Below, piece after piece: positions 1 to 64,000 of a stretch of DNA of 64,000 bases. The DNA comes from Paramagnetospirillum magnetotacticum MS-1 (GTDB lineage Bacteria; Pseudomonadota; Alphaproteobacteria; Rhodospirillales; Magnetospirillaceae). The notes beneath the pieces were generated by a model. The model saw nothing but the letters and a program-made list of their open reading frames with translations, ran no database searches and was not told the origin of the DNA. Every line of letters starts with the position of its first letter. The first letter of the stretch is position 1. The DNA is taken from positions 69,501 through 133,500 of the forward strand of contig NZ_JXSL01000030.1 of assembly GCF_000829825.1 (NCBI RefSeq), in the 5' to 3' direction. Position numbers and translations under genes: made by a program.

Positions 1-2639
1 ACTTCCGCCCAATCCACATTGTCGGGGAACTGGTCTGTGCGCTCCACATAGACCTTGGGGTTGGCCTGCAGGCTCGAGCCGATGCGCTTTTCGCGCCGTT
101 CGATCTCCAGCGCGCCGGTGACCACCTTGCGCACTTCGCGGACCTGGGCCCATTTGGCGGCCAGGGCGTCGTCGCGCCAGAAGGCGGGAATCTCGGGGAA
201 CAGTTCCAGATGGACCGAACCGTCCTCGGAGGGATGACGAGCCAGCCACGCCTGTTCGGCGGTAAAGCACAGGAAGGGCGCCAGCCACTTGGCCAGGGTA
301 TCGAGCAGAATGTCGAACACGGTGCGCGCCGCGCGGCGGCGAAGGCTGGTCGCCGCGTCGCAATACAGCGCGTCCTTCCTGATATCGAAGTAGAAGGCCG
401 ACAGATCCACGGCGCAGAAATTGTGCAACTCGGTGAACAGGCCGTGGAACTGGAAGCCGTTGCAGGCATCCCTGAACTGCACGTCCAGTTCGCTCAGGCG
501 ATGCAGCACCCAACGCTCCAGCTCGGGCATGTCCTTGGGGTCCACCCGCTCTGCCTCGGTAAAGCCGTCGAGCGCGCCCAGCAGATAGCGCAGCGTGTTG
601 CGCAGGCGGCGGTAGATGTCCACCTGGGTCTTCAGGATCTCCGGCCCGATGCGCAGATCGTCGGAATAGTCCGAGCCCACCACCCACAGGCGCAAGATAT
701 CGGCGCCCATACTGCCCACCACTTCCTGGGGTGCGACCACATTGCCCAGCGACTTGCTCATCTTGCGGCCATCCTCGTCGAGGACGAAGCCATGGGTCAG
801 CACCGCGTCATAGGGCGCGCGCCCGCGCGTGCCGCAGGATTCCAGCACGCTGGAATGGAACCAGCCGCGATGCTGGTCCGAGCCTTCCAGATAGAGAGAC
901 GCGGGCCAGGACAGACGTGGCCATTCCTCGCCCTCCAGCACGAAGGCATGGGTGCAGCCCGAATCGAACCACACGTCCAAGATATCGGTGACCTTATCGT
1001 AATCGGCCGGATCACGGTCCGGTCCCAGGAAGCGTTCGGGCGGGCTGGTGAACCAGGCGTCCGAGCCTTCCGCCTTGAAGGCCTCGACGATGCGGTCCAT
1101 GACGGCCTGATCGCGCAGCGGCTGGCCGGTCTTCTTGTCCACGAAGACGGTGATGGGCACGCCCCAGGCGCGCTGGCGCGACACGCACCAGTCGGGGCGG
1201 TTTTCCACCATGGAGCCGATGCGGTTGCGGCCCTGATCGGGCACGAAACGGGTGTCGGCAATGGCCTGGAGCGCTTTGGCCCGCAGACCCGTTGCCTCCA
1301 TGGAGATGAACCACTGAGGCGTGTTGCGGAAGATCAGTGGCGCCTTGGAGCGCCAGGAATGGGGGTAGGAATGCTCCACCTTGCCATGGGCCAGCAGATT
1401 GCCCACCGAACTCATGGCCTCGATCACCGGCTTGGCGACGGGGGAATAGTACTTGCCGTTCTTGCCCTGGTTCAGCACGTCCATCCCGGCGAAGATCGCC
1501 ACATGGGGGAAGTACTTGCCGTCGGGCTGCACGGTGTCGGGAATGGCGATGCCGTGTTCCTTGCCCAGATGCCAGTCGTCCTCGCCATGGCCCGGTGCGA
1601 TATGGACGAAGCCGGTGCCGGTATCGGTGGTAACGAAACCACCGGCCAGCAGCGGCACCTCGAAGTCATAGCCGCCCGCCGCCTTCTCGTGGAACTTGAG
1701 CGGATGATGGGCGATGGTCCCGGCCAGGGCCGAGCCCTTCAGGGTGTGCAGGGTCTTGAAGCTGCACTTGGCATCCTTGGCCACCTGCTCCGCCAGATCG
1801 GCGCACAGCACCAGCTTTTCCCCGACCTTGGCCAGATCGGAGTCCGAGCTTTCCACCTCGACCACCACATAGTCGAACGCGGCGCCATAGGCCACGGCGC
1901 GGTTGCCCGGCATGGTCCAGGGCGTGGTGGTCCAGATCACCACCTTGGCGCCGTCCAGCTCGGGAGTGCTGGCGCTCACCACCGGGAACTTGACCCAGAT
2001 GGTGATGGAGGTGTGGTCGTGATACTCCACCTCGGCCTCGGCGAGCGCGGTCTTTTCCACCACCGACCACAGAACCGGCTTGGCCCCTTTATAAAGAGAG
2101 CCGTCCAGCAGGAACTTGCCCAACTCGGCGCAGATCACCGATTCGGCGTGGTTGGTCATGGTGGTATAGGGATGATCCCAATCGCCGGTGATGCCGAGGC
2201 GCTTGAACTCTTCCTTTTGGATTCCAATCCACTTGGCGGCGAACTGGCGGCATTCCTCGCGGAAGGTGACGATGTCGATCTCGTCCTTGTCCTTGCCCGC
2301 GTCGCGGTACTTTTCCTCGATCTTCCACTCGATGGGCAGGCCGTGGCAGTCCCAGCCCGGCACGTAATCAGCGTCTTTGCCCAGCATCTGCTGGGACCGG
2401 GTGATCACGTCCTTCAAGATCTTGTTCAGCGCATGGCCGATATGGAGATTGCCGTTGGCATAGGGCGGGCCGTCGTGAAGGATGAACTTTTCCCGGCCCT
2501 TGGCGGTAGCGCGCAAACGCCCGAACAGATCGATCTTCTCCCAGCGGGCCAGCAATTCGGGCTCCAGCTTGGGCAGTTCGCCCTTCATGGGGAAATCGGT
2601 CTTGGGCAGGAAGACGGTGTTCTTGTAATCGACGCTCAT
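1..2639 (-). CDS. ileS: isoleucine--tRNA ligase (partial, C-terminus off the left edge)
   Basis: Class Ia aminoacyl-tRNA synthetase that charges tRNA-Ile in the cytoplasm and edits misacylated valine. Read on the minus strand from ATG at 2639. The HIGH-class motif appears as LHIGH near residue 65 and the KMSKS loop is intact at residues 626-630 (bases 750-764), inside DEDGRKMSKSLGNVV. About 880 codons are present; the family is usually a little over 900, so only the C-terminal tail is missing. The start overlaps the ribF stop by four bases (ATGA), so the two are translationally coupled and co-transcribed, an order common in proteobacteria. Identification is firm. Confidence 0.97.
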   Translation of the reverse strand, partial: MSVDYKNTVFLPKTDFPMKGELPKLEPELLARWEKIDLFGRLRATAKGREKFILHDGPPYANGNLHIGHALNKILKDVITRSQQMLGKDADYVPGWDCHGLPIEWKIEEKYRDAGKDKDEIDIVTFREECRQFAAKWIGIQKEEFKRLGITGDWDHPYTTMTNHAESVICAELGKFLLDGSLYKGAKPVLWSVVEKTALAEAEVEYHDHTSITIWVKFPVVSASTPELDGAKVVIWTTTPWTMPGNRAVAYGAAFDYVVVEVESSDSDLAKVGEKLVLCADLAEQVAKDAKCSFKTLHTLKGSALAGTIAHHPLKFHEKAAGGYDFEVPLLAGGFVTTDTGTGFVHIAPGHGEDDWHLGKEHGIAIPDTVQPDGKYFPHVAIFAGMDVLNQGKNGKYYSPVAKPVIEAMSSVGNLLAHGKVEHSYPHSWRSKAPLIFRNTPQWFISMEATGLRAKALQAIADTRFVPDQGRNRIGSMVENRPDWCVSRQRAWGVPITVFVDKKTGQPLRDQAVMDRIVEAFKAEGSDAWFTSPPERFLGPDRDPADYDKVTDILDVWFDSGCTHAFVLEGEEWPRLSWPASLYLEGSDQHRGWFHSSVLESCGTRGRAPYDAVLTHGFVLDEDGRKMSKSLGNVVAPQEVVGSMGADILRLWVVGSDYSDDLRIGPEILKTQVDIYRRLRNTLRYLLGALDGFTEAERVDPKDMPELERWVLHRLSELDVQFRDACNGFQFHGLFTELHNFCAVDLSAFYFDIRKDALYCDAATSLRRRAARTVFDILLDTLAKWLAPFLCFTAEQAWLARHPSEDGSVHLELFPEIPAFWRDDALAAKWAQVREVRKVVTGALEIERREKRIGSSLQANPKVYVERTDQFPDNVDWAE

Positions 2640-3637
2640 GACGGGCTCTCAAAGGGCAGGGCGACGGGCACCATGGGCCCGGCGGCGGCGGAAAAACGGC
2701 GGGCGGCCAGGATACGACGCCCGGCCTCCACATCGGCGGTAATCTGATGGGTCAGTTCGTCCAGCCCGCCGAACTTTCGCTCGGGCCGGATATGCTCGAC
2801 CAGCGCCACCCGCAGGTGGCGGCCATAAAGATCCTCGTTGAAGTCCAGCAGGTGGACCTCCATCAATTCGTCGGTCTTGTCGAAGGTGGGGCGGCGGCCG
2901 AAATTGGCGACGCCGTCATGCCAGACCGTGGCGCCACCCTTGTCGATTCCGGCGCGCACCGCATAGACGCCGCCCGCCGGGCGCTGATACTCGCCCAGGC
3001 GCAGATTGGCGGTGGGAAAGCCCAACAGGCGGCCGCGGGCATCACCATGCTCGACGCGGCCCTCCACCTCCCAGTAATGGCCCAGCAAACGGGCGGCGCA
3101 ATCGGGACGCCCGGCCACCAGATGCTCGCGCACGGCGGTGGAGGAATAGGTCTCGCCATGATCGGCCATGGCGGGCGGCACCACGGTGACGCCAAAGCCC
3201 GATTCCTCGCCGCATTTTTGCAAGAAGGCGCCGGTGCCCAGGCGGCCCTTGCCGAACACATAGTCGTAGCCCACCACCACATGGCTGACCTTGAGGCAAC
3301 CGACCAGAACGTCGCCCACGAATTCCAGGGCCGTCATGGCGGCGAAATCGCGGTCGAAATGCTGTTGGTACAAGAAGTCGGTGCCCAACGCCTCGATCAG
3401 GCGGGCCTTGACGCGAAAGGGCGTCAGACGGAAGGCGGCCTGATCAGGATTGAACAGTGTGCGCGGATGAGGCTCGAAGGTCATGACCGCATGGGCCACG
3501 CCCAGCTCCTGGGCCATGCGCCGCGCCGTCAGGATCACCGCCTGATGGCCGAGATGGACGCCGTCGAAATTCCCCAACGCCACCACGCAACCGCGGTGGT
3601 CGGGGGATAGTTCGCCGCAATGCCGGATCAGGCGCAT
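2636..3637 (-). CDS. ribF: bifunctional riboflavin kinase / FAD synthetase
   Basis: Converts riboflavin to FMN and FMN to FAD in the cytoplasm. The N-terminal nucleotidyltransferase part shows ALGNFDGVHLGHQAVI (residues about 20-35), the family's nucleotide-binding signature. The C-terminal flavokinase domain shows GFPTANLRLGE and the metal/ATP-site PTF of GRRPTFDKT. The length of 333 residues is slightly above the usual 305-320 because of an alanine-rich tail. It lies immediately upstream of ileS with a 4-base ATGA overlap. The ribosome binding site is weak. No FMN riboswitch is recognisable in the 109 bases before it. Confident call. Confidence 0.95.
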   Translation of the reverse strand: MRLIRHCGELSPDHRGCVVALGNFDGVHLGHQAVILTARRMAQELGVAHAVMTFEPHPRTLFNPDQAAFRLTPFRVKARLIEALGTDFLYQQHFDRDFAAMTALEFVGDVLVGCLKVSHVVVGYDYVFGKGRLGTGAFLQKCGEESGFGVTVVPPAMADHGETYSSTAVREHLVAGRPDCAARLLGHYWEVEGRVEHGDARGRLLGFPTANLRLGEYQRPAGGVYAVRAGIDKGGATVWHDGVANFGRRPTFDKTDELMEVHLLDFNEDLYGRHLRVALVEHIRPERKFGGLDELTHQITADVEAGRRILAARRFSAAAGPMVPVALPFESPS

Positions 3638-3710
3638 TTTTTAAGGATCGGACCCAAGGGAAAAACCAAGGGCCAAGGGGTAGTGCAAAAGCCTGCGAAG
3701 CGCAAGACTT

Positions 3711-3738
3711 CCCCCTCTCCCGCACGCGGGAGAGGGGG
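3711..3738 (-). terminator. GC-rich hairpin after the MaoC gene
   Basis: A near-perfect inverted repeat, CCCCCTCTCCCGC against GCGGGAGAGGGGG with a two-base loop, lies nine bases past the stop of the minus-strand hydratase gene. There is no strong U-run. It separates the hydratase transcript from ribF-ileS. Confidence 0.55.
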
Positions 3739-3746
3739 GCTTGGAA

Positions 3747-4181
3747 TCAGCCCTTGGAGGGCACCATCAGGGTGGCTTCGCCATCCATGACGATCTTGCC
3801 GGCCACCGAACAGGTGGTCTTGAAGGTGGCGAACTTCTTTTCCGGGGTCAGCGCGGTGACCTCGACGCGGGCGGTGACGGTGTCGCCGATGCGCACCGGG
3901 GCCTTGAACTTCAGCAGCTGCGAAACGTAGATGCAGCCCGGTCCGGGCAGCTTGGTGCCGAACACGGTGGAGACGAAAGCCGCCGACAGCATGCCGTGGG
4001 CGATGCGGCCCTTGAACATGGTCTGGGAGGCGAATTCCTCATTGATGTGGACCGGGTTGAAATCGCCCGACACACCGGCGAAGGCGACGATGTCGGCCTC
4101 GGTCACGGTCTTGGCGAAGATGGCCGACTGGCCGACCGACAATTCCTCGAAATACATTCCGTTCAGCGACTCGCCGCTCAT
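3747..4181 (-). CDS. MaoC-type (R)-specific enoyl-CoA hydratase, PhaJ-like
   Basis: Hot-dog-fold hydratase expected to convert trans-2-enoyl-CoA to (R)-3-hydroxyacyl-CoA, which can supply PHA synthase from fatty-acid oxidation. The hydratase-2 motif is visible as GDFNPVHINEEFA, carrying the catalytic Asp and His five residues apart, followed by GRIAHGMLSAAFVS. 144 residues is normal for PhaJ. The start at 4181 is chosen because GGAG sits seven bases upstream; an in-frame ATG five codons earlier lacks this. A candidate PhaR site lies about 30 bases upstream and phaC is in the same window, which fits a PHB role. Substrate chain length cannot be read from the sequence. Confidence 0.88.
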   Translation of the reverse strand: MSGESLNGMYFEELSVGQSAIFAKTVTEADIVAFAGVSGDFNPVHINEEFASQTMFKGRIAHGMLSAAFVSTVFGTKLPGPGCIYVSQLLKFKAPVRIGDTVTARVEVTALTPEKKFATFKTTCSVAGKIVMDGEATLMVPSKG

Positions 4182-4206
4182 TCTTCGTCTCCACATTTAT
4201 GGTTGT

Positions 4207-4225
4207 TACTGCAGTGCAGCGTAAA
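4207..4225. promoter_or_regulatory. candidate PhaR box upstream of the MaoC hydratase gene
   Basis: CTGC-N3-GCAG (4209-4219) followed by CGTAAA. This matches the TGC-rich palindrome described for PhaR, the alphaproteobacterial repressor of PHB genes. Eleven bases (TGCAGTGCAGC) plus TAAA recur at 27739-27754. The position about 30 bases before the hydratase start suits an operator. Confidence 0.5.
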
Positions 4226-4364
4226 ACGCGCGCGGAGTATAGACGCAAGCGGGGGCGATGCTCAACTGACGCTTTGGAGACGTTCAATTCTTGCCATGGG
4301 GCCTTGCCTTGGCGGCCCGGCTGTGGCCGAATGCGCGCCGTCTCAGCAAAAGGCGTTCCCGTCC

Positions 4365-4640
4365 GTGAAAAACCGCATTCCTCTTTTGCTCCTCCTGCTG
4401 CTGGGCGCCTGCGCCGCGCCCAATCCCTGGATGCATCCGCAACTGCCCAAGGATCAGTGGAGCCGCGACTATTCCGCCTGCCGCCGTTCGGCCGACCGGG
4501 ATTCCGGCTATCGCGAGGACAGCCGTGACACCTATAGCCCGACGCGGGAATACGAACGCGCCCAGGCCAAGCGGATCTATGATTCCGAGCTCAATGCCTG
4601 CATGCGCAGCCTGGGCTATTTCCCCACCCCGAAGAACTGA
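4365..4640 (+). CDS. small hypothetical lipoprotein
   Basis: A 91-residue protein with a short hydrophobic leader (KNRIPLLLLLLLGACAAP) ending in the lipobox LGAC, so it is probably lipidated and membrane anchored. The mature part is hydrophilic and rich in Arg, Asp, Ser and Tyr, with two cysteines (SACRRS and NACMRS) that could form a disulfide. Translation probably starts at GTG 4365; the same frame is open upstream, but only this start gives a signal peptide. It lies 11 bases before the next secreted-protein gene, suggesting an operon of two exported proteins. No family recognised. Confidence 0.7.
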   Translation: MKNRIPLLLLLLLGACAAPNPWMHPQLPKDQWSRDYSACRRSADRDSGYREDSRDTYSPTREYERAQAKRIYDSELNACMRSLGYFPTPKN

Positions 4641-4651
4641 GGTTTCCGCCC

Positions 4652-5098
4652 ATGCGCCGTGCCGCCCTGGCCCTATGCTGCCTGCTGACCGCCGTTCCGG
4701 CCCTGGCCGAGGATCTGCCCCAGGGCCCCAAGGCTCCGCCGCCCGAGCCCCTGCCCGATGCCATCTGCGACATCGCCAAGCCGGATTCGGGCGATTGGCT
4801 GCTGGGCCGCTGGGTAGCGCCCTATTCCAAGTGGGAGTTCAAGCGCGAGGCCCAGGGCCTGACCTGGACGCTGGAGCAAAAGCCCGACATCAACCGCGAC
4901 CTGGGCTATAAGCAGGGCACCGTCATCGACGGCAAGGTCTCGGAACTCAGCGCCTGCACCTTCCGCCTCACCGCCGTGGAAAACGGCGAAACCGCCTTCA
5001 ACTTCGAGGGCGTTCTGACCGATGGCGGCAAGATCTACGGCTATGCCACCAACAAGGCCGGTCAAGGCGCGCGCTGGATTCTCAGACGGCAACGCTGA
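4652..5098 (+). CDS. hypothetical secreted protein
   Basis: A 148-residue protein with a clear Sec signal peptide (MRRAALALCCLLTAVPALA, cleavage after ALA). The mature protein starts with a proline-rich stretch (GPKAPPPEPLPD) and then a domain with alternating hydrophobic residues and several Trp and Tyr (GDWLLGRWVAPYSKWEF), suggesting a small beta-rich periplasmic fold. Two cysteines may pair. It follows the lipoprotein gene by 11 bases. The last 17 bases overlap the 3' end of the convergent thioesterase gene. Function unknown. Confidence 0.75.
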   Translation: MRRAALALCCLLTAVPALAEDLPQGPKAPPPEPLPDAICDIAKPDSGDWLLGRWVAPYSKWEFKREAQGLTWTLEQKPDINRDLGYKQGTVIDGKVSELSACTFRLTAVENGETAFNFEGVLTDGGKIYGYATNKAGQGARWILRRQR

Positions 5099-5531
5099 TC
5101 ATCATCCCTTCGAGCTTTCCGCGAAGATCGTCGGGCAATGGGGTCGAGCGCCGCGTTTCCTGATCGGCCAGAACCAGCACCGAATCGGCGGTGGCGACGC
5201 ACCGCTCGCCCACGAACACGCCCTGGCCCAGATGGAACGAGCTGCGGCCGATCTTGGTCACGCCGGTGCCGATGCGCACCTCGCCCGGCCAGTGGATCTC
5301 GCCGATGAAGTCCAGAACCAGCCGGGCGATAACCATGAAAGTGCCGGGCGGCGTCAGCGGCCGCCCGGGCTCCAACAGGAAGTGAACCCGCCCCGTCTCG
5401 CAAAACACCGAGAACGCCACGTTGTTGATGTGCCCCTGGGCGTCGGTGTCGCAATAGCGCAAGGTCTCGCGCGCCCAGTGGGGATAGATGGCGGGGTCTT
5501 TGAGATCGGGCTTGGTCATGTGGTCTCTCAT
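5082..5531 (-). CDS. acyl-CoA thioesterase, 4-hydroxybenzoyl-CoA thioesterase type
   Basis: A single hot-dog-domain thioesterase of 149 residues, expected to hydrolyse acyl-CoA in the cytoplasm. The signature RYCDTDAQGHINNVAF (residues about 25-40) contains the catalytic-site Asp and the conserved HINN turn of the YbgC/FcbC group. Met1 (5531) and Met5 are both possible starts. It sits just downstream of the EamA transporter gene on the same strand with 8 bases between, so the two probably share a transcript. Its natural substrate is not evident. Confidence 0.85.
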   Translation of the reverse strand: MRDHMTKPDLKDPAIYPHWARETLRYCDTDAQGHINNVAFSVFCETGRVHFLLEPGRPLTPPGTFMVIARLVLDFIGEIHWPGEVRIGTGVTKIGRSSFHLGQGVFVGERCVATADSVLVLADQETRRSTPLPDDLRGKLEGMMISVAV

Positions 5532-5539
5532 GGGTTGGC

Positions 5540-6430
5540 TCAGGCCAGGCAGGGTTGAGGCCGCCGGGGCAGCATGGAGATTATCACGGCGGCGATCACC
5601 ACGGCACCACCTCCCAACTGGGCCGGGCTGGGCGGCGTGCCGCCCAAGGTGGCGATGGCGGCGGCGAAGACCGGCACCAGATTGAGGAACAGGGCGGTGC
5701 GCCCGGCCCCCATGCGGGCGATGGCCGCGTTCCAGAACAGATAGGCCAGAACCGAGCCGAACACCACCATGGCCAGCAAGGCCGCACCGGCCTTGGGACC
5801 GGGAATGGCGAACTCCGCCCCGCTCAAACCCGCGGCCAGGGCCAGGACCAGAGCGCCCGCCGCCATGGGAATAGTGGCGTTGACCAGGGCCGAGCCCGCG
5901 GGCATCAGCCTGCGCGCCATGACGTTGTAGATGGCCCAGGACAGATTGGCGCCCATCATCTCCACATCGCCCATCCCGAAGACCACATCGCCCTTCACGC
6001 CGCCCAGGATGACCATGGACACCCCGGCCAGTGCCACCGGCAAGGCGGCGATCTGGCGTCCGGGCAGTTGCTCGCCCAGAAACATCGCCGCCAGAACGGC
6101 GGTGAGCAGGGGATTGGTGGCCATGATCAGGGCGCCGTTAACCGCCGAGGTGGTGCGCATGGCGTCGAAGAACAGCAGGTTGAACCCGGCGATGCCGACC
6201 ACGCCCAGAAGGGCCAGCCGCCCGCCCGATTTGCGCGCCGCGCCCATCAAGGCGCCCAACTCTCCCCGCCCGGCCACCAGCGCCGCCATGACCAGCGCCG
6301 CCAGTCCGAAACGCCCGGCCGCCGCGGTCATGGGCGCCATGTCGGCCAGGACCGGACCGGCCAGATTGAAGTTTGCCGCCCAGAACAGGGCCGAAAGGAC
6401 GGCAAGGGCATAGATACCTGTCTGGCCCAT
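5540..6430 (-). CDS. EamA/DMT-family membrane transporter
   Basis: A polytopic inner-membrane protein of 296 residues with about ten hydrophobic helices arranged as two five-helix EamA repeats, typical of drug/metabolite exporters. The start at 6430 (MGQTGIYALAVLSALFWAANF) has GGAGG eight bases upstream and gives the usual N-terminal first helix. A more distal in-frame ATG would lie within the shared regulatory region. It is divergent from a LysR regulator with a 22-base palindrome between them, so the regulator probably controls it. The substrate is unknown; amino acids or related metabolites are typical. Confidence 0.9.
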   Translation of the reverse strand: MGQTGIYALAVLSALFWAANFNLAGPVLADMAPMTAAAGRFGLAALVMAALVAGRGELGALMGAARKSGGRLALLGVVGIAGFNLLFFDAMRTTSAVNGALIMATNPLLTAVLAAMFLGEQLPGRQIAALPVALAGVSMVILGGVKGDVVFGMGDVEMMGANLSWAIYNVMARRLMPAGSALVNATIPMAAGALVLALAAGLSGAEFAIPGPKAGAALLAMVVFGSVLAYLFWNAAIARMGAGRTALFLNLVPVFAAAIATLGGTPPSPAQLGGGAVVIAAVIISMLPRRPQPCLA

Positions 6431-6444
6431 GATGGACCTCCATT

Positions 6445-6466
6445 GAGATAGACTAATCACTATCTC
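6445..6466. promoter_or_regulatory. palindromic operator between the EamA and LysR genes
   Basis: GAGATAG (6445-6451) and CTATCTC (6460-6466) form a perfect 7-base inverted repeat around an 8-base AT-rich spacer. This resembles a LysR-type recognition site and lies in the divergent promoter region, 15 bases before the transporter start. Confidence 0.5.
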
Positions 6467-6532
6467 GACGATACGCTTGGTAATAACTGGGATTCAAACG
6501 AGCTTTTCTCGCCCATGGGTTAAGGAAAACTA

Positions 6533-7426
6533 ATGATGCGCCGACGTCTTCCGCCCTTGCGCGCCCTTCATGCCTTCGAGGCGGCCGCCCGCCACCTGTC
6601 CTTCGCCCGCGCCGCCGGGGAACTGGGCGTCACCCCGGCCGCCATCAGCCAGCAGATCAAGCAGTTGGAGGACATGCTGGGGACAAGCCTGTTCCATCGC
6701 GGGGCGCGGCTGTCCTTGACCCGCGCCGCCGCCCAGGCGGCGCCTGAATTCAGCGATGCCTTCGACCGGCTGGCGGGGGCCGTCGGCCGCCTGACCCCCG
6801 AAAGCGCGTCCCGGCCTCTGGTCGTGTCGGCCTCGCCCGCCTTCGCGTCGCGTTGGCTGGTCCCCCGCCTTACCCGCTTCCAGGAGGCTCATCCCGAGAT
6901 CGACCTGCATCTGTCGGCGACGCTGCGGCTGGTGGATCTGGACCGTGAAGGCGTGGACATGGCCGTCCGCTATGGCTCGGGCCGCTATCCCGGCCTGCAT
7001 GTGGAACGTTTGCGCCTGGAGGAGGTGGTGGCGGTGGCGGCCCCCCGTCTGGCCGCCGGACTGGGCGAGGTATCGGATCTCACCCGCGCCACCTTGCTGG
7101 TCAACGAGCATATCGGCTGGGACCCGGACTTTCCCAGCTGGCCGTCCTGGCTGGCCGAAATGGGCGCCGTGGCGGATGAGCCGCTGAAGCTTCGCCCCTT
7201 CGGCGACGCCTCCCTGGTGGTGGAGGCCGCCCTGGCCGGACTGGGCGCCGCCCTGGTCTGGCGCACCCTCATTTCCGACGAATTGGCGGCGGGACGGCTG
7301 GTGGCCCTGTTTCCCGGCCGTCCCCTGGCCAGCGCCTATCATCTGGTCTGCCTGCCCGAGCGCGCGCAATTCCCTCCGATCCGCGCCTTCAGGGACTGGA
7401 TCATGGCCGAGGCCATCACCACGTAA
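6533..7426 (+). CDS. LysR-type transcriptional regulator (GcvA-like)
   Basis: A 297-residue DNA-binding regulator. The N-terminal winged helix-turn-helix is clear (LHAFEAAARHLSFARAAGEL then VTPAAISQQIKQLED), followed by a substrate-binding domain from about residue 90 to the end (VVSASPAFASRWLVPRLTRF, then ...DMAVRYGSG). The pattern AFEAAARHLSF and MAVRYGSGRYPGL places it in the GcvA/AmpR-like subgroup. It is transcribed away from an EamA transporter, the standard layout for a LysR regulator and its target. The effector is unknown. Confidence 0.93.
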   Translation: MMRRRLPPLRALHAFEAAARHLSFARAAGELGVTPAAISQQIKQLEDMLGTSLFHRGARLSLTRAAAQAAPEFSDAFDRLAGAVGRLTPESASRPLVVSASPAFASRWLVPRLTRFQEAHPEIDLHLSATLRLVDLDREGVDMAVRYGSGRYPGLHVERLRLEEVVAVAAPRLAAGLGEVSDLTRATLLVNEHIGWDPDFPSWPSWLAEMGAVADEPLKLRPFGDASLVVEAALAGLGAALVWRTLISDELAAGRLVALFPGRPLASAYHLVCLPERAQFPPIRAFRDWIMAEAITT

Positions 7427-7444
7427 CGGATTTATCCCCTTCGT

Positions 7445-7473
7445 TTGCTTGCCATCCGGTAATGGGATGTTAG
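7445..7473 (+). promoter_or_regulatory. possible promoter of bfr1-bfr2
   Basis: TTGCTT (7445-7450), a 17-base spacer, and TGTTAG (7468-7473) lie 38 bases before the bfr1 start. The match to consensus is moderate. No recognisable Fur or Irr box was found. Confidence 0.3.
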
Positions 7474-7510
7474 GCTGGCATAGGGTCAATCCCGGATCAG
7501 GAGATGTCCG

Positions 7511-8481
<971 letters not shown>

Positions 8482-8548
8482 GGACGCGCCTAATTGGGGA
8501 GGGGATAGGCTGGATATTTCAAGCAGATCGTACAGACCGCAGATCCTA

Positions 8549-10933
8549 ATGGCGGCGGTGCTGTTGGTGGTATGGGTGAGCGGCAGCTTGGTGGCTTGGC
8601 GTGACCGCGTTGATTCGCTCAGCGACAGCAGCCGCCTGACCGAGGCGCTGACCCGCGTCGTGGCCGAACGCCTGAGCGGTGCGCTGCGCGGCCTCGACCT
8701 GATGCTGAAGGATGTGGACCTCCATTCGCGGGAACACCCCGACCCGATCGAACTGGTCAGCGTGATGCACCACCGCAGCGCGGGCCTGCCCGAGGTCCGC
8801 AACGTCTTCGTGGCTGGCGCCGATGGGCGGGTCGTTGCCTCCACCCTGGCCTCCATGATCGGCCAGGATCTTTCCCGCCGCGTCTATTTCGAAGCCGCCG
8901 CCAAGGCCCCGTTCCACTCTGGACTGATCATCGCCGCCCCCGCCGTCAGCCCCTTCACCGGCAAGATGGGACAAGTGGTCGTCCGGCCGATCATCGGTCC
9001 GCTGGGAACCTTCGGCGGCATCGTGGCCGCCGCCCTCAATCCCGAATTCTTCTCCGAGGCTTTGGGCGGCGTGGTGAGTGGCGATGTGGACCGGGCGGTG
9101 ATCGCCAATCTGGATGGCGACGTCCTGGCGCGGCTTCCCGATCCGGGCCGCCATATGGGCGGTTCCATCAAATCCGGGCCCATGTTCACCGAGCAATTGC
9201 CCAAGTCCCGCGCTGGCACCTTCATCGCACCCAGTGCCTTTGACGGCCAGGAGCGGCTGGCCTCCTTCCAGGTGCTCGACCGCCATCCCATCGTGGTCTC
9301 GGTGGGCATCACCACCCAGGCGGCGCTCCGTCGCTGGGCCGTCAACACGATGATCATGGGGGGAACGGGTCTGGTCTTCACGGCCCTTCTCCTGGCGGCC
9401 TTCATCCAGTTGCAACGGCACGAGCGCAATCGCCGCGAGGCGGAGGCTGCGCTTAAAGCCAGCGAGGAGAGCTACCGCATCTTAGTGGACGACCAGGACG
9501 ACCTGATCCACCGTTATGCCCCGGACACCACCTTGCTGGCCGTCAACCGGGCCTATGCCCGTTTCTATGGCCAGCCAGCCGATCAATTGATCGGGCGCCG
9601 GTGGATCGAGTTCATGCCCGAGGAGGAACGCCCCTTCGTCCTGTCCTGCCTGCATGCGCTGAACCAGCTTCAGCCCTACCGCGAGGATCGCCGCCGGGTT
9701 TTCCTGGCCGACGGTCAGGAACGCTGGATCGAATGGCGGACCACGGCGCTTTACGGCGCCCTGGACAATCTCACCGGCTATCAGACGGTGGGTCGCGACG
9801 TCACCGATTCCCATCGGGCGCAAATCGCCATCGCGGAACGCGAGGAACTCTACAGCCAAAGCTTCCACCGCAATCCGGCCATCAAGTTGCTGGTCGACCC
9901 CAGGACCGGGGCCATCACCGATGCCAACGATTCCGCGGCTCTGTTCTACGGCTATCCCGTCGAGGTCCTGAAGCGGATGCATATCCACGACATCAATGTG
10001 GCGTCGGACGAGGATATCGCGCGGGAAATGGCGGCGGTGGAGAACGATGGCCGCAAATTCCTGCGGTTCCGCCACCGACTGTCCTCGGGCGAGATCCGCG
10101 ATGTGGAGGTCTATTCCTCGCCGCTGCATGTGGGGGGCCGCGCCTATCTCAGCAGCTTCGTGGTGGATGTCTCGGACCGCAACCGCTTCGAAGCGGAATT
10201 GCAGGCCAAGACCGCCGAACTGGCCCGTTCCAATGCCGAGTTGGAACAGTTCGCCTATGTGGCCTCCCACGACCTGCGCCAGCCGCTGCGCATGGTCACG
10301 TCCTATGTCACCTTGCTGGAGCGCCGCCTGGGAGACGCTCTGGACGAAAGCTCGCGCGAATTCATCGGCTTTGCCGTCTCCGGTGTGCGGCGCATGGACG
10401 CCCTGATCAAGGGGCTGCTCGATTATTCGCGGGTGGGCCGCGGCGGCGAGGACTTCACCCAACTGGATCTGGGCTCCGTCCTGGCCGATGCCTGCGCCAA
10501 TCTCGGCCTGGGCGAGACCGGTGACGAGGCCTCGGTCGTGGTGGAGCCTCCCATGCCCGTATTGCCTGGCGTTCCCAGCGAATTGATCCGTCTGTTCCAG
10601 AATCTGATCGGCAACGCCGTCAAGTACCGCCACCCCGAACGCAAGCCGGAAATCCGCATCTCGGCCCGGCCCGAGGGCACCGAATGGATCATCACCATCG
10701 CCGATAACGGCATGGGGATCGGCGCCAATTACTTCGATCGCATCTTCGGAATGTTCCAGCGCTTGCATGCCGAGAACGAGTTTGAGGGCACCGGCATCGG
10801 CCTGGCCATCTGCCGCAAGATCGTCGCCACCCATGGCGGCCGCATCTGGGTCGAATCCGAGGAAGGCCAGGGCTCGCGCTTCATGGTGGCGCTGCCGCAA
10901 TCCCATGGCCATACAGGACCGGCGGCGCATTGA
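8549..10933 (+). CDS. membrane sensor histidine kinase, double-Cache plus two PAS
   Basis: A 794-residue sensor kinase. A first membrane helix is at residues 1-17. A periplasmic PDC/Cache-like domain spans about 25-260 (GRVVASTLASMIGQDLSRRVYF). The second helix is about 262-288. Two PAS domains follow (about 305-425 and 430-545), then a coiled linker, the HisKA box with phospho-acceptor His in YVASHDLRQPLR (about 573), and an HATPase with NLIGNAV, DNGMGIG and GTGIGLAIC. There is no receiver domain. The start is uncertain: a CTG thirteen codons upstream has a good GGGGAGGGG site and would lengthen the first helix region. The partner regulator is not adjacent. Confidence 0.9.
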   Translation: MAAVLLVVWVSGSLVAWRDRVDSLSDSSRLTEALTRVVAERLSGALRGLDLMLKDVDLHSREHPDPIELVSVMHHRSAGLPEVRNVFVAGADGRVVASTLASMIGQDLSRRVYFEAAAKAPFHSGLIIAAPAVSPFTGKMGQVVVRPIIGPLGTFGGIVAAALNPEFFSEALGGVVSGDVDRAVIANLDGDVLARLPDPGRHMGGSIKSGPMFTEQLPKSRAGTFIAPSAFDGQERLASFQVLDRHPIVVSVGITTQAALRRWAVNTMIMGGTGLVFTALLLAAFIQLQRHERNRREAEAALKASEESYRILVDDQDDLIHRYAPDTTLLAVNRAYARFYGQPADQLIGRRWIEFMPEEERPFVLSCLHALNQLQPYREDRRRVFLADGQERWIEWRTTALYGALDNLTGYQTVGRDVTDSHRAQIAIAEREELYSQSFHRNPAIKLLVDPRTGAITDANDSAALFYGYPVEVLKRMHIHDINVASDEDIAREMAAVENDGRKFLRFRHRLSSGEIRDVEVYSSPLHVGGRAYLSSFVVDVSDRNRFEAELQAKTAELARSNAELEQFAYVASHDLRQPLRMVTSYVTLLERRLGDALDESSREFIGFAVSGVRRMDALIKGLLDYSRVGRGGEDFTQLDLGSVLADACANLGLGETGDEASVVVEPPMPVLPGVPSELIRLFQNLIGNAVKYRHPERKPEIRISARPEGTEWIITIADNGMGIGANYFDRIFGMFQRLHAENEFEGTGIGLAICRKIVATHGGRIWVESEEGQGSRFMVALPQSHGHTGPAAH

Positions 10934-10944
10934 CGCCGCCGGTC
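10917..10944 (+). terminator. hairpin spanning the kinase stop codon
   Basis: GACCGGCGGCG (10917-10927) pairs with CGCCGCCGGTC (10934-10944) around CATTGA, which holds the kinase stop codon TGA. An AT-rich stretch (AATTAAG) follows. Probably a terminator or a 3'-end stabiliser. Confidence 0.5.
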
Positions 10945-10989
10945 AATTAAGAGAACCTCGCCCCCGCGCTCAGTCAGGAGAGTTCGGCC

Positions 10990-11196
10990 ATGAAGGTCGC
11001 GGCCATTTCATTCAACGACAACCATAGCCTCAGCATGGATGTGGAAGGGGTCCGTTCTATCGGCGCCGCCCAGCCCCTGGAACTGGAAGACGGCTCCTGG
11101 TTCATGGAACTTTTGATCCGCACCGGCAACGGCACCGTCGCCCTGCAACTGGTCGCCGAGTCCAGGGATAAGCTGGACATCATCCGCTACGAATAG
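10990..11196 (+). CDS. small conserved-looking hypothetical protein
   Basis: A 68-residue protein with a good ribosome site (AGGAGAG eight bases before ATG). It is soluble and mostly beta in appearance, with alternating hydrophobic residues (WFMELLIRTGNGTVALQLVAES). There is no signal peptide, no cysteine and no recognisable motif. It stands alone between the kinase and a convergent barrel-Hint gene. The codon use matches its surroundings, which with the strong start supports a real gene. Function unknown. Confidence 0.6.
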   Translation: MKVAAISFNDNHSLSMDVEGVRSIGAAQPLELEDGSWFMELLIRTGNGTVALQLVAESRDKLDIIRYE

Positions 11197-11279
11197 CGCT
11201 CCCCCCCCCCGCAATCACCACTGCCGACCAGCCATTATCCCAGAACCGCTTCGTCGTCCTCACGGCGCCATCAAAGCAC

Positions 11280-12653
11280 TCACTCCTCAGGAGCGCCTGG
11301 CGGCCTTGCGTTGTATCCCGCCAGGAACTGCTCCCTGGTCGGCCCATCCCCATAATTATGCACGTAATAGCCGCTGGCGACGTAGGTATTGTTCCCGATT
11401 AGATGGAGGTTGTAGACCACCGTTTCGGCAGGCGCGTCTTGTGACTCGATGGAACGCAGATCGACCGGGCCGCCGACGGTGATCAGGGTGTCACCGATGA
11501 CAAGTTGAGTGACATTCAGGGCCGGATTGATCCGGTTGGTTACGTCCGGATCCAAGGACTTCCAGCCTCCGCTCGTCAGGAAAGGATGGTCCGCCGTCAC
11601 GAAGAAATCCAGACTGTTAAGCGCATAGAGCCGACGCCCGTCGAGGCGCGGACGCCCGAATCCGATAACCTCGTTGATGGTGCCGTCCGTCCCTTGGACC
11701 TGCTCACCAATCTCCACGGTTTCAATTGCCTTCTCGCTGCCGTCAGCCATGCGGACGGGAGTTCCGGCGACGAAGCAACTGACGCTGGGAGCCGGAGTGC
11801 TTTGCTGAGGGGCGGCATGGGCTGCTGCCGTGGAGGTCAACACGCTGCCACCACCACCACCGGCATTGGTGAAGGAGACGATGTTCTCCGGGTCTCCGTG
11901 GCGATCCCGGTCCTTCAGCGAGGTCCCGGCATTTCCGAATGTGTAGCGCATGCCGAGCAGAGCGAAGCCTGGACCGGTATTGCCAGCGCCGGTGACGCCG
12001 AACATTGTCCAGGGAATCGAATCGTCCGGTTTCCATTCGATGATGGAATATCCCGTCCGGCTGTTGCTGAAGCCAGCACCGCCGAGCGTCAGCTTCAGAT
12101 CGTCGCGCGAGTACCATGACAGCGCCAATCCGCCATAGCCCGACGAACTGGTGCCTTTGTTGGCGTCGCCACGCTGGATGCCCGCCGACGAGGACAGGGT
12201 ATAATCGTCCAGGTAGGCCTCGGCTTCCAGGCCATGCCGGAAGATGTTCCAGGCGCCGACGCGCGACCACATGGTCGTGAGCCCCACCATGGCCTGATTG
12301 GGGTCGCGCCAGAAGATATGACCACCAAGCCCCCCCTGCCCACGCTCTCCACTTTGGCCGAGCGCCCCGTCAAGCTGTAAGCCGAAACTGTGACCAAGGG
12401 GTGCCGTACCCGTGATCGCCAAGAATTCGGACGGCTTGCCGCCGACAGAACCACCCGAGCCGTCAACTGTCAGGACAGGGGCAGAGACGGCCCTGTCGTC
12501 GCCAGCAAACACTTTGCCTCCGTGGAAGGCGGCACTGCCCGCAAAGAGCGCCACGCCAAACATCAGGCCCAAGGCCGTACGGCCGACACCACGAAATGCC
12601 GAATGCCTTACCGGCACAGCATGAAAATTTGATGCGGTCGAGCGGTTCATCAT
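11280..12653 (-). CDS. outer-membrane beta-barrel protein fused to a C-terminal Hint (intein-like) domain
   Basis: 457 residues. The N-terminus carries an extended leader with a hydrophobic segment (TALGLMFGVALFAGSAAF), consistent with export. Residues about 60-260 are Gly/aromatic-rich amphipathic strands ending in LLGMRYTFG, like an outer-membrane barrel. After a Gly/Ser/Ala-rich linker, a Hint domain runs from Cys293 (CFVAGTPVRMADGS) through the block-B motif VTADHPFL to the terminal His432-Asn433 (YYVHN), followed by Tyr and a 24-residue tail. These are the catalytic residues of bacterial intein-like autoprocessing domains; the residue after HN is not Ser/Thr/Cys, so cleavage rather than splicing is expected. 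It faces a response-regulator gene divergently. Confidence 0.8.
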   Translation of the reverse strand: MMNRSTASNFHAVPVRHSAFRGVGRTALGLMFGVALFAGSAAFHGGKVFAGDDRAVSAPVLTVDGSGGSVGGKPSEFLAITGTAPLGHSFGLQLDGALGQSGERGQGGLGGHIFWRDPNQAMVGLTTMWSRVGAWNIFRHGLEAEAYLDDYTLSSSAGIQRGDANKGTSSSGYGGLALSWYSRDDLKLTLGGAGFSNSRTGYSIIEWKPDDSIPWTMFGVTGAGNTGPGFALLGMRYTFGNAGTSLKDRDRHGDPENIVSFTNAGGGGGSVLTSTAAAHAAPQQSTPAPSVSCFVAGTPVRMADGSEKAIETVEIGEQVQGTDGTINEVIGFGRPRLDGRRLYALNSLDFFVTADHPFLTSGGWKSLDPDVTNRINPALNVTQLVIGDTLITVGGPVDLRSIESQDAPAETVVYNLHLIGNNTYVASGYYVHNYGDGPTREQFLAGYNARPPGAPEE

Positions 12654-12851
12654 TAAGTCCCCATATCTCCGTGTCTAGGGCCCATGTCTTTCTCCATCTT
12701 AACGGAAGGCCAATCAGTCACTGAAACACGTAGAATTGACGATGATTCGACGGAAGTTCGATGAGCCACCGCATTGCCTTCACTCTTTCCATCGGAAAAC
12801 CGACCCGGCATTATCCAGGCCAGGAGCCCGGCTGCGTTACGGAGGCCAAGG

Positions 12852-13544
12852 ATGGGGACGATCATCGTCGTCGAGGATGATGCCGATCTGCGCGAGCAGA
12901 TAGTGACCTACCTGTCTTTGTCGGGCTTCACGACCGCTGGTGTTGGCTCGGCGGCCGAACTCTATCGTCGCATGGCGGTCGAGGTGTTTGGCGTTCTCAT
13001 CCTGGACCTACGGCTGCCGGATGAGGATGGCCTGTCCATCGCGGCCCATGTGCGGGCACACAGCAAGAGCGGCATCATCATGGTCACCGCCAGGAACCAT
13101 GTCGAAGACCGCGTGCGTGGGCACGACGCAGGTGCCGACGCTTATCTTTCCAAGCCCGTGGATATGCGGGAGCTGGTCGCCGCAGTCAAAAGCCTGTTCC
13201 GCCGCCTGGGAGATACCGCACACCCGGCTGACCGGGGCGAAAGCTGGTGCCTGGACCGCGCCGCCTTCACCTTGTTCACACCTGGAGGCCTGTCGGTGGC
13301 GGTCACGCCCAATGAACTGTCACTGCTGCGGGAATTGGCGGAGTCGTCCTGCACCGTGGTCGGGCGCGGCGCCTTGCTCGGCGTTCTCGGATACGATCCA
13401 AGCGACGTCGGCAACCGCAACCTGGACGCCGCGTTGCGTCGCCTGCGCCTCAAGGTCGCTGAAAAGACCGGTGCTTCCCTGCCGATCCGAACCGTCAACT
13501 CGGTCGGCTATATGTTTTCCGAGGAAATGAACATCCGCGGCTAA
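12852..13544 (+). CDS. OmpR-family response regulator
   Basis: A 230-residue two-domain regulator. The receiver domain starts IIVVEDDADLREQIV with the acidic pocket, has the phospho-acceptor Asp in LILDLRLPDEDG and the conserved Lys in DAYLSKPVDMRE. The C-terminal winged helix ends with the typical RTVNSVGYMF wing. The start at 12852 is chosen because GGAGG lies seven bases upstream; the frame is open for 26 further codons before it but without such a site. It is convergent with the 7TMR-DISM kinase, whose gene ends within four bases of this one, so the two are probably a cognate pair. The divergent barrel-Hint gene may be its target. Confidence 0.9.
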   Translation: MGTIIVVEDDADLREQIVTYLSLSGFTTAGVGSAAELYRRMAVEVFGVLILDLRLPDEDGLSIAAHVRAHSKSGIIMVTARNHVEDRVRGHDAGADAYLSKPVDMRELVAAVKSLFRRLGDTAHPADRGESWCLDRAAFTLFTPGGLSVAVTPNELSLLRELAESSCTVVGRGALLGVLGYDPSDVGNRNLDAALRRLRLKVAEKTGASLPIRTVNSVGYMFSEEMNIRG

Positions 13545-15460
13545 GCCACCGGAATGGTCAGCGCGAAGGATGCTCCGCCCCCATCCCTCGGCCGATATGC
13601 CACCGTCCCTCCGTGCATGGTGGCGATGGTCTTCACCAGATGCAGGCCGATGCCGAAGCCTGAGGTCGATCCGCTGAGGGGACTGCGATAATACCTGTCG
13701 AAAATCAGTTCGGCTTCGTCCGGGCGCACGCCCGGCCCACGGTCCAGGACCGTGAAAATGATCCATCCGCCCAGCGCCTGGGCCACGACATCGACCGGCT
13801 GGTCGGCCGGTCCGTAGCGATGAGCGTTATCGATCAGGGCGTCCAGGGCGATTCCCAGCAGGGCACTATCGGCAAGGCATGTGTCCGGCAGAGGTGACAT
13901 CTCGGCCCTGATCTCGCCGCGCCCTGTTTCCCGGTCCCGCGCCACGGCCTGGGCGGCGATGGCGGCCGGAGAAACCGGGCGCAGGTTAAGCTCCATTGCC
14001 TCGCTCCGCTCGCCATTCAGGCAGGTTTCGATCAGACCAACCAGTCGGGAAACCGCTTTGCGGATGGTGTTGAAACGGCGGGTGGCCTCGGGTGGGGCCG
14101 TTGGAAGCAACAGTTCAAGGACCTGAACCGCGCTGTCGATGACTGCCAGTGGAGTCTTGAATTCGTGCGTCGCCATGTCCACGAACGTCCGTTGGCGTTC
14201 CCGCGCCATCTTTTCGAGGACCAGGGCTGCGTCGGCTTGGGCTTGCTGCTGCCGCGTCACCACGAAGCGGTAGCCCAAGGCGAGAAAAAGAATACTGAGA
14301 TGGATCATGGTGGCGATTATGTCGACCTGACGTCCCAGATCGAACGGGATGGTCGGAAAAACCAGTGCGCCGACCTCGACGCCCCAAAGCAGGACGATCG
14401 GAAAGAAGGCGCAGAGGTAGAATCTCAATAGAACGTCGCCGGGGTGACGCAGCACGAGAATGAAAGCCATCGTGATGCTGCCGATGCTGACAGCCAGCAT
14501 GATCACTTGGGCATACTGGGCCAGAAGTGAAAAACTGTCGTGCGTCGCGAAAAATATGGGCGCCAGCATCAGGATGCCGCCCCAGCGGTAAACGCGGTGC
14601 ACCAACGGAAATTCCTTCCTGATATCAAACATCAGGTCCCACATGATCATGAAGGCGGAGATGCCGCCAAACAGACCAATGGCACTGAGCAGATAGTTCA
14701 GGGGCCGACCGGCATCGGAAAGAATCACGGTGACGATGCCTGAATGGGTCGCTTCACGGCACATGCTCGTCACCACGAAAACGGCGTACATCAGCATGGA
14801 CGCATCCCGCAGCCAAAGGCCGAGCAGGATATTACTCACCACGAACACAGCCATGACGCCGAAATCGATACCGTGAAGCGCCGACTGGCGGGCTTCCGCA
14901 TAGGCCAAGGCAGTCGGGCGCCACAGCGCCGCCGCCTCGAAGCGAATCTTGTGTAGCGACGACAGCCGGATGTAAACCGTCGTCGGAATCTCTTCGGGCA
15001 GGGAAAGGTTGGCCGCGTGGAGACGTACCGCCACATCCAACTGCCGCGCGGGAAGCCGTCGGCCGAGAAGGGTTTCCGTGAAGCTACCGCCCGGCTTCGT
15101 CACATAGACCCGGACATCGTCGATATCCGGCTCTCCGAACGCCAGGACCCAGTCCTCAGCTGCCCCTGCCGTCCGCTTGACGGTGAAGCGGTACCACAAG
15201 GTCCCGCCGCTAATAAGGCCAGGACGGCGCGGTGTTACCGCCTCGAAAACGCCGTGCCGTGCCACATCCTCAATGCTGAACGCGCTTTCCCGGTCTTCCA
15301 GGAAGGTCAGATATCCATCCAGCGGGCGGCTAGCCGTCTCGACGGCGACAGTTGCGGGCAATGGTTCGGCATGGGCGGCGGACGCTCCGAACAGTCCCAC
15401 CAGGAGCAGCAAGCCAAGGAATGCAAGCCTGCACCATCTGCCCCGGGAACCCCCAGCCAT
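13541..15460 (-). CDS. 7TMR-DISM sensor histidine kinase
   Basis: A 639-residue membrane kinase. It has a signal peptide (LAFLGLLLLVGLFGASAAHA), a periplasmic DISMED2-type carbohydrate-binding-like beta domain (about 35-180, with GGTLWYRFTVKRT and DIDDVRVYV), seven membrane helices (about 195-410), a HisKA box with His in MATHEFKTPLAV, and an HATPase with ALIDNAHRYG and FGIGLHLVK. The start at 15460 is preferred because it begins directly at the signal peptide. Its stop overlaps the end of the convergent OmpR-type regulator gene by four bases. Such kinases usually sense carbohydrates or envelope ligands; the ligand here is unknown. Confidence 0.9.
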   Translation of the reverse strand: MAGGSRGRWCRLAFLGLLLLVGLFGASAAHAEPLPATVAVETASRPLDGYLTFLEDRESAFSIEDVARHGVFEAVTPRRPGLISGGTLWYRFTVKRTAGAAEDWVLAFGEPDIDDVRVYVTKPGGSFTETLLGRRLPARQLDVAVRLHAANLSLPEEIPTTVYIRLSSLHKIRFEAAALWRPTALAYAEARQSALHGIDFGVMAVFVVSNILLGLWLRDASMLMYAVFVVTSMCREATHSGIVTVILSDAGRPLNYLLSAIGLFGGISAFMIMWDLMFDIRKEFPLVHRVYRWGGILMLAPIFFATHDSFSLLAQYAQVIMLAVSIGSITMAFILVLRHPGDVLLRFYLCAFFPIVLLWGVEVGALVFPTIPFDLGRQVDIIATMIHLSILFLALGYRFVVTRQQQAQADAALVLEKMARERQRTFVDMATHEFKTPLAVIDSAVQVLELLLPTAPPEATRRFNTIRKAVSRLVGLIETCLNGERSEAMELNLRPVSPAAIAAQAVARDRETGRGEIRAEMSPLPDTCLADSALLGIALDALIDNAHRYGPADQPVDVVAQALGGWIIFTVLDRGPGVRPDEAELIFDRYYRSPLSGSTSGFGIGLHLVKTIATMHGGTVAYRPRDGGGASFALTIPVA

Positions 15461-15543
15461 GAGTCCGCTCTTCCGCTCGAAACTGTGTATTAAACAGTAT
15501 GTTGGCGCCCGATTTCGGGCAATGCGCAATGACTATACATTCG

Positions 15544-15999
15544 TTAAGTCCTTGATTTTTCCTCCCAGCCCCCGCGTTCTGTCTGTTGATAATAGACCAA
15601 TTCGTGGCCCTCTGCCTTCCAGCGCTTCCAGCGCTCGCGCGCCTTCTCGACCGCTTCGGCATCGTTGCCGTCGAACAGGTCCAGGCAACGCTGGAACGCG
15701 CCCACCCGCTCCGAGGCCGAGCCGTCGCACATCACCAGGATGGTGGCGCCGTTGGGATTCTCGTCGGTGTGGGTCAGCCAGATGGGCTGCATCTCGGCCT
15801 CGCCGTCACGGGCCGAGCCATGGGGCAGCCAGGAATCGGGCTCGTAGGTCCACAGGCGCCCGTTCAGATCCTCGACCCGCTCTTGCGATCCGGCCAGCAC
15901 CACGGCGCGAAAGCCCGCCGCCAGCGCCTTGTCCAGCAGTTTGGGCAATGCCTGTTCCAGCGGCAGGCGCATCAGGTGGTAAAAGCCGATCTGGGTCAT
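15544..15999 (-). CDS. holC: DNA polymerase III subunit chi
   Basis: A 151-residue accessory subunit of the clamp-loader complex that links the replisome to single-strand-binding protein. Recognised from the family pattern: an N-terminal IGFYHLMRLPLEQALPKLL, then AAGFRAVVLAGSQERVEDLN and LWTYEPDSWLPHG, and the C-terminal KARERWKRWKAEGHELVYYQQ. The length fits the family. It lies between an unrelated kinase and a divergent glycosyltransferase, so it is probably transcribed alone; in many alphaproteobacteria it follows pepA, and two M17 aminopeptidase genes lie 1.1 kb away here. Confidence 0.93.
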   Translation of the reverse strand: MTQIGFYHLMRLPLEQALPKLLDKALAAGFRAVVLAGSQERVEDLNGRLWTYEPDSWLPHGSARDGEAEMQPIWLTHTDENPNGATILVMCDGSASERVGAFQRCLDLFDGNDAEAVEKARERWKRWKAEGHELVYYQQTERGGWEEKSRT

Positions 16000-16057
16000 G
16001 GCTCAACCTTTACCATGGGAATGGCGTTCCGGCGAGCCGTGGGTATAATCCCCCCTC

Positions 16058-16996
16058 ATGAAGATTGCCGTCATCATTCCCTGCTACAGGGTCAGCCGCC
16101 ATATCGAATCGGTTCTGGCTGGCATTCCCCAGACCATCCACCACATCCTGGTGGTGGACGATTGCTGCCCTGAAAGGTCGGGCGAGGTTGCGGCCAAGGC
16201 GGTCGATCCGCGCATCGAAGTCATCCGCCATCCGGCCAACAAAGGCGTCGGCGGCGCGGTGGTCACCGGCTATGTCCGCGCCCTGGAACTGGGCTGCGAC
16301 ATCTGCGTCAAGATGGACGGCGACGGCCAGATGGACCCGGCGGAACTGCCCCGTCTGCTGGAACCACTGATTTCGGGCCGGGTCGATTACACCAAGGGCA
16401 ACCGCTTCCGCCATCTGCCGCAGTTGAAGACCATGCCGCCGGTGCGCCTGATCGGCAATTCGGCCCTGTCCTTCCTGGTCAAGGCGGCGTCTGGCCAATG
16501 GGGGGTGATGGACCCCACCAACGGCTATACCGCCATCCACCGCCGGGCCCTGGAAGAACTGGACCTGGGCCGTCTGGCCGAACGCTATTTCTTCGAAAGC
16601 GACATGCTGATCCAGCTGGGCATGGCGGGACTGCCGGTGGAGGACGTGGCCATGCCCGCCCGCTATGGCGACGAGGAATCCTCCCTGTCGGTGGCCAGGG
16701 TGCTGCGCGAATTTCCGCCGCTGTTGCTGAAGGGGTTCTTAAAGCGCCTGCTGTTTCGCTATTTCGTCAGCGACTTCACCATCGCCTCGCTTTATCTCCT
16801 GATCGGCGTGCCGCTGCTGGGTTTCGGCCTGGTGGAAGGCATCGGCCAATGGATCGCCTCGGTGGCCAGCGGCGTGCCGCGCACCGCGGGCACCGTCATG
16901 CTGGCCGCCATGCCGACCATCTTGGGATTCCAGCTCCTGCTGCAAGCCATCGCCCACGACGTCCAGTCGGCGCCGAGGGCTCGACCACCGTCATAG
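16058..16996 (+). CDS. family 2 glycosyltransferase, polyprenyl-phosphate type
   Basis: A 312-residue membrane-associated GT-A enzyme. The nucleotide-sugar fold is clear: AVIIPCYRVSRHIESVL at the N-terminus, HILVVDDCCPE, and the metal-binding CVKMDGDGQMDP. Two C-terminal hydrophobic segments (about 245-270 and 285-305) anchor it in the membrane, as in polyprenyl-phosphate mannose or glucose synthases. It probably transfers a hexose to undecaprenyl phosphate or an envelope glycan. It is not linked to a polysaccharide cluster here. The extreme C-terminus (after residue 300) may be altered by the adjoining repeat region. Confidence 0.88.
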   Translation: MKIAVIIPCYRVSRHIESVLAGIPQTIHHILVVDDCCPERSGEVAAKAVDPRIEVIRHPANKGVGGAVVTGYVRALELGCDICVKMDGDGQMDPAELPRLLEPLISGRVDYTKGNRFRHLPQLKTMPPVRLIGNSALSFLVKAASGQWGVMDPTNGYTAIHRRALEELDLGRLAERYFFESDMLIQLGMAGLPVEDVAMPARYGDEESSLSVARVLREFPPLLLKGFLKRLLFRYFVSDFTIASLYLLIGVPLLGFGLVEGIGQWIASVASGVPRTAGTVMLAAMPTILGFQLLLQAIAHDVQSAPRARPPS

Positions 16997-17010
16997 GCGG
17001 CGGCGACGAA

Positions 17011-17104
17011 TTCACCACGAAGGCGCAGAGGCACGAAGGAACACAAAGCAGGAAAGTAAACTTTTCCTTCCCCCTCCTTCGTGCCTTCGAGCCTTCGTGG
17101 TGAA
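17011..17104. repeat. long two-step inverted repeat (intergenic palindrome)
   Basis: TTCACCACGAAGGC (17011-17024) is the exact reverse complement of 17091-17104. Inside it, GGCACGAAGGA (17030-17040) pairs with TCCTTCGTGCC (17075-17085), leaving a loop of about 34 bases. It lies between the glycosyltransferase and the convergent aminopeptidase gene. The internal CACGAAGG units look like a REP- or MITE-type repeat found in many genomes. Confidence 0.75.
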
Positions 17105-17113
17105 TCTTTGTCC

Positions 17114-18580
17114 TTATCCCCCCGCCAAGGCGTCGAACAGCCTGACGCCATAGCCCGTCGCCGTCTCAGGACACAGAGGGTCGTCCTCGTCGGCGAATTC
17201 GCGTCCCGCCATGTCGATATGGGCCCAAGGCAGCCCCTCGGGCACGAAGTGCTGGAGGAAACGCGCCGCGTCGTCATTGTCGGGCACGTCGCCCCAGGAA
17301 CAGTGCTTGAGGTCAGCGATATCGGATTTCAGATCCTCGTCGCAGGCCTCGGTCAGCGGCAACCGCCACAGGGGCTCGTCCTCGGCCTTGGCGTGCTTCA
17401 GCAAACGCTTGGCCAGCAGATCGTCATTGCAGTAAAGACCGGCATATTCCGCGTCCAGCAATTCCTCGGTGGTGCCAGTCAGGGTGGCGATGTCGATTAT
17501 GGCGGCGGGCTTCAATCGCTCCGCCGCCCAGGCCAGGGCATCGGCCAGGACCAGACGCCCCTCGGCATCGGTATCGATCACCTCCACCGTTTGGCCGGAG
17601 AAGGATTTCACCACGTCACCGGGCCGCTGGGCCGATCCCGACGGCATGTTCTCGGCCAGGGCCAGCACGCCGCACACATGGGCCTTGGCCTTTCGGCCAG
17701 CGACGGCGCGCATGGCGCCGATGACGGCCGCCGCCCCGGCCATGTCGGCCTTCATGGCGTCCATGTCCTCGTCATCGAATTTGATGGTGATGCCGCCAGT
17801 GTCGAAGGTAATGCCCTTGCCCACCAGGACCAGCGGCTTGCCTTCGGCGCCCTTCCAGCGCAGCACAACGAAGCGGGGCGGCCGTTTGCTGCCTTGGCCC
17901 ACCGCCGCCAGCAGATTAAGCCCCTGAATCCTGAGGGCCGCCTCGTCCAGCACGGTGACCTCGACGCCCAGAGCTTCCAACTGCCGGGCGGCCTGAGCGA
18001 ATTCGTCGGGCCCCAGCACATTGGCGGGCTCGTCGGTGAGATCGCGGGCCAGGAACACCCCTTGCGCCACCGCCTCGCGGGCGGCGAAGAGCCGCGCCGC
18101 CGCGTCGGGTTCGGCGCAGCAGATCACCACATGATCCAGCACGGGCGGGACATCGTCCTCGTCATCAAGATCGTATTTCGTGCGGTATTTGGAAAGCGGG
18201 CGATAGCCTTTGAGCCGCAACCCATAGGCCAGCTCCGCCACCTGTTCAGGCGGCAGATCGAGCAGCACCGAGAATGATTTGGCGCGGCTTTCGTCCAACT
18301 CGTCCAGCAAGGCGGCACCGATGCGCCGCAACCGCCGGGCATCGAGCTTGCGCCCCTTGCCCAGCCCGAACACCACCAGACAGGCCAGGGGTGCCTTTGG
18401 CACCAGCAGCAGTTCGGTTTCCTCGGCATCGCCGTCAAAGCCCAGCCGCTTCAGCCCCTTGCGCAAGGAACCGTCCTCGTCCAACGCGGTAAAGGACGGC
18501 GTGGCCAGACGCCCCCGCCACAGCCCGACGGCAACAGCGCCGTCGAACGTGGCGGGAGGAGAGCGGAAGGTGATGCGCAT
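17114..18580 (-). CDS. M17 leucyl aminopeptidase family protein (second copy)
   Basis: A 488-residue cytosolic metallopeptidase of the PepA family. The two-metal site is intact: GKGITFDTGGITIK carries the Lys and Asp ligands, DMAGAAAV the next Asp, and DTDAEGRLVLADAL the Asp/Glu pair plus catalytic Arg. The usual signature begins with Asn (NTDAEGRL); here it is Asp. The N-terminal macro-like domain is shorter and more divergent than in the neighbouring copy. A GGAG site lies eight bases before the ATG. It follows the other M17 gene on the same strand with a hairpin between. Peptide turnover is the likely role; specificity is unknown. Confidence 0.92.
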   Translation of the reverse strand: MRITFRSPPATFDGAVAVGLWRGRLATPSFTALDEDGSLRKGLKRLGFDGDAEETELLLVPKAPLACLVVFGLGKGRKLDARRLRRIGAALLDELDESRAKSFSVLLDLPPEQVAELAYGLRLKGYRPLSKYRTKYDLDDEDDVPPVLDHVVICCAEPDAAARLFAAREAVAQGVFLARDLTDEPANVLGPDEFAQAARQLEALGVEVTVLDEAALRIQGLNLLAAVGQGSKRPPRFVVLRWKGAEGKPLVLVGKGITFDTGGITIKFDDEDMDAMKADMAGAAAVIGAMRAVAGRKAKAHVCGVLALAENMPSGSAQRPGDVVKSFSGQTVEVIDTDAEGRLVLADALAWAAERLKPAAIIDIATLTGTTEELLDAEYAGLYCNDDLLAKRLLKHAKAEDEPLWRLPLTEACDEDLKSDIADLKHCSWGDVPDNDDAARFLQHFVPEGLPWAHIDMAGREFADEDDPLCPETATGYGVRLFDALAGG

Positions 18581-18591
18581 TCCATGTCTCC

Positions 18592-18620
18592 CCCTCGCCC
18601 CCCTTTAAGGGGGGAGAGGG
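18592..18620 (-). terminator. hairpin between the two aminopeptidase genes
   Basis: CCCTCgCCCCCC-TTTAA-GGGGGGaGAGGG forms a strong stem eight bases past the stop of the upstream pepA gene and about 12 bases before the downstream gene's start on the same strand. It may attenuate read-through from pepA. Confidence 0.5.
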
Positions 18621-18627
18621 ATTATTC

Positions 18628-20130
18628 CTACTTCTTATCCTCGTAGAAATCAGCCACCAGCCGGTCCAGCAGGCGCACGCCGAAAGCGGTGGCGCCCTTC
18701 GGGCAGGTGGCTGCGTCCTTCTTGCTCCAGGCCACACCGGCGATGTCCAGATGGGCCCAGGCCACGTCGTTGGTGAAGCGCTTGAGGAACTGGGCGGCGG
18801 TGATGGACCCGCCCTCACGTCCGCCCACATTCTTCATATCGGCGATATCGGACTTGATCTGCTTGTCGTAGGACTCGCCCAAAGGCAGGCGCCAAAGCTT
18901 CTCGTCCACCGCCTTGCCAGCCGCTGTCAGGCGGTCGGCAAGCTTGTCGTCGGACGCCATCAAACCGGCATATTCGTTGCCCAGCGCGATGATGATGGCG
19001 CCGGTCAGCGTGGCCAGATCCACCATGAATTTCGGCTTGAAGCGGTCCTGGGTGTACCAAAGGGCATCGGCCAGAACCAGGCGTCCCTCGGCATCGGTGT
19101 TGATCACCTCGATGGTCTGGCCCGACATGGAGGTCACCACGTCGCCGGGGCGCTGGGCGGTGCCCGAGGGCATGTTTTCCACCAGCCCGACCACGCCGAT
19201 GGCGTTGACTTTTGCCTTACGGCCCGCCAGGGCGGCCAGGGCGCCGATGACGGCGCCAGCACCCGCCATGTCCCACTTCATGTCTTCCATGCCGCCGCCC
19301 GGCTTGATGGAAATGCCGCCGGAATCGAAGGTGACGCCCTTGCCGACGAAGGCCACCGGGGCCTCGTCCTTCTTGGCGGCATTGGACCAGCGCATGACCA
19401 CCAGCTTGGATTCGCGCTCCGAGCCCTGGCCCACGCCCAGCAGCGAGCCCATGCCCAGCTTCTTCATCTGCTTCTCGCCCAGGACCTCGACCTCGACGCC
19501 GAGATCCTTGAGGCTCTCGGCCTTCTCGGCCAGCGATTCGGGGTGAATGATATTGGCGGGTTCAGACACCACGTCGCGGGTCAGGAACACCGCGTCGGCC
19601 ACCTTGTCCAGCGTTCCAAACGCCGCCTTGGCATCCGATGCCGCATCGGTCAGCAGGGAAAGCTTCTTCAAGGAGGGCTTGTCCTCCTTCTTCTGCTTGG
19701 TCATGTATTTGTCGAAGCGGTACGAACGCAGCCGGGCGCCCAGCGCCGCCTGGGCGGCAAACTCGGCGGGCGACAGGGGCGAGCCCGGAATGACGTCGAG
19801 CGCCACCGCCACATCGGCATCGCCCGAGGTCTGCAACTGCCCGACCACCGTGCCTCCGAAGCCCTGGGCCGCCAGGGCGTCCAGATCCTTGCCCTTGCCC
19901 AATCCCACCAGCAGGACGCGGCTGAGTTCCAGCCCCGAGGGAGCCAGGATCAGCAGCGTCTGGCCCTTCTTGCCCTCGAATCGGCCCGAGGCGGCGATGG
20001 CGCGCGCCAGTCCGCCCTTGGCCTGGGCGTCAAGGGCCTGGGCAGTGCCGGTCAGCACCTTGCCTTCGAGAATGCCGAGGGCGATGGCCCCGGTGGTGGG
20101 CAGGGAGGGCTTGGAAAAGGCGATCTTCAT
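18628..20130 (-). CDS. pepA: leucyl aminopeptidase
   Basis: A 500-residue M17 aminopeptidase that removes N-terminal residues from peptides in the cytosol; E. coli PepA also binds DNA in plasmid resolution. Canonical motifs are VGKGVTFDSGGISIKPG, KWDMAGAGAVIGAL and the exact family signature NTDAEGRLVLADAL. A full-length N-terminal domain is present. The start at 20130 (MKIAFSKPSLP) has GAGG six bases upstream; ATGs further upstream lack it. This copy is closer to the standard family than its downstream neighbour, so I assign the symbol here. Confidence 0.94.
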   Translation of the reverse strand: MKIAFSKPSLPTTGAIALGILEGKVLTGTAQALDAQAKGGLARAIAASGRFEGKKGQTLLILAPSGLELSRVLLVGLGKGKDLDALAAQGFGGTVVGQLQTSGDADVAVALDVIPGSPLSPAEFAAQAALGARLRSYRFDKYMTKQKKEDKPSLKKLSLLTDAASDAKAAFGTLDKVADAVFLTRDVVSEPANIIHPESLAEKAESLKDLGVEVEVLGEKQMKKLGMGSLLGVGQGSERESKLVVMRWSNAAKKDEAPVAFVGKGVTFDSGGISIKPGGGMEDMKWDMAGAGAVIGALAALAGRKAKVNAIGVVGLVENMPSGTAQRPGDVVTSMSGQTIEVINTDAEGRLVLADALWYTQDRFKPKFMVDLATLTGAIIIALGNEYAGLMASDDKLADRLTAAGKAVDEKLWRLPLGESYDKQIKSDIADMKNVGGREGGSITAAQFLKRFTNDVAWAHLDIAGVAWSKKDAATCPKGATAFGVRLLDRLVADFYEDKK

Positions 20131-20272
20131 GGACATCCTCGCGGCTCGGAACATTGGGATGGAATTCACTTCCTCTCAATGTAGCGCGCTGGGCCGGGAA
20201 GGAAAGAGGGTATGCCGTATTCCAGTGCGCGGAGCGCGGCGAAATGCGGCTAGGCCCAAGAGACCTGGACCA

Positions 20273-21262
20273 TCAGGCCCCTTCGGTCTGCTTTTCCGCG
20301 TCGTCCTCGGCCTCTTCCTCGATATGCTCGATTTCGGCCATCTTGGGATGCTCGCCCGACAGCAGCCAGATCAGCCCGCCCGGAAGGGCGGTGACGATGC
20401 TGCTCAGCCCGAACATCAGGCCCAGGACGGCGGCCGAGCCGGGCGCCACGCCCACCCAGCCGAAGGCCACGATCATGATGTTTTCCCGCAAGCCGAAGCC
20501 CGCGATGGAAATGGGCAGCGTCAGCGCCAGGATCACCGGCGGGAACAGGATCAGACAGTCCAGAAGGGAGACGTCGATCTTCAGCCCCAAGGCCAGGGCA
20601 TAGACCACCAGGGCCAGATTGGCATGACCGATAATGGCCACCGCCAGGGTCCCGGCACCGAAAGGCACACGGCGGATCAGCAGACGGGTATCACCCGCCA
20701 GATGGACCAGGCCCCGGACAATCCGCCAGCGATGAAGCGATACGGGCAGGCGGTCCAACTGGCTGAGAAAGGCCAGACCGGCAATGCCCGCCAGCGACAG
20801 CAGGGGAAAGACCCAGGTTCCGGGAACATCGGGCACACGGGCCAGCAAAAGCGGCTCCATGGCGGCGACCAGCAGCACCAGGCCTAAAATAGTGACGATC
20901 CGCTCCAGCATCACGGAATTGACGCTGGTCTTGAGCGACAGGCCGGAATGATGGGCCTTCCACATGCGCACCGCGTCGCCGAGAACGGGGGTCACGATGG
21001 AAAAACAGACGCCGATATAGAAGACGGGAAAGGCCTGGATCGCGGAAAAGGTCGATCTCAAGGCGCGCAGGACCAGCCACCAGCGCCCCGCCCCGATGAC
21101 GATCTGGGCGATCCCCAGGGCCAGGGCCGCCGACAGCATCACGGGATCGATAGTCCTGGCCCGGCTCCACGCCTCGGTCAGATCGATATTGCGGAATGCG
21201 AACCAGATCAGTCCGACCGAAAGCCCCCCTTTGAGGAGCCACGGCAACCAGCGCTTCACCAT
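20273..21262 (-). CDS. flippase-like integral membrane protein (LPG-synthase TM family)
   Basis: A 329-residue inner-membrane protein with about eight helices, matching the membrane part shared with lysyl-phosphatidylglycerol synthases (formerly UPF0104). Typical features are the N-terminal LKGGLSVGLIWFAFRNIDL, the central RWWLVLRAL...PVFYIGVCFSIVTPVLGDAVRM and the C-terminal SIAGFGLRENIMI. It has no soluble aminoacyl-transferase domain and ends in an acidic cytoplasmic tail (EHIEEEAEDDAE). Members are linked to lipid or polyprenyl-sugar movement. It is isolated from other envelope genes; substrate unknown. Confidence 0.87.
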   Translation of the reverse strand: MVKRWLPWLLKGGLSVGLIWFAFRNIDLTEAWSRARTIDPVMLSAALALGIAQIVIGAGRWWLVLRALRSTFSAIQAFPVFYIGVCFSIVTPVLGDAVRMWKAHHSGLSLKTSVNSVMLERIVTILGLVLLVAAMEPLLLARVPDVPGTWVFPLLSLAGIAGLAFLSQLDRLPVSLHRWRIVRGLVHLAGDTRLLIRRVPFGAGTLAVAIIGHANLALVVYALALGLKIDVSLLDCLILFPPVILALTLPISIAGFGLRENIMIVAFGWVGVAPGSAAVLGLMFGLSSIVTALPGGLIWLLSGEHPKMAEIEHIEEEAEDDAEKQTEGA

Positions 21263-21330
21263 ATGTCTCGGGACCCATCAGGACGAGAGGCGGGAAGCTT
21301 TACCACATTCGGGGCGAAAGGGAATATGTC

Positions 21331-22419
21331 TCAGCGTTGAAATCTTACCGGCTGACGCTTGCGCCCCCAGGTCCCGGGCGCCGCCTCGAAGCGTCCTGGC
21401 AAAGGCGTGCCGCATTCCCGGCAATGCCCCTCAGGGGTCAGCGCCCAGGTGGACAGCTCGTACCAGTCCCGCCCGATCAGCAAGGCACCGCAGCCTGAGC
21501 AGTAGGTTCCGCCGCCCGCCGGATCATGGACATTGCCGGTATAGACATAACGAAGGCCGTTCCTGATGGCGATGTCGCGCGCCCGCGTGAGGGTCTCTGG
21601 CGGCGTGTTGGTCTTGTCCTTCATCTTCCAATCGGGATGGAAGGCGGAAAAGTGCAGCGGCACATCGGGGCCCAGCGCCGCCATCATCCATTTGGTCTGG
21701 GCGTCGATCTCCTCGGGAGAATCATTCTCGCCGGGGATCAGCAGGGTGGTGACCTCGACCCACACATCGGTTTCGTGCTTGAGGTAAACCAGCGTCTCCT
21801 TCACCGACTCCAGATGGGCGCCGCACAGACGGTGATAGAAATCCTCGGTGAAGGCTTTCAGATCCACATTGGCCGCGTCCATATGAGCATAGAACTCGGC
21901 CCTGGCCTCTGGCTTGATATAGCCCGCCGTCACCGCCACGGTCTTGATGCCCTGCGCGTGACAGGCCTTGGCCACATCCACGGCGTATTCCAGGAAGATC
22001 ACCGGATCGTTATAGGTGAAGGCCACCGAGCGGCAGCCCAATTGCACCGCCCCCTTGGCGATCATCTCGGGATCGGCCATGTCGTTGAGGCGGTCGATCT
22101 CGCGGGCCTTGGAGATGTCCCAGTTCTGGCAGAACTTGCAGGTCAGGTTGCAACCCGCCGTGCCAAAGGACAGGATGGGTGTGCCGGGCAGAAAATGGTT
22201 GAGCGGCTTTTTCTCCACCGGATCGACGCAAAACCCGGAGGAGCGGCCATAGGTGGTCAGCACCATCCGGCCAGCCTCACTGGCGCGCACGAAGCACAAG
22301 CCGCGCTGTCCGTCGTTCAATTTGCATTCGCGCGGACAGACATCGCACTGCACCCGCCCATCCTCGAGCGTCTGCCAGTACCGTCCTGGAAAATGCGAAC
22401 CCTGGATAGCGTCAGTCAT
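21331..22419 (-). CDS. amrS: AmmeMemoRadiSam system radical SAM enzyme
   Basis: A 362-residue radical SAM protein. The [4Fe-4S] cluster motif is CNLTCKFC, preceded by SFGTAG as in the AmrS family. An N-terminal cysteine group (CDVCPRECKLNDGQRGLCFV) and a C-terminal CSGCG...CRECG zinc-ribbon-like module are also family features. Family members occur with Memo and AMMECR1 proteins in a three-part system whose chemical reaction is not established. Here the partner gene, a Memo-AMMECR1 fusion, is divergent, with 50 bases between the start codons, so a compact shared promoter is likely. Identification of the family is firm; the function is unknown. Confidence 0.93.
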   Translation of the reverse strand: MTDAIQGSHFPGRYWQTLEDGRVQCDVCPRECKLNDGQRGLCFVRASEAGRMVLTTYGRSSGFCVDPVEKKPLNHFLPGTPILSFGTAGCNLTCKFCQNWDISKAREIDRLNDMADPEMIAKGAVQLGCRSVAFTYNDPVIFLEYAVDVAKACHAQGIKTVAVTAGYIKPEARAEFYAHMDAANVDLKAFTEDFYHRLCGAHLESVKETLVYLKHETDVWVEVTTLLIPGENDSPEEIDAQTKWMMAALGPDVPLHFSAFHPDWKMKDKTNTPPETLTRARDIAIRNGLRYVYTGNVHDPAGGGTYCSGCGALLIGRDWYELSTWALTPEGHCRECGTPLPGRFEAAPGTWGRKRQPVRFQR

Positions 22420-22469
22420 GGGGGAAGAGTACCATGCCCCAAGAAGATTTTCGCGCCCGAGGCAACCCC

Positions 22470-23840
22470 ATGACCGCCATCCGCCCCACCGCCGTGGCCG
22501 GACAGTTCTATCCCGCCGATTTCGCCGAGGCCAACCGGCAGCTTAGCGCCTTTCTCGACCATGCCGTCGCCGCACCTTGCGCTGGCAGGCGGCCCAAGGC
22601 GCTGATCGCGCCCCATGCGGGCTGGGTCTATTCCGGGCCGGTGGCGGCGGGAGCCTATGCCCTGCTGCGGCCCTTCCGGGGCTCGTGGTCGCGCGTGGTT
22701 CTGCTGGGGCCCAGCCATCGGGTGGGGTTCCAGGGCATGGCGCTGTGCTCCTCGGACCAGTGGGCCTCGCCGCTGGGCGCCGTTGCCTTGGACAAGGACT
22801 GGTCGCGTCTGGCGGGCGTGGCCGGGGTGGGCGTTCTGGATCAGGCCCATGCCCAGGAGCATTCCCTGGAAGTGCATGTTCCTTTCCTTCAGGCCACCAT
22901 CGGCGACTTCACCTTGCTGCCCGTGGTGATCGGCGATGCCTCGCCCGACATGGTGGCGGGGCTGCTGGACGCCTTGTGGGGCGGTGACGAGACGCTGATC
23001 GTCATTTCCACCGATCTGTCCCACTATCTGCCCTATGACCAGTGCCGCGACACCGACGGCCAGACCGTGGCCGCCATCGAGCATTTCGACGCCTTGGCCA
23101 TTTCCCGCGATGGCGCCTGCGGCCGCATTCCGGTGGGCGGATTGCTCACCGCCGCCAAGCGCCGCGGGCTGGAGATCGTGACGCTGGACGTGCGCAATTC
23201 CGGCGATACGGCGGGACCCAAGGACCGGGTGGTGGGCTATGGCTCCTGGGCATTGTTCGAGACGGAGAACAGCATGAGCGAAGCCGACCGGATCAAGGCC
23301 ATGGGCCAGACTTTGCTGGACCTTGCCTGGGCTTCCATCCGCCACGGGCTGGAAACGGGCAGCCCCGCCCCGGCGCCCACTGAGCGCCCCGGCATTCTGG
23401 CCCAGCCCGGCGCGGTCTTCGTGACGCTCAACCGCCAGGGCGGCCTGCGGGGCTGCATCGGCTCGGTGATCGCCTGGCGTCCCCTGGCCGAGGATGTGGT
23501 GGACAACGCCTTCAAATCGGCCTTCAAGGACCCGCGCTTTCCCCCGCTGAGCCCAGCGGAGCTGGAGGGGCTTTCCCTGTCGCTTTCGGTGCTGACACCG
23601 CCCGTCCCCATGACATTCAAGGACCAGGAGGACATGCTGAACCAGCTTCGCCCGCGCATGGACGGGCTGATCATCGAGGATGGCGGCCTGCGCGCCCTGT
23701 TCCTGCCCTCGGTCTGGGAGCAATTGCCGGACAAGCACCAGTTCCTCGCCCATCTCAAGGCCAAGGCTGGCATGGCCGTGGACCACTGGTCGCCCGGCTT
23801 CAAGGCGTCGCGCTTCCAGGCGGTGGAGATCGGCAAGTGA
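22470..23840 (+). CDS. Memo-AMMECR1 fusion protein (AmmeMemoRadiSam proteins B and A)
   Basis: A 456-residue fusion. Residues about 1-265 are a Memo domain, related to ring-cleaving dioxygenases, with the metal-ligand regions IAPHAGWVYSGP, LLGPSHRVGF, QEHSLEVHVPFLQ and STDLSHYLPYD. Residues about 270-456 are AMMECR1, identified by the hallmark LRGCIGSVIAWRPLAEDV and NAFKSAFKDPRFPPL. The start at 22470 has GAGG upstream and matches the Memo N-terminus (RPTAVAGQFYPAD). It is divergent from the radical SAM partner. Together they form the whole three-component set in two genes. Cytosolic; reaction unknown. Confidence 0.92.
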   Translation: MTAIRPTAVAGQFYPADFAEANRQLSAFLDHAVAAPCAGRRPKALIAPHAGWVYSGPVAAGAYALLRPFRGSWSRVVLLGPSHRVGFQGMALCSSDQWASPLGAVALDKDWSRLAGVAGVGVLDQAHAQEHSLEVHVPFLQATIGDFTLLPVVIGDASPDMVAGLLDALWGGDETLIVISTDLSHYLPYDQCRDTDGQTVAAIEHFDALAISRDGACGRIPVGGLLTAAKRRGLEIVTLDVRNSGDTAGPKDRVVGYGSWALFETENSMSEADRIKAMGQTLLDLAWASIRHGLETGSPAPAPTERPGILAQPGAVFVTLNRQGGLRGCIGSVIAWRPLAEDVVDNAFKSAFKDPRFPPLSPAELEGLSLSLSVLTPPVPMTFKDQEDMLNQLRPRMDGLIIEDGGLRALFLPSVWEQLPDKHQFLAHLKAKAGMAVDHWSPGFKASRFQAVEIGK

Positions 23841-23876
23841 AGCAATCAATACTCTCTCACGCCGAACGGACTAAGT

Positions 23877-24437
23877 ATGGAAAAAATATCTAATTTTCAA
23901 AGTGTATTTCAGCTTGCCGTCGCGCTGAACCTTGCCGTCACGGCATTTAGCTCCATAAGAAAGAATGGAGAATCCGCCATTCTCCTGAGGATTAGCGAAC
24001 TAGACCGTATAATTGATTTGATCATAAAATCAAGAACGCTAGATAAAGAAGCAAAAACGAAAAAGGCGGATCAGGCACTAGAGAAGGCAGACGCCAAGCT
24101 CACAATTTACCGGGAGTTTAAATCTAAATTTTTCTTAAACTCAAAATCACACAGGATATACGATGATGAACTAATGATATTTATGGTTGTCTCCGCATGT
24201 ACATCTTTTTACCCGCTGCTTTACTCATCTATATCCCCAGAAGCAGAAATGCACGTCGTCACCATGGTAATAGTTTCTATACTTCTATACGCATCACTTA
24301 CTGTTGATATTTGGCGTAGCATCACAGCCCATCGAAAATTTAATCATGACTTTCGCGATCAAATTGCATCTCTTTCAACATCCATAAAGTTGATGCGCAA
24401 CGCCGATAGAAAGAGACACCCGGAGTTGTTCGAATGA
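23877..24437 (+). CDS. AT-rich orphan membrane protein, SLATT-like layout
   Basis: A 186-residue protein of unknown family. It has an N-terminal hydrophobic helix (about 10-27), a charged helical stretch rich in Lys and Glu (about 35-90, coiled-coil-like), two close membrane helices (about 98-118 and 125-146) and a basic C-terminal helix. The helix-2TM-helix order recalls SLATT-type effectors but no diagnostic motif is visible. Base composition is foreign: bases 24121-24180 hold only 15 G/C of 60 within a GC-rich genome. No good ribosome site precedes the ATG. The stop overlaps the next gene's start (ATGA). Probably horizontally acquired. Confidence 0.65.
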   Translation: MEKISNFQSVFQLAVALNLAVTAFSSIRKNGESAILLRISELDRIIDLIIKSRTLDKEAKTKKADQALEKADAKLTIYREFKSKFFLNSKSHRIYDDELMIFMVVSACTSFYPLLYSSISPEAEMHVVTMVIVSILLYASLTVDIWRSITAHRKFNHDFRDQIASLSTSIKLMRNADRKRHPELFE

Positions 24438-26632
24438 TCCCTCGCTTCGGTTTCGGTCAAAGCCATACCCGCGTCGAGGACCGGCGCTTCCTTACGGGCC
24501 GTGGATGCTACACCGATGACGTCAACCTGACCGGTCAGTCATACGGCATGGTGGTGCGCTCGCTGTTGCCTCACGCCGATGTGAAGGTCAATGCCGAGGC
24601 GGCGCGGAGCATGCCCGGCGTGCTGCTGATCCTGACCTATGCCGAGATGGCGGAGCAGGGCGTTGGCCCCATGGTCTGCGGCTTTTTGCCCGAGAATGCG
24701 GTGCCACGCCATCCCCGCCCCGTCATCGCCGGCCCTCGGCCGCGCCATGCGGGCGAGCCCCTGGCCTTCGTGGTGGCCGAGACCCTGGATCAGGCCCGCG
24801 ACGCGGCGGAAGCGGTATTGGTGGACTATCACCCCCTGCCCCCGGTGGCCGAGGATGCCTTCGTCTGGGAGATGGGTGACGCGGCCAAGGTCGCCCAGGC
24901 CTTCGCCCAGGCCGCCCGCGTGGTGGAACTGAACCTCATCAACAACCGTCTGGCGCCGACGGCCATGGAGCCCCGCGCCTGCCTGGCCCGGCCCTTAGCC
25001 AGCGGACGCCTCGAACTGACCTCGGGTAGCCAGGGTGTGCACGAGATCAGGGATCGCCTTGCACCCGTCCTGGGCATCAAGGCCGAAAGCCTGGACGTCA
25101 TCACCCCCGATGTGGGCGGCGGCTTCGGCCTCAAGATCAGCCCCTTCCCGGAACAGGCCATGGCCCTGGTGGCGGCACGCATACTCGACCGACCGGTCAA
25201 GTGGACCGCCGACCGCACCGAAAGCTTCCTCACCGACACCCATGGGCGCGGCCATGTGAGCAATGCGCGCCTGGCCCTGGATGCAACGGGACGCTTCCTG
25301 GGCCTGCAGGTGGAGACGGTGGCCGATCTGGGCGCCTATATCTCCAATTACGGCGCCTATGTGCCCACCCTGGCCGGGACCGGCATGCTGACCGGGGTCT
25401 ATGACATCCCGGCCTTCCACGCCCGCGTGCGGGCCGTCCATACCAGCACCACGCCGGTGGACGCCTATCGCGGCGCGGGCAGGCCCGAGGCGGCCTATCT
25501 CATCGAACGGCTGGTAGACACCGCCGCGCGAGATACCGGGCTGTCGCCGGTGGAGATCCGCAAGCGCAACTTTATCCCGCCCGAGGCCTTCCCCTATGCC
25601 AGCGCGGGGCGCCACACCTATGATTCCGGCGAGTTTGCCCGGGTGATGGATGTGGCTTTGGAGCGATCCGGCTGGGCCGAATTCGAAACACGCCGCGCGG
25701 AAAGCAAAGGCCGCGGAAAGATGCGCGGCATTGGCCTGGCCTATTACATCGAGATTTGCGGCGGCACCTCGGGCGAGGACGTCACTTTGACGCTGACCCC
25801 CGATGGCGGCGCCGAGATCCTGGTGGGCACCCAATCCAACGGCCAGGGTCACGAGACCGCCTATGCCCAGATGGTCGCCGCCGAGCTTGGCCTGGCGATG
25901 GAGCGTATCCGGGTGGTCCAGGGCGACACGAGGCGCATCGCCAAAGGCGGCGGCGCCGGCGGATCGCGCTCGCTGTCCCAACAGGGCGGCGCCATCGCTT
26001 CGGCCGTGGAATCCTTTATCGAGCATCTGCGTCCCCAGGCCGCCAAGCTGTTGCAGGCCGAACGAGCGGAATTCGAGTCGGGCCGTTACCGGGCGGGAGA
26101 AAGCTCGGTGTCCTTCGCCCAGGTCCTGGCCGAAGCCGGAATGCCGCTCTCGGCCTCCCTGCGTTTCCGCCCTCCCGCCTCCACCTTCCCCAATGGCTGC
26201 CATGTGTGCGAGGTCGAGGTGGACCCGGAAACGGGCGAGACCGAGATCGTCCGATATACCATCGTCGATGATGTGGGCACCGTGCTCAATCCGCTGCTGC
26301 TGCGGGGCCAGATCGTCGGCGGCGCCGTCCAAGGCATCGGTCAGGCCCTGCTGGAACATGCCGTCTTCGATCCCGAAAGCGCCCAGCCGCTGACGTCGAG
26401 CCTGATCGACTATGCGGTGCCCCGGGCGGCCCATATCCCCGAGATCGACTTTTCCACCGTGGAAATCCCCTGCCGCACCCATCCTCTGGGGCTCAAGGGC
26501 GCGGGCGAGGCCGGAACCATCGGCGCGGCGCCCGCCGTGATCAACGCCGTGTGTAATGCGCTGGGTATCCGCCATATGGACATGCCCGCCACGCCTCTGG
26601 CGGTTTGGAACACCTTGAACGGAAAGCCTTGA
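24434..26632 (+). CDS. xanthine dehydrogenase family molybdopterin-binding subunit (CoxL-like form II)
   Basis: A 732-residue large subunit of the molybdenum hydroxylase family. Visible are the N-terminal RVEDRRFLTGRGCYTDD, PDVGGGFGLK, the active-site loop AYRGAGRPEAAYLIERL of the form II type (true CO dehydrogenases have AYXCSFR), GTQSNGQGHETAYAQ and the catalytic Glu in KGAGEAGTIGAAP. It should bind Mo-pterin cytosine dinucleotide and hydroxylate an unknown substrate. The usual FAD and [2Fe-2S] subunits are not adjacent, which is odd. Its ribosome site (GGAG) lies inside the end of the AT-rich gene that it overlaps by four bases. Confidence 0.9.
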   Translation: MIPRFGFGQSHTRVEDRRFLTGRGCYTDDVNLTGQSYGMVVRSLLPHADVKVNAEAARSMPGVLLILTYAEMAEQGVGPMVCGFLPENAVPRHPRPVIAGPRPRHAGEPLAFVVAETLDQARDAAEAVLVDYHPLPPVAEDAFVWEMGDAAKVAQAFAQAARVVELNLINNRLAPTAMEPRACLARPLASGRLELTSGSQGVHEIRDRLAPVLGIKAESLDVITPDVGGGFGLKISPFPEQAMALVAARILDRPVKWTADRTESFLTDTHGRGHVSNARLALDATGRFLGLQVETVADLGAYISNYGAYVPTLAGTGMLTGVYDIPAFHARVRAVHTSTTPVDAYRGAGRPEAAYLIERLVDTAARDTGLSPVEIRKRNFIPPEAFPYASAGRHTYDSGEFARVMDVALERSGWAEFETRRAESKGRGKMRGIGLAYYIEICGGTSGEDVTLTLTPDGGAEILVGTQSNGQGHETAYAQMVAAELGLAMERIRVVQGDTRRIAKGGGAGGSRSLSQQGGAIASAVESFIEHLRPQAAKLLQAERAEFESGRYRAGESSVSFAQVLAEAGMPLSASLRFRPPASTFPNGCHVCEVEVDPETGETEIVRYTIVDDVGTVLNPLLLRGQIVGGAVQGIGQALLEHAVFDPESAQPLTSSLIDYAVPRAAHIPEIDFSTVEIPCRTHPLGLKGAGEAGTIGAAPAVINAVCNALGIRHMDMPATPLAVWNTLNGKP

Positions 26633-26646
26633 ATGGAACGCCTTGA

Positions 26647-27423
26647 ATGACCCTGCCTACCGATCTTTCGCCCCTGCTCGCCCCCCTGGAAGACCTGGCC
26701 CGCCAAGCGGGCGCGGTAATCATGGAGGTCTATAATTCCGACTTCGCCGTGCGCGACAAGACCGACGCCTCGCCGGTTACCGAGGCCGACGAAAAGGCGG
26801 AGGCCATCATCTTGCCGGGACTGGCGGCGCTTACCCCCGGCGTGCCCGTGGTGGCCGAGGAATCGGTGGCGGCCGGGCGCATTCCCGAGATCGGCTCCGG
26901 CCCGTTCTGGCTGGTGGACCCCCTGGACGGCACCAAGGAATTCATCAAGAAGAACGGCGAGTTCACAGTGAATATCGGCCTGATCAGAGACGGCGTTCCG
27001 GTGTTGGGCGTGGTGCTGGCACCGGCGCGCGGCGAATTATGGTCGGGCACCGGCACCACCGCCTTCAAGGCCGATTCCCAGGGCCGCCGCCCCATCGCCT
27101 GCCGCCCCATTCCTGCCACGGGCGCCGTGGCCATGACCTCGCGCTCGCACCGTAACCCCGAAGCCATGGGCAAATGGCTGGCGCAATTTCCCGGCGTCAG
27201 CCTGGATTTCGCGGGCTCGTCCCTGAAATTCTGCCTGGTGGCCGAGGGCGCCGCCGATCTCTATCCCCGCTTTGGCCCCACCTGTGAATGGGACATCGCG
27301 GCGGCCAGCGCCGTGCTGATGGCGGCGGGCGGCAGTGTCGAAACCTTCGAGGGCAGGCCCATGGCCTATGGCAAGACGCCCAAATTCCTCAACCCGGACT
27401 TCATCGCGCGGGGCAAGGCGTAA
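26647..27423 (+). CDS. cysQ: 3'(2'),5'-bisphosphate nucleotidase
   Basis: A 258-residue inositol-monophosphatase-fold enzyme that hydrolyses PAP to AMP and phosphate, protecting sulfate assimilation. The metal site shows VVAEESVAAGRIP (Glu), WLVDPLDGTKEFIKKNGEF (Asp-x-Leu-Asp-Gly-Thr) and CEWDIAAASAVLMAAGG (Asp), all canonical for CysQ. It starts 14 bases after the oxidoreductase gene with a weak ribosome site and may be co-transcribed with it. No other sulfur gene is nearby. Confident family assignment. Confidence 0.93.
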   Translation: MTLPTDLSPLLAPLEDLARQAGAVIMEVYNSDFAVRDKTDASPVTEADEKAEAIILPGLAALTPGVPVVAEESVAAGRIPEIGSGPFWLVDPLDGTKEFIKKNGEFTVNIGLIRDGVPVLGVVLAPARGELWSGTGTTAFKADSQGRRPIACRPIPATGAVAMTSRSHRNPEAMGKWLAQFPGVSLDFAGSSLKFCLVAEGAADLYPRFGPTCEWDIAAASAVLMAAGGSVETFEGRPMAYGKTPKFLNPDFIARGKA

Positions 27424-27496
27424 TTCCCTCAATAAGCGCGACCGCCAAAACGTGACAGCACTGAAAAGATCTTGATTTTTTGGCTGATTTGCGAGA

Positions 27497-27667
27497 CCAT
27501 TTGTGGGTGACGGGACCTCCCGCCACCAAACAGCCGCCGTAATGCACGTACGGTGACTTGGAGACAGCTCACAACCGGAAATGGTTGTGGCGGCGCGCGA
27601 CACCGCCCCTGGGGCCGTCCCTACGACAAGCGTCAGAAAAGGCCGCTGGCTCGTCCGGCGGCCTTTT
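27497..27667 (+). ncRNA. candidate structured non-coding RNA ending in an intrinsic terminator
   Basis: The 371-base gap between cysQ and the GNAT gene contains nested complementarity. GGGAC (27512-27516) pairs with GTCCC (27617-27621); CCGTA/TACGG (27537-27541/27549-27553) and CACAACC/GGTTGTG (27570-27576/27583-27589) form internal hairpins. A terminator with flanking A- and T-runs closes the unit. No convincing reading frame is present. The shape, one long closing stem with internal loops and about 170 nt, is compatible with a 6S-like or other regulatory RNA, but I cannot assign a family. The 5' end is approximate. Confidence 0.4.
27637..27667 (+). terminator. intrinsic terminator with A/T flanks
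   Basis: AAAAGGCCGC (27637-27646) pairs with GCGGCCTTTT (27658-27667) across an 11-base loop. The T-run on both strands makes it a good, possibly bidirectional terminator. No protein gene ends close by on the plus strand (cysQ ends 214 bases upstream), so it probably ends the candidate RNA. Confidence 0.7.
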
Positions 27668-27736
27668 CGTTTGTGGCGATAGCGCGGACCCAGCCAATTC
27701 GCCATGCCTCCATGCGTTGAGGCCCTAGCGATTTAT

Positions 27737-27754
27737 GTTGCAGTGCAGCATAAA
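27737..27754. promoter_or_regulatory. candidate PhaR box upstream of the GNAT gene
   Basis: GTTGCAGTGCAGCATAAA repeats the TGCAGTGCAGC core and TAAA of the site before the PhaJ-like gene at 4210-4225. The site is nearly palindromic (ATGTTGC/GCAGCAT) and 41 bases before the GNAT start. Confidence 0.45.
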
Positions 27755-27794
27755 CATCCTATCTCATGGTCAGACCAGTTACAGGAGGTCGGCC

Positions 27795-28391
27795 ATGCTG
27801 ATCCGCAGACTTTACACCCACGAACGCGCCGATTACGCCGCCCATCTGCGGCGGCTGTCGCCCGATGACCGCCGCTTGCGCTTTGCCCGCTCGGGCGTAG
27901 CCGATCAGGTGATCGACGATTATGTGGCCGCCATTGGGGCGGGCGACCTGATCCTGGCTGCGTTTGCCGATGACGTACTGGTGGGCGCCGCCCATGTGGC
28001 CCTGAACGGGTCCGTGGCCGAAGTGGGCGTCAGCGTCGATGGGGGTCACCGCACCGACGGAATCGGTTCGCAGTTGCTGCGTCAGGCCGTCGCCTTCGCC
28101 CGCAACCGCCGGGCCGAAAAGCTTTACACCCTGTGTCTGTCGGACAACCGGTCCATGGTGGCTCTGGCGCGGCGCACGGGAATGACGGTCCATTTCGAAG
28201 GCGGCGAGGCCGAGGCTTTCCTGGACTTGCCCCCGCCCGACCCGGTGACGGTGACCGAGGAAATCAACAGCGGCCTGTTCGCCGTCTTCCACGATTGGGC
28301 CGAGATGATGGATACCTACAGCGCCATGCTGGTGAATGCCTCTTCGGCGGAGCCCATCTTGGAAGCGACAGGATTGGCGCGGACGGCCTGA
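27795..28391 (+). CDS. GNAT-family N-acetyltransferase
   Basis: A 198-residue acetyl-CoA-dependent acyltransferase. The GNAT core is seen as AEVGVSVDGGHRTDGIGSQLLRQAVAFARNRRAEKLYTLCL, where HRTDGIG corresponds to the acetyl-CoA pyrophosphate loop (Q/R-x-x-G-x-G/A). An N-terminal LIRRLYTHERADYAAHLRRL and a C-terminal extension of about 55 residues follow the pattern of GNATs found fused to acyl-CoA synthetases. AGGAGG lies seven bases before the ATG. A PhaR-like site upstream hints at co-regulation with PHB genes. Acceptor substrate unknown. Confidence 0.88.
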   Translation: MLIRRLYTHERADYAAHLRRLSPDDRRLRFARSGVADQVIDDYVAAIGAGDLILAAFADDVLVGAAHVALNGSVAEVGVSVDGGHRTDGIGSQLLRQAVAFARNRRAEKLYTLCLSDNRSMVALARRTGMTVHFEGGEAEAFLDLPPPDPVTVTEEINSGLFAVFHDWAEMMDTYSAMLVNASSAEPILEATGLARTA

Positions 28392-28444
28392 CGGGGGGCT
28401 TTCGCCCCTTTCCCGGCCGGGGGAGAATGAATTATGGTTCGGGC

Positions 28445-29413
28445 ATGAGCCAGCATTCCCGCATCGAAATCCTGTCCGCCAGCCCGGCCGCCATCGCGCG
28501 GGCGGCCCGGGAACTGGCAGAGGGCGGACTCGTCGCCTTTCCCACCGAAACGGTCTATGGGCTGGGCGGCGACGCCACTTCGGACCTGGCGGTCGCCGCC
28601 ATCTTCAAGGCCAAGGGCCGCCCCAGTTTCAACCCGCTAATCGCCCATGTGAGCAGTCTGGATCAGGCCGCCGCCCTGGTGGAGATCGGCGCGGACGCCC
28701 ATCGTCTGGCCGAACGTTTCTGGCCCGGCCCCCTGACCCTGGTGCTGAAACGCCGCGCCGCCTCGCCCGTATCGCTACTGGCTTCGGCGGGACTTGATTC
28801 CGTGGCGGTGCGCATGCCCGACCACCCGACGGCCCTGGCCTTGATCAAGGCGGCGGGGCGCCCCCTGGCGGCGCCCTCGGCCAATCTTTCGGGCCGCGTC
28901 AGCCCGACCCGGGCCGACCATGTCGCCCAATGCCTGGATGGCCGCATCGCCATGGTGCTGGATGGCGGGCCGTGCCGGGTCGGCGTGGAATCCACCGTCT
29001 TGGACCTTACCGAGGAACCGCCGACCCTGCTGCGCCCCGGCGGCGTCACCGCCGAGGAACTGGAAGCCGTGCTGGGCCGCCCCTTGCGCCGCGCCCTCGA
29101 GACCCCGGACGCGCCGCGCTCGCCCGGCCAGTTGGCAAGCCATTACGCGCCCTCGCTCCCCGTGCGTCTCGATGCCCTGGCCGCCGAACCCGGCGAGGCG
29201 TTGCTGGGCTTCGGCATCGCCCCGGAATGCGTCCTCAACCTGTCGCCCAAGGGCGATCTGGACGAGGCCGCCGCCCATCTCTTCGCCATGCTGCGCGCCC
29301 TGGATCGTCCGGACTATCTCGGAATCGCCGTCATGCCCATCCCCGAGCGGGGACTGGGATTGGCCATCAACGACCGTTTGAAGCGCGCGGCCGCGCCACG
29401 GAGTCCCTCTTGA
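28445..29413 (+). CDS. L-threonylcarbamoyladenylate synthase, Sua5 type
   Basis: Makes threonylcarbamoyl-AMP for the universal t6A modification of ANN-decoding tRNAs. The YrdC domain has GLVAFPTETVYGLGGDATSD, KGRPSFNPLIAHV, RMPDHPTA and PSANLSGRVSPTRADHV. At 322 residues it is the long Sua5 form with a C-terminal Sua5 domain (SPGQLASHYAPSLPVRLDA) joined by a linker. The start is ATG 28445 (MSQHSRIEIL), which gives the normal N-terminus. The stop overlaps the TTG start of the following FAD oxidase gene. Family assignment is firm. Confidence 0.94.
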   Translation: MSQHSRIEILSASPAAIARAARELAEGGLVAFPTETVYGLGGDATSDLAVAAIFKAKGRPSFNPLIAHVSSLDQAAALVEIGADAHRLAERFWPGPLTLVLKRRAASPVSLLASAGLDSVAVRMPDHPTALALIKAAGRPLAAPSANLSGRVSPTRADHVAQCLDGRIAMVLDGGPCRVGVESTVLDLTEEPPTLLRPGGVTAEELEAVLGRPLRRALETPDAPRSPGQLASHYAPSLPVRLDALAAEPGEALLGFGIAPECVLNLSPKGDLDEAAAHLFAMLRALDRPDYLGIAVMPIPERGLGLAINDRLKRAAAPRSPS

Positions 29414-30813
29414 GTAACATCGACCAATTGGCCGCCATCGTCGGCCCCGGCAACGTCATCACCGACTCCAACGACCTCGCGCCCTATCTGGTGGAGGAGC
29501 GCGGCCTTTATCACGGCGCCGCCTTGGCCGTGGTCCGCCCAAACTCGACCGCCCAGGTGGCCGAGGTGGTCAAGCTCTGTGCGAGCGCTGGCATTCCCAT
29601 GGTGCCCCAGGGCGGCAATACGGGGCTGTGCGGCGGGGCCGTGCCGTCCGAGGACGGGCGGGCCGTGGTGATCTCCACCGAGCGCCTGACCCGCATCCGC
29701 GCCGTGGATCCGGTGGACTTCACGCTGACCGCCGAGGCGGGCTGCATCCTGTCCAATCTGCAGCAGGCGGCGGCCGAGGCGGACTGCCTGTTCCCCTTGA
29801 GCCTGGGCGCCGAGGGCTCGTGCCGCATCGGCGGCAATATCTCCACCAATGCCGGGGGCACCAATGTGCTGCGTTACGGCAATACCCGCGATCTGGTCCT
29901 GGGTCTGGAAGTGGTGCTGCCCGACGGGCAGGTGTGGAACGGCTTGAAGCGCCTGCGCAAGGACAATACCGGCTATGCGCTGCAGCATCTGTTCATCGGC
30001 GCCGAGGGCACGCTGGGACTGATCACCGCCTGCGTGCTGAAGCTGTTCCCGCGTCCGCGCGAGATTGCCACCGCCTTCGTGGCCCTGTCCGATCTGGAAG
30101 CCGCCCTGCCGCTTTTTGCCCGCGCCCGCACCGCCAGCGGCGATTCGGTCACCGCCTGCGAACTGGTGCCGCGCATCGGTCTGGAATTGGGAATGCGCCA
30201 TGTGCCAGGGGTGCGCGATCCTTTCGAGAGCCCCCATGACTGGATGCTGCTGCTGGAATTGTCGTCGTCACGGCCCGGAGGCTTGCGCGACGCCCTGGAG
30301 GAGGTGCTGGGTCAGGCCTTCGAGGACGGGTTGGCGGTGGATGCGGTGATCGCCGAAAGCGATGCCCAGCGCTCCGATTTCTGGCGCATCCGCGAGGCCA
30401 TCCCCGAGGCCCAGAAGAAAGAGGGTGGCTCCATCAAGCATGACGTGGCGGTGGCAACCTCACGCGTGCCCGAGATGATCCGCCGATGCACGAGCGCGGT
30501 CGAGGCCGCCATGCCCGGCATCCGGGTCGTGCCCTTCGGCCATCTGGGTGACGGCAACACCCATTTCAACCTGACCCAGCCACCAGATGCGGACAAAGCC
30601 GCCTTCCTCACCCGCTGGGAGGAGATGAACCGCATCGTCCACGACATCGTGGTCGAAATGGAAGGCTCCATCTCGGCCGAACATGGGATCGGCCGCCTGA
30701 AGGTGGACGAACTGGTCCATTACAAGCCGGAAATCGATCTGAATCTCATGGCGCGGATCAAGAAGGCCTTTGATCCCAATGGGTTGATGAATCCGGGAAA
30801 GATCCTGCGCTGA
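29410..30813 (+). CDS. FAD-binding oxidoreductase, GlcD/D-lactate dehydrogenase type
   Basis: A 467-residue flavoenzyme of the VAO/PCMH family that oxidises a 2-hydroxy acid (D-2-hydroxyglutarate, D-lactate or glycolate). The FAD domain shows PMVPQGGNTGLCGGAVPS and RIGGNISTNAGGTNVLRYGNTRDLVLG; the C-terminal part shows FGHLGDGNTHFNLTQ (metal/substrate His) and the typical end SISAEHGIGRLK...DPNGLMNPGKIL. Translation must start at TTG 29410, overlapping the Sua5 stop by four bases (TTGA), with GGAG upstream; no ATG fits. The organisation suggests coupling to the tsaC/sua5 gene without functional link. The exact substrate is unresolved. Confidence 0.9.
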   Translation: MSNIDQLAAIVGPGNVITDSNDLAPYLVEERGLYHGAALAVVRPNSTAQVAEVVKLCASAGIPMVPQGGNTGLCGGAVPSEDGRAVVISTERLTRIRAVDPVDFTLTAEAGCILSNLQQAAAEADCLFPLSLGAEGSCRIGGNISTNAGGTNVLRYGNTRDLVLGLEVVLPDGQVWNGLKRLRKDNTGYALQHLFIGAEGTLGLITACVLKLFPRPREIATAFVALSDLEAALPLFARARTASGDSVTACELVPRIGLELGMRHVPGVRDPFESPHDWMLLLELSSSRPGGLRDALEEVLGQAFEDGLAVDAVIAESDAQRSDFWRIREAIPEAQKKEGGSIKHDVAVATSRVPEMIRRCTSAVEAAMPGIRVVPFGHLGDGNTHFNLTQPPDADKAAFLTRWEEMNRIVHDIVVEMEGSISAEHGIGRLKVDELVHYKPEIDLNLMARIKKAFDPNGLMNPGKILR

Positions 30814-30875
30814 ATCGTCACAGGCCCGCACCTTTCGCTGTTCCACCGCAAGCCGCGTGTCTATAATCCGCCCCC

Positions 30876-31994
30876 ATGTCGGGGATCACGCGATACATGA
30901 TGCGCCAGATGCTGGTGGGGATGATTTTCGTCTCCGCCGCCCTGGCCTGCGTCTTGTGGCTGACCCAGTCGCTGCGCTTCGTCGAGATGATCGTCAACAA
31001 GGGCCTGTCCATCGGCGCCTTCCTGAAACTGACCATCTTGCTCATGCCGGGCTTCCTGGTGGTGATCATCCCCATCTCGCTGTTCGCGGTGGTGCTCTTC
31101 ACCTACAACCGGCTGATCGCCGACCGGGAACTGATCGTCCTGCGCGCCGCGGGCCTCAGCCACCTTTCCCTGGCGCGGCCCGCGATCATTTTGGGACTGG
31201 CGGTCAGCGCCGTGGGCTATCTGCTCAGTTGCTGGATCATTCCGCACACCGTGCGCAGCTTTCATGAAATGCAATGGACCATCCGCAACGACATCGGCAA
31301 TGTGTTGTTGCAGGAAGGCATGTTCAACAAATTCGGCGAAGGTCTGACCATTTACGTCCGCTCGCGCACTCCCAACGGCGAACTCACGGGCCTCTTGGTC
31401 CACGACAAGCGCCACCCCCAGCGCGCCGTCACCTTGATGGCCGAGCGCGGCGCCCTGGTCTATACCGAACAGGGCCCCCGCGTCCTGATGATCAACGGCA
31501 ACCGTCAGGAAGTGACGCCGGGAACCGGCAAGCTGTCCCTGCTCTATTTCGACAATTATACGGTGGACTTCAACACCGCCACCGGCAACAAGCCCGACCG
31601 CTTCCGCGACGCCCGCGAGAGGTCCACCCTGGAACTGCTGTCCATGGATGACAGCATGGAAAACAAGGGGGAACTGCGCCGGTTCAAGTCCGAGCTGCAT
31701 TCCCGCCTGGCCTCGCCGCTCTATAATCTCGGCTTTCCCTTGCTGGCGGCGGCGGTGTTGCTGACGTCGGGCTTCGACCGGCGGGGGCAGACCGTGCAGG
31801 TGATGGTCTCCGCGGCCCTGATGGTGGCGGTCCAGGCCCTGGCCTTGGGCGCGTCGAACCTGTCTTCCGGCAATCTCGCCTTCGTCCCGCTCATCTACCT
31901 CAACGCCACCCTTCCCATCGCCTTCGGTCTGTGGGTCCTGGCGCGGCCGCCATGGCCGCGCCGCCGGACCGCGCCGTCCCTCGGCGCCGCGTGA
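30876..31994 (+). CDS. lptF: LPS export ABC transporter permease LptF
   Basis: A 372-residue YjgP/YjgQ-family permease: N-terminal helices (GMIFVSAALACVLWLTQSLRFVEMIV), a helix pair around residue 70-115, a periplasmic beta-jellyroll (about 135-265) and three C-terminal helices. With LptG and LptB2 it extracts lipopolysaccharide from the inner membrane. The segment LVHDKRHPQRAVTLMAERGAL and ...NGNRQEV marks LptF rather than LptG. lptD follows 13 bases later, where most alphaproteobacteria have lptG first; lptG is missing here. Confidence 0.92.
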   Translation: MSGITRYMMRQMLVGMIFVSAALACVLWLTQSLRFVEMIVNKGLSIGAFLKLTILLMPGFLVVIIPISLFAVVLFTYNRLIADRELIVLRAAGLSHLSLARPAIILGLAVSAVGYLLSCWIIPHTVRSFHEMQWTIRNDIGNVLLQEGMFNKFGEGLTIYVRSRTPNGELTGLLVHDKRHPQRAVTLMAERGALVYTEQGPRVLMINGNRQEVTPGTGKLSLLYFDNYTVDFNTATGNKPDRFRDARERSTLELLSMDDSMENKGELRRFKSELHSRLASPLYNLGFPLLAAAVLLTSGFDRRGQTVQVMVSAALMVAVQALALGASNLSSGNLAFVPLIYLNATLPIAFGLWVLARPPWPRRRTAPSLGAA

Positions 31995-32007
31995 CGGAAT
32001 CCTCAGG

Positions 32008-34785
32008 GTGACCACCGTGCCAAGCTCCCGCCATCTTCTCCTCGTCTCCTTGTTGTCGGCCTCCTCGGCGCTGACCGCACCGGCTTGGGCCGACGTGGTC
32101 ACCGAGCAGAAAGCCTGGCCGGAAGCCGGAAGCTGGGGACAGGCCTGGGGCGACGATGACCCCGCCGCCCAACGCGCCCCTGCGCCCAGGACACCCCGCG
32201 CGGCCCCTCCTCAGTCCGCTCCGGGCTACGTGCCCCCACCCGCCGCCGCCGCCCTTCCCGGCCGCCCGACAGCCCCCGCCGCCCAGGCACCTGTCCGTGG
32301 CGCCCCGCCCCTTCCGGTCACCGAGATGGGCGCCGCCTATCCCGAGACGGGAGGCTGGGGTCAGGCCTGGGGCGAGGACGAGCCCGCCGCCGCTCCGCCG
32401 CCGCGCAGCCGCGCCATCCCCTCGACCATCGTCAACTCAGAACCGGCGCCGCGGCAGACACAGGCGGCCCGCCCCGCGCAGGCGCAACCCTCCATCCGGG
32501 CGGAAGCCTCTCCCACGGCCCAGGCTCAGCGCTCGGCCTCGCGGGCCATGGAACGCGCCTCGGTGATCATGCGCGGCGAGGACGAAAGTGGCGACGCGGT
32601 CGGACTGAAGCGCCCGCCCAGAATCATCCCCCGCGCCATGCGCAGCGTCAAAACCACCGAAGATGGGAATGAGCCGGTCCATATGGTGGCCGATCAGGTG
32701 ATCTACGACCGCGAATTCAACGTGGTCACCGCCAAGGGCCGCGTCGAGATGATGCATGAAGGCCGCACCATCTCCGCCGATACGGTCAGCTACAACATGA
32801 AGCAGGACGTCATGGGGGCGTCCGGCAATGTGGTGCTGACCGAGCCTTCGGGCGAGGTCACCCATGCCGAATATTTCGAACTGACCGGCGACTTCAAGAA
32901 CGGCGTCGCCCGCGACATCCGAAGCATAATGGCCGATAACTCCCGCCTTGCGGCGCAAAGTGCCCAGCGTGTCGGTGGCGACCGCACGGATTTCGACCGT
33001 GCGGTCTACACCGCCTGTGAGCCTTGCCGTGACGATCCCGACCGCACGCCCCTGTGGCAGGTCAAGGCGGTACGCGCCACCCACAATCAGGCCGAGGCCC
33101 AGGTGGAATACCGGGATGCCTGGCTGGAATTGAAGGGCATCCCCGTCGCCTATACGCCCTACTTGTCCCATCCCGACCCGACCATCAAGCGCCAGAGCGG
33201 CCTGCTGGCCCCGATTTTCGGCATGAACAGTTCCCTCGGCCCATCCATCAGCACGCCTTATTTCCAGGTGGTTTCGGAGAACGAGGACTTCACCCTGACG
33301 CCGCGCTTCATGCTGGATCGGCTGGCCACCTTCGACAAGCCGGACAAGGACGTTCCCACCTCGGTCTTCAAGCGGATGCAATTGGCGGGGCAACATCGCT
33401 GGCGCGGCATTCATGGCGAAGCGATAACCACGGCCAGCATCGCCGCGGATAAATTGACGCCTGGAATCAGAGGCCATATCGAGTCCAAGGGCCTTCTGGA
33501 ACTGGACCGCACATGGCGGGCCGGGTGGCAGGTCCAGCATCAGTCGGATCTGGCGTACCGCTCGCTTTACCGCATCCGGACCGAAGAGGACCGGCCATGG
33601 CTGATGAACCGCCCCTATGTGGAAGGCTTCAGCCGGCGCGGTTACGCCATGGTGGAAGCCATGTCGTTCCAGGGACGGCGGGTCATCGAGGATTCCAGCA
33701 AGTCGCCGGTCGTCCTGCCGCATATGGTCTACAGCACCGTCAGTGCGCCGGGCTGGGCAGGAAGTTATTGGTCGACGGATTCCGATGCCCTGGCCTATAC
33801 CCGCGAGGTGGGGACCCAGGCCCAGCGCCTATCGTCCAAGGTCGCCTGGAACCTGCCCATCATCTCGCCTGATGGGCAGGTCTACGCCATTTCCACCTCC
33901 GTGCGCGGCGATGGCTATCATGCCGATCATCTGACCGGTACATCCAAGACGTCGGGAAGTTCTGGACGGGCCATTCCCGAGATTGCCGTCAAATGGCGAT
34001 ACCCCTTCACCCGCCTAGGACAAAGCCTCACCCAGGTGATCGAACCGGTGGCCATGGTGGCCCTCAGCCCCAATTCCGGCATCGATTCGCGAATTCCCAA
34101 CGAGGATTCCGTGGCTTTCGAACTGGACGAGACCAATGTGATGCGGCCGAACCGCCTGCCCGGCCTGGATCAGACGGAAGGCGGCGCACGTGGCGCCTAT
34201 GGCATGCGTTGGGCGGCCTACCCGTCGCGGGGCGGCTCCATCATCGCCCAGGCGGCGCAAGGCTGGCGCCAGCACAAGGCCTCCACATTCGCAGCTGGCA
34301 GCGGCTTCTCCAGCACGCGTTCCGATTATGTCGCGCGCATCGACGTCACGCCCATCGGCAATCTGACGCTGCGGGACCGGGTCCGCCTGGACAAGGATTC
34401 GCTGGTGATGCGGCGCAATGAAGCGGGCTTTTCCATCGGGCCTCCGCTCCTGAGCTTTTCAGCCGATTACGGTTTGATGTCGCCCAGCACGACCAGCAGT
34501 AATACGTCCAATACCATCTACGCCAAGCGGCAATATATTAATTACGGCCTGAACTCGTCCATCTCGCGCAATTGGCGGAGTTCCCTTTCGCTCAATCAGG
34601 ATCTGGCCAGCAACGGCGGCACCGTCGGCTGGACGGCCAATACCATGTACAGTGACGAATGCTTTGCCATCGTGGGCGCATTCAACCGTTATCACTCGGA
34701 CGTCGCCGGTCTGCTGTCCGGATATCATTTGAGCCTGACCGTGGTCTTGAAGTCGCTGGGCGAAGCGCCCTTCAGCGTCTTCTAG
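32008..34785 (+). CDS. lptD: LPS-assembly protein LptD with an unusual repeated N-terminal extension
   Basis: Outer-membrane barrel that, with LptE, inserts lipopolysaccharide into the outer leaflet. GTG 32008 (or GTG 32017) precedes a signal peptide ending SSALTAPAWA. Residues about 30-200 are a Pro/Ala-rich low-complexity region holding two copies of a G-(S/G)-WGQAWG-(D/E)-(D/E) acidic motif. The OstA/jellyroll domain follows (HMVADQVIYDREFNVVTAKGRVEM), with CEPC for the disulfide, then the LptD barrel (GIPVAYTPYLSHPDPTIKRQSG) to the end. 925 residues is long because of the extension. Its neighbours lptF and surA fit: SurA is the folding chaperone for LptD. Confidence 0.94.
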   Translation: MTTVPSSRHLLLVSLLSASSALTAPAWADVVTEQKAWPEAGSWGQAWGDDDPAAQRAPAPRTPRAAPPQSAPGYVPPPAAAALPGRPTAPAAQAPVRGAPPLPVTEMGAAYPETGGWGQAWGEDEPAAAPPPRSRAIPSTIVNSEPAPRQTQAARPAQAQPSIRAEASPTAQAQRSASRAMERASVIMRGEDESGDAVGLKRPPRIIPRAMRSVKTTEDGNEPVHMVADQVIYDREFNVVTAKGRVEMMHEGRTISADTVSYNMKQDVMGASGNVVLTEPSGEVTHAEYFELTGDFKNGVARDIRSIMADNSRLAAQSAQRVGGDRTDFDRAVYTACEPCRDDPDRTPLWQVKAVRATHNQAEAQVEYRDAWLELKGIPVAYTPYLSHPDPTIKRQSGLLAPIFGMNSSLGPSISTPYFQVVSENEDFTLTPRFMLDRLATFDKPDKDVPTSVFKRMQLAGQHRWRGIHGEAITTASIAADKLTPGIRGHIESKGLLELDRTWRAGWQVQHQSDLAYRSLYRIRTEEDRPWLMNRPYVEGFSRRGYAMVEAMSFQGRRVIEDSSKSPVVLPHMVYSTVSAPGWAGSYWSTDSDALAYTREVGTQAQRLSSKVAWNLPIISPDGQVYAISTSVRGDGYHADHLTGTSKTSGSSGRAIPEIAVKWRYPFTRLGQSLTQVIEPVAMVALSPNSGIDSRIPNEDSVAFELDETNVMRPNRLPGLDQTEGGARGAYGMRWAAYPSRGGSIIAQAAQGWRQHKASTFAAGSGFSSTRSDYVARIDVTPIGNLTLRDRVRLDKDSLVMRRNEAGFSIGPPLLSFSADYGLMSPSTTSSNTSNTIYAKRQYINYGLNSSISRNWRSSLSLNQDLASNGGTVGWTANTMYSDECFAIVGAFNRYHSDVAGLLSGYHLSLTVVLKSLGEAPFSVF

Positions 34786-34801
34786 AGGGAGGAACCCAAG
34801 A

Positions 34802-36067
34802 ATGCTGGCCCGCGCCGCAATCGTCCTGAACGCACTCCTGTTCGCGTGCGTCCCGCTTTCCTGGGCATCGGCCCAGGATGTGGACAGAATCGCCGCCGTG
34901 GTCAATGACGAGATCATCTCGATCCGCGACCTGGATGCGCGCCTGAAACTGGCCATCACCGTGTCGGGCCTGCCAGACAATATCGAGAGCCGTCGCAGGG
35001 CGGTTCCCCAGGTTCTGCGCAAGATGGTCGATGAGCGCATCCAGGCCCAGGAAGCGGCCCGCCTCAAGGTTTCTGCTGGCACCGAGGACGTGGCCCGCGG
35101 CCTGGCCAATGTGGAAAACCAGAACCGGATGCCGCCCGGCTCTCTGCTGACGTCACTAGCCAAGGCTGGCGTCGATCCGGACGCCGTCAAGGATCAGATC
35201 AGGGCGGACATCATCTGGGTCAAGCTGATCATGCGCTCCCTCCAGCCGACCATCAAAGTGGGTGAGGACGAGATCACCGAACGCCTGGAAACCATTCGTC
35301 AGCAATTCGGGCAGCCGGAATTCATGCTGGCCGAAATCTTCCTGCCGGTGGACAGCCCTCGTCAGGAAGAGGAATCCAAGCGCCTGGGCGAACGCCTGAT
35401 CGAACAATTGCGCGCTGGCGCTCCGTTCCAGGCGCTGGCCCGTCAGTTTTCCCAAAGCGGATCCGCCAGCAATGGCGGCGTCCTGGGCTGGCTGTCGCCC
35501 TCCACGCTGGAGGACGAAGTGCGCGATACCGTCATGTCCATGAACAAGGGGCAGGTCAGTTCCCTGATCCGCACCGGTTCCGGCTACGCCATCCTGGCTC
35601 TCATCGATAAGCGTGTCGCAGGCGAGACCTTCGTCGGCGATCCTTTGCTCAGCATCGTCCAGGTCTTTTTCCCGATTCCGCCCGGCGCCCCTCCCATCAG
35701 TCAGCTGATTGAGAAGGCCGCCGAATTGACAGCTCCGCTCAAGTCCTGCCCCGAGTTGGAAGATATGGGCCGCAAGCTCAATTCGGAACAATCGGGACGC
35801 CGCGACGGGGTCACCCTTTCCGTCATGCCGCAGAACCTGCGGTCCCTGGTGACCAATTTGCCGATCAACAAGGCCAGCCCTCCCGTCAGCACAGGCAACG
35901 CCCTGATGGTGGTTATGGTTTGTTCGCGCGACGAGAACGCCACCAAGGGCGGCCTGCCATCCCGCGACGCCATGCGCCGCATGATCGAGGATGAACGGCT
36001 GGAACTGTTGTCCAAGCGCTATCTGCGCGATCTGCGCCGCGCCGCCTTCATCGACTTCCGGCTTTGA
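34802..36067 (+). CDS. surA: periplasmic peptidyl-prolyl isomerase/chaperone SurA
   Basis: A 421-residue periplasmic chaperone for outer-membrane proteins. A signal peptide (ALLFACVPLSWASAQ) is followed by the SurA N-domain (IAAVVNDEIISIRDLDARL) and one recognisable parvulin domain (about 170-275, with FMLAEIFLPVD, FSQSGSASNGGVLGWLSPSTL and GYAILALIDKR). A second, more degenerate parvulin-like region follows, and the C-terminal helix (RYLRDLRRAAFIDFRL) completes the core as in E. coli. Its position 16 bases after lptD and before pdxA-rsmA is the conserved proteobacterial order. Confidence 0.93.
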   Translation: MLARAAIVLNALLFACVPLSWASAQDVDRIAAVVNDEIISIRDLDARLKLAITVSGLPDNIESRRRAVPQVLRKMVDERIQAQEAARLKVSAGTEDVARGLANVENQNRMPPGSLLTSLAKAGVDPDAVKDQIRADIIWVKLIMRSLQPTIKVGEDEITERLETIRQQFGQPEFMLAEIFLPVDSPRQEEESKRLGERLIEQLRAGAPFQALARQFSQSGSASNGGVLGWLSPSTLEDEVRDTVMSMNKGQVSSLIRTGSGYAILALIDKRVAGETFVGDPLLSIVQVFFPIPPGAPPISQLIEKAAELTAPLKSCPELEDMGRKLNSEQSGRRDGVTLSVMPQNLRSLVTNLPINKASPPVSTGNALMVVMVCSRDENATKGGLPSRDAMRRMIEDERLELLSKRYLRDLRRAAFIDFRL

Positions 36068-36098
36068 CCGCGTTTGACCCGATGAAGAGCAGACGGGC

Positions 36099-37106
36099 AT
36101 GACCATCCTCGCCCTGACCATGGGCGAGCCGGCGGGTATCGGGGGCGACATCGCCCTTTGCGCCTGGACCAGGCGCAAGGCCAATGCCATGCCGCCCTTC
36201 GTGATGATCGACGATTCCGGGCGCCTGCGCAATGTGGCCCGGCGCCTGGGGCTCGACATCCCCATCCGCGACGTGGCCACTCCCGCCGAGGCCGAAGCGG
36301 CCTTCGCCACGGCCCTTCCCGTCTTGCATCAGCCCTTGGCCGTCATGGTCGAGCCGGGAAAGCCCGATCCTGCCAATGTCCCCATGGTCAAGGCCGCCAT
36401 CGAGCGCGCCGTCGCCTTGGCCCTGGCGGGCGAAGTGGCGGGGTTGGTCACCAATCCCATCCACAAACATGTGATGTACCAGGGTGGTTTTCCCTACCCC
36501 GGACATACCGAGTTCCTGGCCGCGCTTTTGGACCGTCCTGGCCTGCGCGAGGTGATGATGCTGGCCTGCCCTCAGTTGCGGGTCGTGCCGGTGACCATCC
36601 ATCTGGGGCTGGCCGAAGCCATCCGCAGCCTGAGCACCGAACTTATCGTCGAGATCGGCCGGGTCACCGCCAAGGCCCTGAAAGAAGACTTCGCCATCGC
36701 GCGGCCCCGTCTGGCCGTCGCCGGGCTCAATCCCCATGCGGGAGAGGGCGGCGCCATGGGCCGCGAGGATGAGGAGGTGGTGGCACCCGCCATCGCCCGG
36801 TTGCGCGCCTTAAACATCGACGCCTTAGGCCCCTTGCCCTCCGATACCTTGTTCCACGCCAGGGCGCGCCAGAGCTACGACGCCGCGCTGTGCATGTATC
36901 ACGATCAGGCCCTGATCCCCATCAAGACCATCGATTTCGACGGCGGCGTCAACGTCACCTTGGGTCTTCCCATCGTTCGCACCTCGCCCGATCACGGCAC
37001 CGCCTTCGATCTGGCGGGAACGGGCCAGGCCAAGCCCGACAGCCTGGTGGCCGCGCTGCATATGGCCGCCACCATCGCCGCCAACCGGGAGAGGCAGCAT
37101 GGCTGA
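36099..37106 (+). CDS. pdxA: 4-hydroxythreonine-4-phosphate dehydrogenase
   Basis: A 335-residue NAD-dependent enzyme of the DXP-dependent pyridoxal phosphate pathway; it oxidises 4-phosphohydroxythreonine to 3-amino-1-hydroxyacetone phosphate. Family motifs include [15 protein letters not shown] at the N-terminus, [39 protein letters not shown] and [17 protein letters not shown], containing the three metal-binding histidines. The gene overlaps the start of rsmA by eight bases, a conserved coupling in this operon. Confidence 0.95.
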
Positions 37107-37929
37107 ACTGCCGCCGCTACGCGACGTCATCGCCCGCCACGGTCTGGATGCGCGCAAGTCCTTGGGCCAGCACTTCCTGTTCGACCTCAACCTCACGGGC
37201 CGCATCGCCCGCGCGGCGGGCGACCTGTCCGTGGGCACCGTGATCGAGATCGGCCCCGGACCAGGCGGCCTGACCCGCGCCCTCCTGGATGCCGGGGCGC
37301 GGCACGTCATTGCCATCGAGCGCGACGACCGCGCCATCGCCATCCAGAACGAGATCGCCGAGGCCTATCCCGGCCGCCTGGAGATCATTGCCGCCGATGC
37401 CATGACCATCGATGCCGCCGGTCTGGGCGAAATGCCAAGACGCATTGTCGCCAACCTGCCCTACAACATCTCCACCGCCCTGTTGCTGGGCTGGCTGCGC
37501 CGCGCCCAGGCCTTCGAACGCCTGATCCTGATGTTCCAGAAAGAGGTGGTGGACCGGCTGGCGGCGGCGCCGCGCTCGGACCATTACGGCCGCCTGTCGG
37601 TGATCACCCAGTGGCTGTGCGAGGTCCGTCCTCTTTTTAATGTGGATCGCCGCGCCTTCACGCCGCCTCCCGCCGTGACCTCCACCGTGGTCGACCTGAT
37701 TCCGCGCTCCCAGCCCCTGGCGCCCGCCCGTTTCGAAACCCTGGAGCGGGTCACCGCCGCCGCCTTCGGCCAGCGGCGCAAGATGCTGCGCTCCAGCCTC
37801 AAGCCCTTAGGGGGCGCAGAGGAGTTGCTGGAGCGTACGGGCATTCTTCCCACCGCGCGGGCCGAGGAAATTCCGGTGGAGGGGTTTTGCGCCCTGGCCC
37901 GCGCCCTGGACGAACGCCAACAACCCTGA
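37099..37929 (+). CDS. rsmA: 16S rRNA (adenine(1518)-N6/adenine(1519)-N6)-dimethyltransferase
   Basis: A 276-residue SAM-dependent methyltransferase (KsgA) that dimethylates two adjacent adenosines near the 3' end of 16S rRNA during 30S maturation. Motifs are [17 protein letters not shown], the SAM loop [20 protein letters not shown] and the catalytic NLPYNIST (N-L-P-Y). The C-terminal helical domain is complete ([15 protein letters not shown]). The start lies eight bases inside pdxA, and it ends the lptF-lptD-surA-pdxA-rsmA run. Confidence 0.95.
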
Positions 37930-37971
37930 CGGCCGTTATGCTATGATGCCCTCCAGCCAACAGGAGTTCAT

Positions 37972-38178
37972 ATGAGCGGATGGGGCTGCGTCCACGAGGA
38001 TCATGGTTCTTGCACCAAGGTGGCCGGACGGGCTTGCGATCCGGGCATGAAGGGCTGCGTCCTGGCGGGGCGCTTCCGGTTTTCCAATCCGGTAAAAAAT
38101 AGACAGGTAAAAGCGCCGCAAGAGCGCGCCACCCCGAATGCACCCGATGGGGATGACGAGCCGCCCATCCGGACATAA
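37972..38178 (+). CDS. small four-cysteine hypothetical protein
   Basis: A 68-residue protein with four cysteines in its first 29 residues (positions 6, 14, 22 and 29), spaced 8, 8 and 7, and His8/His11, within GRACDPGMKGCVLAGRF. This could bind a metal or form disulfides. The C-terminal half is hydrophilic and probably disordered. There is no signal peptide. A strong ribosome site (CAGGAG) lies six bases upstream. It follows rsmA by 42 bases and may be read through. I do not recognise a characterised family. Confidence 0.65.
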   Translation: MSGWGCVHEDHGSCTKVAGRACDPGMKGCVLAGRFRFSNPVKNRQVKAPQERATPNAPDGDDEPPIRT

Positions 38179-38219
38179 CCCCTCATACCAAATGCCACGG
38201 CACCGCCTGAAGGCAAGCG

Positions 38220-38248
38220 TTGACGCGTCCCCAGGCAATAGGTTTTAT
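38220..38248 (+). promoter_or_regulatory. candidate promoter for the chemoreceptor gene
   Basis: TTGACG (38220-38225), 17 bases, TTTTAT (38243-38248). This is a good match to a housekeeping promoter, 72 bases before the preferred start of the chemoreceptor gene. Confidence 0.45.
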
Positions 38249-38320
38249 TGAACCCCTATATCAAAGGTGCCCGATAGAGGCGCCGTTAATTAGGTGAATT
38301 ACTCGTTGGGAGAAAGCGGA

Positions 38321-39733
38321 ATGACGGCTGAGCGCGTTGGGGCCTCCCCAACGGCGGAGAGTGTTGACTCCTTCGCCACCGAGGTATTGAAGCAGATCGA
38401 CAGTCTCAGCCTGGAGGTCGCCGATATCGCTGGCACCATGGATGGCCTGACCCGCTTTGTGAAGCATCAGGAAGAGCTGTTCGGGCATCTCAAAATGATC
38501 GCCCATGCCATGGCTGAAACCATCGGACGGATCGACGCCGCTGGCCGCGAAACCCGCGACATGACGGTCCAGGCCGGGCATCAATCCTCGCAATCCCTGC
38601 GCACCGTGGAAGAGGCTCTGTCCGGGGTCAACCAATTGGTCAGCGCCGTCCAGGGCATCGAGGAGCGCCTGGAGGGCCTGGACGGGGCGCTGGGCGAAGT
38701 CAGCGGCATGTCCCGCAGCATCCAGAAGATCGCCCGCCAGACCAATCTGCTGGCGCTCAACGCCACCATCGAGGCCGCCCGCGCCGGAGAGGCCGGAAAA
38801 GGCTTCGCCGTGGTGGCGACCGAGGTCAAGACCCTGGCCCGCCAGACCGCCGACGTCACCACCGGCATCGATGATACCGTCCAGAAGCTCTCGGGCTCGG
38901 TCACCGATCTGATCGAGACCTCCACCGACACGCTGAAGATGGCCGATTCGGTCGGTTCGGGCGTGGGCGTCATCAATGAGGCCGTCTCGGTCTTCGGCAA
39001 TGTCATCGGATCGGTCGAAGGCAAGGTCGGCGATATCTCGGAGGCCGCGTCCGCCTCCCTGACCCAGTGCGGCGACGTGATCGGCGAGATCGACAAATTC
39101 TTCGAAGGCATCGCCATGACCAGCGCAAGCCTGCGCAAGGCCGACGAGCGCATCGCCTCGCTGCTGGGCAATTCCGAGGAACTGATGGGCTATATCGCCG
39201 CCTCGGGATTCCGCACCGCCGACACCCAGTTCATCGAAGCCATTCAGGAGGCGGCCCGCCAGGTATCGGCAGCCTTCGAACAGGGCGTAACCTCGAGCCG
39301 AATCTCCCTCTCAGACCTGTTCGACGAGAACTACCAGCCCATCGCAGGCACCAATCCGCAGCAGCACAATACGCGCTATGCCAGTTTCACGGATTCGGTC
39401 CTGCCCGATATCCAGGAGCCGTTGCTGGCCTTGGACAGCCGCGTCGCCTTCTGCGTCACCATCGACCGCAACGGCTATATCGCCACCCACAACAAGAAGG
39501 TGTCGAACCCCCAGGGCTCCGACCCGGTGTGGAACAACGCCAATTGCCGTAACCGGCGCATCTTCAACGACCGCACCGGCCTGTCGGCGGGCCGCAATAC
39601 CAAGCCCTTCCTGTTGCAGACCTATCGCCGCGACATGGGTGGCGGCCAGTTCATCATGATGAAGGACGTGTCCGCCCCCATCACGGTGCAAGGGCGCCAC
39701 TGGGGCGGCATCCGCCTGGGCTACCGGATCTAG
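38321..39733 (+). CDS. soluble methyl-accepting chemotaxis protein with C-terminal sensor domain
   Basis: A 470-residue chemoreceptor without membrane helices. The N-terminal half is coiled coil with the signalling hairpin tip ([19 protein letters not shown], then [19 protein letters not shown]) at about residues 135-180. The C-terminal 150 residues form a Cache/PAS-like module ([20 protein letters not shown], ...[20 protein letters not shown]) ending in [10 protein letters not shown]. The sensor thus follows the signalling domain, the reverse of classical receptors. The start at 38321 has GGGAG eight bases upstream; an in-frame GTG lies nine codons earlier. It should act in the cytoplasm; ligand unknown. 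Confidence 0.9.
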
Positions 39734-39765
39734 AGCACCGAGCCTCAAATATGAGGCGCGGTGCT
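39734..39765. repeat. hairpin element A (related to 45663-45695)
   Basis: AGCACCG (39734-39740) pairs with CGGTGCT (39759-39765), and the inner GCCTCA pairs with TGAGGC around AATA. It starts one base after the chemoreceptor stop. The block TCTAGA-CA-CGAGC-AAATATG is shared, with changes, by the hairpin beside phaC. Confidence 0.55.
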
Positions 39766-39835
39766 GATGCGAGCATTGAGCGAGCGACCAAGGGCGCGGA
39801 GGCGCCCGCTAAGGTAGAGGGCAAAACAAATAAAA

Positions 39836-39872
39836 CTAAAGCGTGATGCATATTTAAGGCATCACGCTTTAG
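39836..39872. terminator. strong perfect hairpin before the cytidylate-kinase-like gene
   Basis: CTAAAGCGTGATGC (39836-39849) is the exact reverse complement of 39859-39872, with an AT-rich 9-base loop. It probably ends the chemoreceptor transcript, although no long U-run follows. The rest of the 245-base gap (39734-39978) holds hairpin element A and no reading frame. Confidence 0.5.
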
Positions 39873-39978
39873 CACAACGGCGTTTTTGCGGGGGCCGCCT
39901 TTCCCAAGCAGGGGATGGCGGCCCCTTCGTCATGGGCGTATCATTTCGGATGGGTAGGTTTTCCGTAGGGAGGCTGCC

Positions 39979-40686
39979 ATGACGACCAATATCCTTTCCG
40001 TCATCTCCGCAATGGCCGAAGTGGCGACGGTCCCCCGTCAAGGCGATCAACTGCGCCCCCGGCAACCGGTGATCACGCTTTCGCGCGACTTCGGCTCGGG
40101 CGGCGACGTCATCGCCACCCGCGTCTGCCAGCGCCTGAAACTCCCCCTTTATGACGAGGAATTGCTGCGCGAAGTGGCCGCGCGCCTCAATGACGACCCC
40201 GCCATCGTCCGGTTGATGGACGAAGGCTTCGGCCGCGCCAAGGACATGTGGCTCTACCGCCTGTTCTCGGGCAAGGACATCAGCCCCGACGCCTACCGCG
40301 ATACGCTGGTCAAGGTGGTGATGAGCCTGGGCCGCCTGGGCGGCATCATCGTGGGCCGTGGCGCCCATATCATCTTAGCGGGTGAGTGCGCATTGCGCGT
40401 TCGCGTCGCAGGCAGCCCCGAAGTCTGCGCCAAGCGCATGGCCGAACAGGGCCATGGCAACGAGGCCGACCTCCTGGCCAAGGCCCAGGAGATCAACCAC
40501 CGGCGCGGCAAGTTCGTGTGGGAGGCCTTCCACTCGCGCCTGTCCGATGCCAGCCAGTTCGACCTGACCATCAACACCGACCGCATGGAAGACTTCGAAG
40601 ATGTGGTCGAGACCATCGTGGTCATGGCCGAGGCCGTTCATTCCGGCCGCGTCCTGCGCGGCGACCTGATCCGCGCCCACGTCTGA
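39979..40686 (+). CDS. cytidylate-kinase-like family protein
   Basis: A 235-residue P-loop-like protein of the cytidylate kinase-like family. The nucleotide-binding start reads PVITLSRDFGSGGDVIATRVCQRLKLPLYDEELL, and the LID/core region shows IIVGRGAHIILAG, RVRVAGSPEVCAKRMAEQ and FDLTINTDRM. The GSGG loop replaces a classical Walker A. Whether it phosphorylates CMP or another small substrate is unknown; a separate cmk is normally present elsewhere. It appears to be a single-gene transcript between two terminators. Confidence 0.85.
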   Translation: MTTNILSVISAMAEVATVPRQGDQLRPRQPVITLSRDFGSGGDVIATRVCQRLKLPLYDEELLREVAARLNDDPAIVRLMDEGFGRAKDMWLYRLFSGKDISPDAYRDTLVKVVMSLGRLGGIIVGRGAHIILAGECALRVRVAGSPEVCAKRMAEQGHGNEADLLAKAQEINHRRGKFVWEAFHSRLSDASQFDLTINTDRMEDFEDVVETIVVMAEAVHSGRVLRGDLIRAHV

Positions 40687-40750
40687 CCCCATTCCCCCAA
40701 TGGGGGCGGCGTGGGTCCGCTCCGGGAGAGAGGTTCCCCCCCTCTCCCGG
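40687..40750. terminator. paired hairpins between convergent genes
   Basis: CCCCATT/AATGGGG (40687-40705) directly after the kinase-like stop, and CCGGGAGAG/CTCTCCCGG (40722-40750) just past the stop of the convergent cytochrome gene. They probably terminate from both sides. Confidence 0.5.
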
Positions 40751-40760
40751 CTGCGGGCTG

Positions 40761-41309
40761 TTAAAGCGGCGTGCGCCCCGGCAGCATGCGGGCCATGATA
40801 TCGTCCTTGAGGATGAAGCGATGGCGCAGCGCCGCCGCGATATGGCCGATCAGAATGACGGCCAGGACCCAACCCAGGACCTCGTGGCCCTCCTTGAAAA
40901 CGCCGTTAAGCGCTTCGTTCTTGGCAAGCAGCTTGGGCAGCACCAGCCCGAATACCGAGACGTCGCGCCCGGCCGTCTGGCTCATCAGGATGCCGTCCAC
41001 CGGGATCAGCACCATCATCAGATAAAGGGCGACATGACCGGCCCAGGCCAGCATCCGCTCAGCCGGGCTCATGGATGGGGGTAGCGCCGGCTGCGGCTTT
41101 GCCAGCCGCCAGGCCAGGCGGGCCACGGCCAGGACCAGCATGATGCAGCCGATGGCCTTGTGCAGCCCGATCACCTCGGAGCGTTGCGGTCCCTTGGGGA
41201 TGACGTCGATCATATGCCCGACCACCCACAGGGCAAGAATGCCCGCGGCCATCACCCAGTGCAGCGACTTCGCCACCGCGTCGTAGCGCGCAGGAGCAGT
41301 AACATTCAT
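40761..41309 (-). CDS. cytochrome b561 family protein
   Basis: A 182-residue inner-membrane dihaem cytochrome with four helices. The haem-ligand histidines expected for this family are visible: SLHWVMAAG in helix 1, GLHKAIGC in helix 2, and HVALYLMMVLIPVDG plus GHEVLGWVLAVILIGHIAAAL in helices 3-4. It may pass electrons between quinol and oxidants such as superoxide. The start at 41309 (MNVTAPARYD) places the first helix normally; an in-frame start 17 codons earlier would add a basic leader. Partner unknown. Confidence 0.9.
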   Translation of the reverse strand: MNVTAPARYDAVAKSLHWVMAAGILALWVVGHMIDVIPKGPQRSEVIGLHKAIGCIMLVLAVARLAWRLAKPQPALPPSMSPAERMLAWAGHVALYLMMVLIPVDGILMSQTAGRDVSVFGLVLPKLLAKNEALNGVFKEGHEVLGWVLAVILIGHIAAALRHRFILKDDIMARMLPGRTPL

Positions 41310-41423
41310 GGCAGTTCCCCAACTTCCTTCGAACGAAGCGCGGAGCTTAGCACGACGCACGGGATGTTGACATTACCCACCGAGCGCATACCCTTCCCTG
41401 AACGGATTGTGGGGTTGCCTTCA

Positions 41424-42419
41424 ATGGCGCGTTGCGCATCGCATCTTGCTTCGGTCGCGGCATGTCTCGCGATATCCATGGGTTTGACCGGTTGCGGCGG
41501 CATCGTCGGCATCCCGCCCGCGGCCGAGTCCTGGCCATCACCACAGCAAGAGGTGGCGCCCGAAGCGGTGCGCTACCCTGAGGTCCGCCTTTCCGTCCCC
41601 ACGGCCATCGCCGCCGATCCCGAGGCCCAACGGTTCCTGCTTCTGCGTCAATTGGCCGAAGCCGGGCTGGTCGGCCCCGACGAAGCGGCTACGCGGCGCA
41701 ACGCCAATATCGGCGCCTTGGCTCCCTATTCCGCACCGCCTCCGGCCGCTGGCCTGGGAAGGCCTGTGGCGCTGCGCGACATCGCCGACCGATTGGCCCG
41801 GCTGTCCGTCCCCGCCCCCGGCATGCCCCCCTCGGTGCGCCAGGCCGAGCGCGACTTCCTGATGGACAGCCTGCTGCCGGCCGAGCCCGTCACCCGGACC
41901 CCGCCCGCCCGCAAGGACAGCGCCGCCCTGTCCGTTGGACGGCGTCGCGCCGAGGATCTGGCCCGCCTTGGTCTGTTGGACCATGAGGAGTACCAACGGG
42001 AAATGGCCACCATCATCGCCGCCGAGCGTGAATTGGCCAATGCTCCGCCTCCTCCGCCACCGCCGCCGCCCAAGAAGAAGAAGGCCCCGGCCAAGAAACC
42101 CGTTCCCGATGGCGGAGTCCCCGGCGCCACCCGCGATGGCGACATTCCCGGTGGCACCGTGCCGTTCAATCCCAAGGGGACTTTGGGACTTCACTTGCTG
42201 TCCATGGCGTCGCCCACCACCACCGACAAGGCGGTGGAAGCCCTGAAAAAGGAGTTCCCGGAATTGGCGGCGATGGAATTCAAGGCGGTCAAAACCGACA
42301 TTCCAGACCTGGGCACCACCTACCGACTGATGGCCGGGCCGTTGTCGGGAACCGACGCCGAAGCCCTTTGCCGCGCCCTTCGCGGCAAAGGACAATCCTG
42401 CGCCATCACCAATTTCTAG
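41424..42419 (+). CDS. SPOR-domain lipoprotein
   Basis: A 331-residue exported protein. The signal peptide ends at a lipobox (ISMGLTGCGG). The middle is Pro/Ala/Arg-rich, with a nine-proline run followed by Lys repeats (KKKKAPAKKP) that probably spans the periplasm or peptidoglycan. The last about 80 residues resemble a SPOR peptidoglycan-binding domain (GTTYRLMAGPLSGTDAEALCRALRGKGQSCAI). The start at 41424 gives the signal peptide directly; an upstream ATG at 41364 would add 20 residues. It likely acts in cell division or envelope maintenance. Target unknown. Confidence 0.8.
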   Translation: MARCASHLASVAACLAISMGLTGCGGIVGIPPAAESWPSPQQEVAPEAVRYPEVRLSVPTAIAADPEAQRFLLLRQLAEAGLVGPDEAATRRNANIGALAPYSAPPPAAGLGRPVALRDIADRLARLSVPAPGMPPSVRQAERDFLMDSLLPAEPVTRTPPARKDSAALSVGRRRAEDLARLGLLDHEEYQREMATIIAAERELANAPPPPPPPPPKKKKAPAKKPVPDGGVPGATRDGDIPGGTVPFNPKGTLGLHLLSMASPTTTDKAVEALKKEFPELAAMEFKAVKTDIPDLGTTYRLMAGPLSGTDAEALCRALRGKGQSCAITNF

Positions 42420-42503
42420 CGAAACGCTCAGGATTATGGCCGTGGGGCACGGAAAGCCTTTGCAGCACAATCGGGCCCAGTCTATTCTTTTTCCGCTCTC
42501 CCT

Positions 42504-45500
42504 ATGGCGTTCGGCCTAATGCCTTCATCCGGGACCCTCCCTCCTCTCCCCATCGAGCTTGCGCCCAAGGCGCAAGACGCCGCCGATTCGGGCGAGCGGA
42601 GATTCACCATTCGTCTTTCTCTGGCCGTTCTTGCGCTCAACCTGTTCATCGGCGCGCTGGTCGGCGTCGTGATCAAGATGGGATACGACCAGCAACGGCA
42701 GCAGGCCATCTCCGAGGCCCAGAACCTGTCCTCGGTTCTGCGCTCCCATATGGGCGGCATCATCGCCAAGATCGACCTCACCTTGCTGACCGTGGCCGAC
42801 GAGATCGCCCGCCAGGAACGGACCGGCGGCATCGATGCCGCGCAAATGGAAGAGCTTTTGCGCCGCCATGATTCCCGCCTGCCCGAAACCTTGGGCCTGC
42901 GGGTGGTGGATGCCAAAGGCATCATCCGCTTCGGGGTTACCGGCATCAAGGCGCCGCTGACCAGCGTCGCCGACCATCCGCATTTCGCCCGGCTGCGCGG
43001 CAACGACGAATCGGGTCTGATCATTTCGCCTCCCATTTTGGGGCGGGCCGCCAAGGTCTGGATGATCACCCTGGCGCGGCGTCTCACCCATCAGGACGGC
43101 AGCTTCGCTGGGGTTGTCCACGTCGCCTTGCCCATCAACCGGCTGGTCGAAGCCTTCGCCGCCATCTCCACCGGCAGCAAGGGGGCCATCAGCCTGTGGA
43201 ACGACGCCCCCGCCATGATCGCCCGCGTTCCCGATCTGGGTGAGCCGGAGGGCATTTTCCTGTCGCCCCCCCTGCCCTCGCCCCCCTTGAGGGAGATCAT
43301 CAACGGCAATCTGGAAAGTGGCACCTATATCGGCCAATCGGGCAGCGACAATATCTGGCGCACCCACAGCGCCCACCGCATCGGGACCTTGCCGCTTTGG
43401 ATCGCCGTCGGCCTGGCCGATGACGACACCATGGCCGACTGGCGGTTGCAGGCCCGTATTCTGGCGGGCGCGGCGATCCTGTTCGCCCTGGGCAGCGTCG
43501 CGGCCGCATTCATGATCCGGCGCAACTGGCGCACCCGCCACCGCTCCGCCTCCGCCATCGAAGAGGCGCATATTCAGACCGAGGAGGCGCGGCGCCGTCT
43601 TGAACTCATTTTGGGCTCGGCTGGCGAAGGAATCTGCGGCGTCGACCCCCAGGGACGGATCACCTTCATGAATCCGGCGGCGCGCCGCATGCTGGGCTGG
43701 GGTGATAACGAGGGAATCGGCCTCAATCTTCACGACGAGGTCCACCACCATCGCGCCGACGGCAGTGACTTCCCGGCCGTGGCCTGCCCAGTCTGGCAGA
43801 CGCTGCACGACGGCAATGTCCGCCATGTGCCCCGTGACGTGCATTGGCGGCGTGACGGCACGCCCATTCCGGTGGAATTCACCACCGCCCCCATCATCCA
43901 GAACGGCCAGGTGGTCGGCGCCGTCACCTTGTTCCGCGACATCGCCCGAAGGATCCGGGCCGAAACCGAGGCCGCCCGCAATCTGGCCGTGACCTCGGCC
44001 ATGAGCAATATCTTGCGCCATTCGCTGGAAGACCGGCGCCTGGAGGAAATCCTTCGCGATGCCCTGGTGGAGATTCTGTGCCTTCCCTGGCTCAATGTGG
44101 AAGAACGCGGCGCCATCTTCCTGGCCGATCCGGAGACGAAGTCCCTGCGCATGGTGGCCGAACACAACATGATGCCGTCCGTCGTCCGGGCCTGTTCGAC
44201 GATCGATATGGGCCACTGCCTGTGCGGGATCGCGGCCGAACGGCGTGCGCCGGTCTTCGCCTCCCATATGGATGAACGGCATCAGACGCGGGTGCCCGGC
44301 ATGCACGAGCACGGGCATTATTGCATTCCCATCATGAATGGCGCCGATGTCCTGGGCGTCCTCAATGCCTATGTGGGCCATGGGCATCAATGGCAAAAGG
44401 AAGAGGAACGCTTCCTTGCGATGGTTGCCGACACCTTGGCGGGCGTCATCCGCAGGAAGCAGATCGAACAGACCCTGAAGGACAGCGAGGAACTGTCCAA
44501 GACCTTGCTGAACGCCACCATCGACGGCGCTCTGCTGCTCGATCCCGATGGACGGGTCCTGGCCGCCAACGAAGCCATGGCGGCCCGCTTCGCCAAAACA
44601 CCCGAACTCATGGCTGGCAACGTTCTTTTCGACTTTCTGCCGCCCCATCTGGGCGCTAGCCGCCGGGTTCAATTCGACCGGGTCCTGGCCGACAAGACAC
44701 CGTTCCACAGCCAGGACGAGCGGGACGGCGCCGTCTTCGACAACCGTATCTATCCGGTCCAGGACGGCGACGGCGGAATCCGGCGGGTGGCCGTGTTTTC
44801 CCGCGACATCACGCAGCAACGCGCCGCCCAGCAGGCCATTGAAAAGGCGCTGGCCGATCTGGCCCGTTCCAATGCCGAGTTGGAGCAGTTCGCCTATGTG
44901 GCCTCCCATGATCTGCGCGAGCCGCTCAGAGCCATCACCGGCCATCTGCAGCTGCTCCAGCGTCTGGCCAAGGACAAGCTGGACGATTACGCCCTGGAAT
45001 CCCTGATTTTCGCCGTCGATGGCGCCCGGCGCATGGACGCCCTGATCCGCGACCTGCTGGACTATTCACGCATCGGCCATGCCGACCGCGAGATGGAGAC
45101 TCTGGAACTGGGCGCGGTCATCGCCGATGCCCTGGCCAATCTGTCCGCCACCATCGCCGATAGCGGCGCCACGGTGACCACGCTGACCCCCATGCCCCAT
45201 GCCCATGGCAACCGCATGGAACTGATTCGGTTGTTCCAGAATCTGATCGGCAACGCCCTGAAATACAGCGCCTCCAACCGGCCGCCCGTGGTCGAGGTGA
45301 GCGCCTCCGCCCGGGAAAATGCCTGGGATATTTCCATCCACGACAACGGAATCGGTATCGCGCCCGAGAACTTCGAACGCATATTCATGATCTTTCAGCG
45401 CCTGCATGGGCGGGAAAAGTATGAAGGCACCGGCATCGGGCTGGCCGTCTGCCGCAAGATCGTCGATCGCCACGGCGGCGCTATCCGCGTGGAGTCCGAA

Positions 45501-45554
45501 CCGGACCTGGGCAGCACCTTCACCGTCACGCTGCCTGCGGTCAGCGGGGAATAA
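42504..45554 (+). CDS. large sensor histidine kinase (PDC, PAS, GAF, PAS)
   Basis: A 1016-residue membrane kinase. Helix 1 is at about 35-55, a periplasmic PDC/Cache domain lies to about 310, and helix 2 at about 315-338. Cytoplasmic modules follow: PAS (about 360-480, GICGVDPQGRITFMNPAARRM), GAF (about 500-655, with CSTIDMGHCLCGIA and a His/Cys cluster GMHEHGHYCIPI), a second PAS (about 660-780), HisKA (YVASHDLREPLRAI) and HATPase (NLIGNALKY, DNGIGIA, GTGIGLAV). The HisKA linker is almost identical to that of the kinase at 8549-10933. The start lacks a ribosome site; Met6 (42519) is an alternative. No partner gene adjacent. Confidence 0.9.
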   Translation: MAFGLMPSSGTLPPLPIELAPKAQDAADSGERRFTIRLSLAVLALNLFIGALVGVVIKMGYDQQRQQAISEAQNLSSVLRSHMGGIIAKIDLTLLTVADEIARQERTGGIDAAQMEELLRRHDSRLPETLGLRVVDAKGIIRFGVTGIKAPLTSVADHPHFARLRGNDESGLIISPPILGRAAKVWMITLARRLTHQDGSFAGVVHVALPINRLVEAFAAISTGSKGAISLWNDAPAMIARVPDLGEPEGIFLSPPLPSPPLREIINGNLESGTYIGQSGSDNIWRTHSAHRIGTLPLWIAVGLADDDTMADWRLQARILAGAAILFALGSVAAAFMIRRNWRTRHRSASAIEEAHIQTEEARRRLELILGSAGEGICGVDPQGRITFMNPAARRMLGWGDNEGIGLNLHDEVHHHRADGSDFPAVACPVWQTLHDGNVRHVPRDVHWRRDGTPIPVEFTTAPIIQNGQVVGAVTLFRDIARRIRAETEAARNLAVTSAMSNILRHSLEDRRLEEILRDALVEILCLPWLNVEERGAIFLADPETKSLRMVAEHNMMPSVVRACSTIDMGHCLCGIAAERRAPVFASHMDERHQTRVPGMHEHGHYCIPIMNGADVLGVLNAYVGHGHQWQKEEERFLAMVADTLAGVIRRKQIEQTLKDSEELSKTLLNATIDGALLLDPDGRVLAANEAMAARFAKTPELMAGNVLFDFLPPHLGASRRVQFDRVLADKTPFHSQDERDGAVFDNRIYPVQDGDGGIRRVAVFSRDITQQRAAQQAIEKALADLARSNAELEQFAYVASHDLREPLRAITGHLQLLQRLAKDKLDDYALESLIFAVDGARRMDALIRDLLDYSRIGHADREMETLELGAVIADALANLSATIADSGATVTTLTPMPHAHGNRMELIRLFQNLIGNALKYSASNRPPVVEVSASARENAWDISIHDNGIGIAPENFERIFMIFQRLHGREKYEGTGIGLAVCRKIVDRHGGAIRVESEPDLGSTFTVTLPAVSGE

Positions 45555-45605
45555 CCGCCTCGGCCGTCCTTCAATCCTACAAAGACCAAGCGCAGCCCAC
45601 GAAAA

Positions 45606-45631
45606 AAGGCGGCGCCCGCAGGTGCCGCCTT
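45606..45631 (+). terminator. intrinsic terminator after the PAS/GAF kinase
   Basis: AAGGCGGC (45606-45613) pairs with GCCGCCTT (45624-45631), preceded by an A-run and followed by ATT. It lies 52 bases past the kinase stop. Confidence 0.65.
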
Positions 45632-45662
45632 ATTCGACCGACCGGTCAGATACGACCGTCTA

Positions 45663-45695
45663 GACCATCGAGCGTAAATATGGCGCACGATGGTC
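45663..45695. repeat. hairpin element B (related to 39734-39765)
   Basis: GACCATCG (45663-45670) pairs with CGATGGTC (45688-45695) around AGCGTAAATATGGCGCA. It shares the TCTAGA-CA-CGAGC-AAATATG-GC layout with element A. TCTAGAC occurs at both ends of the tract from 45658 to the phaC stop. No reading frame is visible in the 220-base gap. Confidence 0.5.
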
Positions 45696-45774
45696 TGTTT
45701 GATGTTTGTCCCTCGCCGGGCGCGGCCTCAATGGCGGCTAATCGCGGTGTGCGCCAGATACGACGCTCACCGCT

Positions 45775-47571
45775 CTAGACCGCCCTGACCTTGACATAGG
45801 AGCCGGGCGCCGCCTCGATGGTCTTCAGCTTGCCGTCGCCGGGCTGGCGGGCGGGAACCTGCTTGCCCGCGACCTTCTCGACCCACTTTTGCCAATCGGT
45901 CCACCAGGAGCCCTCCACCTGGGTGGCGCCCGCCAGCCAGACTTCCGGGTTCTTGGGCTTCTTGGCATTGGTCCAGTAGCAGTATTTGTTGGCGGCCGGA
46001 GGATTGACCACACCGGCAATATGGCCCGAGGCCGACAGCACGAACTTGATGGGACCCGACACGTTCTGGGTCAGGGCATAGGTGCTCTGCCAGGGTGCGA
46101 TGTGATCCTCGCGGGTCGACAGCATGTAGATGGGCGTCTTGATGTTGCCCAGGTCGATCTTGACGCCATTGAGTTCGATGGCGCCCGCTTCGATCAGCCG
46201 GTTCTCCTGGTACATCTTGCGCAGATAGAAGCTGTGCATGGCCGCGGGCATGCGGGTCGAATCCGAGTTCCAGTACAGGAGATCGAACGGGAAGGGATCC
46301 TTGCCCAGCAGGTAGTTGTTGACCACGAAGGACCAGATCAGGTCGTTGGCGCGCATCATGTTGAAGGTGGTCGCCATGTCGCGGCCGTCCAGGAAGCCCA
46401 CCTGATTCATGCGGGTTTCCAGGGCGGAGAGCTGTTCCTCGTCAATGAACACGCCCAGTTCGCCGGGGTCCTTGAAATCGGTCATGGTGGTGAAGAAAGT
46501 GGCCGAGGCGATGCGGTCTTCACCCTTGGCGGCCAGATAGGCCAGGGTGCAGGCCAGCAGCGTGCCGCCCAGGCAGTAGCCGGCTGCGTTGACTTGGCGG
46601 GAGCCGGTGGCCTTCTCGATGGCGTCGATGGCGGCCAGGGGGCCTTCCAGCATGTAGTCGCCAAAGCCCTTATGGGCCAGCTTCTCGTCCGGATTGACCC
46701 AGGAGATCACGAACACGGTATGGCCCTGGTCGACCGCCCATTTGATCAGGGAATTCTTGGGGCGCAGATCCAGGATGTAAAACTTGTTGATCCACGGCGG
46801 CAGGATCAGCAGCGGCTTCTCGAACACCTGGGGCGTGGTCGGATCGTACTGGATCAGCTGCATCAGATCGGTCTGGAAGACCACCTTGCCCGGCGTGACG
46901 GCGATGTTGTCGCCCACCTTGAAGGCGTCGTAATCGGTCATCTTGATGGCCAGGTTGCCCTTGCCCCGCTCAAGATCGTCCAGCAGGTTGTTGAGGCCCT
47001 TCAGCAGGTTCTCGCCCCGGCTTTCCACGGTGGCGCGCAGCACCTCCGGATTGGTCAGGACGAAATTGCTGGGCGCCATGGCGTCCACGAACTGGCGGGT
47101 ATAGAAGTCGACCTTCTTGGCGGTGTGGTCATCCAACCCTTCCACATTCTTCACCACGCCCTGCATCCAGCGGGCCGACAGCAGGTAGGACTGCTTGATG
47201 AAGTCGAAGATCTCGTTTTCCTGCCACATCTCGTCCTTGAAGCGGCGATCGCCCGAATCGGGGGCGACCACGGGCTGAGTTTCCTCGCCCATCATGCGGC
47301 GCGCCGTGTTCTGCCACAGCGACATGTAGTCCTGCCACAGATTGAGATTGGCCTCGACCAGCTTGCCGGGGTCGCTCATCAGCTTGGCCGTCATCTCCAT
47401 GAAGGCATTGCCGATGTTCAAGGGATCGGCCGTCGCCGCGGAAGGATCCGCCGCCTGACGCGTCAGAAAGTCGGCCACAAGACGCTGGGACCGTTCGGCG
47501 ATGCTGGTCATCGCCTTGGAAAGTTCCGTCGCATCGATCATTTTGGACTCAGCGCCCGTCTGCTCGGCCAT
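45775..47571 (-). CDS. phaC: class I poly(3-hydroxyalkanoate) synthase
   Basis: Polymerises (R)-3-hydroxybutyryl-CoA into PHB on the granule surface. The lipase-like box GYCLGG (nucleophile Cys near residue 331) and the other catalytic residues (Asp in REDHIAPWQS and His in SGHIAGVVNPP) are present. The N-terminal PHA-synthase domain shows WINKFYILDLRPKNSL. 598 residues is typical for class I. No phaA, phaB or phasin gene is adjacent, so the pathway is dispersed; the PhaJ-like hydratase at 3747 may feed it. The upstream region has TGC repeats (GGTGCATCCAGAGTGCAACC) but not a clean PhaR palindrome. Confidence 0.95.
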   Translation of the reverse strand: MAEQTGAESKMIDATELSKAMTSIAERSQRLVADFLTRQAADPSAATADPLNIGNAFMEMTAKLMSDPGKLVEANLNLWQDYMSLWQNTARRMMGEETQPVVAPDSGDRRFKDEMWQENEIFDFIKQSYLLSARWMQGVVKNVEGLDDHTAKKVDFYTRQFVDAMAPSNFVLTNPEVLRATVESRGENLLKGLNNLLDDLERGKGNLAIKMTDYDAFKVGDNIAVTPGKVVFQTDLMQLIQYDPTTPQVFEKPLLILPPWINKFYILDLRPKNSLIKWAVDQGHTVFVISWVNPDEKLAHKGFGDYMLEGPLAAIDAIEKATGSRQVNAAGYCLGGTLLACTLAYLAAKGEDRIASATFFTTMTDFKDPGELGVFIDEEQLSALETRMNQVGFLDGRDMATTFNMMRANDLIWSFVVNNYLLGKDPFPFDLLYWNSDSTRMPAAMHSFYLRKMYQENRLIEAGAIELNGVKIDLGNIKTPIYMLSTREDHIAPWQSTYALTQNVSGPIKFVLSASGHIAGVVNPPAANKYCYWTNAKKPKNPEVWLAGATQVEGSWWTDWQKWVEKVAGKQVPARQPGDGKLKTIEAAPGSYVKVRAV

Positions 47572-47789
47572 CAGCTACCCCTTAATTTTACGGTGCATCC
47601 AGAGTGCAACCATACACGGCGATTGCCCCTTTGTCGCGTCGTCCAGCGTTCCGGTGGGTGCACCGCCCATCCTTTCCGCTCGCTCCATAGACCTATATAC
47701 TTTCGAACCATGGCCTGATAAACGTGAACTTGCCGTAAAATTCGGTCTAAACAAAATAGTTTCTCGATACCGGGGGCAGCAGTTCGTCC
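47572..47789. other. divergent promoter region, phaC / OmpA-like lipoprotein
   Basis: 218 bases without a gene. It contains TGCA-type repeats near the phaC start and a possible plus-strand promoter TTGCCG (47730-47735), 17 bases, AAAATA (47753-47758), 31 bases before the lipoprotein gene. Nothing else is seen. Confidence 0.35.
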
Positions 47790-48923
47790 ATGTTCGATTG
47801 CATCGAGGCTTGGCGCCGTCGTTACGAGCGCCGCACGCTGGCCGTCAGCCGGAGCGTCGCCATCGCCGCTCTGATCGCTGGCTGCTCCTATGTTCCAGAC
47901 GCCGTCAATCCGGTGGAATGGTACAAGGGCGTCACGGGAATGTTCGACGGTGACGACGCGCCCGTGGTGGCCGCGCCCCGCCGTCCCGACGGCTCTTTCC
48001 CCAATGTGAACGAGGCTGGCGCCAAGACGTCGTCTTCCCCGGGAAAAGGCCTGGCTGGCGACAAGGGCAATGCCAATTACGCCCAGTCGGTGAAGCGTGA
48101 ACCCGCCCCCACCAAGCAGCTCGCCAAAAAGACGCCCCAGACCCAGACCCAGGTGGCCGAGGCCCCGTCTTCCGCTCCGGCTCCGACCCAGGACGCTTCC
48201 GGCAGGGGATCCTACCAGCCGTCCCTGGACCGCCGCATGCAGGCCGCCCGCGACGAAGGCCCCAATGCGCCGCCCAGGACCGCTCCCGGCGGCCCGCCGG
48301 CGCGGGCAGAAATTCCCGACAGCATTCCGACCCGCCGCGGTCTGCTGGCCGAACATTTCCAGAAGCGTCTGGCCGAATCCGCCGTGGCCACCAACAAGGG
48401 CGATCCCTTCACCGGCATCCCCGCCGCCCGTACCCAGGCCTCCTACAACCAGCCGGTCAACACCTATGCCGTTCCCGCCCAGCCGCCGGTGGGCATGAGC
48501 CGCTCGCCCGCTTTCGCCGCCGATACCGGCGAACGCGCCCCCCAGCTGATTCCGCCCAAGGGCATGCGCGGCGCCAAGGGCATGATCGCGGCGCCCAAGG
48601 CCCCTGCCGCCCAGTTCGACGTGGCCTCGCTGCAATTCGGCCCCAGTGGCGGCCTGACCGCCGCCGACGGCGCCCAGCTGCGCGAAGTGGCCTCGTTGCA
48701 GAAGCAGACTGGCGGCGTGGTCCGCATCGTGGGCTATCCCGCGCCGGGCGCCGTTTCCTTCGCCGGACAGGATGACGCCTCCGTCGCCCTGACCCGTGCC
48801 AAGGCGGTGGCCAAGTCGCTGACCGCGCTGGGCGTGCCCGCCCGCAAGATCATGGTCGCCGCCGATGCCGCCGGGCCGTCCTCTTTCGACGACAGCGGCG
48901 CCAAGGTCTCCATCGAGTATTGA
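47790..48923 (+). CDS. OmpA-like C-terminal domain lipoprotein
   Basis: A 377-residue exported protein with a basic N-terminus, a hydrophobic segment and lipobox (AIAALIAGCSY). A long Pro/Ala/Gln-rich low-complexity region (about 55-255) precedes a C-terminal domain of about 110 residues that looks like OmpA/MotB: FDVASLQFGPSGGLTAADGAQLREVA, then VRIVGYPAPG and DDASVALTRAKAVAKSLTALGVPARKIMVAA. This fold binds peptidoglycan diaminopimelate. The protein probably tethers a membrane complex to the cell wall. A good ribosome site is not evident. Confidence 0.8.
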   Translation: MFDCIEAWRRRYERRTLAVSRSVAIAALIAGCSYVPDAVNPVEWYKGVTGMFDGDDAPVVAAPRRPDGSFPNVNEAGAKTSSSPGKGLAGDKGNANYAQSVKREPAPTKQLAKKTPQTQTQVAEAPSSAPAPTQDASGRGSYQPSLDRRMQAARDEGPNAPPRTAPGGPPARAEIPDSIPTRRGLLAEHFQKRLAESAVATNKGDPFTGIPAARTQASYNQPVNTYAVPAQPPVGMSRSPAFAADTGERAPQLIPPKGMRGAKGMIAAPKAPAAQFDVASLQFGPSGGLTAADGAQLREVASLQKQTGGVVRIVGYPAPGAVSFAGQDDASVALTRAKAVAKSLTALGVPARKIMVAADAAGPSSFDDSGAKVSIEY

Positions 48924-49031
48924 TCGCAGGACTGAGATACGGACGGAATCAGTGTGATTCCGTCCGGATTGCCATCGATTCTTAACCGACACCGCGCTAC
49001 GGTCTCTCGTCACGCGATCGGAATTCCGCTT

Positions 49032-50267
49032 ATGAACAGCCAGCACGACTTTCACCGCATCAAGCGCCTTCCGCCCTATGTGTTCGCCGAGGTGAACGCC
49101 ATGAAGGCCCGCGCGCGGGCCGCCGGGGAAGACATCATCGATTTCGGCATGGGCAATCCGGATCAGCCGACCCCCACCCATATCGTCGACAAGCTGGTGG
49201 AGGCGGCGCGCAATCCGCGCGCCCACCGTTATTCCATGAGCCGGGGTATTCCGGGCCTCAGAAAGGCCCTGTCGGCCTATTACCAGCGCCGCTTCGCCGT
49301 CGATATCGACCCGGAGGCCGAGTGCATCGTGACGCTGGGCTCCAAGGAGGGGCTGGCCAATCTGGCCAATGCCATCACCAGCCCCGGCGACATCGTGCTG
49401 GTGCCCAATCCCAGCTATCCCATCCATCCTTACGGCTTCATCATCGCGGGCGGGTCGTGCCGCTTCGTGCCCGTGACCCCCGATGCCGAGTTCCTGAAAG
49501 CGCTCGACCGCGCCGTGCGCCATTCGGTGCCAAAGCCCATCGCCCTGGTGCTGAACTATCCCAGCAATCCCACCGCCCTGCTGGCCGATCTTGATTTCTA
49601 CGGCCAGGTCGTGGAGTTCTGCCGCCATCACGGCATCTGGATTCTGTCCGACCTGGCCTATTCGGAAATCTATTTCGATGTGGCGCCGCCGCCGTCCATC
49701 CTGCAGATTCCCGGCGCCAAGGATATCGCGGTCGAGTTCACCTCCATGAGCAAGACCTACAACATGCCGGGCTGGCGCATCGGCTTTGCCGCTGGCAACA
49801 AAACGCTGATCAATGCTCTGGCACGCATCAAGAGCTATCTCGATTACGGTGCCTTCACCCCCATCCAGGTGGCGGCCACCGCCGCGCTCAACGGCCCCCA
49901 GGATTGCGTCGACGAGATCCGCGCGCTCTACAAGAGCCGCCGCGACGCCCTGATCGAGGGCCTTGCCGCCGCAGGCTGGGACATCCCCAGCCCGCCCGCC
50001 ACCATGTTCGCCTGGGCCCCCATCCCCAAGCCTTTCGCCCATCTCGGCTCGCTGGAATTTTCCAAGCTGCTGATGCGCGAAGCCCAGGTGGCTGTGGCGC
50101 CCGGCATCGGCTTTGGCGAATATGGCGATTCCCATGTCCGCATCGGATTGGTGGAAAACGTCCAGCGCACCCGTCAGGCGGTGCGTAACATCAAGACTTT
50201 CCTCGGCAGCACCGGGCAGGTGCTCGAGGCTTCGGAAAAACAGCGCGCAGCAGGAACGGAACCATGA
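49032..50267 (+). CDS. alaC: PLP-dependent aminotransferase, AlaC-like
   Basis: A 411-residue class I aminotransferase. Sequence features follow E. coli AlaC (glutamate-pyruvate aminotransferase): RIKRLPPYVFAEVNAMK, EDIIDFGMGNPDQPTP, TLGSKEGLANL, VPNPSYPIHPYG and the PLP-lysine segment TSMSKTYNMPGWRIGF. The start at 49032 fits the family N-terminus. The stop overlaps hom by four bases, suggesting a link to the aspartate-family pathway; methionine or LL-diaminopimelate transamination is therefore an alternative to alanine formation. Confidence 0.87.
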   Translation: MNSQHDFHRIKRLPPYVFAEVNAMKARARAAGEDIIDFGMGNPDQPTPTHIVDKLVEAARNPRAHRYSMSRGIPGLRKALSAYYQRRFAVDIDPEAECIVTLGSKEGLANLANAITSPGDIVLVPNPSYPIHPYGFIIAGGSCRFVPVTPDAEFLKALDRAVRHSVPKPIALVLNYPSNPTALLADLDFYGQVVEFCRHHGIWILSDLAYSEIYFDVAPPPSILQIPGAKDIAVEFTSMSKTYNMPGWRIGFAAGNKTLINALARIKSYLDYGAFTPIQVAATAALNGPQDCVDEIRALYKSRRDALIEGLAAAGWDIPSPPATMFAWAPIPKPFAHLGSLEFSKLLMREAQVAVAPGIGFGEYGDSHVRIGLVENVQRTRQAVRNIKTFLGSTGQVLEASEKQRAAGTEP

Positions 50268-51553
50268 CCAAGGCCTCCCCTCTTAAAATCGCCATCGCCG
50301 GACTGGGCACCGTCGGCGGCGGCACCGTTCATCTGCTGCATGATCAGGCCGAGTTGCTGGCCGCCCGCGCCGGGCGCCCCCTGGCCCTGGTCGCCGCCGC
50401 CGCCCTGGTCAAGCCCGCCGATCTGCCGCTGGACGGGGTGACGTTCTTCGCCGACGCCCGCGACATGGCCAAGACCTGCGATTACGACGTGCTGGTGGAA
50501 CTGATCGGCGGCGCCAAGGGCATCGCTCTCGACGTGGTCAGGACGGCGCTGGAGCGCGGCAAGTCGGTGGTCACCGCCAACAAGGCCATGATCGCCCATA
50601 ACGGCATCGAACTGGCCCGTCTGGCCGAGGCCAAGGGCGGCAATATCGGCTTCGAAGCCAGTGTCGGCGGCGGCATTCCCATCATCAAGTCCTTGCGCGA
50701 AGGCCTGGCTGGCAACCGCGTCAGCAAGGTGATGGGCATCCTCAACGGCACCTGTAACTATATCCTCACCACCATGCGCGATTCGGGGCGCGACTTCGCC
50801 GACGTGCTGGCCGAGGCCCAGGCCCTGGGCTATGCCGAGGCTGACCCCAGCTTCGACATCGACGGCACCGACACCGCTCACAAGCTGGCCATCCTGGCCT
50901 CCCTGGCTTTCGCCATGCCCCTGGACATCGATTCCGTGGCGTGCGAGGGCATCCGCAATATCAGCGCGCTGGACATCCGCTACGCCGACGAACTGGGCTA
51001 CCGCATCAAGCTGCTGGGCGTGGCCTCGGTTTCCGATCAGGGCGTCGAGACCCGCGTCTATCCCGCCATGGTACCGCTGGCCTTCCCGCTGGCCCATGTG
51101 AGCGGCCCCTTCAACGCCATCGTCACCGAGGGCGATTTCGTCGGCCGCACCGTCCTGGAAGGACGGGGCGCGGGGGCGCGCCCCACCGCGTCCGCCGTGG
51201 TCGCCGATCTGATGGATCTGGCCACCGGCCGCGTGGGCCCCACATTCGGCCTGCCGGTCGGCGTCCTCAAGGCTTTGCCCGCCGCGCCCGCTGGCGCCCA
51301 CCGCAGCGCCTATTACATCCGCCTGATGGTCAGGGACGAGCCCGGCGTCTTCGCCGACGTGGCGGGCGTCTTGAAGGCGCACAAAGTCTCCATGGAGCAG
51401 ATCATCCAGCGCGGCCGCTCGCCGTCGGAGGTGGTGCCGGTGGTGATGACCGTGCACGAGACCGACGAGGCCTCCATGCTGGGCGCCGTGAAAAGCATCC
51501 GGGCGCTGGCTTCGGTCACCGATCTTCAGCTCATCCGCATCGAGTCGCTCTAG
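50264..51553 (+). CDS. hom: homoserine dehydrogenase
   Basis: A 429-residue NAD(P)-dependent enzyme that reduces aspartate semialdehyde to homoserine for threonine and methionine synthesis. Visible are the Rossmann start KIAIAGLGTVGGGTVHLL, the catalytic region ALERGKSVVTANKAMIAHNG, the GGGIPIIKSLREGLAGN loop and NGTCNYILTTM. A C-terminal ACT domain (YYIRLMVRDEPGVFADVAGVLKAH) should give feedback control by threonine. It is coupled to alaC (ATGA overlap) and followed by glpX after ten bases. Confidence 0.95.
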   Translation: MTKASPLKIAIAGLGTVGGGTVHLLHDQAELLAARAGRPLALVAAAALVKPADLPLDGVTFFADARDMAKTCDYDVLVELIGGAKGIALDVVRTALERGKSVVTANKAMIAHNGIELARLAEAKGGNIGFEASVGGGIPIIKSLREGLAGNRVSKVMGILNGTCNYILTTMRDSGRDFADVLAEAQALGYAEADPSFDIDGTDTAHKLAILASLAFAMPLDIDSVACEGIRNISALDIRYADELGYRIKLLGVASVSDQGVETRVYPAMVPLAFPLAHVSGPFNAIVTEGDFVGRTVLEGRGAGARPTASAVVADLMDLATGRVGPTFGLPVGVLKALPAAPAGAHRSAYYIRLMVRDEPGVFADVAGVLKAHKVSMEQIIQRGRSPSEVVPVVMTVHETDEASMLGAVKSIRALASVTDLQLIRIESL

Positions 51554-51563
51554 GACACGGATC

Positions 51564-52556
51564 ATGTCCATCCACACCGCCACCCTGCCCGTCCTCGACC
51601 GCAACCTCGCCCTGGAAGTGGTGCGCGTCACCGAAGCCAGCGCATTGGCAGCCGCCCGCCAGACCGGACGCGGCGACGAACGCGCCGCCGATGAGGCCGC
51701 CTGCTCGGCCATGCGCCACGCGCTGAACGGCCTGTCCATGGACGGCGTCATCGTCAATGGCGAGGGCGACGATTCCACCCAGCCGCTGCACACCGGCGAG
51801 AAGGTGGGCAACGGCAAAGGGCCCAAGGTCGATATCGTGCTGACCGCGCTGGAGGGCCGCTCCATCTGCGCGCGCGGCGCCCACAACGCGCTGTCGGTGG
51901 TGGCCATGACCGAGGAAGGCAGCTTCCTCAAAGTGCCGCAGCATTCCTATATGGAAAAGATCGTGGTGGGCGCGGGCATGCCTTCGAGCATCATCGATCT
52001 CGACTCCACCCCAGAGGAAAATCTGTCGCGCATCGCCAAGGCCAAGGGCGTCACCCTGTCGGAACTGACCGTCAGCGTGCTGGACCGCCCCCGCCATGGC
52101 GAGCTGATCGAGCGCCTCTATGCCGCCGGTGTGCGGGTCATGCTGTTCGACGACGGCGACGTGTCGGGCGCCCTGGCCGCTGGCCTGCCCGATTCCGGCG
52201 TGGACGTCTATATGGGCTCGGGCGGCGCCGCCCAGGGCGTGCTGGCCGCCGCCGGGCTGAAATGCCTGGGGGCCCAGATGCAATGCCGCCTGCTGTGCCG
52301 GTCCGACCAGGATCATGCGGCGGCGCGCCGGGTCGGCATTGCCGATACAAGGCGCAAGTGGAATATCGAGGACATGGTGCGCGGCGAGGTCATGTTCGCC
52401 GCCACGGGCATCACCGACGGCCATGTGCTGAAAGGCGCCCGCTTGGCTCCCAACAACCGGGCGGAAAGCCATTCCCTGGTCATGCGCTCGGTTACCGGCA
52501 CCATCCGCTACTTAAGCGTCCAGCACGATCTCAGCCGGAGCCACCTGCCCGCATGA
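51564..52556 (+). CDS. glpX: class II fructose-1,6-bisphosphatase
   Basis: A 330-residue metal-dependent phosphatase of gluconeogenesis (and the Calvin cycle where present, acting also on sedoheptulose bisphosphate). GlpX motifs include the N-terminal LPVLDRNLALEVVRVTEASA, MDGVIVNGEGDDSTQPLHTGEKVG (metal-binding Glu/Asp) and YMGSGGAAQGVLAAAGLKCLG. The C-terminal SLVMRSVTGTIRYL is typical. It overlaps recJ by four bases; hom-glpX-recJ is a known alphaproteobacterial order. Confidence 0.95.
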   Translation: MSIHTATLPVLDRNLALEVVRVTEASALAAARQTGRGDERAADEAACSAMRHALNGLSMDGVIVNGEGDDSTQPLHTGEKVGNGKGPKVDIVLTALEGRSICARGAHNALSVVAMTEEGSFLKVPQHSYMEKIVVGAGMPSSIIDLDSTPEENLSRIAKAKGVTLSELTVSVLDRPRHGELIERLYAAGVRVMLFDDGDVSGALAAGLPDSGVDVYMGSGGAAQGVLAAAGLKCLGAQMQCRLLCRSDQDHAAARRVGIADTRRKWNIEDMVRGEVMFAATGITDGHVLKGARLAPNNRAESHSLVMRSVTGTIRYLSVQHDLSRSHLPA

Positions 52557-54343
52557 GCCACAGACCACCAGGCGCGCAGGGGGCCGCCTTCCTGGGGGTA
52601 GAGCGCTCGCTCTCCGGGCGGCGCTGGCTGGCGCGGCCCGGCGACGAGCGCCTGGCCGTCACCCTGGCCCAGCGCCTGGGACTTCCCGAATTGGTGGGCC
52701 GCGTCCTGGCCTCTCGCGGAATCGGTCTCGACGAGGCGGAAAGCTTTCTCAATCCGACGCTACGCGACCTTCTGCCCGATCCCGGTCACCTCAAGGGCAT
52801 GGATAAGGCGGTGGAAAGGCTGGTCAAGGCGGTGACCGGGGCCGAAACCATCGGCATCTTCGGCGATTACGACGTGGACGGCGCCACCTCCTCGGCGCTG
52901 CTGAAGAACGCCCTGGCCGATATGGGCGCAAAGGCCCGCGTCTATATCCCCGACCGCATAAAGGAAGGCTATGGCCCCAACGCCCCCGCCCTGCTGCGGC
53001 TCAAGGCGGAAGGCGTCGGCGTGGTGATCACCGTCGATTGCGGCACAACCGCCTTCGAGGCCCTTCAAACCGCTACCCAGGCTGGCCTCGACATGATCGT
53101 CGTCGACCACCATGTGGGCGAGGCGGCGCTGCCCGCCGCCCTGGCGGTGATCAATCCCAACCGCCTGGACGAGACCAGCCCCCACGGCCATCTGGCCGCC
53201 GTGGGCGTGGCCTTCCTGCTGGCCGTGGGCCTGAACCGCGGACTGAAGGCGGCGGGCTGGTACCAATCGCGCCCCGCCCCCGATCTCATGCGCTGGCTGG
53301 ATCTGGTGGCATTGGGCACCGTCTGCGACGTGGTGCCCCTGGTGGGCGTCAACCGCGCCCTGGTGGTCCAGGGACTGAAAGTGATGGCCAAGCGAGGCAA
53401 TGTGGGTCTGGCCGCCCTGGCCGATGTGGCGGGCGTCAAGGAGCGCCCGGATTCCTATACGCTCGGCTATGTGCTGGGGCCACGCGTCAATGCCGGTGGG
53501 CGCGTCGGCGAAGCCGAACTGGGCACCCGATTGATGTCCACCGAGGACGCGGCCGAGGCCGCCGAAATCGCCCGGCAGCTGGACGGCTATAACAAGGACC
53601 GCCAGGAGATCGAGGCCGTCGTCCTGCTCGACGCCATCGAACAGGTGGAAACCCGCCCCGATGACGGTCGCCCCCTGCTGATGGCGGCGGGCGAGAACTG
53701 GCATCCCGGCGTCATCGGCATCGTCGCCGGACGCCTCAAGGAACGCTATGGCCGCGTGGCCTGCGTGGTGGCCCTGGAAGGCGGCCAGGGCAAGGGCTCG
53801 GGCCGCTCGGTGCCCGGCCTGGATCTGGGCTCGGCCATCATCGCGGCGCGTCAGGCGGGCTTGCTGCTGGCCGGTGGTGGCCACGCCATGGCCGCAGGCT
53901 TCACCGTGGCCCGCGACAAGCTGAATGACCTCTCCGATTTCCTCGCCGAACGCCTCCAGGCCCAGTTGGAGGGCGATCTGGTGCCACTCCTCGAGTTGGA
54001 CGGCGCCCTCGATGCGGGAGCGGCCGGAATCGAGCTGGTGGAGACGCTGGCGCAGGTAGGCCCCTTCGGTTCGGGCAACCCGGAACCCCGCTTCGCCATC
54101 TCGGGCGCCCGCATCGCCAAGGCCGATGTGGTTGGCTCGGGCCATGTCCGCCTGATGCTGACCGGCGCGGGCGGCAAGCGCCTCAAGGCCATCGCCTTCC
54201 GCGCCGCGGATTCGGAAATGGGCCACGCCCTTCTGTCCTCGGCTGGCGCCTCGTTCCATCTGGCGGGGACATTGCGGGTCGACACCTGGCAGGGTAATTC
54301 CAGCGTCCAGTTGATCATCGACGACGCCGCTTTTGCCCGATGA
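52553..54343 (+). CDS. recJ: single-stranded-DNA-specific exonuclease RecJ
   Basis: A 596-residue 5'-3' ssDNA exonuclease used in RecF-pathway recombination and mismatch/base repair. DHH-family motifs are intact: IFGDYDVDGATSSALLKNAL (motif I), ITVDCGTT (II), VDHHVGEAALP (III) and GPRVNAGGRVGEAELG (IV), followed by the DHHA1 motif with LLAGGGHAMAAGFTV. The start ATG 52553 overlaps the glpX stop and gives the normal N-terminus. It ends 70 bases before tRNA-Glu. Confidence 0.95.
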   Translation: MSHRPPGAQGAAFLGVERSLSGRRWLARPGDERLAVTLAQRLGLPELVGRVLASRGIGLDEAESFLNPTLRDLLPDPGHLKGMDKAVERLVKAVTGAETIGIFGDYDVDGATSSALLKNALADMGAKARVYIPDRIKEGYGPNAPALLRLKAEGVGVVITVDCGTTAFEALQTATQAGLDMIVVDHHVGEAALPAALAVINPNRLDETSPHGHLAAVGVAFLLAVGLNRGLKAAGWYQSRPAPDLMRWLDLVALGTVCDVVPLVGVNRALVVQGLKVMAKRGNVGLAALADVAGVKERPDSYTLGYVLGPRVNAGGRVGEAELGTRLMSTEDAAEAAEIARQLDGYNKDRQEIEAVVLLDAIEQVETRPDDGRPLLMAAGENWHPGVIGIVAGRLKERYGRVACVVALEGGQGKGSGRSVPGLDLGSAIIAARQAGLLLAGGGHAMAAGFTVARDKLNDLSDFLAERLQAQLEGDLVPLLELDGALDAGAAGIELVETLAQVGPFGSGNPEPRFAISGARIAKADVVGSGHVRLMLTGAGGKRLKAIAFRAADSEMGHALLSSAGASFHLAGTLRVDTWQGNSSVQLIIDDAAFAR

Positions 54344-54413
54344 TGCGATTTCGTCGCTTTATGCCTTGATTTCCCCCCCAAGGGCGGTTATCAAATCGCC
54401 CTCGCGCCTCGAT

Positions 54414-54489
<76 letters not shown>

Positions 54490-54948
54490 GCGATTTCAAG
54501 CACTTAGCAAGAGCAACAGGGTCAAATAGCCCTTCAGTGTCCAATGCGGGTCCAATATGCCCCCCTGGAAGACGGCGGAATGAGGTGGATTTGCCCGGAC
54601 AATGAATGCCGAATGGGCAGACATACCGATGCGCGATGGGGCTATCAGCTACCCCGTGTTATGGTCCCACCATGCAACCGCTTCAGCACAATCCGCCAGC
54701 CCTGGTACGGGTCATCTTCACGACCATCCGCACCGCCCGCGAGGCTGGCCTAGATCGGCACGGCCAAGAACAGCGAGCGGTAGAAGCTCTCAGGAATGTG
54801 CGCCCCGATATCCCCGAGAGAGACGCCATGAACATGGTGTGGCGAGTTCGGCCTGATTGACTGCCCCCCGAGGGGAGGGGACGGCACGCATGGCATAGGT
54901 CCGTGGACCGGGGTTTTTGGCGACAACGACCAGATCGCCCGCGCACTG
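54490..54948. other. decayed region after tRNA-Glu
   Basis: 459 bases after the tRNA with no integrase, no second copy of the tRNA 3' end and only one weak short gene (54672-54860). Composition is less GC-rich than the flanks at the start. It looks like the outer part of a degraded integrated element. Confidence 0.45.
54672..54860 (+). CDS. possible 62-residue hypothetical protein
   Basis: A short soluble protein, helical and charged (FTTIRTAREAGLDRHGQEQ), with no motif or signal peptide. The ATG at 54672 lacks a good ribosome site, and the frame is also open upstream. It lies in the element remnant, so it may be an accessory or decayed gene. Low confidence. Confidence 0.3.
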   Translation: MQPLQHNPPALVRVIFTTIRTAREAGLDRHGQEQRAVEALRNVRPDIPERDAMNMVWRVRPD

Positions 54949-55185
54949 TTAAACTATAGCCGCTAATATGGCGATGACTGCCACGATAAGAGAGAAGCGA
55001 GACAGCAGAACTATTAGCTGGGCGAAAATTCCAACTGCACTGACGATGATGGTTTGTGCTGCGTCTATTTTATCGGGCATCCGCCGAGCATAACACAGAG
55101 CGAGGTCCGGAGTTAAGCCGCCAGCGCATCTGGGCTGGACGACAACATGAATGTGCTCCAATTCGATTGGCTCACTGCGTCGCAT
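54949..55185 (-). CDS. possible small membrane protein in element remnant
   Basis: 78 residues; the first part is soluble and the last 35 form two hydrophobic stretches (TIIVSAVGIFAQLIVLL and FSLIVAVIAILAAIV), giving a C-terminal membrane anchor. The ATG at 55185 overlaps the end of the upstream minus-strand gene by 14 bases, consistent with one operon. ATG 55080 could instead start a 43-residue membrane peptide. No family recognised; a holin-like role is possible but unsupported. Confidence 0.35.
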   Translation of the reverse strand: MRRSEPIELEHIHVVVQPRCAGGLTPDLALCYARRMPDKIDAAQTIIVSAVGIFAQLIVLLSRFSLIVAVIAILAAIV

Positions 55186-55474
55186 TATGCCACTGCCCCG
55201 CCAAATGGCGAAGGTCAGGTAGCGGCTTGTCGTCGTCGAAAACCTCCCTTCCAATAGCAACCAAGGCTAACCACTCTACGACGGTCAGTTCTCGCGCCCC
55301 ATTCAGCGCGAGCGGATCGTCAACGAGCATGAATGATTTGTCTCTGGCCGCCCCACGACGCGCGGCTTGCTCGCGTGTTTCCCCTGGTTGGCGGTAGACA
55401 ATAAAACCAACTTCATCGCCCTGAATGGTAGCCTCCAATTTGCTCAGGCGGCGGTCAATGCTACGTGCGGTCAT
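55172..55474 (-). CDS. hypothetical protein of element remnant
   Basis: A 100-residue soluble protein starting with a short coiled coil (SIDRRLSKLEATI) like small phage-borne proteins that accompany DUF5681 genes, then GFIVYRQPGETREQAARRG. It starts two bases after the DUF5681 stop, so both belong to one transcript. The function is unknown. Confidence 0.55.
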   Translation of the reverse strand: MTARSIDRRLSKLEATIQGDEVGFIVYRQPGETREQAARRGAARDKSFMLVDDPLALNGARELTVVEWLALVAIGREVFDDDKPLPDLRHLAGQWHNATQ

Positions 55475-55476
55475 GA

Positions 55477-55926
55477 TTAGGATTCCCTTTCTTCCAGAGC
55501 CACCAAGCGGCGTTCAATTTCGTTCGTCTCAATGGTGCGGCGGTATGTCTCAATCACCCCGGCAACCGCCGCCGCCTCGCTGGGGGTGATTTCACCAGAC
55601 GCCATTGCATCGACCACAACCGCCATTGCTTTGGAGGCATCCTCGGCACCCGCCAGCGACGGCAATTGAACCGAGACGGGTTTGTCTTTGGCCGGTGGTG
55701 CCAGCCGTTCCAGGCAAAGCCGCAAGGCGGTCGTGTCGCCCCCTAACGCCAGATCAACGGCCTTTCGGGTCAGGGCATCGGCTTCGCCGTCTAGCAGTTC
55801 CAGAACGGCCCTTGTGGCGCGGTTCCGCGTTCCAGGGGACTTGCCCGAAGGGTTGCCCGATTGCCCCGGCAGGAAGGGCTTCCCACGCTGCTTTCGGGCT
55901 GCATTTTTAGCGTCGCTCTCACTCAT
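55477..55926 (-). CDS. DUF5681 domain protein (phage or mobile-element gene)
   Basis: 149 residues. The N-terminal KPFLPGQSGNPSGKSPGTRNRAT is the hallmark of DUF5681, followed by LLDGEADALTRKAVDLALGGDTTALRLCLERL. Such proteins are typical of prophages and gene-transfer-like elements near terminase genes. The start at 55926 is chosen because ATGA there overlaps the stop of a preceding minus-strand frame. The C-terminus (IERRLVALEERES) is coiled coil. Its presence marks the region as a mobile-element remnant. Confidence 0.75.
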   Translation of the reverse strand: MSESDAKNAARKQRGKPFLPGQSGNPSGKSPGTRNRATRAVLELLDGEADALTRKAVDLALGGDTTALRLCLERLAPPAKDKPVSVQLPSLAGAEDASKAMAVVVDAMASGEITPSEAAAVAGVIETYRRTIETNEIERRLVALEERES

Positions 55927-56015
55927 AGCTTTAACTCCCACAGCAGCACTTGGCCGGGCTGCACCGGCTGTCTGTAAATCGTCGTGCGGCTCCCATCAGC
56001 AGATCGGAGCGTTAC
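55923..56015 (-). pseudogene. 3' fragment of an element gene, cut at the junction
   Basis: A minus-strand frame ending in TGA at 55925-55923 overlaps the DUF5681 start as ATGA, the sign of a true upstream gene. Its last about 25 codons (ADGSRTTIYRQPVQPGQ...) look protein-like, but upstream of about 56015 the same frame is only antisense to the receiver-HDOD gene. I infer that the gene's 5' part was lost at the junction. Confidence 0.45.
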
Positions 56016-56036
56016 GGCCTGCGCAACGAGTGGACC

Positions 56037-57170
56037 ATGCTGTTCGCGGTTGGAGCCGGGGACGCTCTGACCATTCTCGAAGCCCAGACGATCGACGTGG
56101 TGGTCACCGACATGCGCATGCCCGGCATGGATGGGGCGGCCCTGCTTGACCGGGTGAGGATTCTTCAGCCCGAAGCGGCCCGCATCGTGCTGTCGGGATT
56201 TTCCGAACGCGAGGCCATTTTCCGCACCGTGGGCCCGGCCCACCAGTACTATGTCAAGCCCTGCCAGCCCCAAATCCTGGTTGAGGCCATCCGCCGCGCG
56301 CTCTCCGTCCGCCGTACTCTGCGCAGCCCCGCCTTGCTGGCCCTGGTCTCGGGCGCCACCTCCATCCCGGCCATGCCCAGCGCCATGTCCGCGCTTTTTA
56401 GCGAGTTGCAGTCGCCCAACGGGTCGGCGTCCGAGGCGGCGCGGATCATCGCCACCGATGTGGGACTGACGGTCAGTCTTCTCAAATTGACCAATTCCGG
56501 ATTCTTCTACATCCCCTCCGCCATCACCGACGTGCTGCAGGCGGTGAAGATGCTGGGCTTCGAGATGGTCCGCGCCCTGGCGGTGATGGCCGGGATCTTC
56601 GAGGCCTTCCGCTGTGGCGGCGTCGACTGCGACCTGCTGCGGCAATTGGAGCGGCGCAGCCTGCAAATCGGCGCGGTGGCGCGCAAGATCGCCCAAAGCA
56701 ACGGCCTCGGACAGGCGGCCCTGGACCAGACCCAATGCGCGGGAATGCTGGCCCATGTGGGCTCGCTGCTGCTGTTTTCCAATTGGCCCGGCGTCATGGA
56801 GGAATTGCGCCGGGGCCTGGACCGGTCGGGAGGCGGCATCATCGCCGCGGAACGGGCCGCTCTCGGGGCGTCCCACGCCGAATTGGGCGGTGTTCTGCTG
56901 GGGTTGTGGGGCTTCACCGATCCGGTGGTCGAGGCCGTGCTGTACCACCATGAACCCAGCCGCTGCGAGTACCATTCCTCGGCGGAGAAATCACCCCTGG
57001 TGGCGGTTCATGCCGCCCAGCACCTGATCAAGCCCATCCCCCCCGGCAAGAATCCCATGTCCGCCTGGGCCGAAGGTCTGGACATGGCCTTTCTCGAACG
57101 GATCGGCTGTGCGTCTCGCATCAAGGAGTGGGCAGGGATCGCCGAAGCTAGCCGCGAGGAGGACACATGA
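56037..57170 (+). CDS. N-terminally truncated receiver-HDOD protein
   Basis: The frame begins in the middle of a receiver domain (LRNEWTMLFAVGAGDAL) and keeps the phospho-acceptor Asp in VVVTDMRMPGMDG and the Lys of YYVKPCQP, but the first about 25 residues with the acidic pocket are missing. A full HDOD domain follows (about 95-300). Sequence before about 56015 is unrelated element DNA. ATG 56037 or TTG 55950 could be used now. Ends four bases into the next receiver gene (ATGA). Phosphorylation is probably lost; HDOD function may remain. Could be a pseudogene. Confidence 0.7.
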   Translation: MLFAVGAGDALTILEAQTIDVVVTDMRMPGMDGAALLDRVRILQPEAARIVLSGFSEREAIFRTVGPAHQYYVKPCQPQILVEAIRRALSVRRTLRSPALLALVSGATSIPAMPSAMSALFSELQSPNGSASEAARIIATDVGLTVSLLKLTNSGFFYIPSAITDVLQAVKMLGFEMVRALAVMAGIFEAFRCGGVDCDLLRQLERRSLQIGAVARKIAQSNGLGQAALDQTQCAGMLAHVGSLLLFSNWPGVMEELRRGLDRSGGGIIAAERAALGASHAELGGVLLGLWGFTDPVVEAVLYHHEPSRCEYHSSAEKSPLVAVHAAQHLIKPIPPGKNPMSAWAEGLDMAFLERIGCASRIKEWAGIAEASREEDT

Positions 57171-58333
57171 TGCCCGGATTTCCGGAAAAGATCCTGCTGG
57201 TCGACGACGAAGCCAATCTGCTGGCGGGCATGCGGCGGCTTCTCGGGCAAAGCTTCAACATCACCACCGCAGAGGGCGGGATAGAGGCCCTGGGACTGGC
57301 CCAGAACGAAGGCCCCTTCGCCGTGGTGGTCAGCGATATGCGCATGCCCGGCATGGACGGCATCGAACTGATGCGGAGGTTTCAGGAAGCCTCGCCCGAC
57401 ACCACCCGCATCATGCTGACCGGCAATGCCGATCAGAAGACGGCGGTCGAGGCCATCAATACCGGACAGATCTTCCGCTTCTTCAACAAGCCCTGTTCCA
57501 TGGCGACCCTGTCGGAAGGGATCATGGCGGGCATCCGGCAATACCGCCTGATCAACGGCGAAAGAGTCCTGCTGGAAGGAACCCTGTCGGGCAGCATCGC
57601 CCTGATGGGCGACGTGCTGTCCATGGTGGCGCCGGAGAGTTTTCAACGTTCCTTGCGCCTGCGTGGCTGGTCGTTGCAAGTGGCGGCGGGCATGGGGCTG
57701 GACTCCGCCTGGGAACTGGAACTGGCGGCCTCACTGGCCCGTATCGGCGAGATCTCCGTTCCCTTGGAGGTTCTGGCCCGCAGCCGGTCAGGACAGCGCC
57801 TCACCCCGGTGGAGGAGGAGATGCTGTCGCGGGTGCCCGAGGCCGGGGCCAATCTCGTGCGCAAGATCCCCCGCATGGCACCCGTGGCCGACGCCATCCT
57901 TCATCAGGACAAGTGGTTCAATGGGCAGGGCCTGCCCCATGACGGCAAGGCGGGCCAGGACATTCCCCTCAACGCCCGTGTCTTGCATGTCCTGCTGGCC
58001 CTGGATGAAGCCGGTTCGGGCGAACTGAGCCGCAATGCCTTCGCTGCCCTGGAGAAAATGCAGGGGCGCTTCGACCCGGCGGTGCTGACCGCCGCCGCCC
58101 GCAGCCTGAGCGCCATGACGGTGGACGAAGCCGCCTTTACCCGGCTGGACGTGCCCGGTTCGGCGCTGCGCCCCGGCGACCATCTCGAGACCAGCCTGGA
58201 ACTGGACAACGGCAAACTGGTGCTGGCCGCGGGACAGACCATCACGGATGCCCTGTTCGTCCGCCTGCAGAACCTGCACAAGATGTACAAATTCCGCGAT
58301 CCCGTGCGCATCCGCCGCGCTGGCCGGCTATAA
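57167..58333 (+). CDS. response regulator with degenerate HD-GYP-like output domain
   Basis: 388 residues. The receiver is complete (ILLVDDEANLLAGMRRLL, VVVSDMRMPGMDG, FRFFNKPCS). The second half aligns by pattern with HD-GYP phosphodiesterases, but the catalytic HD is replaced (LAASLARIGEISVP where active enzymes have LLHDIGKI) and GYP reads as GLP (GQGLPHDGKAGQDIPLNARVLHV). It is therefore unlikely to hydrolyse cyclic-di-GMP and may bind it or a partner. It overlaps the preceding receiver-HDOD gene by four bases. Confidence 0.85.
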   Translation: MMPGFPEKILLVDDEANLLAGMRRLLGQSFNITTAEGGIEALGLAQNEGPFAVVVSDMRMPGMDGIELMRRFQEASPDTTRIMLTGNADQKTAVEAINTGQIFRFFNKPCSMATLSEGIMAGIRQYRLINGERVLLEGTLSGSIALMGDVLSMVAPESFQRSLRLRGWSLQVAAGMGLDSAWELELAASLARIGEISVPLEVLARSRSGQRLTPVEEEMLSRVPEAGANLVRKIPRMAPVADAILHQDKWFNGQGLPHDGKAGQDIPLNARVLHVLLALDEAGSGELSRNAFAALEKMQGRFDPAVLTAAARSLSAMTVDEAAFTRLDVPGSALRPGDHLETSLELDNGKLVLAAGQTITDALFVRLQNLHKMYKFRDPVRIRRAGRL

Positions 58334-58360
58334 GCCCGTAACATGAGGGAGAGCCGACCC

Positions 58361-59197
58361 ATGGATCGGATATTTGCAAGGATCATCCTGGCGATGCTGG
58401 CCCTGTTGGGCTGGAATTGGCGGGCGGAAGCGGACGAACCGACCGTTTACACCCTGGCGGTGGTGCCGCAATTCGATTTGCGGCGAATCGAGGCGGTCTG
58501 GCGCCCCATCCTCGACCACCTGCAAACAACCACCGGGGCCCGGTTCATCCTGGTGACCGAGACCGCCATCCCGGTCTTCGAGAAGGGGCTGAACGTCGGT
58601 GCCTACGACTTCGCCTATATGAACCCCTACCACTACGTGGTCGCCCATCAGCGGCAGGGCTATCAAGCCCTGGTCCGCGACGTGGAGGCGAAACTCTCGG
58701 GCATCGTGGTGGTGCGCAAGGATTCGGCACTGACCGATGTGCGGATGCTCGATGGCCGCAAGGTGGCGTTTCCCGCTCCCAATGCCATGGGCGCCGCCCT
58801 CATTCCCCGCGCCGAATTCGCCCGAAAGCTAGGGATCAAGATCACCGAACTCTATGTCAAATCCCACGATTCGGCCTATCTCAACGTCCTGCTCGGCCAG
58901 GCCGATGCAGCCGGGGGAATTCGGGCGACATTCGAACAGCAAAGGCCCGAAATCCGTGACGGCCTGAAAATCGTATACGAGACCGAACGCTATACCCCCC
59001 ACCCTCTGGCGGCCCATCCCCGTGTTCCGGCCGACATGGCGGCCAAGGTCCAGCAGTCCCTGATCGCCCTGGGGGCGACGGCCCAGGGGGACGCCTTGCT
59101 GGCGGGAATTCCCATCAAGACCATCGGCCCCGCCCATAACGACGAATACGATACCCTGCGCAACCTCGGTCTGGAGGCGTTTTACGTCGAACAATGA
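58361..59197 (+). CDS. PhnD-like periplasmic substrate-binding protein
   Basis: 278 residues. A signal peptide (ARIILAMLALLGWNWRAEA) is followed by a type 2 periplasmic-binding fold of the phosphate/phosphite/phosphonate group: YTLAVVPQFDLRRIEAVWRPILDHL, YDFAYMNPYHYVV, GRKVAFPAPNAMGAALIPR and SHDSAYLNVLLGQADAAGG. The start at 58361 has GGGAGAG upstream; an ATG six codons earlier is weaker. There is no ABC permease nearby; the gene overlaps the downstream sensor kinase by four bases, so it most likely serves as its ligand-binding partner. Confidence 0.87.
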   Translation: MDRIFARIILAMLALLGWNWRAEADEPTVYTLAVVPQFDLRRIEAVWRPILDHLQTTTGARFILVTETAIPVFEKGLNVGAYDFAYMNPYHYVVAHQRQGYQALVRDVEAKLSGIVVVRKDSALTDVRMLDGRKVAFPAPNAMGAALIPRAEFARKLGIKITELYVKSHDSAYLNVLLGQADAAGGIRATFEQQRPEIRDGLKIVYETERYTPHPLAAHPRVPADMAAKVQQSLIALGATAQGDALLAGIPIKTIGPAHNDEYDTLRNLGLEAFYVEQ

Positions 59198-61131
59198 GCA
59201 TCCGAACAAAACTCCTCGTCCCTCTGCTGTTGCTGGCGGCTTGCGTTTTGGCCGCCTTGCACTTCGTCGCCTTCGACACGCTGAAAAGGACTCTGCTGAC
59301 CGAGCGGATCAACGGCGAACAGCGGGCCCTCGGCCTGCTGGCCCTGGCCATCGCGCCCGATATGCAGGCCAGCGACCTTGCCAAAATCCACGAGACCATG
59401 GTCGAGGCCGAAGGACACCATCCCTGGTGGCGGTCCTTGGTCTTGGCCACCCCGATGGGGCTTCGCCTTTACCCCCTGCTTCCGTCAGAGTCCGAGCCAG
59501 CAAATTTGTTACGGCTGTCCGCCCAGGTCAGCGCCGCGGGCCGCCCGTTGGGCGAACTGGGCGTGGAGGTCGACCTGGACACCCTGGTGGCTCCGGCCCT
59601 GGCGGTAGTCTATCGCTTGGAACTGGCGGTCATACTGATCCTGATCCTGGGGACCCTGGCGGTGGTGACGGTCCAGACCCGCACGGTGATATCCCCCCTA
59701 AGGCGTTTGGCCGAGGCCAGCGAACTCCTGTCCAGGGGACGCTACGACGTGGTCCTGCCGCTTCCCTCGGCCGACGAGGTCGGCAATCTGGTCCGCGCTT
59801 TCGAGTCCATGCGCAACGCGGTGGCGCACCGTGAAGCCGCCCTGACCGAAAGCGAGGGGCGCTTCCGCGATCTGGCCGAATCGGCATCGGACTGGTTCTG
59901 GGAGACCGATACCGATTACCGCCTGACCTTCGTGTCCGACCGCATCGGCGCCATCCTCGGCGTCAAGCCTTCGGCCATTCTCGGCTACACCTATTTTGAC
60001 GTGGGCCTGTCGGATTACGATACGGATCTGGCCCGCACCCATGCCGAGGATCTGGCCGCGCATCGCCCGTTCCGCGACCTGCTCTTCCATATCGGACCCG
60101 CGGACGCCAAGGACGAGAAGATCGTCCGCATCAGCGGCATGCCCTTCTACGACGAGAACGGTCTGTTCATCGGCTATCGCGGCATCGGCGCGGACGTGAC
60201 CCGCGAGGCGCGGGCGGAAGAGCGCGCCCGCCAGGCCCAACTGGAACTGGCCAACCAGCACGCCCAGTTGGAACGGCTGGTGGAGGAACGCACCGAAGCG
60301 CTGAAACAGGCCCAGGTCGAGACGCTTCAGGCGTCGCGCATGGCCAGCGTCGGCCAGTTGGCGGCGGGCATCGCCCACGAGATCAATACGCCGATCCAGT
60401 ATATCGGCGACAATCTCGCCTTCATCAAATCGGCCGCCGAGACGGTGGTTCCCCTGCTGGGCGAGGCGCGCAGCCTGGCTAAAAATATCGCCTCGGGCGG
60501 CGATAGCGCCGATCAGGGCCGAGCCTTTCTCGACCGTTACGACGCGGCGGGCCTGGACTTTCTCATCGAGGAAACACCACAGGCCGTGGCCCAATCCCTG
60601 GAAGGCGTGGCCCAGGTGGCGCGCATCGTCTTGTCCATGAAGGAATTCTCCCATCCGGGCACCACCCAGAAATCGGCGGTCGATATCAACCACGCGCTGG
60701 ACACCACCCTGGTGGTCTGCCGCAATACCTGGAAACATGTGGCTGGTGTAGAGACCCGATTCGATTCGGCCCTGCCCCTGGTCAACTGCCACCCGGGCGA
60801 GATGAATCAGGTCTTCTTGAACCTGATCGTCAACGCCGCCCACGCCATCGAGAGTTCGGGCAAGCCGCGGCCGGGAACTATCTCCGTCGAGACCCGGTTA
60901 TCCGGTGACTGGGCCGAAATCCGCATCTCGGACACCGGCACCGGCATTTCCGACGACATCGCCCCTCACATCTTCGATCCGTTCTTCACCACCAAGGAGG
61001 TGGGAAAAGGGACCGGCCAGGGACTGGCCATCTGCTATGACGTGGTGGTCAACAAACATGGCGGCCAGATTCTGGTCGGCGGCACCCCTGGAGAGGGCGC
61101 CGTCTTCACGGTCAGGATTCCCGTGGCATGA
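59194..61131 (+). CDS. sensor histidine kinase coupled to the PhnD-like protein
   Basis: 645 residues. Helix 1 is at about 5-25, a short periplasmic region to about 145, and helix 2 at about 145-165. Then HAMP (about 165-215, ISPLRRLAEASELLSRGRYD), a PAS domain (about 220-345), a coiled coil, and the NtrB-like HisKA box with His in GIAHEINTPIQYIGD. The HATPase shows NLIVNAAHAI, DTGTGIS and GTGQGLAI. An ATGA overlap with the binding-protein gene indicates a joint sensory unit; the two receiver proteins upstream are likely phosphorylation partners. Confidence 0.92.
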   Translation: MSIRTKLLVPLLLLAACVLAALHFVAFDTLKRTLLTERINGEQRALGLLALAIAPDMQASDLAKIHETMVEAEGHHPWWRSLVLATPMGLRLYPLLPSESEPANLLRLSAQVSAAGRPLGELGVEVDLDTLVAPALAVVYRLELAVILILILGTLAVVTVQTRTVISPLRRLAEASELLSRGRYDVVLPLPSADEVGNLVRAFESMRNAVAHREAALTESEGRFRDLAESASDWFWETDTDYRLTFVSDRIGAILGVKPSAILGYTYFDVGLSDYDTDLARTHAEDLAAHRPFRDLLFHIGPADAKDEKIVRISGMPFYDENGLFIGYRGIGADVTREARAEERARQAQLELANQHAQLERLVEERTEALKQAQVETLQASRMASVGQLAAGIAHEINTPIQYIGDNLAFIKSAAETVVPLLGEARSLAKNIASGGDSADQGRAFLDRYDAAGLDFLIEETPQAVAQSLEGVAQVARIVLSMKEFSHPGTTQKSAVDINHALDTTLVVCRNTWKHVAGVETRFDSALPLVNCHPGEMNQVFLNLIVNAAHAIESSGKPRPGTISVETRLSGDWAEIRISDTGTGISDDIAPHIFDPFFTTKEVGKGTGQGLAICYDVVVNKHGGQILVGGTPGEGAVFTVRIPVA

Positions 61132-61199
61132 TGTGGCGCAGACTTTGCCGGGCCGGAATGGCCTTTGGCCGGGCTTGAGGACGACCGGACAACGTCTCC

Positions 61200-61664
61200 T
61201 CATCCCCCTTCGCTCTTCCCCCGGAGACCGGGCAGCTTGCCGCCGCCGGTCAGGACAACAGCGGCCACGCCGCCGAGGTCGAGGCAAAGGGCGATGATGG
61301 AAATTCCATAATTCCCATGCCTGAACTGGTAGAGGTCATCGACGAGGACGTTTCCCGCCACGACGACCAGGATGCCCGAAGCCGCCAGCCCGATCCAGCT
61401 CACCTCGGCACGGGCCAGCGGGACGATACGGAGAACCGCATCGACGATCTTCGCTCCCAGAATATGGGCCGCCACCAGACCCGCGGGGGTCAGGAAAATG
61501 AACGCCCCGGCGATCAAGAGGCTGTCCAGGGCCCCGGTCGAATTCGGGCCGCCCCCCGACATGACGCCGAGATAGAGCACCAAGAGCAGGCTGAGCGGCG
61601 ACACGATCAGATTCAGCTTCCAAAAGCCTCTTCCCAGGACAGCCAGCGGAACCGTATCCATCAT
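61200..61664 (-). CDS. hypothetical four-helix membrane protein
   Basis: A 154-residue protein with four hydrophobic segments (about 18-37, 48-72, 87-105, 121-140), short loops and a basic Gly-rich tail. No catalytic motif or family signature is visible. It is convergent with the kinase gene, so it is transcribed apart from the signalling operon. The codon use looks native. Function unknown. Confidence 0.65.
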   Translation of the reverse strand: MMDTVPLAVLGRGFWKLNLIVSPLSLLLVLYLGVMSGGGPNSTGALDSLLIAGAFIFLTPAGLVAAHILGAKIVDAVLRIVPLARAEVSWIGLAASGILVVVAGNVLVDDLYQFRHGNYGISIIALCLDLGGVAAVVLTGGGKLPGLRGKSEGG

Positions 61665-61907
61665 TTTCAGGTCGTCCTCGCCCGCCCAGTCACGGCAGCA
61701 AGCTTAGGGGCAGGCCGGAAGAGGAAAAAGAGAATTCAGGCCCGCGTCAAACCCTGGCTGCGCCCCCCCCTTCCCATGGATGTCGCCTTTCGCATACCCC
61801 CCATTTCCCGTTTGGAACCATTCCCGTAAAGGCGGATAGTTGATTACCCGCAATTGACTTGTGGGTATGGGGCGTCTTTGGGTCATCCTTATCCGGGGGA
61901 CAAACTC

Positions 61908-63407
61908 ATGGCAGAGAAAAAAGCACTCAGTCCTTTCGAGGGCGTGTCAGGACGGACCGAGATATTGGGGCTTGGCGTGGCATTGGCCGCCCTGGTCGGG
62001 ATCATCCTGCTGCCCCTGCCCGACGGTTTGCAGGCGGCGGGACTGCGCATGTTGGCCATCATGGTCTTCGCCGTCATCATCTGGATGACCGAGGCCGTTC
62101 CCTATGCGGTCAGCGCCGCCGTGATCGTCTCGTTGATCGCCCTGGCCCTGGGACTAGGGCCAGCCCTGGGCGACCCCACCAAGCTGATGGGGTCGAGCAA
62201 GGCGCTGGGCATGGCTCTGTCGGGCTTTTCCAACACGGCCTTCGCCCTGGTGGCGGGCGCCATGTTCATCTCGGCAGCCATGATGATCACCGGATTGGAC
62301 AAGCGCATCGCCCTGGTGATCCTGTCGCGCCTGGGAGCGCGTACCGGCCGGGTCCTGGCTGGCGTGATCTTCACCGGCTTCGCGCTCAGCTTCCTGGTGC
62401 CATCCACGACCGCCCGCGTGTCGTGCATGGTTCCCATCGTCATGGGCATCATCGTGGCCTTCGGGGTGGACAAGCGCTCGCGCTTCGCCGCCGTGCTGAT
62501 GATCGCCACGGCCCAGGCCGATTCCTTGTGGAATGTGGGCATCAAGACGGCCGCCGCGCAGAACATGATCGCCGTGACCTTCATCGAGAAGCAACTGCAC
62601 TACACCATCAGCTGGCTGGAATGGTTCATCGCGGCGGCCCCCTTCTCGGCCGTCATGTCGGTCATTTTGTATTTTGTGCTGATGAAGCTGTTGCCGCCCG
62701 AAGTGGATGAGATCGAGGGCGGCAAGGCGACCATCGCCGCCAAGCTGGCCGAACTGGGCCCCATGAGTACGGGCGAGAAAAAGCTTCTGAGCATTTCGCT
62801 GATCCTGCTCGGCTTTTGGACCACCGAGAAGGTGCTGCATAATTTCGACACCTCGACCACCACCATGGTGGCCATCACCCTGATGCTGGTTCCGCGCATC
62901 GGGGTCATGGACTGGAAAGACGCCCAGGCCCGCATCGGCTGGGGAACCCTGATCCTGTTCGGCGTGGGGATCAGCCTGGGTCAGTGTCTGCTCGATACCG
63001 GCGCCGCCGCCTGGATGGCCAAATACATCGTGGCCACGTTCGGGATGGAGAACTTCCCCGCACTTGGCATCATCGCCGTGCTGGCCCTGTTCCTGATCAT
63101 CGTGCATCTGGGATTCGCCAGCGCCACCGGCCTGGCGGCGGCCATGATCCCCATCATCATCTCGGTCCTGCAAAGCATCAAGACGCCGGGAATCAACGTG
63201 GTGGGGCTGACCATGATCGCCCAATACGTGGTGAGCTTCGGCTTCATCCTGCCGGTGAACGCGCCTCAGAACATGGTGGTTTATTGTACGGAAACATTCG
63301 AGTCGAAGGACTTTATCCGTACCGGCATTCCCATCACGATCATCGCCTACATCATGATTTTGGTGATGAGCGCCACCTATTGGCGGTGGCTGGGCCTCAC
63401 GGGATAG
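61908..63407 (+). CDS. DASS-family (SLC13) anion:sodium symporter
   Basis: A 499-residue inner-membrane carrier with about eleven helices of the divalent anion:Na+ symporter family, importing dicarboxylates, sulfate or related anions. Family features are MLAIMVFAVIIWMTEAVPYAVSA near the N-terminus, FTGFALSFLVPSTTARVSCMVP (the SNT-type substrate loop appears as PSTTARV) and the C-terminal FILPVNAPQNMVVY. ATG 61908 has GGGGGA upstream. Its own terminator follows. The substrate cannot be decided from motifs alone. Confidence 0.92.
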   Translation: MAEKKALSPFEGVSGRTEILGLGVALAALVGIILLPLPDGLQAAGLRMLAIMVFAVIIWMTEAVPYAVSAAVIVSLIALALGLGPALGDPTKLMGSSKALGMALSGFSNTAFALVAGAMFISAAMMITGLDKRIALVILSRLGARTGRVLAGVIFTGFALSFLVPSTTARVSCMVPIVMGIIVAFGVDKRSRFAAVLMIATAQADSLWNVGIKTAAAQNMIAVTFIEKQLHYTISWLEWFIAAAPFSAVMSVILYFVLMKLLPPEVDEIEGGKATIAAKLAELGPMSTGEKKLLSISLILLGFWTTEKVLHNFDTSTTTMVAITLMLVPRIGVMDWKDAQARIGWGTLILFGVGISLGQCLLDTGAAAWMAKYIVATFGMENFPALGIIAVLALFLIIVHLGFASATGLAAAMIPIIISVLQSIKTPGINVVGLTMIAQYVVSFGFILPVNAPQNMVVYCTETFESKDFIRTGIPITIIAYIMILVMSATYWRWLGLTG

Positions 63408-63416
63408 AGCCCTTGA

Positions 63417-63446
63417 GGAACGGGGCGGCCGGGGCCGCCCCGTTCC
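63417..63446. terminator. bidirectional terminator hairpin
   Basis: GGAACGGGGCGGCC (63417-63430) is the exact reverse complement of 63433-63446, with a two-base gap. It sits between the convergent transporter and PhnA-like genes. Confidence 0.65.
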
Positions 63447-63454
63447 GGCCTGGC

Positions 63455-63805
63455 TCAGGCCTTCTTCACGAATTCCGACTTCAGGTTCATGGCGCCGATG
63501 CCGTCGATCTTGCACGAGATATTGTGGCCGTCGGTGGCATCCACCAGGCGGATGCCCTTGACCTTGGTTCCGCCCTTGACCACCAGGGACGAGCCCTTGA
63601 CCTTCAGATCCTTGATCACCGTGACGCTGTCGCCATCGCTGAGCAGATTGCCGTTGGCGTCGCGCACACCGGATTCGTCGGCCCCGGACGATCCATCGGC
63701 GGTCTCGGGATTCCATTCATGGGCGCAGTCGGGGCAAACCCACAGGCTGCCATCGTGATAGACGTTCTCGGAACTACATTCGGGGCACTTCAAACCACTA
63801 TTCAT
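63455..63805 (-). CDS. PhnA/YjdM-type zinc-ribbon protein
   Basis: A 116-residue cytosolic protein. The N-terminal zinc ribbon [21 protein letters not shown] has the CxxC...CxxC pattern, and the C-terminal SH3-like domain ([31 protein letters not shown]) is diagnostic of the family named after E. coli PhnA, which is not itself needed for phosphonate cleavage. ATG 63805 has GGAG nine bases upstream. Role unknown. Confidence 0.93.
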
Positions 63806-63946
63806 TGCTGAGTTCTCCAATTTCGGCGGCATCCTAATGCACCCGCGGCCCGAAAGTCACCATCTGCAGAGGATGACAAGCCCCGGTCCGGCTGCTACCG
63901 TCCTGGAATTGTTGAAATTTACCGTATGGCCGGACGGAAGGGGATC

Positions 63947-64000
63947 ATGAGCCTGTTGCGCATGGCTTTGGCGGTGTGGCTGTTCTGGGGAACGGCGCCC
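63947..64000 (+). CDS. start of an exported protein (truncated by the window)
   Basis: ATG 63947 with a strong GGAAGGGG site opens a frame beginning MSLLRMALAVWLFWGTAP, which looks like a signal peptide. The 18 codons visible do not allow identification. Confidence 0.6.
   Translation, partial: MSLLRMALAVWLFWGTAP

What the first reader, a model, noticed from the sequence alone, without database searches (positions are those of the whole stretch)
11280..15460. Outer-membrane barrel fused to a self-cleaving Hint domain, beside its own two-component pair
Seen: a 457-residue protein with an export leader, a barrel-like region ending in RYTFG, and a Hint domain from Cys293 to His432-Asn433 with the block-B TADH motif. 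Known: these residues drive N-S acyl shift and Asn cyclisation in inteins and bacterial intein-like proteins; a non-nucleophilic residue after HN favours cleavage. Inference: the barrel could release or attach a C-terminal product at the cell surface. The flanking OmpR regulator (divergent) and 7TMR-DISM kinase form a locus that may sense and control it.
Basis: partly seen in the sequence, partly recalled or inferred. Interest (0 to 1): 0.72.

Follow-up and report, generated by a model that had tools for sequence, protein, structure and literature searches.

The report
Outer-membrane barrel carrying known self-cleaving domain
A magnetic bacterium makes an outer-membrane pore protein that ends in a self-cutting protein module; the module was already cloned and tested in 2004, and what is new here is that it hangs on a 12-strand pore, probably on the inner (periplasmic) side, inside a small acquired three-gene insert.

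Summary
Window 11280-12653(-) encodes a 457-residue exported protein: a confidently modelled 12-strand outer-membrane barrel, a 37-residue linker, a Hint domain with every invariant catalytic residue (Cys293, TADH353-356, His432-Asn433), then 24 residues. An OmpR-type regulator (divergent) and a 7TMR-DISM kinase sit beside it. The assembly matches Magnetospirillum magnetotacticum MS-1 exactly (4,523,935 bp, 36 contigs, same largest contig). A review reports that 'the M. [quoted passage not shown] This genome's only hit to this Hint profile has Tyr434 at +1, so the Hint is almost certainly that published A-type bacterial intein-like domain. Additions: about 100 relatives of the barrel lack Hint, and the closest end where Cys293 begins, so N-terminal cleavage would regenerate an ordinary family member. 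Barrel topology puts the Hint in the periplasm, not at the cell surface. The three genes form one 4.35-kb insertion absent from four congeners, with lower GC3. The trio is not conserved intact anywhere searched; one decayed remnant joining regulator and Hint/tail survives in another genus. Likely function: self-trimming of the barrel; attachment to an amine is not excluded.

The parts
11203..15557 (.). Insertion of about 4.35 kb holding the three genes, between a 68-aa gene (10990-11196) and holC (15544-15999)
   Evidence: Four congeners have the 68-aa gene and holC end to end about 13 bp apart; alignable flanks stop at TACGAATAGCGC and resume at TTTTTCCTCCCAGCC; GC3 of the three genes 0.71-0.77 against 0.81-0.83 in flanking genes
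11280..12653 (-). Barrel-Hint gene, 457 aa
12504..12653 (-). Signal peptide, residues 1-50 (predicted by eye)
   Evidence: Hydrophobic run ALGLMFGVALFAGSAAF then VFA|GDD; barrel relatives also begin with a leader-like N-terminus
11937..12476 (-). 12-strand beta-barrel, residues 60-239
   Evidence: AlphaFold2 pLDDT 93; Foldseek E 8e-8 to KdgM porin, also intimin/invasin translocators
11889..11909 (-). Conserved post-barrel motif RDRHGDP, residues 249-255
   Evidence: Arg and Asp-Pro nearly invariant in 84 relatives
11778..11888 (-). Linker, residues 256-292 (37 aa), equal in length to the natural C-terminus of the nearest relatives (34-38 aa)
11355..11777 (-). Hint / A-type BIL domain, residues 293-433
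   Evidence: PF05203 above cut-off; 16 invariant columns in 41 Hints all met; fold match to BIL structures
11775..11777 (-). Cys293, N-S acyl-shift nucleophile
   Evidence: invariant in A7; only Cys in the protein
11586..11597 (-). Block B TADH, residues 353-356
   Evidence: T and H invariant in A7
11355..11360 (-). Block G His432-Asn433
   Evidence: invariant in A7
11283..11354 (-). 24-aa C-terminal tail YGDGPTREQFLAGYNARPPGAPEE with Tyr434 at +1
   Evidence: 15 of 24 residues kept in the decayed remnant L005; pN 0.20 against pS 0.87
12654..12851 (.). Shared divergent intergenic region; imperfect 20-nt direct repeat at 12702-12721 and 12750-12769 (possible regulator sites, untested)
12852..13544 (+). 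OmpR-family response regulator
   Evidence: Response_reg and Trans_reg_C above cut-offs
13541..15460 (-). 7TMR-DISM sensor histidine kinase, tail-to-tail with the regulator (4-bp overlap)
   Evidence: 7TMR-DISMED2, 7TMR-DISM_7TM, HisKA, HATPase_c above cut-offs

Best explanation
This is the A-type bacterial intein-like (BIL) domain of Magnetospirillum magnetotacticum MS-1, carried as a C-terminal extension of a 12-strand porin-like outer-membrane barrel. Proposed mechanism: after Sec export the barrel inserts in the outer membrane with the Hint on the periplasmic side. Cys293 makes an N-S acyl shift at the Ser292-Cys293 bond, and water or an amine resolves the thioester, leaving a barrel with the C-terminus usual for its family. 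Asn433 cyclises and releases the 24-residue tail. Tyr434 cannot take over the acyl group, so the outcome is cleavage, not splicing. Shown: barrel and Hint by sequence and model, intact catalytic residues, genome identity, insertion of the trio. Reported by others: the M. magnetotacticum BIL does not splice unless Tyr+1 is changed to Cys. Inferred: that the published BIL is this one, the periplasmic location, cleavage in the living cell, and control by the neighbouring regulator and kinase.
For: Assembly size, contig number and largest contig (1,344,907 bp) equal those published for MS-1. Review PMC4031507: type A BILs have HN ends, mostly cleave, and the M. magnetotacticum BIL needed Tyr+1 to Cys to splice. 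The window Hint is the only hit to this Hint profile in the genome and has Tyr at +1, a residue seen at +1 in no other Hint read here apart from the remnant L005. All 16 columns invariant across 41 Hints are present. Closest folds are BIL domains 6y75, 6tmm and 2lwy. Barrel model pLDDT 93, 12 strands, fold of KdgM. The linker ends exactly where the barrel's nearest relatives end: 37 aa after the DP motif against 34-38 aa.
Against: The 2004 paper is not in the library, so its protein could not be compared letter for letter. The MS-1 assembly then available was heavily contaminated with Methylobacterium sequence, so 'the M. magnetotacticum BIL' could in principle be a contaminant, although Tyr+1 argues against that. 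Block F His is replaced (GNNTY), which may weaken Asn cyclisation, although that His is not required in all inteins. No cleavage data for the native barrel protein are known to me.
Confidence: 0.7

Rival explanations
1. Conjugating barrel: the thioester at Ser292 is taken by an amine (peptidoglycan, aminolipid or a protein lysine), so the Hint covalently anchors the barrel in the periplasm instead of only releasing it.
For: The closest fold match, Tetrahymena BIL2, makes isopeptide bonds to lysine. Hint relatives in bacteria and viruses nearly always carry Lys at +1 (61 of 63 distinct viral Hints, the other two Arg), consistent with amine chemistry in this clade. The conserved post-barrel motif and linker would sit near the cell wall.
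Against: The window protein has Tyr, not Lys, at +1. No acceptor is encoded next to it. The reported behaviour of the M. magnetotacticum BIL is failure to splice.
Confidence: 0.1
2. Inverse-autotransporter-like: the barrel threads the Hint and tail to the outside, where autocleavage releases the tail or the Hint.
For: Intimin and invasin translocator barrels are 12-stranded, carry their passenger at the C-terminus and are among the best fold matches (TM 0.62-0.63).
Against: The better match is the KdgM porin. None of about 100 barrel relatives read has a recognisable passenger: most end within 20-70 aa of the barrel. A folded Hint would have to cross unfolded.
Confidence: 0.08
3. Decaying extra: the Hint is a recent chance fusion on a standalone barrel and does nothing useful.
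For: Singleton architecture; its relative in G019 is a pseudogene; the sample of intact copies is one.
Against: All invariant Hint residues are kept. Over the last 43 codons shared with the remnant, pN is 0.15 against pS 0.85, so Hint end and tail were under selection for a long time.
Confidence: 0.12

Closest known systems
Magnetospirillum magnetotacticum BIL (Southworth, Yin and Perler 2004, via review PMC4031507)
   Same: Same organism; type A; Tyr at +1; does not splice unless +1 is Cys
   Different: Probably identical; could not be compared letter for letter, and the host protein as described there is unknown to me
A-type BIL domains, e.g. Clostridium thermocellum BIL (PDB 2lwy)
   Same: Cys1, block B TxxH, C-terminal HN, non-nucleophilic +1; fold match TM 0.79 over target
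   Different: Host proteins differ; block F His missing here
BIL2 of the Tetrahymena BUBL1 locus (PDB 6y75, 6tmm)
   Same: Best fold match, E 1.8e-10
   Different: Eukaryotic ubiquitin-like host; forms isopeptide bonds to lysine
KdgM/NanC 12-strand porins
   Same: 12-strand barrel, TM 0.82 over target
   Different: 12-13% identity; no Hint; no RDRHGDP motif known to me
Intimin/invasin inverse autotransporters
   Same: 12-strand barrel with a C-terminal extension
   Different: No Hint; lower fold score; relatives of this barrel carry no passenger
Hedgehog (Hog) autoprocessing domain
   Same: Hint at the C-terminus of an exported protein
   Different: No sterol-binding region here; Hog uses only the N-S acyl shift, whereas this Hint keeps the C-terminal HN

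Membership tests
Hint/intein fold | Hint fold with Cys1 and block B Thr-x-x-His | tested here: met
A-type BIL | C-terminal His-Asn | tested here: met
   HN432-433, invariant in A7
A-type BIL | No Cys/Ser/Thr at +1 | tested here: met
   Tyr434
A-type BIL | Lies in a variable, non-conserved bacterial protein, not in an essential enzyme | tested here: met
   Exported barrel protein; Hint absent from all other barrel relatives
A-type BIL | N- and/or C-terminal self-cleavage | not testable with these tools
   Needs expression; literature reports no splicing until Tyr+1 is Cys
Canonical class 1 intein | Cys/Ser/Thr at +1 and extein ligation | tested here: not met
   Tyr434 at +1
PT-HINT / pretoxin system | PT-HINT profile match and a C-terminal toxin domain with immunity gene | tested here: not met
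   No PT-HINT hit in the genome; only 24 residues after HN
12-strand outer-membrane barrel | Signal peptide and closed antiparallel barrel | tested here: met
   12 strands, pLDDT 93, fold of KdgM; closure inferred from fold match, coordinates not inspected; signal peptide judged by eye
Inverse autotransporter | C-terminal passenger secreted through the barrel | tested here: inconclusive
   Fold similarity only; no passenger in relatives
Dedicated barrel plus two-component locus | Trio conserved across genomes | tested here: not met
   No intact trio among 55 family genomes; one decayed regulator-Hint remnant

The most novel reading that the evidence does not exclude
The Hint is not just a self-trimming end. 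On a signal sensed by the 7TMR-DISM kinase, the barrel is made as an activated thioester in the periplasm and is covalently joined to an amine of the envelope, an ATP-free bacterial counterpart of the lysine conjugation reported for BIL2, with the released 24-residue tail as a second product under selection.
Probability: 0.07. Interest if true: 0.75.

Novelty: already known. Interest (0 to 1): 0.35.

Why it matters
The self-processing module itself is a published BIL. The useful additions are its native context: a 12-strand barrel that would be restored to normal family length by one cut, a periplasmic rather than surface location, an acquired and possibly regulated three-gene insert, and a tail kept by selection. 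Together they turn 'what are BILs for?' into a simple test in a culturable organism.

Tried and rejected
Pretoxin HINT: no profile hit in the genome. Toxin or effector at the C-terminus: only 24 aa follow HN. Phage or plasmid origin of this gene: no phage record matches; plasmid records hold only a Roseibium barrel without Hint and other Hints without barrel. Trio as a conserved system: rejected. The kinase as a relocated congeneric orthologue: unlikely at 47-51% identity, where flanking genes are 74-97%. Promoter-like hits: one overlaps the start codon and the count is near chance. Alignment A4 was too diverse to search with. The tail alone found no relative in 399 genomes drawn across the phylum. 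The 2004 paper is not held. The remaining fold search against viral structures was left unused because the PDB answer was clear.

Full report
OBSERVATION. The gene at 11280-12653(-) encodes 457 residues. From N to C it holds a Sec-type leader (about 1-50, judged by eye), a barrel region, the motif RDRHGDP (249-255), a 37-residue linker, a Hint domain from Cys293 to Asn433, and a tail of 24 residues beginning with Tyr434. Pfam recognises the start of the Hint as Hom_end_hint above its cut-off; PDB sequence search finds PI-SceI and other inteins at the same place. Cys293 is the only cysteine of the protein, as one would expect of an exported protein whose single thiol is catalytic. The neighbours are as described: an OmpR-type regulator at 12852-13544(+) and a 7TMR-DISM histidine kinase at 13541-15460(-), tail to tail.

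THE GENOME. The genome searched as G000 has 4,523,935 bases in 36 contigs, and the window lies on a contig of 1,344,907 bases. The MS-1 genome paper gives exactly 4,523,935 bp, 36 contigs and a largest contig of 1,344,907 bp (PMC4384492). The window is Magnetospirillum (now Paramagnetospirillum) magnetotacticum MS-1.

THE HINT IS PUBLISHED. [quoted passage not shown] The window Hint is the only one its profile finds in the genome, even at E 10, and its +1 residue is Tyr. Among the other Hints read here Tyr is at +1 only in the decayed relative L005: Lys or Arg in 63 distinct viral ones (61 Lys), mostly Lys and sometimes Cys, Ser, Thr, Trp or Asn in bacterial ones. I infer that this is the published BIL. 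Two cautions: the paper is not held, and the older MS-1 assembly was heavily contaminated with Methylobacterium sequence.

THE HINT IS INTACT. Across 41 related Hints, 16 columns are invariant and the window has all of them, including Cys, block B Thr and His, block F Tyr-Asn and block G His-Asn. The AlphaFold2 model (pLDDT 86) is closest to BIL domains: Tetrahymena BIL2 (6y75, 6tmm) and Clostridium thermocellum BIL (2lwy).

THE BARREL. No Pfam or PHROG family covers it. Relatives occur in 8 of 55 family genomes, in 80 kept loci of the named genome collection, mainly Hyphomicrobiales with some Methylomonas and Verrucomicrobia, and in 10 of 385 genomes drawn across the class. AlphaFold2 with 84 sequences gives 12 strands, pLDDT 93, pTM 0.87. 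The best fold match is the 12-strand porin KdgM; intimin and invasin translocators follow. With an even number of strands both ends face the periplasm (general knowledge of outer-membrane barrels), so the Hint is expected in the periplasm.

THE FUSION. None of the roughly 100 other barrel frames read carries a Hint. The nearest relatives (same family of bacteria) end 34-38 residues after the conserved Asp-Pro; in the window, Cys293 follows after 37. The Hint thus sits where the family normally stops, and an N-terminal cut would restore an ordinary family member. This agreement in length is the strongest sequence argument for self-trimming, but it is an inference.

HINT RELATIVES. The same Hint clade occurs at or near the C-terminus of other exported proteins in the order: a FecR-domain protein ending HNCG, two proteins of one genome ending HNK, and leader-Hint proteins followed by Asp- or Gly-rich tails. 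It is frequent in viral contigs (123 relatives), usually followed by Lys and often by a second Hint.

THE TRIO IS ONE INSERT. In four congeners the 68-aa gene and holC are direct neighbours; in MS-1 about 4.35 kb with all three genes lie between them. GC3 is 0.71-0.77 in the insert against 0.81-0.83 in flanking genes, pointing to acquisition. No transposase or integrase lies inside. Another genus of the family keeps a decayed junction on one contig: the N-terminal part of the regulator (about 50 closely matching residues) runs into the last 43 residues of the Hint gene (72% identical). Between that remnant and the window, pN is 0.09 against pS 0.82 for the Hint end and 0.20 against 0.87 for the tail, so both were under selection and the tail is not filler. 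The sample is small and saturated at silent sites. Otherwise the linkage is weak: full-length kinase relatives at 47-51% lie without barrels beside them, and only 2 of 80 named barrel loci have a detectable kinase within 2 kb, at limited sensitivity, although two family genomes (M. fulvum L013, and L108) do have a barrel beside a different two-component pair.

CONCLUSION. An A-type BIL, already known and tested, in a native context whose description I could not find: a probably self-trimming 12-strand barrel in an acquired, possibly regulated insert. The cell-surface reading is disfavoured, and control by the pair remains open.

Noticed in passing
L236-L315 (viral contigs): A Hint clade related to this one is common in viral contigs, and the residue after HN is Lys in 61 of 63 distinct sequences (Arg in the other two), often followed by a Gly-rich stretch and a second Hint. 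A conserved +1 Lys is unusual for a BIL and could mean amine (isopeptide) chemistry.
   Followed up: partly
L111 6865-8913, L112 7269-9275, L110 6765-7931: Exported bacterial proteins (Tat or Sec leader; FecR domain in one) that end at the Hint itself: HNK-stop or HNCG-stop, leaving no C-extein. L111 has two Hints in tandem.
   Followed up: partly
L015, L109 and L112: Similar gene sets suggesting related mobile elements (a replication-initiator-like gene, paired genes of about 600 and 284 aa) carry a barrel relative in G017 and a Hint protein in G315, so the two modules may travel on related elements.
   Followed up: no
L013 8534-10318: Magnetospirillum fulvum has two tandem copies of the barrel gene directly downstream of a different two-component pair.
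   Followed up: no
L113 6826-7845, L114 6839-7831: Hints with Cys and TxxH but VVDGF in place of VHN, in near-identical multi-gene blocks of two genomes; N-cleavage only would be expected.
   Followed up: no
window 7511-8481: Two adjacent bacterioferritin-like genes overlapping by 4 bp.
   Followed up: no
window 12654-12851: Imperfect 20-nt direct repeat (75%, 48 bp apart) and an 8-nt perfect inverted repeat next to the two divergent start codons (GTCCCCAT / ATGGGGAC).
   Followed up: no
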